Positions 1-64,000 of a stretch of DNA of 64,000 nucleotides are shown piece by piece. The DNA lies in contig JAITTL010000020.1 in the NCBI GenBank assembly GCA_031286985.1, positions 1-64,000 on the forward strand, read 5' to 3'. The notes under the pieces are model-generated. The model was given only the letters and a program-made list of their open reading frames with translations, made no database searches and had not been told where the DNA came from. How positions within the stretch are numbered: position 1 is the first letter of the stretch; the number at the start of each line of letters is the position of its first letter. A program made the position numbers and the translations under genes. This stretch comes from Endomicrobium sp. (GTDB taxonomy: Bacteria; Elusimicrobiota; Endomicrobiia; Endomicrobiales; Endomicrobiaceae).

Positions 1-1350
1 CTTCCACTTCTCTCCCTTCTCTTCTTCCTCTTTTACCATTCTTACCATCTCTCTAAATACTTCCTCCCCATAACTTACACTCCCTACGCTCCTTATCATG
101 TTCCCCACAAATCCTAAACTCCATTCCGCTTGACCCCTCACATCTGCATCTGTTGATAATGCTGCATTCATTGCTTCAATTTTATCTGATTTTTCTGAAA
201 CTTCTTTTTCATCACCATTGCTAGCTCCTCCCTTTGGACTGTGCAACCAAGAAGTAAAAGCAGTACCATTGGAGATCAATCCACTGCCTATCCTCTTTAT
301 TCCACTGCCTACACGATCATACATATAATTACATGTTTTATAAATTTTGGCAAACCAACCCTCTACTTGTGGTTCATTTGCTCCTATTTCTGTTTCTAAG
401 GATTCCGGTTCATCATCGTCCACTATCACTCCTTCTTGATCGACATTTTGGACTTCTTCTTTAGCAAGCCAGCCATCTTTCGGTGATCCACTTGCTTCCG
501 TGTCTACTTCTAAGGGTTCATCATCGTCCACTACCATCACTTCTTGATCTACATTTGGGACTTCTTCTTTAGCAAGCCAGCCATCTTTCGGTGGTCCACT
601 TGCTTCCATGTCTACTTCTAAGGGTTCATCGTCGTTCACTACCACCACTTCTTGATCGATATTTGGGACTTCTTCTATGGGTACTACATTATCTGCTGGT
701 ACTTCAGTTGTTATGTCACAACCACCTGTTACTATTTCTGTACCTCCTTCTGTTAATGCTTTTGTTTCTATTTCTGATTCTATTTCTGATTCTATTTCTG
801 TTTCTGTTCCTTCATAATTTGATAGTTCTCCAGCTCCTTCTTCTCGTTTTGCTCGTGCTTCTTCTCGCTTTGCTCGTGCTGCTTCCCGTCTTTCTCGTGC
901 TGCTTCCCGTCTTTCTCGTGCTTTTTGTGCTTCTTTTACGAAGGCTCGCACATTTACTCCTGCTTTTTGTGCTTCTTTTACGAAGGATTCGTCATTACAC
1001 GCTTCCTCAAGCACAGCAATAAACCCATGTAATATCTTAACACGACAAGTTTCTTGATGAGATATGTCTTCTCCAACAAGAAGGGTGATGGCGTTTATAG
1101 TTCTGTTAGCGTATCCATTCCTACGAGAGATTTTTGGCTCCTGATCGATAAAATTTTTTAAGTTTTTTAACTCCCCACATGTTGATTTAACTGTATATTT
1201 ACCTCCACATCTTATCTTTTTACTAGGTCTAAAACTCATCTCAAATTCAGACCACGCACCTTTTGATAAACCAACTACAACCATACACACAAGGCATAAA
1301 ATCATTAAGTATCTAATCTTACTGTTTACTACCCTCTCAATTAGTCTCAT
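1..1350 (-). CDS. Secreted/exported repeat-rich protein, partial (C-terminus beyond window edge)
   Basis: Continuous 450-codon minus-strand frame read by eye from ATG at 1350 to position 1 with no stop; SD-like GGGAGG upstream; N-terminus MRLIERVVNSKIRYLMILCLVCMVVVGLSKGAWS looks like a signal peptide; internal tandem repeats. Not in ORF track, probably because it runs off the edge. Confidence 0.85.
   Translation of the reverse strand, partial: MRLIERVVNSKIRYLMILCLVCMVVVGLSKGAWSEFEMSFRPSKKIRCGGKYTVKSTCGELKNLKNFIDQEPKISRRNGYANRTINAITLLVGEDISHQETCRVKILHGFIAVLEEACNDESFVKEAQKAGVNVRAFVKEAQKARERREAARERREAARAKREEARAKREEGAGELSNYEGTETEIESEIESEIETKALTEGGTEIVTGGCDITTEVPADNVVPIEEVPNIDQEVVVVNDDEPLEVDMEASGPPKDGWLAKEEVPNVDQEVMVVDDDEPLEVDTEASGSPKDGWLAKEEVQNVDQEGVIVDDDEPESLETEIGANEPQVEGWFAKIYKTCNYMYDRVGSGIKRIGSGLISNGTAFTSWLHSPKGGASNGDEKEVSEKSDKIEAMNAALSTDADVRGQAEWSLGFVGNMIRSVGSVSYGEEVFREMVRMVKEEEEKGEKWK
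346..675 (-). repeat. Three tandem copies of a ~36-aa (108-bp) repeat EEVPNxDQEVxVVxDDEPLEVDxEASGxPKDGWLAK
   Basis: The segment gacttcttct recurs at 451, 559 and 667 (period 108); two copies nearly identical, third diverged (38 aa). Confidence 0.9.
835..918 (-). repeat. Four tandem 21-bp units encoding heptads RERREAA/RAKREEA
   Basis: tgctgcttcccgtctttctcg twice and tgcttcttctcgctttgctcg-like twice, back to back. Confidence 0.9.
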
Positions 1351-1599
1351 GTTGCCTCCCTTTCTCTCCTCTGAAACTCAACAATCTTCCCTTATCTTCA
1401 CTTTATACAACTCATGTTCTTTTTCAACACGATTCACTTGTACGATTTTTCACCATGCCTTCAGCTCCACTCTCCAACTTCTTTCACTCTATGATACGGC
1501 AAACAACTAAAACCATTTCACACTTCTATTAACTTCCATAGCCTCTTTTCTTCTCTTTTCCTTCCAAACTGTTTCAGAGCTAACGGTTCTTAATGCTGA

Positions 1600-1930
1600 A
1601 ATTTCTTTATATATTTTCCATCTTTGCTTTTTTCATATGCAATAACACGCTTTTGTCTTCTACGTATAAACAGTTCATATAACTACCCTCTTAAGTTTTT
1701 TAACGTATGAACATCTCATCCATTTTTAATTTCTCCTTACCTGTTTGAGATATTCTTTTCATTCTGTAATTCATGTTCTCAAATGTCTCTCCACATCCCT
1801 TACACTCGTACCTCTGCCGTCCCTCACATACCCCTCTCTTTACATATTTCTTACTTAAACATAATCTTTTGGGAAAACAAAAACACTACCGTGGCATCCC
1901 TCCCCGATCTTCTTTTTAGGGCTATGTCGT
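1600..1930 (-). pseudogene. Degraded zinc-ribbon transposase remnant (IS1/IS1595-like)
   Basis: Minus-strand fragment KKYVKRGVCEGRQRYECKGCGETFENMNYRMKRISQTGKEKLKMDEMFIR* resembles a transposase zinc ribbon followed by a DE-type motif; interrupted by stops on both sides. Confidence 0.45.
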
Positions 1931-2595
1931 ACATACGTCTATTTTCTAAACATCCTCAAAAACAATTGTGGCAAAACAAAAAAAAACACAACAATTCCCG
2001 CTGGATACCCTCTTGTTGGTATGCCATTTATGCGCGTTTTAGTTACTATATTATTGCTGTTATGCGTAAATTATTTGTAATTATTGACAATTATTGCGTG
2101 TTGCGAATAGTCGTTTTGCCTTAGAAGGCCTTATTCTAGCACTTAATTATATTCTCTTTCAAGGTATTTTCTTTTTCAATTTTTTTCGGTAGGATAATAG
2201 AACTTTATGCTTATAACAAAAACTATAAAGTGAATGTTCATCAAATTTATAAGCAAAAAAATCGGGATACTGCTACCTTTTTAAAGAAGTCGTATGTGTT
2301 TAGTTACCACCAATCGCCTGTTTTTTCATATGGAATTCTTCAATCTAAAAAGTGATATACTTGCCATTAATGTTTCAATCGTATTTTAAGCAACAGCTTT
2401 CTTTAGCTGCAGAAATACAAAAAACCGCCCACTGTTTACGATAATAACATTATATCCTAACCTTTATACTACTTTGTGATGCTCAACGACATACTATGTG
2501 ATTTTTTACATTTTCTAATATTTTCGAGTATTTGAAATATATGAAAATCATTTCATTTCATCAATTTTATTGATGATAAATACTCCAAAGATGCT

Positions 2596-2784
2596 TCAAT
2601 AGCATATCGACTTTTTTTGCGTCGGTTGACCCGGATTCTGATTTGCCGTTTTTATAGCTTCCTCCAAAATAGGTTTTAAAATTTTCGCTCTTTTTCCCAT
2701 TTCATTAGCAACAGTCATCACATTCTCCAGTATCTCGACCTTTGTCTTATCTTTGTCTACAAATACTGACTTACTAATTCTTCA
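2596..2784 (-). pseudogene. Short coding-like fragment without evident start
   Basis: Minus-strand frame SKSVFVDKDKTKVEILENVMTVANEMGKRAKILKPILEEAIKTANQNPGQPTQKKSICY*; TGA immediately upstream. Confidence 0.3.
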
Positions 2785-3213
2785 ACTTATCTTAAAATAA
2801 GATTATCAATAAACACATTTCTTGTTGCACTATTTTTAAAAATCACGACACACAAAAGAATGATCTATACTTTCAAAGATCATATTTTTATTACTTTTTT
2901 CACAAAAACTTCCATATCAAAAACAATCGATTTTTTAACAGATATTTCAATGGCCTACTTCCATAATGGAGCATATCCACCAAATAAGAAAAAAGACGCA
3001 AAAAACTCTTTTAGAATTTATTTTTATCAGCAAAAAACACGACAGTTTGCTTAGCAAACGCCCGTATAAAAATACGTTAGTAGAATTTATTGTAGTAGTC
3101 GCGAAATCGTATTAGTATTCTGCCAAATCGCAGAAAAGCGTCATGGTAATTTTAAATAATAAAAATAGACACACTTAAATTAAATTGATACAATCCAGGC
3201 GTTGAGTAGAATA

Positions 3214-3318
3214 ATGGGTGCCATATAACAACAAAGCTGAGAAAGGAATTAAATTCCTTAACCATTTGAGGCTAATTGTCTCGGGAACCTGATGCGGGTA
3301 ATGCCGACGTAGGGAATA
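3214..3318 (+). ncRNA. TPP (THI-element) riboswitch
   Basis: gggtgcc...gctgaga...gggaacctgatgcgggtaatgccgacgtaggga matches the THI-box consensus, upstream of thiG. Confidence 0.95.
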
Positions 3319-3345
3319 TTATCAAAATATGAAATTGGCACGATC

Positions 3346-3377
3346 CCTTCAAGAATCCGCGTTCTTGAAGGTTTTTT
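3346..3377 (+). terminator. Intrinsic terminator in riboswitch expression platform
   Basis: Perfect inverted repeat ccttcaagaa-tccgcg-ttcttgaagg followed by TTTTTT, between riboswitch and thiG. Confidence 0.9.
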
Positions 3378-3391
3378 GTTTGGGAGGAAAA

Positions 3392-4165
3392 ATGGAAGAC
3401 GATTTTTTAGAAATTGCAGGACTACAACTTAAAAGCAGACTCTTCATAGGAAGCGGAAAATTTTCGAACAATAGTCTTATACCACATATCACAAGTGCGG
3501 CTGAATCACAAATAATAACGGTTGCTGTCCGTAGATTTGATTTTGAAAACATCTATGAAAATATTTTAAACTATATTCCAAAAGATATGTATATAATGCC
3601 AAATACATCTGGAGCAAGAACATCTGACGAAGCTGTTCGTATAGCAAGGATTGCAAAAGCTGCAATCGGCGTAAATTTAGTAAAAATAGAAATTATCAAT
3701 GATAATAAATATCTTTTGCCAGACAATTATCAAACCGCAAGGGCGTGTGAGATCCTTTCAAAAGAAGGATTTAATGTTTTTGCTTATATGAATGCAGATC
3801 TGTACGCTGCAAGAGATATGCAAAATGCAGGAGCAAAAGCCATAATGCCTTTAGGGGCTCCTATTGGAACCAATCGTGGACTTCAAACCGAGGAAATGGT
3901 TAAAATTTTGATAGAAGAAATAGACACACCCATAATAGTCGATGCCGGACTTGGTAAAACATCAGACGCTTGCAAGTGTATGGAAATGGGTTGTGCGGCG
4001 GTAATGGTAAACACAGCTATATCTTCAAGTGTTAATCCTGTTTTAATGGCTGCAGCGTTTAAAGATGCTGTCGCTGCTGGGCGTAAAGCATATGTAGCAA
4101 AAACCGGAGATATTTCATATACAGCACAAGCCTCGTCACCTTTGACGAGCTTTTTAAGGGATTAA
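3392..4165 (+). CDS. thiG: Thiazole synthase ThiG
   Basis: ThiG-like sequence ([46 protein letters not shown]). Start moved to 3392 (SD gggagg) because the listed start at 3329 lies before the terminator. Confidence 0.95.
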
Positions 4166-4173
4166 AAGATTTT

Positions 4174-5286
4174 ATGAGCTTCTATAATGAAATGCAGAAA
4201 TATAAAAAATTTAATTTTGATGGTTTTGCAAATGAAGTTTCAGATGCTGGGTTAGAAAATATTATTAACAAGACTGATTTATCCCATGCAGATTTCCTTG
4301 CTTTGATTTCACCAAAAGCCTTAAATCGTGTAGAATCTATGGCTAAAAAGGCAAACGAAATTGCGGTAAAAAATTTCGGCAAGAACATACTTTTATACGC
4401 CCCTCTATATGTGTCGAATTTTTGCGTAAACAATTGTTTATATTGCGGTTTTTCTACAAATAATAACATACAAAGAGAAGCTTTAACTTTTGAAGAAATA
4501 GAAGCGAATTGCAAGATAATTTTTGGGTATGGTATACGCCATATTTTGCTTGTGTGCGGTGAAAGTCGCATAAAAGCTTCTGTTGAATATCTTAAAAAAT
4601 CCGTTGAAATTCTAAAAAAGTATTTTGACGCCATCGATCTGGAAGTGTATCCTCTCAAAGAAGATGAATATAAAGAACTTTTTGAAATAGGTGTTGATGG
4701 CCTTACAATATACCAAGAAACTTATGATGATGAGCTCTATAGGGTTTTACACACGAAAGAAGCAAAAGCTGATTATAAATATCGTTTAGAAACATGTGAA
4801 AGGGCGGGACGAGCCAATTATAGAAATCTTAATGTCGGAGCATTACTTGGTTTAGGAAATTTCACTAAGGATGTATTTTTTGCTGGGCTTCATGCTCAAT
4901 ATTTAAGAAAAACCTTTCCACAGTCTGAAATTGGAATGTCTTTCCCAAGGCTTCGCCCAGCTGAAGGAGGTTTTCAGCCAAAAGTAACAATAAGCGACAA
5001 ACAATTAGTTCAAGCTATGTGTGCTGTTCGTCTTTTTATAAATAGAATAAATATTACAGTTTCCACCCGTGAGAACTCAATGTTAAGAAATAATCTTATT
5101 CCTCTGGGCATAACAAAGATGTCTGCAGGTTCAAGCACAGAAGTTGGCGGATATGTAAAAAGGCTTAAGCATAACGAGGCTTTAGCCAAAGGGCAGTTTA
5201 CAATAAACGACATAACAAGTGTCAAATCCGTCAAAAATATGATTTATAAAGCTGGGTACCAACCCGTAATGAAGGACATGTTTTAG
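4174..5286 (+). CDS. thiH: 2-iminoacetate synthase ThiH (radical SAM)
   Basis: CVNNCLYCGF radical SAM motif, ThiH-like C-terminus, operon context. Confidence 0.95.
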   Translation: MSFYNEMQKYKKFNFDGFANEVSDAGLENIINKTDLSHADFLALISPKALNRVESMAKKANEIAVKNFGKNILLYAPLYVSNFCVNNCLYCGFSTNNNIQREALTFEEIEANCKIIFGYGIRHILLVCGESRIKASVEYLKKSVEILKKYFDAIDLEVYPLKEDEYKELFEIGVDGLTIYQETYDDELYRVLHTKEAKADYKYRLETCERAGRANYRNLNVGALLGLGNFTKDVFFAGLHAQYLRKTFPQSEIGMSFPRLRPAEGGFQPKVTISDKQLVQAMCAVRLFINRINITVSTRENSMLRNNLIPLGITKMSAGSSTEVGGYVKRLKHNEALAKGQFTINDITSVKSVKNMIYKAGYQPVMKDMF

Positions 5287-5922
5287 ATGAAGAAACAATT
5301 GCCAAAAGGGTTGTACGCTATTACAGCTGAGAATTTTTCAAATGGTCGCGACAATATAACTGTCGCAAAAGAGGTTCTCGATGCTGGTGTAAAAGTTTTG
5401 CAGTATAGGGATAAATACAAAACAAAACTAGAAAAACTTAAACAATGCGAACAAATTCGCAAGCTGACTTTAGAATACAATGCGTTTTTTATAGTTAACG
5501 ATGATATTGACATAGCTCTTGCCGTTACCAGTGACGGGGTGCATTTGGGACAAGATGATTTGCCAATATCTACAGCTAGGATAATTGTCAGCGATAAAAT
5601 GAGTATAGGTATCTCAACACATTCGCCTGCTCAGGCGTTGGCTGCCCAAGAACATGGTGCTGATTACATAGGTGTTGGCCCGATATTTAAAACTTTCACA
5701 AAAGACAATATTTGCGATTTTGTAGGATTGGATTATCTCGATTTTTGTGTAAAGAATATTAAGATTCATAAAGTTGCTATTGGTGGGATAAAACTTTCTA
5801 ACATTAAACAAATATGCCGGTTTAAACCTGAAGGTATTTGCATGGTAACTGAGATTACATCTTCGTCATATATTAAAGAGACAATTAACCATGCTTTAGA
5901 GGTGATGCATGGTAACGATTAA
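5287..5922 (+). CDS. thiE: Thiamin-phosphate synthase ThiE
   Basis: QYRDK, VHLGQDDLP, YIGVGPIF, AIGGI motifs. Confidence 0.93.
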   Translation: MKKQLPKGLYAITAENFSNGRDNITVAKEVLDAGVKVLQYRDKYKTKLEKLKQCEQIRKLTLEYNAFFIVNDDIDIALAVTSDGVHLGQDDLPISTARIIVSDKMSIGISTHSPAQALAAQEHGADYIGVGPIFKTFTKDNICDFVGLDYLDFCVKNIKIHKVAIGGIKLSNIKQICRFKPEGICMVTEITSSSYIKETINHALEVMHGND

Positions 5923-6112
5923 ACTAAACGACAAAGATACAATTGTTGAAGATAATTTATCTCTTTTAAAACTATTGGAAGATAAAAAAATTGTTCCAGA
6001 GACTGTTGTCGTTGCACTAAATCTTAACGTTGTCAACCAAACCGACCTATATAAAACTTTTCTTGCAAATGGAGATAAAGTTGAAGTGTTAAGATTTGTT
6101 GCTGGTGGATAA
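5909..6112 (+). CDS. thiS: Sulfur carrier protein ThiS
   Basis: 67 aa beta-grasp protein ending VAGG; overlaps thiE end. Confidence 0.92.
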   Translation: MVTIKLNDKDTIVEDNLSLLKLLEDKKIVPETVVVALNLNVVNQTDLYKTFLANGDKVEVLRFVAGG

Positions 6113-6119
6113 ATTTATT

Positions 6120-7217
6120 ATGGACAATTTTTACGAAAGGTATAAGAGTCATATATTGCTTGAAGAAATAGGCATTGCCGGTCAAAAGCGCATTAAAGCT
6201 TCTAACGTATTGATTGTTGGTGTTGGAGGATTAGGTTCACCAGTTGCAATGTACCTTGCAGCAGCTGGGGTAGGCAAAATAGGTATTATTGACTTTGATA
6301 CCGTTGATATTTCGAACTTACAAAGGCAGATTCTTTACAATGTCACCGATGTTGGTGAAAATAAGATTGAGATTGCAAAAAAACGTATAAAAGAGTTAAA
6401 CCCTGAATTAAAAGTTGTTGCCTACAATGAAAAATTTTCTCAATTGAATGCATTAAAAATAATTAAAAAATATGATGTTGTTGTGGACGCTTCAGACAAT
6501 TTCCCAACTAGGTACTTAGTAAACGATGCTTGCGCTTTTGCTGGTATTCCAGACATTTGGGCATCGGTTTATAAATTTGAAGGACAGATAAGCATTTTTG
6601 ACGCAAAAATGGGAGCATGTTATCGTTGCTTTCATCCGATTCCTCCAAAAATTGGGACAGTTCCATCGTGCGGTGAAAGCGGTGTAGTAGGAGCGTTAAC
6701 TGGAATTATAGGATCGATGCAAGCCTGCGAGGCTTTGAAAATCATAACAGGGGCAGGTGTTCCGCTGATTGGACGATTGCTATATTTTGATGTTTTTAAC
6801 ATGACAATAAAAGAATTTAGGATTGCAAAAAACAAAAATTGTTCATTATGTGGAGAAAAACCTTCATTAAAGCAGTTGGCAAATTATGATGAATTTTGTC
6901 ATATCAATGATTTTATTGAAAATGAAATTACCTCCATTGAGTTAAATAAGAAAATTAAAACCGGAAAAATACAAATAGTTAACATCGTTGGAAAAGCTGA
7001 AAAAAACGATTTAATATTTCCAACAGCGATAACAACTTCAGTTAACAATCTTATATTTTTGAAGGATAAATTTAATCCAAACTTGGAAATTGTCTTTGTT
7101 TGCAAATATGGTTACAGGAGTATTTATGCCATGCAACTGCTAAAGGAATCAGGATACAAAGGAAAAATGTACAGCCTTAAAGGCGGTACTCGCAAACTAT
7201 CCATTTACTCATTCTAA
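6120..7217 (+). CDS. thiF: ThiF/MoeB-family adenylyltransferase with C-terminal rhodanese-like domain
   Basis: GVGGLGSPVAMYLAAAGVGKIGIIDFD, CxxC zinc pairs; C-terminal CKYGYRS rhodanese-like loop and LKGGTRKL. Start at 6120 preferred over 6096. Confidence 0.88.
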   Translation: MDNFYERYKSHILLEEIGIAGQKRIKASNVLIVGVGGLGSPVAMYLAAAGVGKIGIIDFDTVDISNLQRQILYNVTDVGENKIEIAKKRIKELNPELKVVAYNEKFSQLNALKIIKKYDVVVDASDNFPTRYLVNDACAFAGIPDIWASVYKFEGQISIFDAKMGACYRCFHPIPPKIGTVPSCGESGVVGALTGIIGSMQACEALKIITGAGVPLIGRLLYFDVFNMTIKEFRIAKNKNCSLCGEKPSLKQLANYDEFCHINDFIENEITSIELNKKIKTGKIQIVNIVGKAEKNDLIFPTAITTSVNNLIFLKDKFNPNLEIVFVCKYGYRSIYAMQLLKESGYKGKMYSLKGGTRKLSIYSF

Positions 7218-7241
7218 CAAAAATGTGTGAAAATAAATGAA

Positions 7242-10200
7242 CTAAAAACGCCCACTGTATTGAATCGCAATTTTGGGATATGATGTTTTATCGTTTGTTG
7301 TTTTGTCACTTATTACACTATTATCTAAATCACGATTACCCTTACTAATGTTATAACCACAGACTAAAAACAAATTTTCTGCCAATTTGAATTTTACATC
7401 TATTGATCCAGAGTTGAAAGCACAACTAAACGAACAGCCAACAGCGATTCTATCCATAAGATTTTTTTCAAATGAATAGTTTGCTTTAGATAAAAAACCT
7501 AGAAGACTACGGTCTGTCTTATTGTTGTCATTTTTATCGCTGTCATCAATAAAAAAATTAAAATCATCGATAAAGAAGTTAAAGCCCATTTTTTGAACGA
7601 ACGTTTTCACAAAAGGTGTCGCAAAATGTTTATCAACCGCATTTAAAAGCCCACTCTGCCCATCCAGAGTTTTATCCGTACTCTTTTGCAATTTATTCTC
7701 CACACCAATATTAGTATTTTTCTGACGTACGTTTTGACCACTTACTGAAATAAGATCATAAAGTTCAGATATTTTACATCTTTTAATAAAAATGGAAGGC
7801 TCTTTGTCTTTACTTGACGATACAAGTTTTTCATATTCAGCAGTTATATAAATTTTGTTATCATCTACTACTTCTAGCTTGGCCATTGGAACATTAAATT
7901 TCACACCAAAATGATTAATTAACTTTCCATCTGAAGTTGTAACTACACCCCTTACGTTAGGATGATCATAATATCCCTTAATCGACAAAGAGCCATCTAT
8001 CAATGCTGAAAAAAAATAATTCTCAAATTTTGTATTTTTAGAAGTTGCCAATTCCAAATCCAACTCTATGTTATCATGAATCAAAGAGCTTCCATTTCCT
8101 GGCCTTCCTGGAAAAGTAAAATGTGTATTGTTAAGTACAACACGTCCTGAAATTTTTGGACTTGCAGGAGTACCTTGTATCTTTATATCAAAACTTGGTT
8201 CGCCTGATGAATAATTTTTCAAAACAGAGTTTAAAATCATAAAAGTTGAGATTGGCAATTGAGGAATGCGCAAAGGAATCCCCTTTTCTCCGGTTGCAAC
8301 CCTTATATCGAAACCACTACAGCCAAAATTTTCTAATTTTAATTGTCCAGAGACATTAACTTTTCCAGAGCCTGATCTAAAATTAAATTTATCAATTTTT
8401 GCCAAATTTTTAACCAATGAAATCTTAACAAATACATCTTTTATTTTATTGAAATAATCTTTAAATTTAAATGATCCACCAGTTACAGAAAGTTGACCAT
8501 CATTATCAAGTTTTTCACAAGTTCCAGTAATAGATCCTTTAAAAAACATTTTTCCAGCATTAGCCCAAATATATTTACCAGACAAATGTTCCAAAATACG
8601 TAATTTATAATCGTTAATTTCATAAGAAATATTTACAAATTTCTTTTTCATTTCATTAGATAAAGTTTGATCAAACCATAATGGAAACTTTCCATGAGCA
8701 AATGCATGAATTTCATTGCGTTTAAATAAAGACAGCTCTTTTATATGAACAAAATTGTTACTGTAATCTACTTTGACATCCAAATTATCATATGGGATTT
8801 TAGAAAAAAAACCATTTGTCGAAGTCAGTGACATATTTCCTCTTGGATTACTAACATTTCCTGATAAATTAGCGCTTATATTTATATTCCCAATAAGAAT
8901 TGGAGACAAATTTAAAATATCCGTTATATAACGCCCATTTATGTTCGATCCATCGACACCAACATTTATAAAGCCATTTGAAAAATCTGCAAATAAATTT
9001 AAAAAAACTTTATCTTTTGAAATATTTAATTTTTTCACAGATATTCTATCTCCAAAAGCAACTACGCCCGAAAAATTATATTGGTCCACAGTATCGACTT
9101 TTTTATGAAATTCTAGTGTTTTGTCTTTAATAACATAATCAAAACACGAAGACAGTTTATGCTTATTTATCCATAAATTATTCAAACTAACTGTTCCTCT
9201 ATATATGAATTTACCCTTCTGGCCGGAGGAGACATTACCTGATAAACACACGTTGCCAAAAATATCTACAACTCCTGCATGAACGTTTATCAAAGACAAA
9301 TTAAGTCCGTATTTCCCATCTTTGATGTTGAAATACCCGTTATCTAACTCTATTTTACTGTCTAAAATTCTAGCAGAAGCGTTACTTACAGTAATTTTAT
9401 TATCACTAACTTCAATATCCGATTCAACTTCATTTAACTTCATATTTTCGATATAAACTGTTTCAGCTGTTAAAAACATTTTCAATCTTTGTTTCTCATT
9501 TTTAACCTTAAGAAATCCTTCACTAGAAATATTTCCTTTTAAAGGTATTTTGAAATTAAAAAATGTGTTGATGCTATTTTCAGTTAAATCACTGATTTTA
9601 AAAAAGAATTTACCCTCTTTATAATACTGCCCTTTTGCTTCAATTTTTGTCTCATCTACTAAAAACATGACTTTATTTACATTAACAATCCCATTTTTAT
9701 ACTCTAACTCAGATGATATAAAGAAAGGTTTGGATAGATATTTTCCATTTATTGTAGAAGCTGTAATCTCTATATCGGGGTCACTTAATTTACCCGAAAA
9801 CTTCACAAGAAAATTTAAAAATCCAGACACGTTAGGATAAATACCACAAATATTCACATTCTTAAATTCAAAATATCCGGATAGCTTATTTTCTTTAAAT
9901 TTTGCTAACAAAGAAGCACCCACACACGTATCAGATTTAACATTGAAAATTTCTAATTTTTCATTCGAAATCACAGCATCTGCTGAAATGTTACCAAGGG
10001 ATACCCCTGCTACAGTTATTCCAGATCCATTAATACTACCTTCTATGTTATTGTGCCCAATTAAACGGCCTTTAAATTTTACTGATCCGTTTAAGGTTAC
10101 TCCGTTTATATTTATACCATTCATATCAATATAAAAGGAAGATGTGGAATTTTTATCCTTAAGATAAAATTTCCCAGCCATATCCACCGCCACCTTTCCT

Positions 10201-11843
10201 GAATAGTCAATGAGAGCAAAACGCTTAATATTTATCTCTTTTGAGTCTGCATTAGCATTCACCTCAATCTTTTTAAATTTACTACCACATATCGTACCAT
10301 CAAAAATCTTAATATCAAGTGCTGTTAGCAAATCTTGTTCATATTTTACATGTCCATTCAATAAGCCAGAAATATTATGATTAAAATATTTATTTGCAAT
10401 GCCAACTCCAACAAATTTTAACTCTGTTGAAATTATTTTTCCATTTTTGATAACAGCATTTAAAGAAATTATATCGCCATCTTTACCAACATCTAATATA
10501 TACGTACCGTTATTTCGCGTTAAAGTTCCAGTTATATCTGCATTGTTTACATCTGACAAATTTAAATCTTTAATTTTGAAATCAATCCGTCCTAAAGCTT
10601 TATCTAAAAATCCGGAAACACTTATAGTTCCTCTATCGCCTTTTGCAACCAAAGGGATTAAAAAAATATCGGAAACATGAATATCCTTCATATCAACTAA
10701 AATTTTACCTGTTTCGGTATTACCACTAATAACACCTACTATTTTATTTTTAATGATAAAATTAGCTTTGTATTGGTGGCCGTCATCTGTATATATAATA
10801 TCTATCTTTTTACCGGTTTTGGGCGTGGAAGATACGTTATAATTATTCTTGTCTTTTCTACGCAACAATCTTAGATTTCCACAGTCAAAACCATAAATCG
10901 CTAATTCAGTTATATCCAATTCTACATTGGCAACATCATTATATTGTCCTTTAAAATTTAATTTAACTGTTCCTGAAATATTTCTATGGATTTTTGAAAT
11001 GTCAATGTTGGACTTAGCCTCTATCACACCATCGGATGCATAATTAAGTTTAAAATTGCCAAACATTCCCGTTAGATTTACGTTACTGTTTTCTGCAGTT
11101 CTCGAAAAAAAACAAGAAGAAGTGTTTAAATTGAACCCGTTGTATAGAAATTTTTCAATCACAACATTTTGAATAACATCTAGCGATGAAAAATCTATTG
11201 TTCCTTCTGAACGTAAATACATGTCCACTTTATTTTTTGCAACAAAAACGGATGAGGTATTAAAAATATTTTTTGTTTTTCTTTCAAATTGTGAACTGAA
11301 TTTTATTGGAATATTTGATGCATGCATAACAGAATTAATGATAATTTTGTCATGATTGGCCAGTATGTCCACATCTGCAATTTTTAAAAACTTTGAATTC
11401 TTAACAGCCACACACTCATCTACGCAAATTACAATTCCATGTTTAGGAAGTTTGGCAAAAAAATTACCTCTACTTAATATGAGATTATTACGTTTATTAC
11501 CAGCATCTTTGTCTAAATAGATTTTAAGTTTTGAAATGTTTACTTTACTTATAAAATCAGACGAAGAAGTCATGAACATAAGTAATCTTAATGGTGTTGT
11601 TTTAAACGTAATTTTATTAGCTTCAATTATTCCATTTATTTTCAAATTTTTTAAAGTTAAACCGAAAGGTACTATACATAATTTTTCAAAAGTTACTTCA
11701 TAACCTGTTTTAGCGCAAAGATATCTGTGAACGATATGTCCTAACGTATGCGTTTTTGCGCAATATCCATAAATCAGAACAATTGAAGTGACAAGAACAT
11801 ATATGGTATATCTTGAGAATCTGCGCATAGCTTGTGCCTTCAA
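7242..11843 (-). CDS. TamB/DUF490 (AsmA-like) family protein
   Basis: 1533 aa; N-terminal TM segment, long repetitive beta-rich body, C-terminal DUF490-like region. Confidence 0.8.
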   Translation of the reverse strand: MKAQAMRRFSRYTIYVLVTSIVLIYGYCAKTHTLGHIVHRYLCAKTGYEVTFEKLCIVPFGLTLKNLKINGIIEANKITFKTTPLRLLMFMTSSSDFISKVNISKLKIYLDKDAGNKRNNLILSRGNFFAKLPKHGIVICVDECVAVKNSKFLKIADVDILANHDKIIINSVMHASNIPIKFSSQFERKTKNIFNTSSVFVAKNKVDMYLRSEGTIDFSSLDVIQNVVIEKFLYNGFNLNTSSCFFSRTAENSNVNLTGMFGNFKLNYASDGVIEAKSNIDISKIHRNISGTVKLNFKGQYNDVANVELDITELAIYGFDCGNLRLLRRKDKNNYNVSSTPKTGKKIDIIYTDDGHQYKANFIIKNKIVGVISGNTETGKILVDMKDIHVSDIFLIPLVAKGDRGTISVSGFLDKALGRIDFKIKDLNLSDVNNADITGTLTRNNGTYILDVGKDGDIISLNAVIKNGKIISTELKFVGVGIANKYFNHNISGLLNGHVKYEQDLLTALDIKIFDGTICGSKFKKIEVNANADSKEINIKRFALIDYSGKVAVDMAGKFYLKDKNSTSSFYIDMNGININGVTLNGSVKFKGRLIGHNNIEGSINGSGITVAGVSLGNISADAVISNEKLEIFNVKSDTCVGASLLAKFKENKLSGYFEFKNVNICGIYPNVSGFLNFLVKFSGKLSDPDIEITASTINGKYLSKPFFISSELEYKNGIVNVNKVMFLVDETKIEAKGQYYKEGKFFFKISDLTENSINTFFNFKIPLKGNISSEGFLKVKNEKQRLKMFLTAETVYIENMKLNEVESDIEVSDNKITVSNASARILDSKIELDNGYFNIKDGKYGLNLSLINVHAGVVDIFGNVCLSGNVSSGQKGKFIYRGTVSLNNLWINKHKLSSCFDYVIKDKTLEFHKKVDTVDQYNFSGVVAFGDRISVKKLNISKDKVFLNLFADFSNGFINVGVDGSNINGRYITDILNLSPILIGNINISANLSGNVSNPRGNMSLTSTNGFFSKIPYDNLDVKVDYSNNFVHIKELSLFKRNEIHAFAHGKFPLWFDQTLSNEMKKKFVNISYEINDYKLRILEHLSGKYIWANAGKMFFKGSITGTCEKLDNDGQLSVTGGSFKFKDYFNKIKDVFVKISLVKNLAKIDKFNFRSGSGKVNVSGQLKLENFGCSGFDIRVATGEKGIPLRIPQLPISTFMILNSVLKNYSSGEPSFDIKIQGTPASPKISGRVVLNNTHFTFPGRPGNGSSLIHDNIELDLELATSKNTKFENYFFSALIDGSLSIKGYYDHPNVRGVVTTSDGKLINHFGVKFNVPMAKLEVVDDNKIYITAEYEKLVSSSKDKEPSIFIKRCKISELYDLISVSGQNVRQKNTNIGVENKLQKSTDKTLDGQSGLLNAVDKHFATPFVKTFVQKMGFNFFIDDFNFFIDDSDKNDNNKTDRSLLGFLSKANYSFEKNLMDRIAVGCSFSCAFNSGSIDVKFKLAENLFLVCGYNISKGNRDLDNSVISDKTTNDKTSYPKIAIQYSGRF

Positions 11844-11925
11844 CCTTATTTACAAAATACCACTACGAACTTACACTTACAAACTAAATTACTGATAATT
11901 CCAGTAATAAAAACTTATTGCCACT

Positions 11926-12798
11926 TCATTTGATTGGGGTGCCAGTTGATCTTGTAAGATTTTTAAACTCTTTCATGAGCTCTAATGTTATATTACCAGG
12001 CTTTCCATCAGCAATTTGTCTTGAATCAACAGCTATCACAGGTATTATTTCAGCAGCAGTCCCGGTTAAAAAACACTCAGCAGCTGTGTAAACATCATAT
12101 GTACTGATCCGTTCTTCCTTTACAGTAAGCTTTAATTTATTTCTTGCAATTTCCATAACGGCATCTCTTGTTATCCCTATCAACGCACCATCCGTAGAGG
12201 AGGGAGTATAAAGAATTCCTTTTTTTACTAAAAAAATATTATCTCCTGAACATTCAACAACATATCCCTCAGCATTTAACATTACAGCTTCCATGGCACC
12301 GCTTTTTATAGCTTGCATTCGTGCAAGTACATTATTTAAATAATTGAGAGACTTAATATTGGGACTCAAAGAATCTTGTCTTATTTTTCTAGTTGAAACA
12401 GTAACAACTTCCATACCTTTATCGTAAGATTCTTCCGGATATAGAGAAATGTGATCTGCAATAATTATTATAGATGGAACACATCCTTTTGGACTAAGCC
12501 CTAAACTTCCGGATCCTCTTGTAACTATAAGCCTTATGTATGCATCTAAAAATTTGTTTACTATAAGAGTTTTAATAACGGCTTTTTCCATTTCTTTTTG
12601 CCCAATAGAAATTGTAAGATTAATAGCTTTTGCTGAAGACCACAGTCTCTCCAAATGCTCTTTTAGTCTAAAAATTCTTCCATTATATGCTCTTATTCCC
12701 TCAAAAACACCATCTCCGTAAAGTAACCCATGGTCAAACACAGAAATTTTTGCATCTTCCTTTTCAACAAAAATTCCATCAAGATAAATTTTCATCAA
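11926..12798 (-). CDS. ilvE: Branched-chain amino acid aminotransferase (class IV PLP)
   Basis: DHGLLYGDGVFEGIRAYNGRIFRLKEHLERL, SLNYLNNVLA, GDNIFLVKKG. Confidence 0.9.
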   Translation of the reverse strand: MMKIYLDGIFVEKEDAKISVFDHGLLYGDGVFEGIRAYNGRIFRLKEHLERLWSSAKAINLTISIGQKEMEKAVIKTLIVNKFLDAYIRLIVTRGSGSLGLSPKGCVPSIIIIADHISLYPEESYDKGMEVVTVSTRKIRQDSLSPNIKSLNYLNNVLARMQAIKSGAMEAVMLNAEGYVVECSGDNIFLVKKGILYTPSSTDGALIGITRDAVMEIARNKLKLTVKEERISTYDVYTAAECFLTGTAAEIIPVIAVDSRQIADGKPGNITLELMKEFKNLTRSTGTPIK

Positions 12799-12832
12799 GC
12801 TCTCCTATATCAGGATTTTAACAAATTTGCAC

Positions 12833-13498
12833 CTACTCATATACTATTTCCCCTTCTCTCATTTTTATCACCTTGTCTGCTACAGCAGAAATCGACTCAT
12901 TATGTGTAACAAAAATAAGCGTCGTCCCCAATTCTGCAACAATTTTAAATAACAATTTCTCTACCTCCAAACCAGTAAATTTATCGAGATGACCAGTTGG
13001 CTCGTCTGCAAAAATTATCTGAGGATCATTTATTAATGCTCTCGCAAGAGCAACTCTTTGCTGTTGGCCACCTGAAAGTTCGTTTGGAAAATAATCCTGT
13101 CTATTTAAAAGTCCAACTCTATCTAAAATGCTTTTAGCTTGATTTAATTTTTGATTCTTTTGAGCCCACACAGGGATGAGAATATTTTCCAAAACTGTAA
13201 AATCACTCATAAGGTAATGAAACTGAAAAATAAAACCTATACTTCTTTTCCTCATGTCACATAAATATTTGTCATCTTTTGAAAAACAATCAACCCCATT
13301 TATATAAACGTTACCAAACGTAGGTCTATCCATAAGACCTAAAATGTGAATCAAAGAACTTTTACCAATACCTGATGGACCGGTTATAGCTATTTTCTGA
13401 CCAGATGTTATATTCAATTGTACATCTTTGAACACCTCAACATCATGATGCCCTTTTTTTATATAACTCTTACATAAATTCTCAGTTATTATGTTCAT
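12833..13498 (-). CDS. lolD: LolD-like ABC transporter ATP-binding protein
   Basis: Walker A GPSGIGKS, LSGGQQQRVALARAL signature; adjacent to LolC/E permease. Confidence 0.85.
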   Translation of the reverse strand: MNIITENLCKSYIKKGHHDVEVFKDVQLNITSGQKIAITGPSGIGKSSLIHILGLMDRPTFGNVYINGVDCFSKDDKYLCDMRKRSIGFIFQFHYLMSDFTVLENILIPVWAQKNQKLNQAKSILDRVGLLNRQDYFPNELSGGQQQRVALARALINDPQIIFADEPTGHLDKFTGLEVEKLLFKIVAELGTTLIFVTHNESISAVADKVIKMREGEIVYE

Positions 13499-13572
13499 AC
13501 GAATTTGCCTATATTAAACTCTGTTTATTATCCATGGGACACATTCATGAATCTTCATTTTCATTTCGTATG

Positions 13573-14802
13573 TCATCCACATCTCATTACCTCAAGAGGA
13601 TTTAGTTTTGAAATTTGATATGCAGGATAAGTCGCAGCTATTACTGTAATCATAAACGCGCTTACAGCAACTATCAATATATCTGACGGAATTATTGCCA
13701 CAGACAGCTTATCTACATAATACATACCTTTTGGCAACTTAAATATATTGAAATATTTCAATGAAAAACTTACACAAAGTCCCGATATAATCCCTAAAAT
13801 GGTCCCAATCAACCCTACAATGAGTCCTTCAAAAAAAAATAGTTTTGAAATTGAAAACCTCGAAAATCCCATTGCAGACATTATGCCTATTTCTTTTGAC
13901 TTTTTGACACTTGAAAGCAAAAGGTTGGAAATAATGTTAAATGCAGCAACAATTACTATAAGCCCTAAGACCAGAAACATCATTATTTTTTCAAGTTTAA
14001 TAGCAGAAAAAAGATTTTTATTCATCTCTATCCATGTTCTTGTCATATAAAAATAAGATACACCTTTTTGTAATTGTTCCGCTGTCATAGAAACTTTGTC
14101 AAAGTTATCTGTATGTATATCAAGTCCTGTTACTTCATCTTGCATTGAAAACAGCGTCTGCCCTTCTTTTAAATCAATAAAACCAACAGTAGAATCAAAA
14201 TCATACATTCCTGATTCAATCAAAGCCGAAATATTGAATTTATACATTTTAGGGATAGTTCCAAAATTTTCAGGAAACATTAAAATTATCTTATCACCTG
14301 CACTTACAGAAATATTTTTTGCAAGCTCACTTCCAATGATTATTGATCTTTCACCAATTTTTTTGTTGTCAAACTTTATATCTGAAACTGTTATTTGTTT
14401 TGAAAAATTAAGGACCTTATCTTCTTTTTCATAATCTATAGCTTTTATCACTATACCCGTTTGGGATACTTCATCCATTCCTCTAACAATTCCTTGTCTA
14501 TATATAAACGGAGAAACACTTACGACATGTTCATTATTTTTTATTTTGTCTTCAATCGAAACATAATTCTTAAATGATTCCCTATCAATTCTTGTAAGCA
14601 CTATATGCGGCTGTATGCCCAAAATTTTATCTCTTACATCATTTTGAAATCCACTCATTACAGCAAGTGTTATAACTAAAGCTGCTACACCTAAAGCGAT
14701 ACCACCTACTGAAATAAAAGTAGTAAGCAAGGAAAAAGAACCTTTTTTTCTAGCCTTTATATACCTTATCGCTATAAAAAGTTCAACGGGTAATGTGATC
14801 AT
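13573..14802 (-). CDS. lolC: LolC/E-like ABC transporter permease
   Basis: N-terminal FIAIRYIKARKKGSFSLLTTFISVGGIALGVAALVITLAVMSGF, C-terminal FtsX domain, PLEVMR end. Confidence 0.87.
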   Translation of the reverse strand: MITLPVELFIAIRYIKARKKGSFSLLTTFISVGGIALGVAALVITLAVMSGFQNDVRDKILGIQPHIVLTRIDRESFKNYVSIEDKIKNNEHVVSVSPFIYRQGIVRGMDEVSQTGIVIKAIDYEKEDKVLNFSKQITVSDIKFDNKKIGERSIIIGSELAKNISVSAGDKIILMFPENFGTIPKMYKFNISALIESGMYDFDSTVGFIDLKEGQTLFSMQDEVTGLDIHTDNFDKVSMTAEQLQKGVSYFYMTRTWIEMNKNLFSAIKLEKIMMFLVLGLIVIVAAFNIISNLLLSSVKKSKEIGIMSAMGFSRFSISKLFFFEGLIVGLIGTILGIISGLCVSFSLKYFNIFKLPKGMYYVDKLSVAIIPSDILIVAVSAFMITVIAATYPAYQISKLNPLEVMRCG

Positions 14803-14808
14803 AAAGAT

Positions 14809-16275
14809 TTATTCGTGTCTCATTGCCGGGAAGGTTATTACTTCTTTGATTGAACTTACTTCTGTTAAAATCATAACAAGTCTATCTATTCCTATACCTA
14901 AACCGCCTGTTGGGGGAAGGCCTTGTTCAAGAGCAAAAATAAAATCTTCATCGTACGGCATAACTTCATCATCTCCTTTCTTTTTTGCTTCCATTTGCTG
15001 TGTAAACCTCTTTTTTTGTAGTTCCGGATCATTAAGCTCCGAATAGGCGTTTCCTATCTCCATTCCATTCATGTAAAGCTCAAATCGTTCTGCTATTTCG
15101 GGTTGATCAAACTTAACTTTTGAAAGAGGTGAATATACAGCTGGAGGATCAATGACAAAAGTGGGATTTTTCAAATTTGGTACAATTTTTTCATCAAAAA
15201 GCTGATCTAAAATTTTCTTTTCAGTAGCATTTTTAGGCAAATCAAGATTTAAATGTTTTACTTTATTCAACATTTCCCCGCTTTCGACATATGGCAATAA
15301 GTCAAGATCTGTATACTCTTTTATTAGATCAAACATTTTAGCTCTTCTAAATTTTAAATTCGCGGTATATCCAACCTTTTCAGCAGCAGTTTTTATCAAT
15401 ATCTCCGTAAGATCCATCATATCGTTATAATCAGCATATGCTTGATATAGTTCCATCATAGTAAATTCTGGATTGTGGTTTTTATCTATCCCTTCATTTC
15501 TAAAATTTCTTCCTATTTCAAACACCCTATCCATCCCTCCAACAACGAGACGTTTTAAAAAAAGCTCTGGTGCAATTCTTAAGAACAAATCCATATCTAA
15601 AACATTATGATGCGTTACAAATGGCTTTGCGTTCGCTCCACCGGCAACGGACTGCAATACAGGAGTTTCTACTTCCACAAATCCAAGATCTTCAAGCTTT
15701 CGCCTGATGGCTGAGACGATCATACTTCTTTTTATAAAAACATCTTTTATGGAACTGTTTGCTATTAGATCCAAATACCTTTGTCTGTATCTTGTTTCTG
15801 TATCTTTAAGACCATGCCATTTCTCAGGAAGAGGCCTAAATGCTTTTGTGAGCATAGTCCACTCTTCAACCATTATGCTTAATTCATTCGTTTTTGTCCT
15901 AAAAGGTATGCCATCAACAGCAATAATATCGGATGTGTCAACCATATTTTTGAAAAATTTATACTGCTCCGCTCCTATTTTATCTTCACGAACATATACT
16001 TGAATTTTTGCATATCCATCTCTTATATCCAAAAAAGCAGCGCGTCCCATATTTCTATAAGTCATAACCCTCCCAGCTGCCTTGACTTTCACATTCGAAA
16101 CCTGCTCTTTCTCAAGAGCAATAAACTCTTTTTGAATATCTGCATTGTTTCTGTCTATAGCATATTTTGCAGGATATGGATTTATTCCAAAATTTACAAA
16201 ATCTTTTGCTTTTTGTTTTCTTTGCTGAATTATTTGTTCTATAGGAACCTGTTGTTCTTTGTCTCTTTTTTCCAT
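14809..16275 (-). CDS. lysS: Lysyl-tRNA synthetase, class II
   Basis: [37 protein letters not shown] motifs; internal start MEKRDKEQQ preferred. Confidence 0.95.
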
Positions 16276-16559
16276 TCCTCTACACTCACCCATCCATTTA
16301 AATTTATCACCATAACTAATTTGTTAAAATACCTACGTCTATATCTTTTTGAAATTTTTTCCACTTTCGACACACTTTCTACACAAAACAACAACGTGAT
16401 ACAGGTCCTCGATTGTATAATTTTTAGAAAATTCAGTCAAAATCGCGCAGGGTTATAATACACTGCAACAGGTATCGTGTTCTGGTAACAGCCACTTGTG
16501 TATCCTTTACATATGTATGGATTTGTAAAAAAACAATTGCAATTTAATTTTATAGCTTT

Positions 16560-17600
16560 CTAAAAAGAGCCATGCACCTTTGACTCTAACGGCTTTATCC
16601 TTATGATTGTTCCTACAATTTTGTTATTGTCATTAATTGAAACTGCCATAACGGAACAATTCCCTATGCGATCTTCAATTTCTTTTCTTTTATTTTCATT
16701 GGCTTTTGTTACAATTTGTATCAATTCCGAACTTTTTGCCTCCTCGAATATATGGCAACCTTTTTTATAGTTTTCTTTCAAAATATTTCCTATATTATCA
16801 TAAGCATAGACGATCTCATTTAGTGAATTCAAGATTATGAATGATTCATTATCTCGGATTGAAGTTTTTTGCAAATACTCTATAATTTTACTCAAACTTT
16901 CGTTATGTTCATTGAGTATTTTCATTCTTTTCGTAATTTTATCTCTTTCACTGGTAAAAATATCGGTAATTTCATTATATTTACCATCTGTTATATTTTC
17001 TAAAGCCTGGTTTTCTAAGATCTTCTTTGTTCTATTAAACGGTGTCAGTATAAGAAGTTTCGAAAAAAAGTAAAAAACCGTTACGATAATGAGCGAGCTT
17101 GACAAAGCGATTGTATGATATTTGATTCTCCAATATTTTGAAGTTTCTTTTGCTCTTTGCATGTTAATTGTGCAAAACAGTGCACAGTTATTTATAAGGG
17201 GTTTTGAAAACAGTAAAGATTCTTTACCAGGCATTTGTTGCAAGAATTCAGTTTTATGTTTTATTGCGTTATTATAAATATCGGCATTTTTTTCTGTGGT
17301 CCATTCGTTTACATCATTGTGTATAATCACTTTACAGGTTTCATCAAGAATAAAACATGAAGTAATATTTTCAATTTTTATTATGGATTCAATGTTCGAA
17401 AGAAGACTTATATCATCTAAGTTTAAAATATCTTCGTTAAGGTATGGAGCTATTGCTTTTATGCTGGATTTAGCTTTTTCCACTAACAGGGTTTGAAGGT
17501 CTTGGGATTTATTTTTCGAGATTAGTTCGGTTATAGGGTAGAACAGCCCACATATGAAAAGTAATAAGAAAATCGACAAAAGGGCGATATTTTTCTTCAT
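16560..17600 (-). CDS. Membrane sensor-like protein: TM-periplasmic-TM-PAS-like, no recognisable output domain
   Basis: Two TM segments (N-terminal and ~aa 165-190), C-terminal PAS-like region (ESFIILNSLNEIVYAYDNIGNIL), stops at GSF. Confidence 0.65.
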   Translation of the reverse strand: MKKNIALLSIFLLLFICGLFYPITELISKNKSQDLQTLLVEKAKSSIKAIAPYLNEDILNLDDISLLSNIESIIKIENITSCFILDETCKVIIHNDVNEWTTEKNADIYNNAIKHKTEFLQQMPGKESLLFSKPLINNCALFCTINMQRAKETSKYWRIKYHTIALSSSLIIVTVFYFFSKLLILTPFNRTKKILENQALENITDGKYNEITDIFTSERDKITKRMKILNEHNESLSKIIEYLQKTSIRDNESFIILNSLNEIVYAYDNIGNILKENYKKGCHIFEEAKSSELIQIVTKANENKRKEIEDRIGNCSVMAVSINDNNKIVGTIIRIKPLESKVHGSF

Positions 17601-17665
17601 GCGTTATTGTAGCATAAACTTCTAACAACTCTTCTATTGTCATAAGGAGCAAATGTAATAAAGAT

Positions 17666-17989
17666 ATGAAAAATATAAAATTGGGTATAAATGTAATTAA
17701 GGCGAACACATTTTGGGAAAGATTTTGGGGTTTTATGTTTAAAAGGGATGCCAATTATGCAATTTTTTTTAACAATTGTAGATCAGTGCATACTTTTTTC
17801 GTACTATTTAATCTAGATATTATTTATTTAGATAAAGAAAATAACGTTGTAAAAATTATAAAATCGTTAAAACCTTTTAGGATAACGTTACCAGTACAAA
17901 ATTCAGTTTCAATTATTGAAATCCCTTCAAAAATGGTTAATATTGAAAAGGTATTGCTGTGTGAAAAATTTGACTTGGATTTCAAATAA
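17666..17989 (+). CDS. DUF192 family protein
   Basis: FWERFWGFMF...NCRSVHTFFVLFNLDIIYLDKENNVVKI resembles the DUF192 core. Confidence 0.75.
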   Translation: MKNIKLGINVIKANTFWERFWGFMFKRDANYAIFFNNCRSVHTFFVLFNLDIIYLDKENNVVKIIKSLKPFRITLPVQNSVSIIEIPSKMVNIEKVLLCEKFDLDFK

Positions 17990-18379
17990 AGACAAAACAC
18001 TGTTTTTTCAAAAACTAAAATACGTATTTGGACTTTTATGATAACAATAAAACAAATAGCCCCCTTTCCAATCAATGGATAAAACAGTAAAATATAAATT
18101 GTGGACAAGTTAGTAATGATAGTAGCAGAGAATGTTATATGCCGGTTAAAGAGGTTTAAGATAGTACCAGATAAGATATACAGAAACAAAAGAAAGCGTT
18201 TTGGATTAAGATTCAATTTGAAAACAGGAATGTATAATTTTGCACTTTCAGTAATGTTTGATTTGTTGTAACATCCAAAAGATACAAAAAAGTCCTAATT
18301 TTACTGCACCTTTACTTTATGCTACAATTGGGTCGGTTGCCACGTTTAGGAGCCCAACATATTATGGGTCATCAACATC

Positions 18380-18464
18380 GCCGGGGTGGTGGAATGGCAG
18401 ACACGTGAGACTCAAAATCTCAAGTTGCTTAGGTGACGTGCGGGTTCAAGTCCCGCCCTCGGCA
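18380..18464 (+). tRNA. tRNA-Leu(CAA)
   Basis: Cloverleaf with long variable arm; anticodon loop CTCAAAA; acceptor GCCGGGG/CCTCGGC. Confidence 0.95.
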
Positions 18465-18506
18465 TTTACTGCTGTAGAGCGCGGTGTTTATAAGTTTCGG
18501 AATGAC

Positions 18507-19106
18507 CTATTCTTTGGTATCTAAGTAAGAACGTATCCGAAACGGCACACCTATTTCGTTTGCGATGGTTTTGACGTTAGAAACATCAAATTCTGGAAGT
18601 TCAACAGCTGTTATTATAACTTTCGGGATGTGTTTTTTTGCTTCTTTAGCAAACTTTAATACTTCATCAAAAGATTTTTCACCAAACATAGGACGATTTA
18701 GTTCATTGTGTTCTTTAGGATTTGAACCATTCAAACTTATTGAAATGATATCGACAAGTCCTTTTAATTCTGGCAAAACATTTTTACCATGATAGCGATT
18801 TGCTAAACCAGCAGTATTAATTCTTACCTTACCATCGTGTTCCTTTATCCATTTTGAAATTTCTTTAACAGCTTCTATATTGACTAAAGAGTCGCCAAAT
18901 CCACAAAAAACAATTTCATTGTATTTTTTAGGGTCTCCTATAGATTCTATCACCTCTTGGCATGATGGTTCTTTTTTCAGTTTTAAATCGTTATCATTAA
19001 ATTTGTTAGCCCACTTATGTTTTATGCAATACGGACAGGCCATCATACACTTGTTTGTTATATTTAAATACAAATTATCTCCAAAAACATAAGAAATAGT
19101 ATCCAT
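18507..19106 (-). CDS. TatD-associated-type radical SAM protein
   Basis: NITNKCMMACPYCIKHK CxxxCxxC motif; VFCGFGDSL; ~200 aa. Confidence 0.82.
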   Translation of the reverse strand: MDTISYVFGDNLYLNITNKCMMACPYCIKHKWANKFNDNDLKLKKEPSCQEVIESIGDPKKYNEIVFCGFGDSLVNIEAVKEISKWIKEHDGKVRINTAGLANRYHGKNVLPELKGLVDIISISLNGSNPKEHNELNRPMFGEKSFDEVLKFAKEAKKHIPKVIITAVELPEFDVSNVKTIANEIGVPFRIRSYLDTKE

Positions 19107-19410
19107 CTAATTCCCCTTTTATAAAATATCATACCGGTTTTGGGAACACAAACAACATATATACACAATAAAAGAAGGTCAAAACTTGGATTTAAAAAGT
19201 CGGAATAAGACTCAAAAATTTAAAAACAAAGAAAACAAAAATAAGTGAAGAAACAATGAGATGGATGAAAAACAAGTACCAACCAGGACTTAACGCAAAA
19301 AAAACACCATTGAAGAAAACATAAACAAAAATCTTTCTCTACTTTACTGATCACATTTATACTTTTTCACTCCTTTTTTTACAAAGTAACGCACAAACTA
19401 AAAATAGACT

Positions 19411-19482
19411 AGCCGAAGGCGGGAATCGAACCCGCGACCACCTCCTTACCAAGGAGGTGCTCTACCACTGAGCCACTCCGGC
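19411..19482 (-). tRNA. tRNA-Thr(GGT)
   Basis: Cloverleaf; anticodon loop TTGGTAA. Confidence 0.93.
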
Positions 19483-19528
19483 ACTACATTAAAACTTGTA
19501 AGTATCCAAAATAGACCTCAAAAAAAAG

Positions 19529-19599
19529 AGCGGGAGACGGGAATCGAACCCGTATGGCCAGCTTGGAAGGCTGGAGCACTACCACTGTGCTACTCCCGC
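19529..19599 (-). tRNA. tRNA-Gly(TCC)
   Basis: Cloverleaf; anticodon loop CTTCCAA. Confidence 0.95.
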
Positions 19600-19623
19600 A
19601 AAACATTATAATTATAATCAACT

Positions 19624-19706
19624 TGGGGGCGGATGGATTTGAACCACCGAAGGGCAAGCCCGCCAGATTTACAGTCTGGTGCATTAGACCACTCTGCCAC
19701 ACCCCC
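19624..19706 (-). tRNA. tRNA-Tyr(GTA)
   Basis: Cloverleaf with long variable arm; anticodon loop CTGTAAA. Confidence 0.95.
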
Positions 19707-20212
19707 AAATGCAGACAAACCCGTGTTAATCAAAGCAAACCAATCGCTAACAACCTTACACGAACGGTCTACGATCGTATAAAAAAATACATCTTTTGTC
19801 AAATGTCGAATTGTTGCAAGCGTCAATAGCATATTGGGCTTTTGAAGAAGGCAGAAAAGAAAGAATTAGTTCACATTTTTGACACGGTATATATCAAGGA
19901 AACAGTAGCCAACACCGCTTAACTCAAAACCGCTTCTTCCATGGACCAATCGACAGGTCGAAAAAAAATGAACAAAGCCGTTGAAGAACACCGCATAGAC
20001 AATTACAGAAAAAGTCCTGTTTAAAACATTCCAATGAGCCTTCAAGTAACTTTGATACTTTAATGATTTTTGTAAAACAAAAATAAAACAATTATAATTA
20101 CGACAAATTTCATGGGTCTTTAACACTAACAATTATTAATCGTTTGGTTTCGTCTATGGAATTCTTTAATCTAAAAAGGTTATGTGTTTAACTTTAACGC
20201 AGGAGTCCAAGT

Positions 20213-20926
20213 ATGTTTTTTTCCATAAAAGAAGCGTTTAAATTCACTTTTAAAACTGTCAAGAAGAATTTTGTTGCGGTATTTACTGTTTCAATTCTTT
20301 ACGCTGCGTGTATATTTATATTTTTTAAAATAAGGATTACCAATCGTGAACTTGCTTTAGCGATAGCAAAAGATTTGGTGCCACTAATAGCAACTTTCGT
20401 GATTATCTGTTCTCTAACAAATGTGTTTTTATATGTCTTTGATGGATCTCCGATTAAATTTAAATATTATTTCCCTGGCCTAAAAAAAATATTGAAAATT
20501 TTTGCTGTTTTGACAGTTTATTTCTGTATGTTAGGATCTTTAGTAATTTTTTTATTAGTTTTGCACCATTTCTTACACTTTTCAGTTGAAATTGACAGTT
20601 ATACAATTCTTATGATCGATTGTATCAATTGTTTAGTATCGTGCAAATATGGTTTTTTTATGATAAGGTTGCTTGAAAATGAGGAATCAGTTATAAATGC
20701 CTTAAAGTACAGTGCTAAAATAACGTTAGGTAATCGTAATAAAATATTTTGTCTTCTTTTAATGCTTGACATAATAGTAACTTTAATAACAAGATGGCTA
20801 GGCAAGTACTACTTATCGTGTGAGTGTGTATTTGCATTTTTGTTACCACTTGATATTTTAATAAAGCTTAGTGTATATAAACAACTATCATTTTTGCAAA
20901 CAGAGCGGATAAATACCGAAAAATAG
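20213..20926 (+). CDS. Hypothetical multi-pass membrane protein
   Basis: 237 aa with several hydrophobic segments; SD-like aggag upstream. Confidence 0.65.
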   Translation: MFFSIKEAFKFTFKTVKKNFVAVFTVSILYAACIFIFFKIRITNRELALAIAKDLVPLIATFVIICSLTNVFLYVFDGSPIKFKYYFPGLKKILKIFAVLTVYFCMLGSLVIFLLVLHHFLHFSVEIDSYTILMIDCINCLVSCKYGFFMIRLLENEESVINALKYSAKITLGNRNKIFCLLLMLDIIVTLITRWLGKYYLSCECVFAFLLPLDILIKLSVYKQLSFLQTERINTEK

Positions 20927-21094
20927 CGATCAGTAAAATTTGCACATATTCAAGTATTCAACAGTGTGTTCGTGTGGGTCGCTTTGTAGCATCGGATTTT
21001 TAAGGACTGGTCTCTATTTTTGTACCATTTAAATTATTAGAATTTGTAATCGTTTTCTCATTTGTGTTTTGTACGCTAACTGGTATTCTCCAAA

Positions 21095-22081
21095 TTATTG
21101 TTCAATTTTTGAAAATTTAAATAAATTAGAAAATGAAAATTTAATTTTTATCATGCAAGCAAAACCAAGTATAAATATCACTATTAATTGTAGAAGATGG
21201 TATATTACTGTACATGCAAACCCTATATTTTTATCTATCCCTATTGTGTAGAGAGCTAAAACACCCATCAATTCAAATGCTCCAAAATACCCAGGGGCAG
21301 CTGGAATTACTGCGCCTACCCCAATTATAATGACAGTAAAAATTGCACCTAAAATTGAAAGCTGTATTCCGCAGGCATATGCAACAACAACAAGACACAA
21401 CGCCTCAACTATCCAAATTATTACAGATATTATAAAAATCTTTATCAAAATTGTTGGATTTTTAAGAACTATAAGCCCTGTTGTAAATTTATGAACAAAT
21501 TTTGTCATCACTAATTTGATTATCTTAGCTAAAGAAATTTTTGACAAAATAGTTAAAATTTTTTTTTCATACGTCAACATGATATAAAATAACACAAGGC
21601 AAATTACTAAACATGTAGTTAAAATATAGAACGACTTTTTTATAAATTCAGGAAAAGACATGAAAAAAATTGTTACAAAAAATAACAAGGCAAGTGCAAA
21701 TACATCGAAAATTCTTTCCATTACAATCGTAGCAAGCGCACTGGCACGCGATATTGAAAATCGCTCCCCGGTTGTTTTAGCTCTTATTAACTCCCCCAAT
21801 CTTAACGGAAGTACATTATTTGCAAAAAAACCCAGTACTGTATAAGGGAAATTGGCCATTATGCAAGTTTTTTTTAATGGAAGAATAATGAAATAATATC
21901 TCACACTTCTTAGAATATAAGTGAAGGCATATATGAAAACCGCTGGGATAAAAGCAAAATAATTTATATTTCCTATAAACTCTAAAGAATTTCTTAAATT
22001 TATATGGCGCAAAATTAAGCACATGAAAACACCACTAACAAATATTCCTAGAGATATTTTCATAAAATTTTTTTTTAACAT
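21095..22081 (-). CDS. UPF0104/lysylphosphatidylglycerol synthase TM-region (flippase-like) membrane protein
   Basis: NVLPLRLGELIRA, VMERIFDVFAL, IPAAPGYFGAFE motifs. Confidence 0.85.
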   Translation of the reverse strand: MLKKNFMKISLGIFVSGVFMCLILRHINLRNSLEFIGNINYFAFIPAVFIYAFTYILRSVRYYFIILPLKKTCIMANFPYTVLGFFANNVLPLRLGELIRAKTTGERFSISRASALATIVMERIFDVFALALLFFVTIFFMSFPEFIKKSFYILTTCLVICLVLFYIMLTYEKKILTILSKISLAKIIKLVMTKFVHKFTTGLIVLKNPTILIKIFIISVIIWIVEALCLVVVAYACGIQLSILGAIFTVIIIGVGAVIPAAPGYFGAFELMGVLALYTIGIDKNIGFACTVIYHLLQLIVIFILGFACMIKIKFSFSNLFKFSKIEQ

Positions 22082-22115
22082 TTATATTCATAATCCTTAC
22101 ACATGATCAACTTAT

Positions 22116-22733
22116 TTAAAAATCAATTATGGATGATGGAATGAATATAGCAATGAAAGATGCTATTGATAAAAATGGGCCAAATGGCATATAATCCTTC
22201 CTTTTGATTTTCTTAATAGCTATAAGTACTAACCCAGTTATGCTACCTAAAATAGCTGCAAGCAAAATTGCAATTAACACTCTTTCAAAACCTATAAAGG
22301 CTCCTATACCAGCCATAAGTTTAACGTCTCCACCACCTATTCCTTCCATTTTATAAATCAATTGCCATAAGGATCCAAGCGCAAATAAAATACCACCACC
22401 TATGAAAATACCTAACAAAGAATTTGCAAATCTTAATAAAAAAGTCTTCCCTAAAGTTGCATTTAAAAAACTAAACATAATACCTATGATAATTAAAAGA
22501 ACTGGAAACATTACTGGTATTATCTTATGAAAATAATCCACCACAGAAACGGAAAATAGAGAAAATGTAAGAAAGGCAAATAAAAAAAATGGTATAGAAA
22601 AAGAAAATTTGTAAAAAAGAAGTGCAAAACATAATGCAGAAAGAAACTTAATTAAAAATACTTTACATATGCTGTTACAGGCACTAAAACCTATGTAAAA
22701 AGCTAAACATATTCCCAAGAGAAAACACATCAT
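22116..22733 (-). CDS. A24-family prepilin peptidase, peptidase domain only
   Basis: GIGGGDVKLMAGIGAFIG motif, first Asp in VVDYFHKIIP; canonical N-terminal Cys-rich domain absent. Confidence 0.82.
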   Translation of the reverse strand: MMCFLLGICLAFYIGFSACNSICKVFLIKFLSALCFALLFYKFSFSIPFFLFAFLTFSLFSVSVVDYFHKIIPVMFPVLLIIIGIMFSFLNATLGKTFLLRFANSLLGIFIGGGILFALGSLWQLIYKMEGIGGGDVKLMAGIGAFIGFERVLIAILLAAILGSITGLVLIAIKKIKRKDYMPFGPFLSIASFIAIFIPSSIIDF

Positions 22734-22834
22734 TATTATAATTCACTCCATCTCAAATGGGAACAACCTTCCATATTGGACAAATTGAAAACATCATTAA
22801 CTTTGCCCACCATTTATATTTGGAATCATTTTGA

Positions 22835-23338
22835 TCAAACATTCTTTGACAAAATTGCAATGTATTTTTTTAGTTTCTCTTCTACACATTTTGGCACAAA
22901 AGCGGCCGTACTACCACCAAGCATTGCAATTTCTTTTACCATACTGGAAGAAAGAAAAGTATAAGATTGATCTGGCATCAAAAAAATAGTTTCAATATTT
23001 TTATTTAATTTTCTGTTCATTAATGCCATTTGAAATTCATATTCAAAATCAGAGATAGCTCTTAACCCCCTTATCACAACAAAAGAGTTAATAGTTTCAA
23101 GATAGTTAGCCAAAAGCCCCGAGAATGACACAATTTTTACATTTTTAAAATGGTTTGCAGATTCTTGTAACAAATCGATTTTTTCCTGCAGAGTAAAAGT
23201 ATGGACCTTATTTACGTTATTCGTTACGGCAACCATTACTTCAGCAAATAGACCAGATGCTCTGGATATAATGTCCAAATGCCCATTTGTAGGAGGATCA
23301 AAATTGCCTGGATAAACAGCTAATATTTTTTTTGTCAC
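22835..23338 (-). CDS. coaD: Phosphopantetheine adenylyltransferase
   Basis: YPGNFDPPTNGHLDII, VIRGLRAISDFEYEFQMALMNRKL. Confidence 0.95.
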   Translation of the reverse strand: MTKKILAVYPGNFDPPTNGHLDIISRASGLFAEVMVAVTNNVNKVHTFTLQEKIDLLQESANHFKNVKIVSFSGLLANYLETINSFVVIRGLRAISDFEYEFQMALMNRKLNKNIETIFLMPDQSYTFLSSSMVKEIAMLGGSTAAFVPKCVEEKLKKYIAILSKNV

Positions 23339-23634
23339 AGTAAGGCTTATATCAATTTTGAGAATATTTTGTCAATTTTGCCATAAGGCCCATAAGATTT
23401 TTGGATGCTATGCTGTACCTGGACTCTTTCAGTGTTAAAAATCATAAAAATTCTTATTTATAAACATAAAAATAAAAATTACAGCAACGTATAAAGAAAA
23501 AATCAGTAATTATTTCCCGTAATTTAAAAAAGCCACTTGAGATTTTTCTATTGCACATCTCCATATACGCTATACGTTACACTCACTATTTTTTCTTCGA
23601 ACTTTTTTCAATGTTAAGTCCATACACTTATGTA

Positions 23635-23722
23635 CGGAGAGGGAGGGATTCGAACCCTCGATACAGTTTCCCGTATATTAGTTTTCGAGACTAACTCCTT
23701 CAACCAGCTCGGACACCTCTCC
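23635..23722 (-). tRNA. tRNA-Ser(CGA)
   Basis: Cloverleaf with long variable arm; anticodon loop CTCGAAA. Confidence 0.93.
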
Positions 23723-23822
23723 TCCATATAAAATAAGGCTACCTCATATATACTTACTATCACTACTACTTTTATACTCCATTTTACTAACAACAATATC
23801 AGTATGGTATACCACAAATAAA

Positions 23823-25757
23823 TTACATTTTCATATTGCACGCACAATAAAAACCAGAAACGCGCCAATCTGGTCCTGGTTTTCTAAATTTTACGCCAAC
23901 ATTGATATTATAGCAGTGTAAAATTAGACAAAATTTAAATTCATGTTCATGCGTTGTCCCAAATGACGTGATCCTGGCATTATAGTCTAGTCTGAGCTTA
24001 GATTTAAGCAAAGTTCCAAAACCAAAAACGCTGCCTATTTTACAATTGTTGCTATCTTGTTTACAATCAGAGTCTTGTTTACAATCGTAATTTTGGTATA
24101 AAATACCAAGATTGAAATAATGTTTTTCATATCTGCCAAATTGTATATCAAAATTACAAGAATTCATCCTAGATGTTTCTATAAGTTTGGCACCTCTTGC
24201 ATATAAAGTTACCAATTTTTCGGGAGTCCATATTATTTCAGTAACAATCGGAGACCATCTATCAGGAACACGTTCTCTATTTCGTAACATTCTATACTTT
24301 GTTGCATTTCTAATTATTGTACTATCTTTAATATACATAGTGTTAGTTAATGAAATGGTATTTATTTCTGTTCCATAATCATTTGCAGAAGTATCAATAT
24401 CGAAACAATTTGGTTTGGTTCTGGCTCCATATGAATAGAGTATATTCCAATCCATCCAAGTCGCAGCTCTAAATCTCGCATTTAGCGATCCACCATACCG
24501 TGCATAGGAAGCAAAAGCAAAATCTCCCAAATTGTTTCTATCCCAGCAGTTTATAGTAGCCTTCAAATCAGTTTTTAGTACCAATCTCTTCCCAAATATG
24601 AAATTTTTTGCCAAACTATTTCCTAGCCAACCTCCTTGTCTATAAAATTTTTTGCCAGGACTATGTTGCTCATAAGAATTTTCATACTGAAAGCTTGGGT
24701 TGTGGACTATTCCCATAGAAATATTTTTTGGATGACAACTCAATACTACTTTTGGAAGTTTTAGAGATGATATTTTATAATCTTTGGCCAAGTCATCATA
24801 AATGACATTACGCTCAACATCTACCACTAAGTTTACATTGTGATCTTGTCTTGTTATAGATATGGAAGCAGGCAAAAAATTTAAGCCTTCCTCTGAACTA
24901 TTTTTGCTAGAAATTTTATTAAAATCTCTATCACTCATAAGCCGTGCTTCAGATCTTATGATCCATGTATCGTTTAATTTATGAAAATAATCTTCAGTTA
25001 ACATCCATCTTTGCTTATACCTATGTTCCTTATTTTTATCACCTAGCAAATCTTTGGAAGTATAAGCACAAATATTACCTTTTGCTCCATCTGTTGCATA
25101 ATCAATTTTCGCCCCATAGCCATGGCCTCTTTTTCCCAACCAGTCATATTTAGCTTCACATGTAAAATCATTATTTAATGGAAAAGACAAAGCTGTTTTT
25201 AATGTTACGCCCTCACCATCAGAATACCCAGGTTCAAAATTGAAAACCAAATCCGAAAAAAAACTTTTGTCTCCATTAAGCGATTTTGTAATCATTGGTA
25301 AATAAAATATTGGCATTTTGCCAATATAAAAAACGGGATTGTACACAGTTATTCTTTTACCTAATAAAAGTTTCCCACGTTTCGATTTAACATAAGTGTG
25401 TGGTTTGTTTAAATCACAATTTGAAAGCTTCATGTCGTGTACTATAAATATATTTTCTTCTTGATTTTCGATGGATTTTGATTGCATAAATATTTTTGGA
25501 GAACAATTTAAAAAACAAATAAAAACATCTTCTGCATGCATGGTTTTTTTATTGATATCCAGTTCAGCGCTACTAGCGCTTATTTTTTTGCCATCCCAAT
25601 GGATAACAACATTGTCATTGGCATTTATTTTACCACTACTTTCATCACATCTAAGATTATCTGTAGTTATGTTGATTTCACTAGCAAAAACTGTTAAATT
25701 TGTTAAAAATATGAGAATAAACATCACATTTTTTATTATTAATTTATTCATTTGCAT
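23823..25757 (-). CDS. lptD: LPS-assembly protein LptD-like (OstA)
   Basis: Signal peptide, N-terminal OstA-like domain (ITTDNLRCDESSGKINANDNVVIHWDGKKISASSAEL), long beta-rich C-terminus. Confidence 0.82.
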   Translation of the reverse strand: MQMNKLIIKNVMFILIFLTNLTVFASEINITTDNLRCDESSGKINANDNVVIHWDGKKISASSAELDINKKTMHAEDVFICFLNCSPKIFMQSKSIENQEENIFIVHDMKLSNCDLNKPHTYVKSKRGKLLLGKRITVYNPVFYIGKMPIFYLPMITKSLNGDKSFFSDLVFNFEPGYSDGEGVTLKTALSFPLNNDFTCEAKYDWLGKRGHGYGAKIDYATDGAKGNICAYTSKDLLGDKNKEHRYKQRWMLTEDYFHKLNDTWIIRSEARLMSDRDFNKISSKNSSEEGLNFLPASISITRQDHNVNLVVDVERNVIYDDLAKDYKISSLKLPKVVLSCHPKNISMGIVHNPSFQYENSYEQHSPGKKFYRQGGWLGNSLAKNFIFGKRLVLKTDLKATINCWDRNNLGDFAFASYARYGGSLNARFRAATWMDWNILYSYGARTKPNCFDIDTSANDYGTEINTISLTNTMYIKDSTIIRNATKYRMLRNRERVPDRWSPIVTEIIWTPEKLVTLYARGAKLIETSRMNSCNFDIQFGRYEKHYFNLGILYQNYDCKQDSDCKQDSNNCKIGSVFGFGTLLKSKLRLDYNARITSFGTTHEHEFKFCLILHCYNINVGVKFRKPGPDWRVSGFYCACNMKM

Positions 25758-25883
25758 ACACTGTTTAAAAAATATAAATCACATCTAAGATTTACAGATA
25801 AAAAGTGCACGCTCAAGATAAAATTTTTCAAAATCTTTATAATCAATCTAGGTTCTCTTTTTTTGATTTTTGGGGTGAATATA

Positions 25884-27140
25884 TCACTCTATAATTTTCA
25901 AAATCTCACCAGCAAGATAAAAAGAACCTACAGATACGGCAGTCTCCCCGGCTTTTATCATACTGAGAGCATTTTTTACACAATCCGTTGTGTAAATTTT
26001 ACGTTGCTTGGCACATTGTGAAAATTTCGCCTTTAAAATATCAGGGCTAACAGCTCTCTCTTTCATTAACCGCGGCAAAATTATTTTGTTTGCAAAAGGA
26101 AGTAATTTTTTTAACATATTTTTATATTTTTTATCCTTCATTACAGCAAAAATAAAAGTGCGCTTTTTTTTTGCAAATCCAAGCTGCTTGAATGTTTCAA
26201 TAAACGTATCTAAGCTTTGAATGTTATGTGCTCCATCAATAATTATTTTAAATTTTCCCACTCCGACATCAATTTTTCTTATATCAAAACGTCCTGGTAA
26301 AATGGTATTTTGTAAACCTATTTTTATACAAGTTTCATTTAAACAATATCCTCTTTTATTTAAAAGATTCGCAACACAAATAGCTACACATGCGTTTACA
26401 ACTTGATGTTTACCATTAAGCTTTATTTCAATATTTTTTAAGCTCATATTCTTGCTTACATAATCAAATTTTTGTCTAACTATACATATTTTATTGTTCA
26501 AAGCTTTAAAATCTTTTCCATACAAATGTAATCTGCTTGATTTGTTTTCTACAACCCCAATTGCCTTCTTAGGTAAATTTCCACAGACGATACAAGCATT
26601 TTTTTTGATTATTCCGGCTTTTTCAAAAGCTATTTTTTCAATATTATCCCCTAACTTTTCTTGATGTTCTTTCGCGATAGACGTTATAACGCAAGCCAAT
26701 GGATTTTTTATAACATTAGTCGCATCAAAACGTCCACCAAGCCCTGTCTCAAGCACAACAATATCTACCTTATGCTTGGCAAAATATATAAACGCTAGCA
26801 CTGTTAAGTATTCAAAATACGAAAATTGGCATTCTATTGCTTGTTTTAAATACTTTTTTGATAACTTATCAAAAATTTTTGGAGATATATTCTTATCGTT
26901 GATTTTGATTCTTTCTGTGATATTAACCAAATGAGGAGAGGTATACACTGCAGTTTTATATCCACCAGACTTTAAAATCGTAGACATAAAAGCCGAGACC
27001 GAACCCTTTCCATTAGTGCCAGCTATATGTATAACATCAAATGCATCTTGAGGATTACCAATATTTTTAAGAAATTTTTTTATTCTTGAAAGTCCAAGTG
27101 TCATACTTTCGTATTCTTTTAAAGTTTCAAAAAATTTCAT
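25884..27140 (-). CDS. folC: Folylpolyglutamate synthase/dihydrofolate synthase
   Basis: HIAGTNGKGSVSAFMS, TSPHLVNITERI, LETGLGGRFDATN. Confidence 0.93.
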   Translation of the reverse strand: MKFFETLKEYESMTLGLSRIKKFLKNIGNPQDAFDVIHIAGTNGKGSVSAFMSTILKSGGYKTAVYTSPHLVNITERIKINDKNISPKIFDKLSKKYLKQAIECQFSYFEYLTVLAFIYFAKHKVDIVVLETGLGGRFDATNVIKNPLACVITSIAKEHQEKLGDNIEKIAFEKAGIIKKNACIVCGNLPKKAIGVVENKSSRLHLYGKDFKALNNKICIVRQKFDYVSKNMSLKNIEIKLNGKHQVVNACVAICVANLLNKRGYCLNETCIKIGLQNTILPGRFDIRKIDVGVGKFKIIIDGAHNIQSLDTFIETFKQLGFAKKKRTFIFAVMKDKKYKNMLKKLLPFANKIILPRLMKERAVSPDILKAKFSQCAKQRKIYTTDCVKNALSMIKAGETAVSVGSFYLAGEILKIIE

Positions 27141-27937
27141 CTGTTATAAAAAAATTTTAAAAATTTGGTAATGATTTCTTTCATATCTTTTCTCTCCACA
27201 ACGATATCAATCATCCCATGATTTTCTAAAAATTTAGCAAGTTGAAAATCTTCTGGAAGTTGTTGCCGTATTGTTTGTTCGATAACTCTTGGACCAGCAA
27301 AACCTATCAAGGCTTTATGTTCAGCAATATTTACATCTCCAAGCATTGCATAACTTGCAGCAACACCGCCTGTTGTCGGGTCAGTTAAAACTGAAATATA
27401 CGCAAGTTTTGCCTTTGCAAATTTTGCAAGCGCTGCACTTGTTTTTCCCATCTGCATAAGAGACACTGTTCCTTCTTGCATTCTTGCTCCACCGGATGCA
27501 GATACAATAATTAAAGGGCATTTCTTTTTCAAAGCTTTTTCTACAGCCCTGACTATTTTTTCACCTACTACTGACCCCATACTTCCACCCATAAAAGAAA
27601 AATCCATAACTGCAATTACAACATCATACCCATTAATTTTGGCCATACCCGTAACAATTGCATCATTTAATTCCCGATTTTTTATTTTATCACCATACCC
27701 TGTGAAGTTCAAAAAATCCACTGATTTAAGATTTGCGTTAATTTCTTCAAAACTTCCCTTATCTACTGTGAACTTAATTCGCTCTGGTGGACTAAGCCTT
27801 GTATAATATCCGCATTGTGGACAAACCATGAAATTTTCTTCAAAATCCTTTTGAAGAAAAAGTTGGTCACATTTTTTACATTTTGTCCAAATTCCAGCTG
27901 GAAGACCTTTTTTTTCAGATACTGTTTTTGCTTCCAC
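27137..27937 (-). CDS. accD: Acetyl-CoA carboxylase carboxyltransferase subunit beta
   Basis: CxxC zinc ribbon, SASGGARMQEG, TDPTTGGVAASYA. Confidence 0.95.
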   Translation of the reverse strand: MEAKTVSEKKGLPAGIWTKCKKCDQLFLQKDFEENFMVCPQCGYYTRLSPPERIKFTVDKGSFEEINANLKSVDFLNFTGYGDKIKNRELNDAIVTGMAKINGYDVVIAVMDFSFMGGSMGSVVGEKIVRAVEKALKKKCPLIIVSASGGARMQEGTVSLMQMGKTSAALAKFAKAKLAYISVLTDPTTGGVAASYAMLGDVNIAEHKALIGFAGPRVIEQTIRQQLPEDFQLAKFLENHGMIDIVVERKDMKEIITKFLKFFYNR

Positions 27938-27992
27938 TATTTGCCTCCAGCTTACAATAAACTTTTTGTTAAATATTTAAATCTATATTTAC

Positions 27993-28955
27993 TTAAGCAA
28001 TACCTTCATCTAATAAATCACCCTGATCTAAAATACCCAAAAGCTTCTTGTTTTTATCTACAACTGGCATGTTGTCTATGCTGTATTTTTTTAAAATTCT
28101 AGCAGCGTCAACCGCCATTACATCTGGCTCTACAATTTTTGGAATTTTCATCATGACAGATACTATCTTTCTTTTTAATATTTTTTCATCAACGCTAAGA
28201 TATCGGCGTAAATCACCATCAGTAAAAAAGCCTATAAGCACGCCCTTTTCATCAACTATACTTGTAGCTCCCACTTTAGTGCTTGTCATAACAAGAAGAG
28301 CTTGCTCAACTGTTGCGTTCACTTTTACAATTGGGTTTTGAGCTCCTGTTCGCATCAAATCTCTTACTCGCATAGTAAGCTTTTTACCTATCACTCCAAG
28401 AGGATGTAGCATTGCTAAATGTTCTTTTTTAAATTTCTTTAAATTCGAAACAGTAAGAGCCAATGCATCCCCCATGGCAAGCATCGCTGTTGTTGATGAA
28501 GTTGGTGCAAGATTGTACGGGCAAGCTTCTTTTTTAATACTACAATCAATTATGTATTTACTATTTTGCCAAACTTGGGCTTTTGGTTTCCCTGTCATCA
28601 CTATAATTTTTATTCCCATTTTTCTTAAAATCGGAAGAATTTCCTTTATTTCTTCCGTTTCTCCGGAATATGAAAGTATTATCACAATATCATCTTTTAT
28701 AAGCATCCCTAAATCCCCATGTAACCCCTCCACTAAATGCAAAAATACAGACGCAATACCAACAGAAGACATGGTGGCGGAAATTTTCCTACCTATTAAA
28801 CCTGATTTTCCAAGGCCAACAATAACGGTATGACCTTTACAATTTTTTATTAAAGAAACAGCATTGGCAAAGTTTGAATCTAAGTGTTTTACCTGTTCTG
28901 CTATCGCTTTGGATTCTATTTCGAGGGTTTTTTTGGCGATTTCAAATCTTTGCAT
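27993..28955 (-). CDS. kdsD: Arabinose-5-phosphate isomerase (KdsD/KpsF) with CBS pair
   Basis: GLGKSGLIGRKISATMSSVG, HGDLGML, APTSSTTA; CBS domains. Confidence 0.92.
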   Translation of the reverse strand: MQRFEIAKKTLEIESKAIAEQVKHLDSNFANAVSLIKNCKGHTVIVGLGKSGLIGRKISATMSSVGIASVFLHLVEGLHGDLGMLIKDDIVIILSYSGETEEIKEILPILRKMGIKIIVMTGKPKAQVWQNSKYIIDCSIKKEACPYNLAPTSSTTAMLAMGDALALTVSNLKKFKKEHLAMLHPLGVIGKKLTMRVRDLMRTGAQNPIVKVNATVEQALLVMTSTKVGATSIVDEKGVLIGFFTDGDLRRYLSVDEKILKRKIVSVMMKIPKIVEPDVMAVDAARILKKYSIDNMPVVDKNKKLLGILDQGDLLDEGIA

Positions 28956-28969
28956 TTTTAAATCCTTAA

Positions 28970-29383
28970 TTATTTTTTATAAACCCTATCAGGGTCAAAT
29001 AATTGGATACCTACAATTTCAGTATCCATGTTTTGCGTTACCCTTCTAAAAAAACAGCTTCTGTGTCCCGTATGGCATGCAGCCACCCCGATCTGATTTA
29101 CTTTCAAAAGTATACAATCTCCATCGCAGTCATAGTAAAATTCTTTCACTTCTTGAATATTTCTTGAACTTTCACCTTTCATCCAAAAAGACTGTCTTGA
29201 ACGACTCCAGAAGGTAGCTTTTCTCGTTTCAAGGGTTATTTTAACAGCTTCTCTGTTCATGTAAGCTACCATTAAAACAGCATTATCTTTAAAATCCTGA
29301 ACAACAACGGGAATAAGACCTTTGTCATCAAATTTTAATTTTAAACTTTCAATAAATTTTTTCGTAATATTTGTTGTTTCCAT
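28970..29383 (-). CDS. hisI: Phosphoribosyl-AMP cyclohydrolase
   Basis: MVAYMNREA, TFWSRSRQSFWMKGESS, CDGDCILL, CHTGHRSCFFR. Confidence 0.95.
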   Translation of the reverse strand: METTNITKKFIESLKLKFDDKGLIPVVVQDFKDNAVLMVAYMNREAVKITLETRKATFWSRSRQSFWMKGESSRNIQEVKEFYYDCDGDCILLKVNQIGVAACHTGHRSCFFRRVTQNMDTEIVGIQLFDPDRVYKK

Positions 29384-29441
29384 AGCAAACGAACAATTTC
29401 ACCTTTTATAGATTTATTTTGTACGATCCAAAAATAAAATC

Positions 29442-30206
29442 TTATTTGGTCAATCTAACAGATATATTTTTATACATTAAATATTCTTTCACTTGTCTTA
29501 CAGTTAGCTCTCCGTAATGAAACAAAGAAGCTGCAAGTAAAGAAGAAGCTCCCGCTTCACATGCTTGAGCAAAATGTTCCACTCTTCCAGCACCACCAGA
29601 TGCAATAACTGGTATTGTTAAAGAATTTGTAATTATTTTTAAAAGGTCTATATCATAGCCATCTTTCGTACCATCTTTATCCATGCTAGTCAACAAAATC
29701 TCCCCTGCCCCAAATTCAGTAGCTTTTTTAGCCCAATCAACAGCGTCAAGCCCAGTATCAAATCTACCACCATGTGAAAATACATTCCATTTATTTTCAC
29801 TTACTTTTTTAGCATCTATTGCAACAACAACACATTGTCTTCCAAATCTATAATTTGCTCTCCTTATGATTTCAGGATCTTTAATTGCAGAAGAATTAAG
29901 TGAAATTTTATCAGCTCCAGCATTTAGGAGACTTCTTATCTCGTCCAACGTTCTTATCCCTCCCCCAGCAGTAAGCGGAATAAAAACTTTTTCTGCCACT
30001 CTTCTTATCAAATCAACAGTAGTACCGCGATTTTCATGTGTAGCCATAATATCTAAAAAAACGAGTTCATCAGCATCCTCTATACCATATTGTCTTGCAA
30101 CCTCTACAGGATCACCTACATCCTTTAAATTAACAAAATTTGTACCTTTAACAATACGTCCATTTGCAACATCTAAACAAGGAATTATTCTCACTCCAAG
30201 CATCAT
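29442..30206 (-). CDS. hisF: Imidazole glycerol phosphate synthase subunit HisF
   Basis: [39 protein letters not shown]. Confidence 0.96.
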
Positions 30207-30940
30207 CCACCTTCTAAGTTTTCTAATGTTTTTATCGCATCTTCAAGTTTGAATTCATCCGTATATAACGCACTGCCAACCACAGCTGCAAAAACACCAT
30301 TTTTTTCATGTTGTTTAAGTTTAACTAAATCATCAATTGTTTTAACGCCACCTGAAGCAATTATCCTCATACCACTTTTTGACAATTGTTTTAACCCTGC
30401 AAAGTCAGGACCAGTGAACATTCCATCCCTGGATATATCTGTGTACAAAATTTCTTGAACACCTATTTCTTTAAGTCTATTTACAAGATCTAAAACATCA
30501 ATTGAAGTTATATCCTTCCATCCACCTATCGCAACCTTTCCATCTTTTGCATCAACAGCAACAATAATTTTACTCGGACCATATTTATCTACAGCCTTCA
30601 CAACAATTGCAGGATTATAAACTGCTACCGTACCTAAAACTACAATCGCAGCACCCAAATCAAATACTTCTCTTATTTTTTCCATACTTCTTATTCCACC
30701 ACCTACTTCAATTGGACCATCAACAGAGGCACAAATATTTTTAATAATTTCCTTATTTACATTAATTCCACTCAAAGCCCCATCTAGATCAACAATATGC
30801 ATGCGTTGCGCACCCTTAGCCTGCCAAAGTTTAGCAATAAATACAGGATCTGTGGAATGAATTGTCTCTGCATCTATTTTCCCCTGTTGCAGCCTCACAG
30901 AATTACCTTGCCTTATATCAATTGCAGGAATTACGATCAT
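30203..30940 (-). CDS. hisA: ProFAR isomerase HisA
   Basis: [46 protein letters not shown]. Confidence 0.96.
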
Positions 30941-31572
30941 GCATTTACCTCATTTATAAAATTAGATAATATTTTCAATCCTTTTTCTCCACTTTTTTCA
31001 GGATGAAACTGACTTCCCCATATATTTTTATACGCTACAGATGAGCAAAACCTTTTTCCATAGTGGGAGAAACTTGAAATTTTTTGAAAATCTTTAGGTA
31101 ACACATAATACGAATGGACAAAATAAAAATATTCTTCCTCACCTATCGCATTGAACATTTTTTTTGAATCCAATGTGCTTGTTATTTTTATATCGTTCCA
31201 ACCTATATGTGGAATTTTTAAATTTTTATCCTCAAATTCAAATTTTTTCACCTCTCCAGGGATAAGATTTAATCCGTCGTGTTCTCCATCTTCATATCCC
31301 TTGGTAAAAAAAAGCTGAAATCCAAGACATATTCCATAAAGCATTTTTTCTGAACTTACATAATCATGTATAGCTTTATCAAATCCTTTCGTTTTTAGAA
31401 ATTTCGCTGATGGGCCAAACGCCCCAACGCCAGGCAATATTACTCCATTAAAATCCTCAATTTGCAACGCAGAGTCAACAACACAACCTTGAGCACCGCA
31501 GAAATCTAAAGCATTAATTATACTTTTAATATTACCAGAACCATAATCTATAATAGCAATCTTTTTGCGCAT
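30937..31572 (-). CDS. hisH: Imidazole glycerol phosphate synthase amidotransferase subunit HisH
   Basis: [37 protein letters not shown]; start corrected to [11 protein letters not shown] at 31572. Confidence 0.94.
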
Positions 31573-31576
31573 TATT

Positions 31577-32164
31577 TTAAAGAATTCCTTTAGTTGAAGG
31601 AATAATACTTTTATCCTTAGAATACGATACAGCCTGCCTAAAAGCACGACCGCAAGCCTTAAAAATAGATTCCGCTATATGATGATTATTTCTTCCCTTT
31701 ATCATTTTTATATGTAGCGTAATTTCCATATTACTCGCAAAAGCATAAAAAAACTCTTGTATTAGATCATAATTAAACCCTGTTTTTTGAAACTTAATAT
31801 TAGCCTCATAACTCAAAAAAAACCTCCCTGACAAATCTAAAGCCACATAGCTTAAAGATTCATCCATCGGCAAAAGAAAATGACCGTACCTGGCAATACC
31901 TTTTTTATCGGCGAGAGCTTTTTTAAAAACTTGTCCTAAAACTATACCTAAATCCTCAACCAAATGGTGGTCATCCACACTGGTATCACCACAGGCCTTA
32001 ATTTTAAGACCTACCCCAGAATGCATTGCAAAAAGCTCAAGCATATGATCTAAAAAACTTATTGTTGTAGATATCGAAACCGTCGACTGTTTATCAAGAT
32101 TAATATCTATCACAACACTAGTTTCTTTAGTTTCTCTTTCTATTTTTGCTTTTCTTTGCTTCAT
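31577..32164 (-). CDS. hisB: Imidazoleglycerol-phosphate dehydratase (HisB)
   Basis: FLDHMLELFAMHSG, DDHHLVEDLGI, GRNNHHIAESIFKA. Confidence 0.95.
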   Translation of the reverse strand: MKQRKAKIERETKETSVVIDINLDKQSTVSISTTISFLDHMLELFAMHSGVGLKIKACGDTSVDDHHLVEDLGIVLGQVFKKALADKKGIARYGHFLLPMDESLSYVALDLSGRFFLSYEANIKFQKTGFNYDLIQEFFYAFASNMEITLHIKMIKGRNNHHIAESIFKACGRAFRQAVSYSKDKSIIPSTKGIL

Positions 32165-32213
32165 ACATTACCTTTGCCAACTTCAGATTGAAAATCAAAT
32201 TAATGTAAACTCT

Positions 32214-33425
32214 TCACTTTTGATTATTGCGCAAGTTACTACTACATAATGATGATACCCTTACATCAGCAGATTTTTTGTGGTAATACATATTTTCAAA
32301 TTGAGCAAAATCAGCAATAGTTTCATACGCTTTTTTATTATTTTTATCTATCTCTATGTATGCAGATCTTTTTAAAAATGTCATCACTGATAATCCACTC
32401 GAAAATTTTGCAGAGCCATTTGTAGGCAAAACATGCGACGGCCCTGCCAAATAATCGCCGGAAGCCGTTGGCGTCTGGTAACCTGCAAAAACAGCCCCTA
32501 CATTTTTAATATCTTTCATTAAATTTTTATGATTTTTTACCAATAATTCCAAGTGTTCCGGAGCTATGGCGTTCACCATACGAATAGCCTTGGCTATAGA
32601 GCAAACCTCTATTTTTAATTGCTTCATAGCTTGTTTAGGAATAAGTTTTTTAATTTCAGATACTTTACTTGCCGATTCGCATAAAAGATAGGCTTTTGCC
32701 ATAGGATCATGTTCTACTTGCGCCATTATATCAGCTACTACATATTCCACCGGAACATCTTTGTCTGCAATTACCGCCACTTCACTTGGTCCTGCAAGAG
32801 AATCTACTCCAACATCACCAAAAACCTGTCTTTTTGCTTCGTTAACATATGTGTTACCAGGGCCAACAATCATATCAACTTTTTCAACAGTTTTGGTTCC
32901 ATATGCAAGCGCTGCCACAGCCACAGCACCACCGACACAATATATCTCTTTTATGCTACATAACTTAGCAGCAAACAATACAGCATCGCTTATATTTTTC
33001 GGTGGAGTAACCATGACTATTCTTTTTACACCAGCAACAACAGCTGGAACCGCTGCCATAATTACAGTTGAAAGATAAGGAAAACGACCGCCAGGAACGT
33101 AGATACCAACAGAATCCACTGATGTGCAAAACTGGCCAATGATTAGGCCTTCGTTACCGACATAATACCATTTTTTTTTAATTTGAGAACATTCATACCT
33201 ATGATATGCCAAGATGTTTGAGTAGGAAGCTTTTATTGTCTTTTTCAACGATACGGGAACATGCTTAACAGCATCATCCATTGTTTTCTGGGAGATTTTA
33301 TATCCTCTTTTAGATAAATCTACACCGTCAAACTTTTTAAGATACTCAAAAACAGCCTTGTCCCCACTATTCCTAACATCATCTATTATGTCCGCAACAC
33401 AAGAACCTATTTTTTTAGCATCCAT
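32214..33425 (-). CDS. hisD: Histidinol dehydrogenase
   Basis: YVPGGRFPYLSTVIMAAVPA, VGPGNTYVNEAKRQVFG, GPSEVAVIAD, EHDPMAKA. Confidence 0.95.
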   Translation of the reverse strand: MDAKKIGSCVADIIDDVRNSGDKAVFEYLKKFDGVDLSKRGYKISQKTMDDAVKHVPVSLKKTIKASYSNILAYHRYECSQIKKKWYYVGNEGLIIGQFCTSVDSVGIYVPGGRFPYLSTVIMAAVPAVVAGVKRIVMVTPPKNISDAVLFAAKLCSIKEIYCVGGAVAVAALAYGTKTVEKVDMIVGPGNTYVNEAKRQVFGDVGVDSLAGPSEVAVIADKDVPVEYVVADIMAQVEHDPMAKAYLLCESASKVSEIKKLIPKQAMKQLKIEVCSIAKAIRMVNAIAPEHLELLVKNHKNLMKDIKNVGAVFAGYQTPTASGDYLAGPSHVLPTNGSAKFSSGLSVMTFLKRSAYIEIDKNNKKAYETIADFAQFENMYYHKKSADVRVSSLCSSNLRNNQK

Positions 33426-33483
33426 TTCCGCAGTATTGTATAAAAATTAAGCGCTTTTAACAAATACCAACATTTTTTAGATT

Positions 33484-34878
33484 TTAGTATCTATAAGATA
33501 TTGAAACAAACGCATTGTTACTACGATCCTTACCATTTCGCATATCCATAGCGTGCCGTTCGCCTAGCAAACTCTTACAACAATAACTTGCGATACCGAA
33601 ATTCAAAAACCAATCTTTTATAGTTGGGACAGAGCAAGTCGCTTCGATATTAAATCCTCTACCAAAAGTCATCGCTAGTTCACAAGATATATGATTCAAC
33701 TTTGCACCAAAAGTTTTACTAACCCCAAGATTAACTTCTGTTGCCGATTTCCCATGAATTACTTGTTCCACACCAAACATTAAATCTAAATTTTCTCGCA
33801 CTTTATATCCACTAACGACCTTATAGGATACTCCTCTGGTAGTTATATACGAAAATGTATCAGGAACTCTAAAACCTGCAATTTTCAATGCCTTTAAGTT
33901 ATTATAATCCGTATAATCCGACCAATCGAAAAAACGTGCAATAACTGAATATGTGGTTCCACTCAATAATGTAGACACAACATTGGCAAAAACAATATCT
34001 CTTTTTTTTACAGATATTCCCATCTTTTTATAGATATTTTCTATTCGCTCTGAATCAATCAGTATATCGCTATCTTTACTGGTTTTGCTGGCCTCATATG
34101 AGATTGTGTACAATTTTCCCCAAACATAGGCAAAAGCATAATTTCCACTTCCAGAAATATTACCTTTTTTATGTAACTCATTGCTAATTCTTTCTGTAAA
34201 ATAAATCTGATTATTGAGCCCACCTGCAGAACATATAAGACTTTCATGCAACGACAATTTTTTATCAACACGTATCGGATAACCTCTATGTGGTCTCACT
34301 AATTTTTTGAGAAAAAACTTGAAAAAATTTTGATCCACTTTAAAAGGGCCCAAATCATCACTATTATTTACTGCACAATCCTTCGGCATCATATAGTCAC
34401 AACCAAATGCCTTGCCTCTAAGCGCATGTCCAATTTCATGAAACGATAGAGAAAACACACAATTCACCCAACAACAGATAATTGCGTATGGAATTTTAAC
34501 CCACTGATTTTTTATGCGTTGCCCTATCCTTGTTTCAACCTTTATAAGGTCTAATCCAAAATTAGCCAACTGACTGTTCGTGTATAGCCCAGGATCAAAA
34601 TAAGCGGAACTAATTGTAAAACTATCACTCTTTGAAGAATCTATTTTTACGTTATTTTTATGATTACATGCCTCTTCTTTCTCTTTTGATTCTACACCAT
34701 CTTTATTTGTTGTCAGATCTATCTCACAATCACGTTTAAATTCTGCATTATCATCCAACACTTTACCATCTGAAGTTTTACAATTATCTTGAGAAAATAA
34801 TTGACAACAGCAAAGCAACAAAAACAAAAACCCTAACAACATTTTTCTTGTACAACTATTGACCCAAATCACATTCAC
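33484..34878 (-). CDS. Signal-peptide protein with HEIGH zinc-metallopeptidase-like motif; possible envelope protein
   Basis: 464 aa; hydrophobic N-terminus MLLGFLFLLLCCCQLFS; SLSFHEIGHALRGKAFG; beta-rich C-terminus ending in aromatic FVSISYRY. Confidence 0.7.
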   Translation of the reverse strand: MNVIWVNSCTRKMLLGFLFLLLCCCQLFSQDNCKTSDGKVLDDNAEFKRDCEIDLTTNKDGVESKEKEEACNHKNNVKIDSSKSDSFTISSAYFDPGLYTNSQLANFGLDLIKVETRIGQRIKNQWVKIPYAIICCWVNCVFSLSFHEIGHALRGKAFGCDYMMPKDCAVNNSDDLGPFKVDQNFFKFFLKKLVRPHRGYPIRVDKKLSLHESLICSAGGLNNQIYFTERISNELHKKGNISGSGNYAFAYVWGKLYTISYEASKTSKDSDILIDSERIENIYKKMGISVKKRDIVFANVVSTLLSGTTYSVIARFFDWSDYTDYNNLKALKIAGFRVPDTFSYITTRGVSYKVVSGYKVRENLDLMFGVEQVIHGKSATEVNLGVSKTFGAKLNHISCELAMTFGRGFNIEATCSVPTIKDWFLNFGIASYCCKSLLGERHAMDMRNGKDRSNNAFVSISYRY

Positions 34879-34943
34879 TCCTTAAGTAGTTAAAAAATAA
34901 AAATAGGATTAATTGCATTTCATCATTATTGTTTCACATTTTG

Positions 34944-36740
34944 TCATTCTTTTGCAAATTGAAGCTTGTACAGATTTGCATAATATCCTCCCAAAAGCAA
35001 AAGTTTCTTATGTGTTCCTACCTCTACAATGTTGCCAGATTCAAACACATATATTCTATCAGCGTTAATTATTGTAGACAAACGATGAGCTATAACTATT
35101 GATGTTTTACCTCTCGTCAATCTTTCAAGACCTTCTTGAACCATTTTTTCAGAATTAGAATCAAGTGAACTTGTTGCTTCGTCAAGTAAAAGTATTGGAG
35201 CATCTTTCAACATAGCTCTTGCGATCGATATCATTTGTTTTTGCCCTCCTGATAAATTATCGCCTCTTTCACCAACAACAGTGTCATACCCTTGATTCTG
35301 ATTTATAATAAAATCATGTGCCGACGCATTCTTTGCTGCACTTATAACCTCTTCATCCGTCGCATAAATTTTCCCCATCAAAATATTTTTCTTGATGGTA
35401 TCATCAAAAAGCACAACATCCTGCGAAACAAAAGCTATTTTATCCCTCAAAGACTTTATTGTAACATCCCTAATATCTTGTCCATCAATTTTTATACTCC
35501 CCTCTCCAACGTCATAAAATCTCAATATCAAATTTATTAAAGTGGACTTTCCAGACCCAGCAGAGCCCACTATTGCAATCTTTTCTCCCTCTTTTACTTC
35601 TAAATTAACACCGTGAAGAATTTGAATATTTGGTACATAACAAAACTTTACATTCTCAATTTTTATAATTCCTTTTTTGACTTCTAATATTTTCCCATTC
35701 AATTTATCAATTAATTTAGGAGCTTGATCCATAATAGAAAAAACACGTTCAGTAGCAGCTGCTCCCATTTGTACACGCGAATTTAAATTTGCCAAAGACT
35801 TCATAGGTTGATACGCCGCAACTATGGCTGTCAAAAACACCACAAAATCACCTGTGGTAAGAGTCCCTTGCGTAATCCTATACCCACCATATGCAAGAGT
35901 CCCTGCAGCTGCAACACCCCCCAAAAATTCCATCAACGGACTTAAAATATTATTATTCTTTGCCATCTTCACTTCAATATCTGCTATCGCATCAGCATTA
36001 TCTCTTATTTTTTTTGATTCAACCGCTTCTATGTTATAGGATTTTACAATTTTAATTCCTTGAAACGATTGTGCAAGAATTGCCTGCAGATTACCAAAGG
36101 AACTTTGTTGCTTATGAAAAATTTTCTTTATTTTTTTACCGAAATAAACTACAGGATAAAACCCTATCGGAAAAAGTATAAACATAATTATTGCCATATT
36201 AAAATTGTGCCAAAACATAAGTACAATCAAGAAGACAACTGAAGACGCGTCCCTAACAAGCGTTGTAACACTATTAATTACAACGTCTCTTATTGTATTT
36301 AGATCACCTGTGAAATACACCAACAAGTTGCCTGAGTTATTTTTACGAAAAAAATCTAAGTCTTGAGCGACCAATTTATCATACAGATCACCTTGTAATT
36401 TTTTTGTAAAATTCGCTCCTAACTTCGTCATGGTGACAGATTGCACGTACTGAGAAAATCCTTTTATGCCGAAAGCAATCACAACCTTAATGGCTACAAT
36501 CGCAAGAATATTTATATTTTTTTCGATGAACACCTTATCAAAAACAGGCTTAAGCAAACTAACAGACCAAACATTTGAGAATGAATATACTCCCATAAAA
36601 ATTATAGAAATAGCTAAAAATTTCCATTGCGGTAAAACATAACCAGCCCATAAACATTTAATTTTGTTTAAAGCTGCCTGATTTTCATTGCCTAAAATTT
36701 GTCCTTTTATTTTTAGAAGAATATGCATTTTTATCCTCAT
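34944..36740 (-). CDS. MsbA-like ABC transporter (permease-ATPase fusion)
   Basis: ABC membrane domain plus IVGSAGSGKSTLINLILRFYD and LSGGQKQMISIARAML. Confidence 0.9.
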   Translation of the reverse strand: MRIKMHILLKIKGQILGNENQAALNKIKCLWAGYVLPQWKFLAISIIFMGVYSFSNVWSVSLLKPVFDKVFIEKNINILAIVAIKVVIAFGIKGFSQYVQSVTMTKLGANFTKKLQGDLYDKLVAQDLDFFRKNNSGNLLVYFTGDLNTIRDVVINSVTTLVRDASSVVFLIVLMFWHNFNMAIIMFILFPIGFYPVVYFGKKIKKIFHKQQSSFGNLQAILAQSFQGIKIVKSYNIEAVESKKIRDNADAIADIEVKMAKNNNILSPLMEFLGGVAAAGTLAYGGYRITQGTLTTGDFVVFLTAIVAAYQPMKSLANLNSRVQMGAAATERVFSIMDQAPKLIDKLNGKILEVKKGIIKIENVKFCYVPNIQILHGVNLEVKEGEKIAIVGSAGSGKSTLINLILRFYDVGEGSIKIDGQDIRDVTIKSLRDKIAFVSQDVVLFDDTIKKNILMGKIYATDEEVISAAKNASAHDFIINQNQGYDTVVGERGDNLSGGQKQMISIARAMLKDAPILLLDEATSSLDSNSEKMVQEGLERLTRGKTSIVIAHRLSTIINADRIYVFESGNIVEVGTHKKLLLLGGYYANLYKLQFAKE

Positions 36741-36789
36741 ATTTTTGCAATTAACATATACGCAAATCGCATCTTTGACACATTATATC

Positions 36790-38631
36790 TCATTGATCAC
36801 CTAACAATTTTTGAAAATGTTTCGACTCCAGTTCTAATTCCTCAACGGCACAAGCAAGTTCTTTATATAAATCTTCTATCTCAACCTTAAGAATTTTATT
36901 AAGTTTTGCTCCCTCAGCTAAAAAAGAAGTGTATCCTTTTAGAGAAGTCGATATAAGTTTCTCTGTATTGCAATTAATCTCTTTTTCTTTATCAGATATA
37001 TTCTTTTCAATAGCTTTAATCTTTTCTTCTAATGGTTTTAAAATTTTTGATTTATTCTGTACTATCTCGGCTCGCATCCTTTTTATTTCATCCTTACCGT
37101 TTACAACACTCTTTTTTTGAGATGGATCCGCTTTTAATTTTAAATCCTCATCTCCCCATCCTCTCTTATCAAGAAAATCTTGATAACCACTATCAAAAAC
37201 TGATACGTGATCCCTATCAAAGATTATAAGTTTAGTTGCCACACTATGCAAAATCTCTTCATTATGTGTAACCATTACAACAGACCCTTGAAATTTGTCA
37301 ATTGCTTCTATTAAACCTTCACAAGATTCCATATCAAGATGGTTTGTTGGCTCATCAAGCAGCAAAAGATGGCATGGACTTGACAAAATTTTACCAAGTA
37401 AAACTCTGCTTTTTTCACCACCACTCAAAACTTCTATTTTTTTTAGCGCATCATTTCCACTAAACATAACGGAACCAGCAATATTTCTTGCTCTTTGAGG
37501 TAAACAGTTGTTATTCGTACTAAGGATTTCTTCGTAAACAGTTTTCTGCGGATCTAAATTCACACTATCAGATTGCGCAAAATACGCTATTTTTAAATCA
37601 GGATGTTTTTTTATACTACCATCGTACGGCTCTAATCTTTCGTATAACAGCTTTAAAAGCGTTGATTTCCCTTTACCATTTTTACCTATAACGCAGATTC
37701 TATCTTTTTTTAAAACATCAAAATCCAATTTATTTATCAGAATGTTTTCTTTTGTATAGCCAAAAACCAAATTATGAACTCCTAACATCTTTGCTGCATG
37801 AAAATCCAACCCCGAAAAATAAAAATCTAAATCCTCTATTTTTGCCAACTCCTCAAGACTTCCATGTTTTTCTAAAGATTTAATACGCGATTGTACCTGA
37901 CTGGCAAGGGTAGCTTTCGCCCTAAACCGCCTTATAAAAAGCTCAGTCTGTTTTCTTTTTTTCTCAACATTTAACCTTGTTTTCTCATATATTTCTTCTT
38001 CTTTTTCTATTTGTTCATAAAGCTTTTGTGTACCTCCTTCAATTTTTCTAGCTTTAGTTCTATGTATTCCCACACAATGTGTTATAACAGAATCCATGAA
38101 ATTTCTATCGTGCGTTATCAACATGAGTTCGCTTTTCCACGAGCGTAAAAAACTAATAAGCCACCTTGTAGCCACAATATCAAGATAATTATTAGGTTCA
38201 TCAAGCATAAGCATATTTGCATTTGACAACAAAACTTTTGCAAGATTTATACGTATTTTATATCCTCCAGAAAAACTTAAAGGATTTTTCAACATATCAC
38301 TTGATGAAAACCCTAACCCAGAAAGAATCTTTTCGGCTTTCCATTTTTCATTTTCTTCATTTTCAGCTAAAGAAAGACAAGCCTCCTTAACAACAGTGTT
38401 TTGCGTAAAATTTATATGCTGTTCTAGATAGCCAATTTTGTAATTTTTGGGTATACTTACACTACCAGAGTCGTACTCGAGTTTTCCTAAAATTATTTTA
38501 AGTAAAGTTGTTTTTCCGTGTCCATTCCTTCCTACAAGTCCAAGCTTTTCCTTTGCATTCACATTCAAATTGAGATCGGCAAACAATATTCTGCTACCAA
38601 ATAATTTATTAAGATTAGTAATTTTAACCAT
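36790..38631 (-). CDS. ABC-F family ATPase (duplicated ATPase domains)
   Basis: Two Walker A ([18 protein letters not shown]) and two signature/Walker B pairs ([18 protein letters not shown]); no TM domain. Confidence 0.92.
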
Positions 38632-38637
38632 AGTTCA

Positions 38638-40041
38638 TCACCCATCAACAATATTCATTTCTATAACGCGCATATTTTTCCATTTATTAGATCTATATCT
38701 GAAATAACAACTACACGCCAGAAAAACAGTGCTAAAATTACACGCGGTCCAAACTATGTATATGTTGCTCAACTTAAAAACTATAACCGTAAGATAGGCA
38801 GGTGCAATTGTTAAAAATATCATCGAAAACATAAGTTTTTTCATAACAAAGGCCGTATCACCAGCCCCTCTGATAGCAGATGAAAATACCACATACATTG
38901 GATCAATCATAAAAAAAAGTGTCGCAATTTTTAAAAGATTCATAAATATGTGTCTTACTTCATTTGTCATAGCTACTTGCGCACTTCCCAAAAATACAGA
39001 AGCGAATAAATTTGGGAATAAATTCAGAACAAGCACTGTAACAATCATATACGTATACACTACATGAATAGAACTCTTCACACTTATTTGTGCTATTGAC
39101 GCCTTATTTTTACCCAAATAAATACCAACCATTATTGATGTGGCCATACAAAAACCCAAACAAGGCGTATAAATTAAATTATACATAGTACACAATATAT
39201 TGCCCGCTATAAGCTCTGAAACTCCAATTCTTGCAATAATAAGCATAAATATCCCGAATTGAGCTATCTCAAAAAAATATACTAACCCATTTGGAAACCC
39301 GTACCGTAATAACTTTTTCATAAAAACAAAATTGGGTTTAAAGCACCTCGTATTATAGATATTATTATTTTTCCTACTTATTATTAAAAAAACATAACCT
39401 AGGCACATGACAAAAAAAGATATGCCGGTTGCCAAAGCTGCGCCCGTGATACCTTTCTCAGGGAAACCCCAATTGCCAAAAATTAAACAATAATCTAAAA
39501 CAATATTTGTAATAGCTCCCAAAACATCGATAAATAGAACTACTTTACTATTGCCCCTCCCAGAATAAAAAGCAAATAGTGCAGAATAAGCAATAGCTGG
39601 GAAAGCTCCGTAACATAGCATTTTGAAATATTTTATTTCTTCAACTACAATAACACCGGAGTGCCCAATATTAATAAATATTTGTTCAGTAAAAAAAGAA
39701 ACCACTAATATTATCAAAGCAGCTATACCAGCTAAATATACACTTTGCCAAACCGCAGGACCTATTGAACGATATTCTTTTTTACCATAATATTGCGCAA
39801 CAAAAATATCGACGTAAGCAACAGTACAACTAAAGAGACATTGTATAGACAGAAACAATGCGCCTGCAGGAATGCAAGCAGCATAAGCTCCTTGAGAATA
39901 CCTAGCAAGAAAAACCCTATCTATAAAAAGTTGAATAGCGAAAGTACACATGGTAAGAAGAAGTGGAAAGGCAATTTTTAAAAATTCTAGATAACCTCCC
40001 TCGGCTTTATATTGTTTTTTAATACAGTTCAAAATGTTCAT
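38638..40041 (-). CDS. MATE family efflux protein
   Basis: 467 aa with about 12 TM segments; MATE-like LFIDRVFLARYSQGAYAA and GRGNSKVVLFIDVLGAITNIVLDYCLIFG. Confidence 0.88.
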   Translation of the reverse strand: MNILNCIKKQYKAEGGYLEFLKIAFPLLLTMCTFAIQLFIDRVFLARYSQGAYAACIPAGALFLSIQCLFSCTVAYVDIFVAQYYGKKEYRSIGPAVWQSVYLAGIAALIILVVSFFTEQIFINIGHSGVIVVEEIKYFKMLCYGAFPAIAYSALFAFYSGRGNSKVVLFIDVLGAITNIVLDYCLIFGNWGFPEKGITGAALATGISFFVMCLGYVFLIISRKNNNIYNTRCFKPNFVFMKKLLRYGFPNGLVYFFEIAQFGIFMLIIARIGVSELIAGNILCTMYNLIYTPCLGFCMATSIMVGIYLGKNKASIAQISVKSSIHVVYTYMIVTVLVLNLFPNLFASVFLGSAQVAMTNEVRHIFMNLLKIATLFFMIDPMYVVFSSAIRGAGDTAFVMKKLMFSMIFLTIAPAYLTVIVFKLSNIYIVWTACNFSTVFLACSCYFRYRSNKWKNMRVIEMNIVDG

Positions 40042-40081
40042 ATAACTTATATCTTCCTTATTATTTTTGCTTTATTTTGTT

Positions 40082-40118
40082 AAAAAATAAACCCACAGCA
40101 AAATATTGCCTGTAGGTT
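40082..40118 (-). terminator. Probable intrinsic terminator downstream of the tRNA-Thr/tRNA-Phe pair
   Basis: Minus strand AACCTACAGGC-AATATTTT-GCTGTGGGTT followed by TATTTTTT. Confidence 0.6.
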
Positions 40119-40281
40119 GATTAGTTATGTGATGTGATTTAACATATAAACAAATACCTATTGAAAATGTTCAAAAAATCACGAATTCGAAGACACCAAG
40201 TCCCATTAACCTACTGTTAGATGATTAAAAAACAGATTTTTAGGTAGCTCTATCTTAAAAACCACAAACATCCGACGAGGC

Positions 40282-40354
40282 AGCCGATGAGAGGAATTGA
40301 ACCCCTGACCCATTGCTTACGAAGCAATTGCTCTACCAACTGAGCTACATCGGC
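40282..40354 (-). tRNA. tRNA-Thr(CGT)
   Basis: Cloverleaf; anticodon loop TTCGTAA. Confidence 0.94.
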
Positions 40355-40410
40355 GCTGGTTCAAAATTAAAAATGGCAGGAACCCTCATACTGACACACA
40401 ACGAAAGATA

Positions 40411-40483
40411 CGCTGAGGGACAGAATTGAACTGTCGACACCAGGTTTTTCAGACCTGTGCTCTACCGACTGAGCTACCTCAGC
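40411..40483 (-). tRNA. tRNA-Phe(GAA)
   Basis: Cloverleaf; anticodon loop CTGAAAA. Confidence 0.93.
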
Positions 40484-40931
40484 ATCCTATAATAGATCAA
40501 AACCTCCACTGGCTCTCGCAATGACCTGCCACAAATTTAACAAAAACTCAACAATATGTCAACAATCTATATTGATTAAATACTCGTATGGTCTTTAAGA
40601 TTGTGTGGTGTTGAAATATAAAGAAAAAGGTGAGAGAGATTGTGTTGTATGGAATATAGATGTAAAGATAGGATATGGAAAGAGGAACTATGGGACAAGT
40701 ATTACATCAACAGAGGTTATTCGTAAAGCAATGGATACCAAATCGTATATAAAAAATAAGAAAATTGTGTTTTAATTAAAAAATGGGAAAATAGCCATAA
40801 GAAGAACTTTTTGACAAAAACAGAACAAAGGGAGTTATGTCTCCACCCAGCGAATATGTCAGAGATAGCAGATTTTTCAGTTTGATTGTGTGTTATATCG
40901 TGAAAAATTCAATGCTTTGGGGGGGGGTAAA

Positions 40932-41624
40932 TTGAAAGAGATAAAACTAAGCCATGGTTCCGTCAGAACATACAATTTTGACACTATTAAATTACATGCT
41001 TATGAAACCAAAAATCCACTGACTGAATGAGGAATGCTTTGTAGTGGAACGCATTTCAAGAATATGAGAAAATATTCTACAAATGGAGCTCAAGAATACG
41101 CAAAAAATGGTACAGGTAAAATATTAGTAAACGAATTTTCAGTAGCTTTCGGTAAAGATTTTGACGCAACAATCGCTGAGATAACTGACATTATTGTTGG
41201 TGAAAACATCAATATCGGAGGCATTGATTTTTCTGTAGTTTATCCATCTTGTACTTTAAAATGCAATCGCGAAGCTTTTGACATTGAAATTCCAGAGATA
41301 AATTCCATATGTACGCACATGCTTGGAGCAGATTATCATTCCATGATTACTGGAGAAAATGACATAGATTCGCTTGTACGTGACCTGAAAAATTATGTTG
41401 CAAAAAAATACGATCTTATTTTAACATCGCATCATACTCCAGAAAATTTGAGCGCCGTAGAAATAAAAATAGCATATCTAGAGAAGATAAAAATATTGAT
41501 AAGGGAAAGCATTTCTGCGGAAGAGTTTAAAGACAAGGTCAAAAAGGAATATCCTGTGTACCTTGGAGAAAATTACCTTGACATGACCGCGGCGAGGCTT
41601 TTCAAACAAACGCTTAACCGCTGA
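40932..41624 (+). pseudogene. Interrupted MBL-fold-like protein gene (in-frame TGA at 41028-41030)
   Basis: LKEIKLSHGSVRTYNFDTIKLHAYETKNPLTE*GMLCSGTHFKNMRKYSTNGAQEYAKNG... same frame on both sides of TGA; ORF track lists only the downstream part 41034-41624. Confidence 0.6.
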
Positions 41625-41692
41625 TGTTTAAATTAGCGACTACTTTGACACATCCTTTTAACAACTCCAAACTTTGTACCTTTTCAACCAAC

Positions 41693-43192
41693 TCATTTGT
41701 AATTTTCTTCAACGATTGTTGTATCATTGTTTGTGTTATTATTTGCGATATTTATGAGAAACTGATGAATGTGCACCATTGCCAGTGTATCCTGGGCACA
41801 ATATTTTAGTAAGTTTCTTTTTGTTTCTTCTACTTTTTTTTCATCATAGAGTCCCATTGCCATAAAAGCAAAGGCAGCGGACGCATCTCCTCCTTTATCT
41901 ATTTTTAAATTTGCGTAACTCAATTCAGAAATTAGTACGGGCAGCACTTTTTTTATAGATGTTCGACCGTGAAAATTTATGTCGTAATAATTCTTTCTAA
42001 TGATTAATTCTAAATCAACTATTCTTTCAGCTATTTTATCAAGTTTTTCACTTAAATCAGAAAAGAGATCGGCAAGCTTAAGTATGGCAATACTTTCAGC
42101 GTTTGCATAAGTTATAATACTGCCGCTTTCACCAAGATACTTTATGAGTTTTTCAGCAATTTCTCTGCGACAATCTTTGGTTTGATCAGCAATATATTCG
42201 TAATGGTCTAATATATTCCCAAAACTGTCTGCTTTATCCAATGAAAACTGTGTTAAAAGTTGTGTATGAGGCGCAATTTCTGGATATAAAGGCATCACAG
42301 TAGTTACAGATTCAAAATCAAGATAGTAAAATGGTTGCTCTATGTTTGCAAGTGCAATCTTTAAATTATCTGACACATAAGGTGTATTCGTTAAAACACA
42401 ATTTTTGGCAACAGTCTGCATTTGCGTGAATTCAAAATCGTCAGGAATTTTGTCAATTGTGTGGACACCTAAAGCTATCAATTTTTCGGTTGCAAGTTTA
42501 GAAAGTCTTGGTAAATCAAAAATATGATTTTTTATACCTTTTCCTATGCAAATATCAAATGTTGGACAGTTTTTACAGTTTGTTTTTATGCAAGGTTCAG
42601 GCATATTTTTAGATTCAATATCTTTAAAAGCTTTATTGGAAAGAGCTAAAAATTCTTGCATTTTCAATTCAACTTTCTCTGTACAATCAATTTTCGTAAA
42701 AAGCTTAGACGCATCCATCCCCAACCGATAATCATTTGATAAATAAAGAATTGTAGTTTTATGTACATTTATACCTGATTTAGTCAAAACCATTACGCTA
42801 AAAGCGATGTCTCTAATATATTTTGCTTTATACCTACTTCCTGACTTTACTCCAAACAAGTGCCATGAATTATCCTCAAGTTTTAATCTTTGTAATATGT
42901 CAACCCTTGTAGAATAACCGTCACCAGTAAACTGCGCGTCACAAATTGTTTCAATGTCTGAATCTTGGATTAATTTTTTAAAACTTAGGGAATCCATATT
43001 ATTTATTGTCTTTTTAACGTTAACTGCGTCTGGAAAAAGTTGCCACGACATTTTGCGAACATTTTTCCATTCTAGATAAAGAAACTCATTACTAAGTCCG
43101 GTAGGTTTCGGAAGCATGTCCCTCTTTGTCATCCAGCCTAAAGTAGGGCAACTTACGTAGTTAATAAAAACAGTTTTATTTATATGTTGCAT
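41693..43192 (-). CDS. DUF2779-like protein: N-terminal Cas4/RecB-like region plus C-terminal DnaQ-like (DFES) exonuclease domain
   Basis: N-terminal VSCP Cys, CIKTNCKNCPTFDIC cluster, FYYLDFESV DxE motif, late CAQDTLAMV Asp motif. Confidence 0.75.
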   Translation of the reverse strand: MQHINKTVFINYVSCPTLGWMTKRDMLPKPTGLSNEFLYLEWKNVRKMSWQLFPDAVNVKKTINNMDSLSFKKLIQDSDIETICDAQFTGDGYSTRVDILQRLKLEDNSWHLFGVKSGSRYKAKYIRDIAFSVMVLTKSGINVHKTTILYLSNDYRLGMDASKLFTKIDCTEKVELKMQEFLALSNKAFKDIESKNMPEPCIKTNCKNCPTFDICIGKGIKNHIFDLPRLSKLATEKLIALGVHTIDKIPDDFEFTQMQTVAKNCVLTNTPYVSDNLKIALANIEQPFYYLDFESVTTVMPLYPEIAPHTQLLTQFSLDKADSFGNILDHYEYIADQTKDCRREIAEKLIKYLGESGSIITYANAESIAILKLADLFSDLSEKLDKIAERIVDLELIIRKNYYDINFHGRTSIKKVLPVLISELSYANLKIDKGGDASAAFAFMAMGLYDEKKVEETKRNLLKYCAQDTLAMVHIHQFLINIANNNTNNDTTIVEENYK

Positions 43193-43278
43193 AATTAGCA
43201 GCGATGAACGTTACTTGAGATATAATCATTACACTTGAGTTGGCAAATGTGTTCTTGGATTTAATTTAGTGTATACCA

Positions 43279-44139
43279 TCATCGTTTTTTTACGTCTTTT
43301 AACTTTTCCAATACTGAATAAGGTACTTTGATTTTACCCATAACAGGATATTCTTCATTGAAAGGACCGTGGCAATCTGAACCACCAGTTACAACAAGAT
43401 TAAACTCTTTTGCTAAATCTAAGAATTTTTTAACACTACATTCAGAATGTTTTATATGCCAAGCCTCTATACCAGCAAGACCGTCCTGTACAAATGTCTT
43501 AAATACATTTTTATCGCTATAATGAGCATAGTACGGATGAGCCATGATCGGAGCACCACCTATACTCAAAATAAGCTCTATAGCCTCTCTGACTGAAATA
43601 GAATATTTTGGAACATACGCAGGACATCCATTAGATAAATATTTACGAAATGCTTCTTGAATGCTTCCAACAAACTTCTCCTTGACCAAAGCCCTAGCAA
43701 AATGCAATCTTCCAAGAGCTTTATTTTCAACACTGTACAAAAAATCTATATTTTTCAGTTCTATTTTATTTTTTTTTAGTGTTTCAAGTATTTCTATAGC
43801 CCTATTTTGTCTTGCTTTTTTTAAAATATCTAAAGCTTTTTGCAATTTTTTAGATTTATAATCTAAAAAATAACCCAAAATATGCACTTCACTTTTTTGG
43901 GAATCCAATGTTACTTCTGCTGATAGTTCAATTCCTGGGACAATCTCGACCCCTGTTCCTAACGCAGCTTCTATAGCTTCATCAATACCATCTACAGAAT
44001 CATGATCTGTTATACCTATAGCAAAAAGCTTTATCTTCGAAGCATACTCAACAACTTCTTTTGGAGAAAATACCCCATCAGAATAATTTGTATGTATATG
44101 TAAATCTATATACGAATTACTATGCTTATCACTATCCAT
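43279..44139 (-). CDS. PHP-domain phosphoesterase (YciV/RNase AM-like)
   Basis: DLHIHTNYSDGVFSPKEVV, GITDHDSVDGI, PGIELSAE, HPYYAHY, GGSDCHG. Confidence 0.9.
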   Translation of the reverse strand: MDSDKHSNSYIDLHIHTNYSDGVFSPKEVVEYASKIKLFAIGITDHDSVDGIDEAIEAALGTGVEIVPGIELSAEVTLDSQKSEVHILGYFLDYKSKKLQKALDILKKARQNRAIEILETLKKNKIELKNIDFLYSVENKALGRLHFARALVKEKFVGSIQEAFRKYLSNGCPAYVPKYSISVREAIELILSIGGAPIMAHPYYAHYSDKNVFKTFVQDGLAGIEAWHIKHSECSVKKFLDLAKEFNLVVTGGSDCHGPFNEEYPVMGKIKVPYSVLEKLKDVKKR

Positions 44140-44364
44140 AAAAACAGCTCCTGGAGTTAATTTCTACAATGCTCCACTTACCTGAAAACACGGCCAATCT
44201 ACAATCAAGCTGAAAAACTAGGCCTAGGTTTTTGTAGAAGTTGAAAATTGTCATTTATGTATGCAAATTTCTACATTTTGAATAACGGACTCCTTCTCAA
44301 GCTTATTTAAACACAACAACACCAAACATTATCCTCTCCACAACTGTAACATAATCCATGGGAA

Positions 44365-45105
44365 TTAGTTAGCACAATACATATTAGAATATGGATTTTT
44401 ACTAACTGATACATATTTTGAAAATGATTCTATTTTTAAATGGTTCAAATTCTTCTTAAAAATCTTCGAATAAAAATCAATATGTTTTTTTAGAAAAAAT
44501 ACGTCTTCGTCCGCAAGAACAACTTTAACAGCCTCTTTGCCAAACAAATATTCATCATCAGAATCGCTATTTAAATAAATAGATCCTCCATGCATACCTG
44601 TTCCGCAAAATTTACCAACTATCGGTTCTCCTTTTTTAATATTTAAACCAAGTAAAATGATTGCTCCACCTGCCATATATTCACCAAGAAATTCACCAGC
44701 TTTTCCACCCACCACAATTACAGGTTTCATTTTTTTATATTCCTTCATATGAATGCCAACCCTGTATCCAACATTCCCTTCAACATAAATTTCACCACCT
44801 CTCATGGCATATCCCAAAGTATCTCCGCAATTACCATGGACTATTATGTTACCGTAATTCATTGTATTACCTACAGCATCCTGAGCGTTTCCAAATATTT
44901 CAAGCTCAGCTCCATCCATACATGCAGCCATATCATTTCCAGGTATACCGTAAATTTTTAATTTAACTTTTTCAGGTAGCCCTCTTCCTATGTATCTCTG
45001 CCCAAAAACATTTTTTAATGAAATGGATTTATCTGCTTCAATAGCTTTATCAATCAAGCTGTTTAACTGGCGATAACAAATATTTAAAGCGTCTATAGTT
45101 TTCAT
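44365..45105 (-). CDS. Glutamate synthase GXGXG-domain subunit (GltB C-terminal domain as separate protein)
   Basis: Repeating GN...G..MNYG.I.VHGN.GD..GYAMRGGEIYVEGNVGYRVG pattern; cluster context. Confidence 0.88.
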   Translation of the reverse strand: MKTIDALNICYRQLNSLIDKAIEADKSISLKNVFGQRYIGRGLPEKVKLKIYGIPGNDMAACMDGAELEIFGNAQDAVGNTMNYGNIIVHGNCGDTLGYAMRGGEIYVEGNVGYRVGIHMKEYKKMKPVIVVGGKAGEFLGEYMAGGAIILLGLNIKKGEPIVGKFCGTGMHGGSIYLNSDSDDEYLFGKEAVKVVLADEDVFFLKKHIDFYSKIFKKNLNHLKIESFSKYVSVSKNPYSNMYCAN

Positions 45106-45213
45106 AACTAACCTCTTTTTAAAAACACAACTCTCAAAACATTTAGAATCAAGAAAATTCCGTTCAAAGATACTTCACAACAATTTCCACATTCTACTTC
45201 TTTACTAGTGTTT

Positions 45214-46719
45214 TTATTCGCCTGCATATTGAATGCCAAGAATACTCAGCTCTTTCTCGTTTAAACCAATTCCTCTAAGCATAAGCCTGTTGCCTCGCAG
45301 GCTCTCAATAGCATTAATACCCATACCGCCAAGCATTTCCTGAATTTCATGATTCCATGCAGAAACTAAATTTACAAGCCTTTTATACATGGTATCTGGA
45401 TCCAGTCTTTTTACAAGATCAGAATCTTGAGTTGCTATTCCCCAATTGCATTTTCCGACTGAACAGGAATGGCACATGTGGCAACCTAAAGCTATAAGAG
45501 CTGCTGAACCTATACAAACAGCATCGGCACCTAATGCTATAGCTTTAACCGCATCTGCACTATTTCTAATGGTTCCTGAAACCAGAAGAGAAACTTGATT
45601 CCTTATCCCTTCTTCTCTCAATCTTTGATCTATTACAGCTAACGCAAGCTCTATTGGTATACCCACATTATCTCTTATCCTTGTAGGAGCTGCACCTGTA
45701 CCTCCACGAAAACCATCCACTACAATAGCATCAGCTCCAGCTCTTACAATCCCCGAAGCAATAGCAGCTGCATTATGAACTGCAGCAATTTTTACAAAAA
45801 CAGGTTTTTTATAATTTGTAATTTCCTTCAATGAAAATATGAGTTGTCTTAAATCCTCTATGGAGTAAATATCGTGATGAGGAGCAGGAGAAATAGCATC
45901 AGACCCTATTGGGATCATTCTTGTAGCAGATACGTCTTCACCGACTTTTCTTCCAGGTAAATGCCCACCTATACCGGGTTTAGCTCCTTGCCCTATTTTG
46001 ATTTCGATTGCAACACCAGCTTTTAAATATTCTTTATGAACGCCAAACCTTCCAGAAGCTACCTGAACAACAGTATTATTTCCGTATTTATAAAAATCCT
46101 TATTCAACCCACCTTCTCCTGTGTTATAACAAATTCCAAGTTCTTCAGCGGCTCTTGCAAGTGATTCATGAGCATTTTTTGAAATCGCTCCATAACTCAT
46201 TGCAGAAAACATTATTGGTACTTTCAATTCAACCTGCGGAGGGATCTTTGTTATGAGTTCTCCCTTAGCGTTGAATTCAAGTTTTTCAGGTTTTCTACCT
46301 ATCACAACTTTTGTTTCCATAGGCTCACGTAGAGGATCTATGGACGGATTTGTAACTTGGCTTGCATTAAGAAGCATTTTATCCCAATAAATAGGGAACG
46401 GCCTGGGGGTTCCCATACTTGAAAGTAAAACCCCACCTGTTTGGGATTGCTTATAGATTTCTTTTATCGCACTATCTGTCCAATTTGCATTTCCTCTAAA
46501 TTCAAGAGGATATTTCTTTACTACCAAAGCCTTCACAGGGCACATAACCACACATCTATGACAATTAACACACCTTATATCATCTGTGTATAAAACATTT
46601 CGCTCTGCATTGTATAAATGTACCTTATTGGAACACTGCTGCACACATACACGACACTTTATACATTTTTTATCATTTCTTATCACTTCAAATGTGGGAC
46701 TGTTAAAATCTAAATTCAT
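45214..46719 (-). CDS. Glutamate synthase FMN/central domain subunit with N-terminal 2x[4Fe-4S] ferredoxin domain
   Basis: CIKCRVCVQQC and CVNCHRCVVMCP; MSYGAISKNAHESLARAAEELG, GQGAKPGIGGHLPG, DGFRGGTGAAP. Confidence 0.93.
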   Translation of the reverse strand: MNLDFNSPTFEVIRNDKKCIKCRVCVQQCSNKVHLYNAERNVLYTDDIRCVNCHRCVVMCPVKALVVKKYPLEFRGNANWTDSAIKEIYKQSQTGGVLLSSMGTPRPFPIYWDKMLLNASQVTNPSIDPLREPMETKVVIGRKPEKLEFNAKGELITKIPPQVELKVPIMFSAMSYGAISKNAHESLARAAEELGICYNTGEGGLNKDFYKYGNNTVVQVASGRFGVHKEYLKAGVAIEIKIGQGAKPGIGGHLPGRKVGEDVSATRMIPIGSDAISPAPHHDIYSIEDLRQLIFSLKEITNYKKPVFVKIAAVHNAAAIASGIVRAGADAIVVDGFRGGTGAAPTRIRDNVGIPIELALAVIDQRLREEGIRNQVSLLVSGTIRNSADAVKAIALGADAVCIGSAALIALGCHMCHSCSVGKCNWGIATQDSDLVKRLDPDTMYKRLVNLVSAWNHEIQEMLGGMGINAIESLRGNRLMLRGIGLNEKELSILGIQYAGE

Positions 46720-46721
46720 CC

Positions 46722-47807
46722 TTATGCCCCTTCCAACAAAGCAACAACCGGTTCCCCTCCTTTAGGGGACCACACTTTGTCAGGATTATCACATATTATT
46801 CTTATAGCGCTTTCTTCACTTGCAACATAAGTCCTATCGCCTTTTTCTGCAGCAACCATAGAGCGAAGCTTTATTCTGTCGTTTAAAGCTATCATTCCTT
46901 TTTGACATCCTAAAATTATCGAAAATGGCCCATTTACAAGAACGCTGGCATAAACCGCACGAATACTTTTAAGTTCTTCACCAATCTTTCTATTTTCTCT
47001 TTCAATATCATTCCAAAAAGGAGCCACTACCGCTTTTATAGCCTTATCCATCGATATTCCATGTTTTCTAACTAATAAATCGAAAAGATATGTTATCACT
47101 TCTGTATCTGTCTGCAAAGCGCAATTGTACCCAAACATCTCAACAAAACGCCTATTGGCATCGTAAGAGGATATTTCTCCGTTATGCACTACAGCCCAAT
47201 TAAGCATCGTAAAAGGATGGGCTCCTGCCCACCAACCAGGAGTATTAGTTGGAAATCTTCCATGAGCAATCCACATATAGGCTTCGTACTTTTCTAACAT
47301 AAAAAATTCGCCTATATCCTCAGGGTAACCAACGCCTTTAAAAGTCCCCATATTTTTACCGCTTGAAAAAACATATGCACCCGCGTATTCTTTGTTGATC
47401 TTTGTGACACACCTTGACGTAAACTCGTCTTCATCCAAAATTTCTTCTTCTATCGGATAAATTCTTGGAGAAACAAAATAACGCCATATCAGTGGTCGAT
47501 TCGTTATATTTTGAATTGATTTTGTAGGGATATTACCTGCGTTTTCTATTTTAAAATGTTTTGCTAGAAAATCTTCTACCTGAGTTTTAACATTTAAATT
47601 ATCATAAAAAATGTGGAAAGCATATAATTCCTTGTACTGTGGGTAGATACCGTACGCTGCAAAACCGCCACCCAACCCATTAGATCTTTCATGCATTAAA
47701 GCTATAGACTTAATAATTTCCTCTCCACAAAATTTTCTACCTTTTTTATCTATAATACCGCTTATCGAGCATCCTGATGAAATCCGCAGCTGACCTTCTT
47801 TTAGCAT
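46722..47807 (-). CDS. Glutamate synthase class II glutamine amidotransferase subunit
   Basis: GCSISGIID near N-terminus, HGRFPTNTPGWWAGAHPFTMLNWAVVHNGEISSYDAN, LQTDTEVITYL. Confidence 0.92.
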   Translation of the reverse strand: MLKEGQLRISSGCSISGIIDKKGRKFCGEEIIKSIALMHERSNGLGGGFAAYGIYPQYKELYAFHIFYDNLNVKTQVEDFLAKHFKIENAGNIPTKSIQNITNRPLIWRYFVSPRIYPIEEEILDEDEFTSRCVTKINKEYAGAYVFSSGKNMGTFKGVGYPEDIGEFFMLEKYEAYMWIAHGRFPTNTPGWWAGAHPFTMLNWAVVHNGEISSYDANRRFVEMFGYNCALQTDTEVITYLFDLLVRKHGISMDKAIKAVVAPFWNDIERENRKIGEELKSIRAVYASVLVNGPFSIILGCQKGMIALNDRIKLRSMVAAEKGDRTYVASEESAIRIICDNPDKVWSPKGGEPVVALLEGA

Positions 47808-48172
47808 AGGATCTTCTCACAGCTGCAACAAACACACACGCTCCCAACACCCACACTCCACCTCCCATCATGAAAATTTACAAAGCATGCAAACAACCCG
47901 CTCTACCGTCAGAAGTGTACTTAAAACGTATCAGATAGTCAAATTTTTGTAACTGTCCATAACATACTAAACTTTTGATTGAAATAATTTAATTTATACA
48001 CAATTAACAAAAAAGCAAAAGGCAAAAAATTTAAAAGATTATTTAGCTATTACAGCAGCATACTTCAACATTTAGCATTAAAAAATCACATTACAGATTG
48101 ATGCAATAAAGTAATAGAACATCGGGCATATATTTAACCTATGCCCTATTTAAGATTTTAATTGCCCTTCTA

Positions 48173-48832
48173 CTATTTCGAATTTTTATCTATTTCTTCC
48201 AAAAAGATACTTAACGATGGGCGACGCACATATTTTGTGAGATAAGATTCCACATAATTCAAAACTTTATCATCTTCTATTTCTTCCAATAAATCCAAAT
48301 CTTTACCAGCACAATTGGAAAGCTTCCTTATATTTTGCTCTATCTTTTTATCAATAAAGGCATTACCATGTTTCAAATAATCCAAAAAACCATACCCTGA
48401 AAGTTTTAAAAACCTCAATATAAACGCAGATAATGCACGTTTTGGATACATACAAACACCCAATATTGCCCAAATTCGTACCATCAGGTTGTATTTAACA
48501 ACGTTTACAAGATTAAAAGGCGCGAGCTTATCGCTTATTTCAGCAGCATACAGAGCATATAAATTTCTTTTGAAATCAGTTTTTATTTTTGTATTGTTCT
48601 CAAGTATATGGGCTCCGATAATTTTAGGCCTTACATAACGATTGTTATTAAAAATAAAAAACTCGCTTTCAGTTAATGGTTCCGTCGCATAGGAAAGCTT
48701 TGCCGCAACCCTCTTAGCGCTTTGGACAACCGTTTGAATTTTTCCCCACTCATAGGAATAAATCGTTATAAGCTTATTATATTCTCCCTGTACTTTAGAA
48801 TTGAGAACAAGCCCTCTTATTGTGTAGTACAT
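48173..48832 (-). CDS. recO: DNA repair protein RecO
   Basis: N-terminal TIRGLVLNSKVQGEYNKLITIYSYEWGKIQTVVQSAKR; size and context. Confidence 0.85.
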   Translation of the reverse strand: MYYTIRGLVLNSKVQGEYNKLITIYSYEWGKIQTVVQSAKRVAAKLSYATEPLTESEFFIFNNNRYVRPKIIGAHILENNTKIKTDFKRNLYALYAAEISDKLAPFNLVNVVKYNLMVRIWAILGVCMYPKRALSAFILRFLKLSGYGFLDYLKHGNAFIDKKIEQNIRKLSNCAGKDLDLLEEIEDDKVLNYVESYLTKYVRRPSLSIFLEEIDKNSK

Positions 48833-50082
48833 TTTTTCAACACTATTCTATTTACTTTCTTCAAATCCGCATCCTGCACTTCTATAGAATAATTATTCCA
48901 ATTTATTTTTTCTCCATTTACAGGAATTTTGTTAAACAATTCTAAAACCCAACCGTTAATTGTGGTATAATTTCCCAAAGGAATATCGATGTCCAACTCA
49001 TCATTTACACTAGATATCGATTCATACGCTTGTATTATATATTCGTTTTGGTCTATTGACTTTATGGTCTTTTCTTTTAAATCATGTTCATCTAAAACCT
49101 CTCCAACTATTTCTTCTAACAGATCTTCTATTGATGCTATTCCAATTGTGGAACCAAATTCATTGACAACTATAGCAACATGACAATGTCCTGTTTTGAA
49201 TTCTTTAAGCACATTATTTATTTTTGAATTTTCAGAAACATAATATGCCGAATGTATTAAATCTTCAACAACTATAACTTTAAAATTACGCCAAGCAATG
49301 GCCAGATCTTTTGCATAAATTATTCCTACAATATTACTAATGTTCCCCTTGTAGATAGGCACCCTTGAGTACTTAGTTTCGATAATACGCTTAATTATTT
49401 CTTCCTTTGGTAAATCTATATCTAAGGCAAAAATTCCAGAAAGCGGCACCATAACTTGCGAAATTTTTCTCTCCGTGAAGTCCATTATGTTACTTATAAA
49501 TTTTCTCGAATCAGCTGAAAGTGGAGATGTTTTTTCATTTGAAAGCAAAAAATCTATCTCAGCAGCTTTGATATGTTGACTTTCTTTTTTTTTGATAAAC
49601 AATTTTGTAATTCTATCTGAGATATTTAGCAAAAAATTAATAACAATTTTAAAAATCATCGTAAATTTGATTATTGTAGGCAATATCGTTATTCCTATTT
49701 TTTCAGCATTGTATCTTGCTATAGTTTTTGGAAAAATGTTTCCAAGTATCAGTGCAAGAATTATAGAAATAAATGGGAAAGATATGTTTAAAATATCAGA
49801 TTTGATTCCATAGTATTTAGAAATATCAGTTTCAAGCGACAATAAAACAACACTCATGCCAACAAGAGATAGGTTCATACCTATGATTATGGCTGTCATA
49901 ACTTCCTGTGTATGAGATTCTAGGAACAATATTCTTCTTAAGTAATCTTTTTTTGTCTCCCTTGTTTTACGCAGATATATTGCTGAAAGACTTGTAATAG
50001 CTGTTTCTGCACAACTAAAAAAACTTAGTGTACACAACAGAAACGCGAAGAAAATAATTTTACATATGATTAAAATCATCAT
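48817..50082 (-). CDS. CNNM/CorC-HlyC family membrane protein with CBS domains
   Basis: DUF21-like FFSCAETAITSLS; CBS pair; EEIVGEVLDEHD. Confidence 0.9.
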   Translation of the reverse strand: MMILIICKIIFFAFLLCTLSFFSCAETAITSLSAIYLRKTRETKKDYLRRILFLESHTQEVMTAIIIGMNLSLVGMSVVLLSLETDISKYYGIKSDILNISFPFISIILALILGNIFPKTIARYNAEKIGITILPTIIKFTMIFKIVINFLLNISDRITKLFIKKKESQHIKAAEIDFLLSNEKTSPLSADSRKFISNIMDFTERKISQVMVPLSGIFALDIDLPKEEIIKRIIETKYSRVPIYKGNISNIVGIIYAKDLAIAWRNFKVIVVEDLIHSAYYVSENSKINNVLKEFKTGHCHVAIVVNEFGSTIGIASIEDLLEEIVGEVLDEHDLKEKTIKSIDQNEYIIQAYESISSVNDELDIDIPLGNYTTINGWVLELFNKIPVNGEKINWNNYSIEVQDADLKKVNRIVLKKCTTQ

Positions 50083-51083
50083 TTTTCAAACTCATATTCA
50101 TCAATAATTTCACCAACAACTTCCTCCAATATATCTTCCAGTGTAACCATTCCTATAACGTCATCATTTTTATCTTTCACAAAAGCCATATGAGTTTTTC
50201 CATTCTGAAATTGTTTCAATAGAATATTAATTTTTTGATCTTCACTAATATAATACGGCTCTTTCACAAGCGGGCGTATAAAATGTCCTTTATTTTTCTG
50301 ACACATCATCAAAATATCCTTTATGTGAACGTAGCCAATGATATTTTTCTCCAACTCAACATATACTGGAATTCTACTTTTTGATATTTCTATAGCTTTA
50401 TCCAAAAATTCTTTTTCTTCTAAGGATAGATCAACAGATCTAATATCTTTAAATGGTGTCATTATTCTTTTTGCAGACAATTCGCCAAAACATAGTGTAT
50501 GCTCAAGCATACTACCTGTATCCTTATCTATTTCTCCGGTATAATCACCTTCTGAAAGTAAGTTTTTAATTTCCTCGTTACTCAGTTCGTAAGAATTATT
50601 AATATTGGAAGTTTTTGGTGACAAAAATTCTGCAATCTTAACAATAGGATACATAAAAGGTTTTAAGATTTTTTCTATTTTTGAAAGAATAGGAACTGAT
50701 CTGATCGTAATCCTTTCTGGAACCATCCTCGCATAAAATTTAGGAACCATTTCCACAAAAATCAAAAGAAATAGCGATGTAAAAATCCATATGAGAACTT
50801 CTATAACATTTCTATTGACCATACAAAAAACAGATGTCATAACATATACAGAAACAAAGCTTGCGAGCATATCCGCTATTACATTAACAGTTAAAATAAT
50901 TGTTAAAAGGTAGTACGGCTGCTTCAGCCACAACAACAAGGCCTTAGAAAATTTTGGATTTTGAACTATAAGCTTCTTTACCCTGTATTTTGACAAACTT
51001 GTAATCCCAATTTCAGCAGCAGAAATCCAAGCCGATACAAGTAAAAGAAAAAGTAAAGCGATTAATCCTGCAAAAACAAACAT
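50079..51083 (-). CDS. CNNM/CorC-HlyC family membrane protein with CBS domains (tandem paralog)
   Basis: SAAEIGITSLSKYRVKKL; CBS pair; EEVVGEIIDEYE. Confidence 0.9.
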   Translation of the reverse strand: MFVFAGLIALLFLLLVSAWISAAEIGITSLSKYRVKKLIVQNPKFSKALLLWLKQPYYLLTIILTVNVIADMLASFVSVYVMTSVFCMVNRNVIEVLIWIFTSLFLLIFVEMVPKFYARMVPERITIRSVPILSKIEKILKPFMYPIVKIAEFLSPKTSNINNSYELSNEEIKNLLSEGDYTGEIDKDTGSMLEHTLCFGELSAKRIMTPFKDIRSVDLSLEEKEFLDKAIEISKSRIPVYVELEKNIIGYVHIKDILMMCQKNKGHFIRPLVKEPYYISEDQKINILLKQFQNGKTHMAFVKDKNDDVIGMVTLEDILEEVVGEIIDEYEFEK

Positions 51084-51502
51084 TTAAATATTTTATCCTG
51101 TTTAGCAAACATTTTATCTTTAGATGCAATATCGTAATCAGTATACCCACAAAGATGCAACACTCCATGAATTATAAGATACACCAGTTCTTGTTGCCAA
51201 GTATTACCATATCTTTTTGCCTGTTTTTGTGTACGATTTTTGGAAATATACACATCTCCTACAAAAGATTCAGGAACAACTAAAAAAGATATGACATCAG
51301 TTATCCTATTTACGTTTCTGTACCTGTTATTAAGTTTTTTTATTTCTATATCACTTATCATCACAAAATTTATTTGGTATTTTTCTATTTTCTCTGATTT
51401 TAACACAAATTCAACGGTTCTTCTAAATAACGAGTTATAGCACCTTGGGAATTTGACAAAATTTATAAAACTGCCGCCCTTATTTGTATAAAATTCTTGC
51501 AT
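51062..51502 (-). CDS. ybeY: YbeY-like endoribonuclease with atypical metal motif
   Basis: LNNRYRNVNRITDVISF, LVYLIIHGVLHLCGYTDYD. Confidence 0.88.
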   Translation of the reverse strand: MQEFYTNKGGSFINFVKFPRCYNSLFRRTVEFVLKSEKIEKYQINFVMISDIEIKKLNNRYRNVNRITDVISFLVVPESFVGDVYISKNRTQKQAKRYGNTWQQELVYLIIHGVLHLCGYTDYDIASKDKMFAKQDKIFKCLFLQD

Positions 51503-52937
51503 GATAGATACCCATAATGGTCGAAATTATACTATCTCTGATAAGTTTTAAATCCTTTAAAGTTATCGAACATTCTGAAAATTGTTCATCAACAAACTTG
51601 TTGTTTATTATTCTTTCCACAGTGTTTCTTATTCTTACAGATGTAGGTTCATAGATGGTACGACATGCCGCCTCACAAGAATCCGCTACCATTACTATAG
51701 CTGAAACTCTTGTGGTTGGTTTAGGCCCTGGATATCTAAAATCCTCTATGTTTACATTGGAACTTATTTCTAAAGCTCTATGATAAAAAATATGTATTGG
51801 AGTTGTACCGTGATGCTGTTCAATAATGTTAATTATTTCATTATCCATATTATATTTTTTAGCAAGGACAGTACCATCTTTAACATGCGCAGTCAAAATT
51901 AAACTCGATATAATCGGATTTAAATCATCATGTAAATTTCGCCCTGTCATTTGGTTTTCTATAAAATATTTTGGATTTTTGAGTTTACCTATATCATGAT
52001 AATATGATCCTACTCTTGCAAGCAGGGAATTTTCATTTACAATATTAGCAGCTTGTTCTGCAATATCTGCCGTCATAATCGAATGGTGATATGTACCTGG
52101 AGCTTCAAGCATGAGTCTTCTAAGCAAAGGATTATTAAAGTCTGATAACTCTATCAATTTAATATTTGTCATCCTAGAGAATATTTTTTCAAATAAAGGA
52201 ATACACACCAAAAGAATAACGATCGTTATAGCTCCATTTAGTACACCATGTAAAAGGTTATGTTTGAACTGAAAAATACTATAGCTGCCGAAAAAATAAA
52301 ACATTGTCATTATCACAACATTTGCAAAAGCAGTTTTAACGCCTATATTGACAAAATCTGATCTTTTTCGAATATCTTGTACATTTGTAACAACAACAAT
52401 TCCACTACAAAGCATCATAAGAAAGACCTCAAATTTCATATCGTTTAAAAAAGTTACAAACAAACTTAAGCACACCGCGTATAAAATCCCTATTCTCGTC
52501 GATAAAAGCATGGCTGCCATTAACGAAAATGCTGCCACTGGAGAAAGAAATGGAGAAAGAAATTCTTTTAAAATCTGAAATATTAACATCGCAATGATAA
52601 AAAGCAAACACATTAAAACAATTGCATCGTTGTCTTTGATTATTGTTTTTTCCTTGTTTTGAATTTGCACAATAAAAAAGACTACACTAAGAACAATAAG
52701 TATAGCAGTTGCTATTAACGATCTACAGCTTATCCCAATTCCTATAACTAACATACCGTAAATAGCAATAATTGTAAAAATCAAAGAAACATAGATAGGT
52801 ATTTTTATCTCTTTAGAAAATAAATTTTTAGATCTCCCTACAGATTTAAATTTAGGTATATCAGTTTTAAGGTCTTTTGCAATTTTTAAAAGAAGACCTC
52901 TTGTCCAATGTTTTATTTTTTCAAACAAATTATCCAT
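51480..52937 (-). CDS. PgpH-like 7TM-HD domain phosphohydrolase, shortened N-terminus
   Basis: Multiple TM segments then EAPGTYHHSIMTADIAEQAA, GSYYHDIGKLKNPKYFIENQ. Confidence 0.88.
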   Translation of the reverse strand: MDNLFEKIKHWTRGLLLKIAKDLKTDIPKFKSVGRSKNLFSKEIKIPIYVSLIFTIIAIYGMLVIGIGISCRSLIATAILIVLSVVFFIVQIQNKEKTIIKDNDAIVLMCLLFIIAMLIFQILKEFLSPFLSPVAAFSLMAAMLLSTRIGILYAVCLSLFVTFLNDMKFEVFLMMLCSGIVVVTNVQDIRKRSDFVNIGVKTAFANVVIMTMFYFFGSYSIFQFKHNLLHGVLNGAITIVILLVCIPLFEKIFSRMTNIKLIELSDFNNPLLRRLMLEAPGTYHHSIMTADIAEQAANIVNENSLLARVGSYYHDIGKLKNPKYFIENQMTGRNLHDDLNPIISSLILTAHVKDGTVLAKKYNMDNEIINIIEQHHGTTPIHIFYHRALEISSNVNIEDFRYPGPKPTTRVSAIVMVADSCEAACRTIYEPTSVRIRNTVERIINNKFVDEQFSECSITLKDLKLIRDSIISTIMGIYHARILYK

Positions 52938-53141
52938 TTATCCTCTTAAAACACAACAACATCGATAAACAAATCACAAAATGCGCACCGAAGTGCACAA
53001 TAATAGATTTATTACTTAAATGAACAAAACCAGGGTATCATTAGACTTTTGTTGATCAAAACTTGGTAAAACTTACAAAAATAAGTGAACTATCTAAAAT
53101 TTTTGAATATAAAATTCCACAAAAATCATAAAAACTATCTT

Positions 53142-54902
53142 CTAGTCCTTAACAACAGCTAAACGCAAGCCCAACTCTTTTAGTTGTTGGGCGTCTACCG
53201 ACGTAGGTGCGCCCGAAAGAGGATCTATTGTTTTTTGAGTCTTGGGAAACGCTATCATTTCCCTTATAGAATCTTCTTTACAAATCAGTGCACACAATCT
53301 ATCCAAACCTAAGGCTACCCCTCCATGAGGAGGAGCTCCATATGTTAAAGCTTCAAGCAAAAATCCAAATTTTTCTTTTGCAAGTTCATCAGAAACACCT
53401 AAAATATCAAGAATTTTTTTCTGAACATCATTTTCATGTATTCTTATAGAACCTCCTCCAAGTTCAGTACCGTTTAAAACAACATCATACGCTTTCGCTT
53501 TCGCAAAATACACATTTTCTTTCGTAAGAGACTGTGCATTCTGTGGAGCTGTAAAAGGATGGTGCAATGCCTGCCATTTTTGTTCCTTTTGATCCCATTC
53601 CATAAGATTAAAATCTACAACCCATAAAAAATTGAATTTGTTTTTATCTATCAATCCACGTTCTTTACCGATTTTAAGTCTCAAAGCACCAAGCCCTTGT
53701 TCCACTATCTTTTTTTCATCTGCGAGAAAAACAATTAAATCCCCAGAATTTACATTGAGTTCGGATATAACTGTTCCTATCTCCTCTTTCTTAAAATATT
53801 TTACTATATTCGATTCCGCACCAGAATCGGTAATTTTTATCCATGCTAAACCTTTAGCTCCATACTCGTTTACAAATTTAGTAAAGCCATCAATTTCTGA
53901 TCGAGAAAAACTTGCACCATTGGGAATACATAGCCCTCTGACAATCCCACCTTTTAGTATTGCTGATGAAAATACACTAAATTCACTATTTTTAAACAAT
54001 TTGGAAAAATCTTTTATCTCCATATCAAACCTTGTGTCAGGCTTATCTGAGCCATACCGTAACATTGCATCTTCGTAGGATATTCTATCAAAAGGGATTT
54101 TTATATCAAGATTTAATGCAATTTTAAAAACTCTTGCAAGCATCTTTTCAACAAGATTCATTACATCTTCTTGTTCCACAAACGACATCTCAATATCAAT
54201 CTGCGTAAACTCCATCTGCCTATCAGCACGCAAATCTTCATCTCTAAAACATTTTGCAAGCTGATAATACTTATCAAAGCCAGCAATCATTAAAATTTGT
54301 TTAAAAAGCTGCGGGGATTGTGGTAACGCAAAAAAACACCCGCTATGAATTCTTGACGGAACCAAAAAATCTCTAGCTCCTTCAGGTGTAGATTTGGTCA
54401 AAAAAGGTGTTTCTATTTCTAAAAAACCTTCTTCATTCAAAAAATTTCTCACTTCGTTTGAAATCTTATGCCGCATTACAAAATTTTTTTGAAAATTTGG
54501 ACGCCGCAAATCCAGGTACCTATACTTTAATCTAAGTTCTTCGGAAGTCTCAACATAATCTGAAATTTCAAAGGGAAGCCCTAAAGAAGTGTTAAGAACT
54601 TCTAGCTCTATTGCAACAAGCTCAATATTTCCTGTGGACATATTTGAATTTATGGTATTATCTGGCCTGTTCCTAACTAACCCCTTAACAGAAATCACAT
54701 ATTCACTTCTCAAATTTTCTGCAATCTTAAACATAAATTCATTTTTGGGTTGAAAAACAATCTGCAAAAGGCCAGACCTATCTCTTAAATCAATAAAAAT
54801 TACACCTCCGTGATCCCTCCGTGAGTGTACCCATCCACATACGACAATTTCTTTTCCTACACTGTTCTCTCTTACGTCTCCGCAATAACTACTTCTTTTC
54901 AT
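53142..54902 (-). CDS. aspS: Aspartyl-tRNA synthetase
   Basis: GWVHSRRDHGGVIFIDLRDRSGLLQIV, RYLDLRRP, QSPQLFKQILMIAGFDKYYQLAKCFRDED, GVALGLDRL. Confidence 0.96.
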   Translation of the reverse strand: MKRSSYCGDVRENSVGKEIVVCGWVHSRRDHGGVIFIDLRDRSGLLQIVFQPKNEFMFKIAENLRSEYVISVKGLVRNRPDNTINSNMSTGNIELVAIELEVLNTSLGLPFEISDYVETSEELRLKYRYLDLRRPNFQKNFVMRHKISNEVRNFLNEEGFLEIETPFLTKSTPEGARDFLVPSRIHSGCFFALPQSPQLFKQILMIAGFDKYYQLAKCFRDEDLRADRQMEFTQIDIEMSFVEQEDVMNLVEKMLARVFKIALNLDIKIPFDRISYEDAMLRYGSDKPDTRFDMEIKDFSKLFKNSEFSVFSSAILKGGIVRGLCIPNGASFSRSEIDGFTKFVNEYGAKGLAWIKITDSGAESNIVKYFKKEEIGTVISELNVNSGDLIVFLADEKKIVEQGLGALRLKIGKERGLIDKNKFNFLWVVDFNLMEWDQKEQKWQALHHPFTAPQNAQSLTKENVYFAKAKAYDVVLNGTELGGGSIRIHENDVQKKILDILGVSDELAKEKFGFLLEALTYGAPPHGGVALGLDRLCALICKEDSIREMIAFPKTQKTIDPLSGAPTSVDAQQLKELGLRLAVVKD

Positions 54903-54983
54903 AAAAACCTCTTTTCCACAGAAAAAGATAATCTTATCTTTCTTTTGTATCCATTATCGCAAACTATCGGTACAAATATTTTG

Positions 54984-55514
54984 CTATCCTAACCCTTTAT
55001 TTGCAAAATACATCAACGCAATAATTGTCTTTGAATCTTTTATTTTACCAACCTTTACCATCTTAACAGCATCTTTAAAATTTATTATTTCGCTGGAAAG
55101 AAATTCATCATCTTCTTGATTTTGTCTTCCTGCCTCAAGCCCAAAAGCTGAAAAAATATATATTATCTCTGTTGAAAAGGCCGGTGCTGGATAAAAAGAC
55201 AAAACCATTTCCAACTCCTTTGCCCTATATCCCGTCTCTTCAACCAGTTCTCTACTTGCACATTCAATGGGCACTTCTCCTTTATCAATTCTACCAGCAG
55301 GTATTTCGTACGTTATTTGGTCTATAGGATACCTATACTGTTTTATCAAAACAATATTCTTATCATCCACAAAAGGCAAAACAGACGCCGCTCCTGGATG
55401 ATCTAAATATTCCCTCGTAGCAACTGCACCATTTGGTAGTTCAACTTCATCACAAAAAAGATCTACAACAGATCCATGATACATTTTGGTTTTTCTTATT
55501 AATTTTTCTTTCAT
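54984..55514 (-). CDS. NUDIX hydrolase (ADP-ribose pyrophosphatase-like)
   Basis: Nudix box GRIDKGEVPIECASRELVEETGYRA; start taken at MKEKLIRKTKM. Confidence 0.88.
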   Translation of the reverse strand: MKEKLIRKTKMYHGSVVDLFCDEVELPNGAVATREYLDHPGAASVLPFVDDKNIVLIKQYRYPIDQITYEIPAGRIDKGEVPIECASRELVEETGYRAKELEMVLSFYPAPAFSTEIIYIFSAFGLEAGRQNQEDDEFLSSEIINFKDAVKMVKVGKIKDSKTIIALMYFANKGLG

Positions 55515-55637
55515 ATCTATATCAACACCCCCTGACGTTTTATCATTTAAAAAAAACGTTACTTTGCCCTTTCTTAAAAATAGCCAACAACACATAGCAA
55601 ACATTTACCCTAAGTGTTTTAAAATTTGCCATTATTT

Positions 55638-56903
55638 CTATTTTTCAAATACAAATTCAAATTTACCAATTTTAACACAGTCTCCAGTTTTCGCACCCAT
55701 TTTTTCCAGCTTTGCTTCTAGTCCCATTTTTTTAAGAATATTTTGGTAACGTCTTAATGCTTCATCTTCTCCAAATTTTGTCATTTCTGTAAGTGTTTTA
55801 ACCTTAGTCCCCGTGACCACATAAACACCATTTTCATTCATTTCAACTTCAAATTCTGATTCATAAATATATTTTTTTACAGGGATGGTTTCTTTTATCT
55901 CATCTTCAGAACTATAGCTAATTGGTTTCTTAAGTATTTTCACTATTTCCTTAAGCAAAGCTTCAACACCTTGGCCCGTAACTGCTGAAATTGGGAACAA
56001 TTTTCTGACTCTTAAATGTTTTTTTAGATTTTTTATGCGAAGTTGCGTTCCCGATAAATCAATTTTATTTAAAACTACTATGGTATATTTTTTAAAAAGA
56101 TTTTTTGAATAATTTTTTAATTCATTATTTATTATTTTATAATTTTCATATGGAGCTTCCCCTTCAAAACCACTTACATCTATCATGTGTACCAAAAGCT
56201 TTGTTTGCTTTACGTGTCTTAGAAACTCAAACCCAAGACCTTTCCCATCATGAGCACCCTCAATTATCCCAGGAATGTCAGCAACCACAAAACATTCCCC
56301 TTTATAGTTTACAACTCCTAAATTAGGGGCCAAAGTTGTAAAAGGATAGTCTGCAATTTTAGGTTTTGCTGCTGAGATTTGCGATAGAAGAGTAGACTTT
56401 CCAGCATTTGGTAAGCCTATAAAACCTACATCAGCAATTAAACGAAGTTCTAAATTGACTTCTGAGGTTTCTCCTGGTTCACCTTTTTCTGCGATTCTTG
56501 GAGCCGTATATTTCCCAGTTTTAAAAGAAGAATTTCCCCTGCCACCTCTACCACCTTTGACGACTAAAATTTTCTCACCTGCAGCTTTTAAATCTGCAAA
56601 AAGCTCACCATTTTTAAAAATCAAAGTCCCTAAAGGAATTTTTATTACTAAATCTTTACCATATCTACCAAACTTATTGTTCGCTGAGCCTTTTTCACCA
56701 TTTGGAGCTTCAAATTTTTGTTTGTACGATAAATCTAAAAGAGTTGATTTATGAGGATCTCCCTCAAAATAAATGTCACCTCCTTTTCCTCCATTGCCTC
56801 CATTAGGGCCACCATAAGGAACATGTTTTTCCCTTCTAAAAGAAATACAGCCGTCGCCTCCGCGCCCAGCTGCAAGAAAAACACTAACCTTATCTATAAG
56901 CAT
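55638..56903 (-). CDS. obg: GTPase Obg/CgtA
   Basis: GGRGGDGCISFRREK, GLPNAGKSTLLSQIS, DIPGIIEGAHDGKGLG; C-terminal Obg domain. Confidence 0.96.
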   Translation of the reverse strand: MLIDKVSVFLAAGRGGDGCISFRREKHVPYGGPNGGNGGKGGDIYFEGDPHKSTLLDLSYKQKFEAPNGEKGSANNKFGRYGKDLVIKIPLGTLIFKNGELFADLKAAGEKILVVKGGRGGRGNSSFKTGKYTAPRIAEKGEPGETSEVNLELRLIADVGFIGLPNAGKSTLLSQISAAKPKIADYPFTTLAPNLGVVNYKGECFVVADIPGIIEGAHDGKGLGFEFLRHVKQTKLLVHMIDVSGFEGEAPYENYKIINNELKNYSKNLFKKYTIVVLNKIDLSGTQLRIKNLKKHLRVRKLFPISAVTGQGVEALLKEIVKILKKPISYSSEDEIKETIPVKKYIYESEFEVEMNENGVYVVTGTKVKTLTEMTKFGEDEALRRYQNILKKMGLEAKLEKMGAKTGDCVKIGKFEFVFEK

Positions 56904-56926
56904 TGAGATATTTTTATCCCTAAATC

Positions 56927-57178
56927 TTATTTTTCAATATTTACGTAGCGCCTATTTCCAGATTTTTTAATAAATTTAACCACTCCTGCAATCTTCGCAA
57001 AAAGAGTGTTGTCCTTGCCCATACCGACATTTATTCCTGGGCGATACTTGGTACCCCTCTGGCGAACTATTATAGCCCCAGCAAAAGCTTTTTGATCTCC
57101 ATAAATTTTTACACCTAATCTCTGGCCGTGCGAATCGCGTCCATTAGTTGACGAACCCTGCGCTTTAACATGAGCCAT
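56927..57178 (-). CDS. rpmA: 50S ribosomal protein L27
   Basis: [49 protein letters not shown]. Confidence 0.95.
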
Positions 57179-57211
57179 CTATATCTCCCCTAATAAAACT
57201 TTCTTTATAGC

Positions 57212-57526
57212 TTAAGCATTAATTTTTACAACTTTCAACTCTGTCACGTACTGACGGTGTCCTTGAAGCTTTTTATAACCTTTTTTCGGCTTTTTCTTAA
57301 ATACCAAAACCTTAGAAGCTCTTTTTTGTGCTATAACCTTCGCAACTACTTTTGCACCTTCAACCACAGGCCTACCAATGGTTACTTTTTCACCATCTGT
57401 AAGCAAAAGAACTTCCTCCAGAACAACATCCTGTCCAGCCTCAGCTCCATCAATTTTCTCTACAACTAGGTTCACACCTTCCTCTACCTTGTACTGCTTC
57501 CCACCAGTTTTAACAATCGCATACAT
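57212..57526 (-). CDS. rplU: 50S ribosomal protein L21
   Basis: MYAIVKTGGKQYKVEEG, FKKKPKKGYKKLQGHRQ; start set to 57526. Confidence 0.95.
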   Translation of the reverse strand: MYAIVKTGGKQYKVEEGVNLVVEKIDGAEAGQDVVLEEVLLLTDGEKVTIGRPVVEGAKVVAKVIAQKRASKVLVFKKKPKKGYKKLQGHRQYVTELKVVKINA

Positions 57527-57531
57527 TTGAC

Positions 57532-57553
57532 ACACCCCTTCTTTTGAGGGTGT
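57532..57553 (-). promoter_or_regulatory. Hairpin in rplU 5' leader overlapping the Shine-Dalgarno
   Basis: Minus strand ACACCCTCAAAAGAAGGGGTGT immediately upstream of GTCAAATG; AGGGG lies in the 3' arm. Confidence 0.5.
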
Positions 57554-57730
57554 AATCTACAAAAATTGTGTATGTTTGTCAAATCCACATAGTCAATTTT
57601 GTATATTTAAATGGGTTTTGGATGCTACACTAATATTTTTAACATCCCATAGCTTATCTCTAAGATTCTAGTGTGCATTATTAAAAGAGTACAGTCTATA
57701 AATAAGAGATGCCATTATAAATAAATTTAT

Positions 57731-58032
57731 AATGGCTGCTGGACATTAAATATATTATTACAGCGATGGCAAAAACAAAGCCAATCCCACACTCCAGAGC
57801 TTCTTCAATCTCAATTAAAGTTGCTTGTAGAAGCATTAAATGGGATACAAAAATATGTTAAATACATGAAAAAGGAAGAAATTACATTGCAGAAAGACTT
57901 AATGTTATAGATCAAATTACATGCAGAAAGCCCGAGGGAGCATTTTATGTTTTTCCAAATATAAATGCTTTGTTGAAAAAAATTAAAGAAAAAATTTTAA
58001 AAATTGAAAAACTCTCATCGATAATACTATAA
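57731..58032 (+). pseudogene. Frameshifted remnant of aspartate aminotransferase-like (AspC, class I/II PLP) gene
   Basis: Pieces in different frames: MAAGH, ITAMAK, NKANPTLQS, EALNGIQKYVKYMKK, NYIAERLNVIDQITCRKPEGAFYVFPNINALL. Confidence 0.8.
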
Positions 58033-61000
58033 GTCATTTTTGACATCAAAAATTTGTACTTTTTCGATGTTTACAATATATGTTGATATTTTTTTATGTG
58101 GATAAATTTCTGTTATCAGGCCAGCATAACTTTTAAGTTGATTTCGATTTTCTAACATATCCTGATTCGAACTTTTAAAATCTACTATTATGACCTTATC
58201 CTTATCTACTATAAGCTTATCAATTTTGAAAAGTTTACCTGATGCATTTACAATTTCTTTTTCATTATAGATTTTATTTTTATCATGCATAAATAACTTC
58301 AAAATTGTTTTGGACGCAAACAATTTTTCAAGCTTTACTCTAACAAAATCAACACTTTCAGAGAAAAATTTTCTTTTTGTAATACCAATAGCATTGCTTA
58401 TAGCATCGTTTATATTTTCATTTCTTAACGATACTATACTTGACAATGCGTAGTGTATAATCGTTCCTTTTTTTCTGGCATTATCTATATCAAGAATAGT
58501 TTTCTTTTCACCTATTAAGTACTTTTGTATATCTTTATAGCCTTTGTTGAAATCATCTAAAAAAATACCATCTTCCTCAACATTGGCTATATTGTACTTC
58601 TGCTTGGAACCCAAAATAAGTGGAATATCGCCAAGCAACGTAAGAGCAATATTATTTGAAATTCCTGATTTTGGTGGAACTATTGCATAAAATTCATATT
58701 CTGCCCTTGTCATTGAAACATAAAGCCCGTTAAGTTCAGATAATAAAATGCTAAATTTTTCTTTATTGTAAAGTTCTTTTGCTTTTTGTGAAAATATCGC
58801 AACATCTTTCGATATTCTAAATATTTTTATTTCATCTTCAGATTCAAAAAAATACGATTTATTGATCTTTTTTGCAGAAAGCTCAAAAAATGGCATTATC
58901 ACAACAGGAAACTGAAGACCTTTAGCTTTGTGAATAGTCATAATTTTGATACCATTTCCAAAAATTCTTTTTATATACAAAGAATCAGTATCCTCTTTTA
59001 GCTTAAAATATTCTAAAAAATTCCCTAACCCTGAGTCCTGTATTTCAAATTCTTTTATAAATTCTAAAAAACACATTACAAATGCTTTACTGTCAGGGAA
59101 ATTGTCTGTGATCTCAAATTTTTCAAGTATTGCAAGTGTAAGTTCATATACCGGGATAAATCCTGCTTTTACAAAAAATAATTCGAAATAATTTTTCCAT
59201 AAATATTCATATTTATTTTGAAAACTTTTAAAAAAATTTACCGTTTTATTATCTATATTTTTATTACAATCAAAAATAAATTTTTCAAATTCCTTATCTG
59301 AAATATTTGAAATTTTTTCAAAAATATCCCCCAAAATAAATGAAGAAAACGCCAATGCATTCATTGGGGAATTAATGAACATAAGAAGCGATAGAATTTG
59401 TTTTATAATACTGTTATTTTTTATGTTTAAAGTCTGTGACGACTCTATCTCTAATCCTTCCTCTAAAAGCCATGAACTTACGTTAAGTATTTCATCATTA
59501 GTTCTACATAAAACCACTATATCTTGAGGTATAAATCTTTTAAGTAACTGAAAAATATTGTCAATAAATTTTTGTTTTATTTTTTCATTCACATTTTCGC
59601 ACATTTTTTCTATCACGCTTACTTCCACATAACCGTAGTCATGTTCTTTTACAACTTGTTGATTAGAAGATGTATAGGTTTTAATAAATTTCGAAAAATC
59701 ATACTCAATATTACCTTTTCTACAAACTTCATTTAAAAAATTTTCTATATTTTCTTTTGAAAAAACTCTATTATTGAAATCAACTATAGTTTTTCCACTT
59801 CTAAAATTTTTTTCAAGATACCGTTTTTCAATATCCACTGAATGAAATTCATTTAGTACTTCATCAAAAAGCTCAGGTCTTCCTCCCCTAAAAGTATAAA
59901 TAGCTTGTTTTGCATCACCAACATAGAAAAAAGTCCCACCGCAGGCAAGACTCTCTTCTAAAAATCTTTTCATTCCTATCCACTGCACAAAATTTGTATC
60001 TTGAAATTCATCGATTAAAAAATGTTTATATCTTTCTGACAATCTATAGTATACCTCTGGCATAATAGCATTGTCTTTTTTAAAAAAATTAACTATTTTT
60101 TTATTTATTTCATTGAGAAAAACAACCCCATCCTTTTTGGATTGTTTATCAAACTCAATGGAAACTTCCGAATATATAAATGAGTAAATGGCGTAATAAT
60201 TCTCTAAGTAAAAATCACATAAAGATTTAATTTCTTTATTTATCTCACTCCATATATCATCGGCTTTAAGGTTTTTTTCAACGCCTGCCTTATATTTAAG
60301 CTCTTTTTTTGCAAAAACATGAGGAATTTTCATTGAGAAAAATAATCCAGCATCTCCCTGCAAAACTTTTTTAACTGCATTATTATAATGAGAATGAATA
60401 TGAGATTCTGGTACAAGTTTAGTAAAAACTTTAAGATTTTTTATAATTTTGTTAACTCTTAAAGAAAATTCCTTTGTATATTCAAGTTTTCCCGTAATAA
60501 AAATATTTTTACCCGTATTCCAAAATCTGTCAAATAGTTTTTTGATTTCATCATATATATTATCTTTTGGTATCCAACCTGAAGCATTCATCAGATATTG
60601 AGATAAGTATTCTAGTACCTTTTTTGTCAAATTTTTTGATGCTTGCGATCTCTGTAAAAATGTTGCCAAAGAAAGAAGAAGATGTGACGAATAATCCTTC
60701 TCTATAACAAAATTAGGTGAGATATCTATACTGATAGCACAAGATTTCAATATATGGTGTTTAAAACTGTCAATAGTACTTACGTTGAAATTATCATAAG
60801 AATCGAAGATGGTTTTTAAAACAAACAAACTTTCTTTTGCTATTTCATTTTTTGTAAGATTTAAATCGCAGAACAATTCATCAACATCTAAAGACAATAC
60901 GCCTTTTTTAAGATAATTTAGAATCCTGTGCTTCATTTCAATAGCAGCTTTATTTGTAAAGGTTACAGCTATTATGTTTTTTACATCAATATTTTTGTTG

Positions 61001-61095
61001 GACCCTAACAACAAACAGACATATCTTTTTGCCAGATTATAAGTTTTGCCTGAACCGGCCGATGCTTGCACAGATATTATTTGGGGTTTGTTCAT
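58027..61095 (-). CDS. UvrD/AddA/RecB-like helicase-nuclease
   Basis: QASAGSGKTYNLAKRY, AVTFTNKAAIEMKHRI, DEFQDTNFVQW, TIHKAKGLQFPVVIMP, C-terminal VIIVDFKSSNQD...QLKSYAG nuclease motif. Confidence 0.9.
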   Translation of the reverse strand: MNKPQIISVQASAGSGKTYNLAKRYVCLLLGSNKNIDVKNIIAVTFTNKAAIEMKHRILNYLKKGVLSLDVDELFCDLNLTKNEIAKESLFVLKTIFDSYDNFNVSTIDSFKHHILKSCAISIDISPNFVIEKDYSSHLLLSLATFLQRSQASKNLTKKVLEYLSQYLMNASGWIPKDNIYDEIKKLFDRFWNTGKNIFITGKLEYTKEFSLRVNKIIKNLKVFTKLVPESHIHSHYNNAVKKVLQGDAGLFFSMKIPHVFAKKELKYKAGVEKNLKADDIWSEINKEIKSLCDFYLENYYAIYSFIYSEVSIEFDKQSKKDGVVFLNEINKKIVNFFKKDNAIMPEVYYRLSERYKHFLIDEFQDTNFVQWIGMKRFLEESLACGGTFFYVGDAKQAIYTFRGGRPELFDEVLNEFHSVDIEKRYLEKNFRSGKTIVDFNNRVFSKENIENFLNEVCRKGNIEYDFSKFIKTYTSSNQQVVKEHDYGYVEVSVIEKMCENVNEKIKQKFIDNIFQLLKRFIPQDIVVLCRTNDEILNVSSWLLEEGLEIESSQTLNIKNNSIIKQILSLLMFINSPMNALAFSSFILGDIFEKISNISDKEFEKFIFDCNKNIDNKTVNFFKSFQNKYEYLWKNYFELFFVKAGFIPVYELTLAILEKFEITDNFPDSKAFVMCFLEFIKEFEIQDSGLGNFLEYFKLKEDTDSLYIKRIFGNGIKIMTIHKAKGLQFPVVIMPFFELSAKKINKSYFFESEDEIKIFRISKDVAIFSQKAKELYNKEKFSILLSELNGLYVSMTRAEYEFYAIVPPKSGISNNIALTLLGDIPLILGSKQKYNIANVEEDGIFLDDFNKGYKDIQKYLIGEKKTILDIDNARKKGTIIHYALSSIVSLRNENINDAISNAIGITKRKFFSESVDFVRVKLEKLFASKTILKLFMHDKNKIYNEKEIVNASGKLFKIDKLIVDKDKVIIVDFKSSNQDMLENRNQLKSYAGLITEIYPHKKISTYIVNIEKVQIFDVKNDL

Positions 61096-61106
61096 AATAA
61101 ACTTGA

Positions 61107-61601
61107 TTAGTGTTTGTCAGCATAATTACTAATATCTTTTGCCATCTCTCTTGCGATATCTTTGTTTTTTATATATTCCCTTTTGTCATACGATTTCTTC
61201 CCTTTTGCAAGACCAACAAGAAGTTTAACATTTCCCCTACTGATATAAGCTTCAAGAGGAACAACTGTAAGCCCCTTTTCTTTTACCCGTGCGCACAATT
61301 TATTAATCTCAGCTCTATGCATCAAAAGCTTACGTTTTCTTCTAGCATCGTAATCAACAACATGAGTGGATATTTGCTCATAAGGGGCAATAAACACACC
61401 ATCTACAAAAGCTTCACCTTTATAAAACCCAACAACACCATCTACAAGACTCATACTGGACCGCCTTACAGACTTAACTTCATAGCCAGACAAAATCACA
61501 CCAACTTCAAGTTTTTCAAGAATTTCGTAATCGTAATAAGCTTTCTTATTTGATGAAAATACCCTTCTACCTTCGCTGTTTATTTTCATATCCTTTTTCA
61601 A
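61107..61601 (-). CDS. smpB: SsrA-binding protein SmpB
   Basis: NKKAYYDYEILEKLEVGVILSGYEVKSVR, FIAPYEQ, RKRKLLMHRAEI. Confidence 0.95.
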   Translation of the reverse strand: MKKDMKINSEGRRVFSSNKKAYYDYEILEKLEVGVILSGYEVKSVRRSSMSLVDGVVGFYKGEAFVDGVFIAPYEQISTHVVDYDARRKRKLLMHRAEINKLCARVKEKGLTVVPLEAYISRGNVKLLVGLAKGKKSYDKREYIKNKDIAREMAKDISNYADKH

Positions 61602-62317
61602 TCCCTCATACTTTCAAGCAATTCAATCTTACTAAACGGCTTACGCATAAACAAAACTCCATTTTGCTTAAACTCTTCAATTAAAGAAGCATTTTCATAA
61701 TCAACAAAAACGATAATTTTTGTTTTCAAATCCTGTTCCTTTAATTTTAATTCCAAACATTTCAGTTCATCCATCGACTTGGGTTCAAATATTATAAAAT
61801 CGAGCGGCACTTTACTAAAATTTCCAAACAAACTAATCACATCCAAAAAAGATTCAACCTTGTATCCTTTTCTAACCATATCAGTTTTCAGATCTAGAAA
61901 ACCAAACGTGTCCGCACTCACAATAACCACACTTTTTTTGCGAGCTACGGCCCCAGCTTCCACTCTTAGAGCAATGTCTAAAACTTTTGATATTTCAAAA
62001 GGTTTACCTATACATTCCAAAACCCCAATCTTTATAGCTTCTTCTATGAGAACATTTTCGGCATATGCTGTCATCATAACAACCACAATCTTATTGTTAA
62101 ATTTTCTTATTTCCTCCAAAGCTTCTACACCATTCATTTTCGGCATTCTTATATCGAAAAATGCAAGATCAAAATCATTTCGTTTTGCTAACTCAACAGC
62201 TTCACATCCATCGACAGTCACCGCAACGTTGTACCCCTCGATTTCAAGAATACCAGCCAAAGAATACCCTATAGACTCTTCATCATCTGCGATAAGTATG
62301 TTAAGCTTTTTACGCAT
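61598..62317 (-). CDS. Response regulator: receiver domain plus degenerate second receiver-like domain, no DNA-binding domain
   Basis: ILIADDEESIGYSLAGILE, FFDIRMPKMNG, second module VVIVSAD...DFIIFEP...KIIVFVDYE...FMRKPFSK. Confidence 0.85.
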   Translation of the reverse strand: MRKKLNILIADDEESIGYSLAGILEIEGYNVAVTVDGCEAVELAKRNDFDLAFFDIRMPKMNGVEALEEIRKFNNKIVVVMMTAYAENVLIEEAIKIGVLECIGKPFEISKVLDIALRVEAGAVARKKSVVIVSADTFGFLDLKTDMVRKGYKVESFLDVISLFGNFSKVPLDFIIFEPKSMDELKCLELKLKEQDLKTKIIVFVDYENASLIEEFKQNGVLFMRKPFSKIELLESMRD

Positions 62318-62345
62318 AATCCCCTTCTTAACCCTTTTTTTTATT

Positions 62346-63833
62346 CTAAGAGATAGGAATAACTACCACAAATTCGGTACCAACTCCTTCCGTACTGTCC
62401 ACTGATATTGATCCCATATGCAAATCAATTATCTCCTTTGTTATGCAAAGTCCAATTCCAATACCTCTTAACTTTGTTGTAAAAAGTGGCTCAAACAAAC
62501 GACATTTATCACTATCTTTAATTCCAACACCATTATCTTTAATTTTTATTTCAGCCATCCCGTTTTCCTTTTTAGCAGATATAAACAAACTTCCACCTTT
62601 TGGCATTGCGTCCCTTGCATTCGTAACGAAATTCACAACAACTCGCCTTATTTTATCACGATCGACAAACACCTCAAATCGCTCTAAATTCTTACTGACT
62701 ATCACATTTTTAGGCAAATTAACTTTTTCTATAGAATCGTCTATAATTTCATCAATATACTCTAAACTTTTTCTTGGGTTATCAATTTTTGAAAAATAAA
62801 GCAACTCACCAATAATACCACTTGCTCTCGCAACATCCAACTCTAACAACTCAAGCATCTTTTTTGATCTTTCATTTTTAAAAGACTCCGTTTTAGACAA
62901 AAAATACGAAATATTTCTTAGACTTGTTAACGGATTATTCAACTCGTGTGCAACCGAAGCTGCAAGCCTACCCATAGTAACAACCCTTTCTTCCCTTAAA
63001 AGCTCATTTTGCATACTTTGTATTTTTATGAGCATATCTCCAAGATTCTTATTCTTTTCCTCTAGCTCAATCTTAATATCCAACAAATTGGCCCTATCTT
63101 GAGTTAAACCATTGATATTTTGCTTCAGTTTTTGAGACATCGTATTAAACGAATTCGACAGAGAGCTTAATTCCACTGTTGAAAAAATAGGAACCTTATA
63201 AGATAAGTCACCTTCAGCTATTCTTGAAGCTCCTACAATGAGATTATTAATTGGGCTTAACAAAAATTTGGCAAGCAAAAGTGCCATTAAAATACCAATA
63301 CACAAAACAAGCAACACAGCAATAATACTAATGTACAAAAAATGCTCCAACTTCTTATTCATACTTGCACAAGAGCCTGCAACCGCGACTGACCACCTAA
63401 CAGCACTCTCCATTAATGGTCCTGATTGCAAATACACACATTGCCTCATATACATCAAGTCCCCGACTTTTATAAATTCACAAAAAGGAGAACTCGGAGC
63501 TTGTTTAAAAACATCACGCTGCCTAAATTTAGAATCTATTTTTTCATCAATTTTTTCCACTTTTTCGTTGTAAACAGCAATACCAGCTATACCACCACCT
63601 TCAGAAAGGTATACTTTATTCCTGAAGTCCTTTAAAAAAGCTGCCCGTCCATCCTCACTTTCCAAATTAGATGCCACTCGTTTTACACAATCCGACATAC
63701 TCGCTTTTAAATTATCACGTATAGTATCTTTATATGCATTGTATAAACACACAGCCATCGGAATCGACGAAACAGCCACGATCACGATAACGGAAAAAAT
63801 CAACTCATTTTTCAAACTAACATGAAACTTCAT
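62346..63833 (-). CDS. Sensor histidine kinase (TM-periplasmic-TM-HAMP-HisKA-HATPase)
   Basis: AASVAHELNNPLTSLRNISYFL, NFVTNARDAMP, DNGVGI, GIGIGLCITKEI; start MKFHVSLKN preferred. Confidence 0.93.
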   Translation of the reverse strand: MKFHVSLKNELIFSVIVIVAVSSIPMAVCLYNAYKDTIRDNLKASMSDCVKRVASNLESEDGRAAFLKDFRNKVYLSEGGGIAGIAVYNEKVEKIDEKIDSKFRQRDVFKQAPSSPFCEFIKVGDLMYMRQCVYLQSGPLMESAVRWSVAVAGSCASMNKKLEHFLYISIIAVLLVLCIGILMALLLAKFLLSPINNLIVGASRIAEGDLSYKVPIFSTVELSSLSNSFNTMSQKLKQNINGLTQDRANLLDIKIELEEKNKNLGDMLIKIQSMQNELLREERVVTMGRLAASVAHELNNPLTSLRNISYFLSKTESFKNERSKKMLELLELDVARASGIIGELLYFSKIDNPRKSLEYIDEIIDDSIEKVNLPKNVIVSKNLERFEVFVDRDKIRRVVVNFVTNARDAMPKGGSLFISAKKENGMAEIKIKDNGVGIKDSDKCRLFEPLFTTKLRGIGIGLCITKEIIDLHMGSISVDSTEGVGTEFVVVIPIS

Positions 63834-63901
63834 AATCTCCCTCTTGATCGCCAAACAACAAAAGCACCAATTTATCGCAACACTTTAGCACCTCACTACC
63901 T

Positions 63902-63974
63902 AGCCGACGATAGGGCTTGAACCTACGACCTGCGGTTTACAAAACCGCTGCTCTACCAACTGAGCTACGTCGGC
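63902..63974 (-). tRNA. tRNA-Thr(TGT)
   Basis: Cloverleaf; anticodon loop TTTGTAA. Confidence 0.95.
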
Positions 63975-64000
63975 TCGCTATTTGTCAGCATGCTACAAAA

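What the first reader, a model, noticed from the sequence alone, without database searches (positions are those of the whole stretch)
1..1350. Unlisted large secreted repeat protein running off the window edge
The minus strand is open for 450 codons from an ATG with a good SD, with a signal-peptide-like N-terminus, Cys-containing first ~110 aa, then charged heptads, an (I/T)ESE-type stretch, three 36-aa acidic repeats and a non-repetitive tail. The ORF track reports only a meaningless Leu-rich antisense ORF here. I recognise no family. A modular exported protein of this kind is a candidate surface or host-interaction factor; that role is inference.
Basis: partly seen in the sequence, partly recalled or inferred. 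Interest (0 to 1): 0.75.

Follow-up and report, generated by a model that had tools for sequence, protein, structure and literature searches.

The report
Truncated member of shuffled autotransporter family
The "unknown secreted protein" at the window edge is the first part of a self-exporting surface protein (autotransporter), one of about 20 in this termite-gut Endomicrobium-group bacterium that share an export signal and a membrane pore but carry very different cargo, in a few copies ADP-ribose-type enzymes.

Summary
In detail: an intact 450-codon minus-strand ORF starts at 1350 and runs off contig position 1. The interpretation (exported, probably host-facing) is supported. The last 59 residues are 69-89% identical to the start of the translocator region of paralogs in the same genome. 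Paralogs with an intact 3' end carry the Pfam autotransporter beta-domain PF03797 (E 1e-9 to 1e-18). A low-confidence model of one of these barrels still matches solved autotransporter barrels best (AaaA, BrkA, EstA, EspP). The window protein is therefore most likely a classical type Va autotransporter cut off by the assembly. The contigs break in this multi-copy family: about 28 of 68 contig ends lie in it. The organism is an Endomicrobium/"Endomicrobiellum" relative. The roughly 20 family genes reuse a leader plus signal peptide and a barrel in discordant combinations, with unrelated passengers: repeats, coiled coils, macro domains, NUDIX and DUF1810. This barrel subfamily was not found in sampled congeners. 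The host role is inferred. New variant of a known kind.

The parts
1..1350 (-). Partial CDS (450 aa, 3' end missing at the contig edge): autotransporter precursor
1249..1434 (-). Shared leader plus signal-peptide cassette, 85% DNA identity to C11 and 79% to C9 (starts about 84 bp upstream of the ATG)
1355..1360 (-). Shine-Dalgarno GGGAGG, 4-5 nt from the ATG
   Evidence: direct reading
1249..1350 (-). Signal peptide (aa 1-34), shared with about nine paralogs; probable cleavage AWS|E
   Evidence: cleavage site inferred
976..1248 (-). N-terminal passenger segment (aa 35-125), four Cys, no known relative
832..975 (-). Charged heptad/helical segment (aa 126-173), best-scoring helix of the model
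679..831 (-). Acidic low-complexity segment (aa 174-224) with TETEIESEIESEIETK
352..675 (-). 36-aa acidic repeats: aa 226-261, 262-297 (31/36 identical), 298-333 (degenerate)
139..315 (-). Linker (aa 346-404); its last residues are shared with C29/C6
1..177 (-). aa 392-450: pre-barrel region, predicted helix and start of the PF03797 translocator domain (..LGFVGNMIRSVGSVSYGEEVFREM..KWK); truncated
7242..11843 (-). TamB-family protein (1533 aa) encoded 6 kb away; in other bacteria the TAM complex assists autotransporter assembly
   Evidence: role from general knowledge

Best explanation
The ORF is the 5' 450 codons of a classical (type Va) autotransporter. It would be made with an N-terminal Sec signal peptide and cross the inner membrane. 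A C-terminal 12-stranded beta-barrel, lost here at the contig edge, would then be inserted in the outer membrane by BamA (gene present) with help from TamB (gene present). The passenger (Cys-bearing segment, charged helix, acidic 36-aa repeats) would be exposed on the cell surface or released towards the flagellate cytoplasm or gut. It belongs to a lineage-specific family of about 20 genes in which a leader/signal cassette and a barrel are recombined with unrelated passengers. Steps shown: intact ORF, shared signal and translocator start, PF03797 in paralogs, mosaic structure, BamA and TamB genes. Steps inferred: the missing barrel, actual export, surface exposure and host-directed role.
For: aa 392-450 match paralogs on C29, C6, C20, C28 and C21 at 69-89% identity, E down to 2.5e-24, all in open frames. 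The intact paralogs among these carry PF03797 with E 2e-10 to 2e-15 and end in ..ANLGF(N/S)YKF, a C-terminal beta-signal-like pattern. The barrel model, though weak (pLDDT 50, pTM 0.46), has one helix followed by about 11-12 strands, and its best PDB matches are the autotransporters AaaA, BrkA, EstA, EspP, Hbp and NalP (E 1e-6 to 4e-4). Own-genome profile search finds about 25 barrel pieces. About 28 of 68 contig ends lie in the family, as 14 5' halves and 13-14 3' halves, several with exact 119-bp shared ends typical of assembly repeats. An Omp85/BamA gene (E 1.3e-47) and a TamB gene are present.
Against: The window protein itself contains only about 45-59 residues of the translocator region, and Pfam, NCBIfam and PHROGs find nothing in it. 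No contig end shares an exact overlap that would identify its 3' half. No expression, export or surface data exist. At least two relatives are frameshifted (C9 start, C9 end), so some copies may be decaying.
Confidence: 0.9

Rival explanations
1. The gene is a passenger-bearing remnant: a recombination product or decaying copy without a functional barrel, part of the genome erosion known in this group.
For: The 3' end is not seen; two related copies on contig C9 are frameshifted; the 2-kb upstream region is non-coding debris; Endomicrobiellum genomes are eroding (PMC11257099).
Against: The whole 450 codons are open with a good SD; the shared tail is in frame and highly conserved with intact paralogs; most family copies are open.
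Confidence: 0.08
2. An exported or periplasmic protein of another kind (e.g. lipoprotein or repeat-rich envelope protein) that merely shares a short segment with autotransporters.
For: No barrel is visible in the window; low-complexity charged repeats are common in envelope proteins; no family matches.
Against: The shared segment is the conserved helix/first-strand start of the translocator, followed by a barrel in every paralog that continues; the signal-peptide cassette is shared with C6, C20 and C29, and C6 and C20 end in barrels. No lipobox was seen.
Confidence: 0.04
3. An assembly or binning artefact joining unrelated pieces.
For: It lies at a contig edge in a metagenome-assembled genome.
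Against: The signal peptide is related to C11 and C9 of the same bin and the tail to five other contigs of the same bin; contamination is estimated at 0.04%. Edges share exact 119-mers, which is normal repeat breakage.
Confidence: 0.02

Closest known systems
Classical autotransporters (type Va secretion, PF03797), e.g. BrkA, EspP, NalP, EstA, AIDA-I
   Same: N-terminal export signal, variable passenger, helix plus C-terminal beta-barrel in intact paralogs
   Different: Sequence identity of barrels is low (11-17% in fold matches); the passenger is disordered/helical/acidic rather than a beta-helix; some sister passengers are ADP-ribose/NUDIX-type domains
Autotransporters of other Endomicrobium-group genomes (G027, G024, G028, G026, G023, G017, G032, G004)
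   Same: PF03797 barrels; some match the profile of this family (E to 5e-28)
   Different: Passengers look like PMP/beta-helix repeat proteins; one has an added OmpA domain; the window protein, its signal cassette and its close barrel subfamily were not found there
Multi-copy polymorphic autotransporters of intracellular bacteria (Chlamydia Pmp, Rickettsia Sca families); from general knowledge, not compared by sequence here
   Same: Expanded surface autotransporter set in a small-genome, host-associated bacterium
   Different: Here the leader/signal and barrel are near-uniform and passengers are unrelated to one another

Membership tests
Classical autotransporter (type Va) | N-terminal Sec signal peptide | tested here: met
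   Charged n-region, hydropathy peak 3.2, AWS motif before a likely cleavage at 34/35; conserved across paralogs. SignalP itself was not available.
Classical autotransporter (type Va) | C-terminal PF03797 12-stranded beta-barrel | tested here: inconclusive
   Truncated in the window protein. Only the start is present, 69-89% identical to paralogs. In intact paralogs the feature is met.
Classical autotransporter (type Va) | Terminal aromatic residue / beta-signal recognised by BamA | tested here: inconclusive
   Not present in the truncated ORF; intact C6, C20, C28 and C21b end in GANLGF(N/S)YKF
Classical autotransporter (type Va) | Assembly machinery in the genome (BamA, TAM) | tested here: met
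   Omp85 at C28:15142-16152, E 1.3e-47; TamB at window 7242-11843. TamA was not separately sought; only one Omp85 was found.
Classical autotransporter (type Va) | Passenger translocated to the cell surface | not testable with these tools
   Needs an experiment
Trimeric autotransporter (YadA type) | C-terminal YadA anchor domain (four strands per subunit) | tested here: not met
   No YadA-type anchor in Pfam scans of intact paralogs; PF03797 found instead
Lipoprotein | Lipobox Cys at the end of the hydrophobic stretch | tested here: not met
   Cys 19 and 22 lie inside the hydrophobic core without an L-[AS]-[GA]-C box (direct reading)

The most novel reading that the evidence does not exclude
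The endosymbiont uses a recombining signal/barrel cassette as an interchangeable display platform. Through it, it exports diverse cargo, including macro-domain, NUDIX and DUF1810 proteins, into its flagellate host, for example to act on ADP-ribose or nucleotide signals. The window gene would be one such cassette.
Probability: 0.3. Interest if true: 0.75.

Novelty: new variant of a known kind. Interest (0 to 1): 0.52.

Why it matters
How Endomicrobium-group symbionts of termite gut flagellates interact with their hosts is poorly known. The main genome paper discusses metabolism and its text does not mention autotransporters, secretion or effectors (PMC11257099). A mosaic, lineage-specific autotransporter set in a roughly 1-Mb genome would give a concrete list of candidate host-facing proteins, some with recognisable enzyme domains that can be assayed. 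It also explains why this assembly breaks where it does, a warning that such families are systematically truncated in short-read assemblies of symbionts.

Tried and rejected
Full-length searches: Pfam, NCBIfam and PHROGs gave nothing for the window protein. Genome-contig search found no relative, and the plasmid collection gave no match. PDB sequence searches with the Cys segment gave nothing, and the barrel profile gave only NalP at E 0.38. The broad barrel alignment A3 was too variable for a pattern scan, and a viral-contig scan gave no answer. A single-sequence fold of the window protein was poor (pLDDT 41.5, pTM 0.26) and was used only to note helix in 134-171. Extending past position 1 by contig-end overlap failed: no exact shared end with C4 start. 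Chance ORF rejected (p about 7e-16, plus paralogs). The lipoprotein and trimeric-autotransporter readings were rejected (membership table). Promoter scan: no excess over shuffles. The codon-position test on the shared tail is weak: there are too few changes, with a third-position excess only against C28, C29 and C6.

Full report
What was checked. The minus-strand ORF at 1-1350 is real as described: 450 open codons, ATG at 1350, SD GGGAGG at 1360-1355, hydrophobic N-terminus, four-Cys segment, charged helix, ESE stretch, acidic 36-aa repeats, then a tail. The window begins exactly at base 1 of contig C4 of a 34-contig, 984-kb genome bin (95% complete, 0.04% contamination), so the ORF is cut by the assembly. 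The third repeat is degenerate.

What it is. Searching the same genome shows two shared modules. The N-terminal 39 residues match C11 (79%) and C9 (76%), and more weakly C33, C15, C31, C20 and C29. The last 59 residues match C29, C6, C20, C28 and C21 at 69-89%. Paralogs that continue past this point carry the autotransporter beta-domain PF03797: C6 9e-13, C20 1.6e-12, C28 2.1e-15, C21b 1.8e-10, C16b 2.9e-9. More divergent ones are C23 2.1e-15, C9 1.1e-12, C14 1.1e-15 and C22 9e-18. Four of them end ..GANLGF(N/S)YKF. A five-sequence AlphaFold model of the barrel is low confidence (pLDDT 49.9, pTM 0.46) but has one helix then about 11-12 long strands. Its best PDB matches are autotransporter barrels: AaaA, BrkA, EstA, EspP, Hbp and NalP. 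The window tail aligns with the helix and first strand of this domain. I conclude the window gene is a truncated autotransporter gene. Its own barrel is inferred, not seen.

Family size and assembly. A barrel profile finds about 25 pieces in the genome. Reading all 68 contig ends shows 14 ending in the 5' part of a family gene and 13-14 ending in a 3' barrel part, about 28 ends in all. Binomial chance is 5e-19 if the family covers 5% of the genome and 8e-14 at 8%; the coverage figures are my estimates. Several ends share exact 119-base overlaps, equal to the largest MEGAHIT k-mer in Mies et al. 2024 (PMC11257099), so this bin may come from that study (inference). Seven unbroken copies plus about 14 broken ones give roughly 20 genes. 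Some 5' pieces are assigned by signal peptide only.

Mosaic structure. DNA blocks shared between copies are discordant. The window leader/signal is closest to C11 (85%) and C9 end (79%). Its tail is closest to C21b (96%), C20 (95%) and C28 (92%), and C21b has an unrelated signal peptide. C11's pre-barrel stretch is 94% identical to C29, whose signal differs. C12 shares its upstream 204 bp with C29 (86%) but a passenger end with C9 (89%). Recombination between copies is the simplest reading; no formal recombination test was run.

Passengers. Most have no family. Recognisable ones are macro domains on C21 and C16 (E 7.6e-27 and 1.7e-19; both copies break just after the shared linker), DUF1810 on C23 (9.9e-45) and NUDIX on C9 (3.4e-8), the last two fused to PF03797. 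Catalytic activity is not tested. The C9 NUDIX copy is frameshifted inside its barrel.

Organism and distribution. The nearby ThiH is 75-79% identical to Endomicrobium and Candidatus Endomicrobiellum MAGs, a group described from termite guts (PMC11257099). Among 42 other sampled genomes of the genus, 18 have PF03797 matches, with 1-7 listed per genome, often in PMP-like repeat proteins. PF03797 itself finds 11 in G000, fewer than the family profile, so raw counts should be compared with care. The window protein has no match in 60 relatives searched, nor in 85,462 species genomes by pattern scan (close relatives only). Whether this particular organism is a flagellate endosymbiont or free-living in the gut was not established here.

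How it most likely works. The signal peptide directs Sec export. BamA (Omp85, E 1.3e-47) and TamB (window 7242-11843) are present to insert the barrel, which would carry the acidic, repeat-bearing passenger outside. Whether the passenger stays attached or is cleaved is unknown. A role towards the flagellate is inference from lifestyle; no text on autotransporters or secretion was found in the main genome paper, nor any held paper with both "Endomicrobium" and "autotransporter".

Verdict. Observation confirmed. Interpretation supported and made specific. New variant of a known kind.

Noticed in passing
L027:1-1545 (-) and L031:1-1008 (-): Secreted-looking macro-domain proteins whose C-terminal segment matches the autotransporter linker; both break at a contig edge sharing an exact 119-mer
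   Followed up: partly
L044:1501-3348 (-): DUF1810 domain fused to an autotransporter barrel; several congeners have DUF1810 proteins of 190-350 aa without a barrel in the frame
   Followed up: partly
L045:195-1858 (+): NUDIX domain fused to an autotransporter barrel, frameshifted near the end of the barrel
   Followed up: partly
L063:1-3261 (+), genome G027: Autotransporter barrel followed by FlgD-like and OmpA domains, an unusual order with the barrel not at the C-terminus
   Followed up: no
L115:1-2292 (-): 764-aa secreted-looking protein with an NPGNCGIHAL motif reminiscent of cysteine peptidases; no Pfam or PDB match
   Followed up: partly
window 1351-3300: About 2 kb without intact genes; reading frames show broken fragments, one with a zinc-ribbon-like CKGCGETF piece (Pfam below cut-off), perhaps a transposase remnant
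   Followed up: partly
L105, L097, L138, L142 contig edges (C23, C13, C26, C34): Another multi-copy gene family (AIDYINTIEKKEKVLLLTAY...) also breaks contigs; sensor-kinase-like repeats at C7, C24, C32
   Followed up: no
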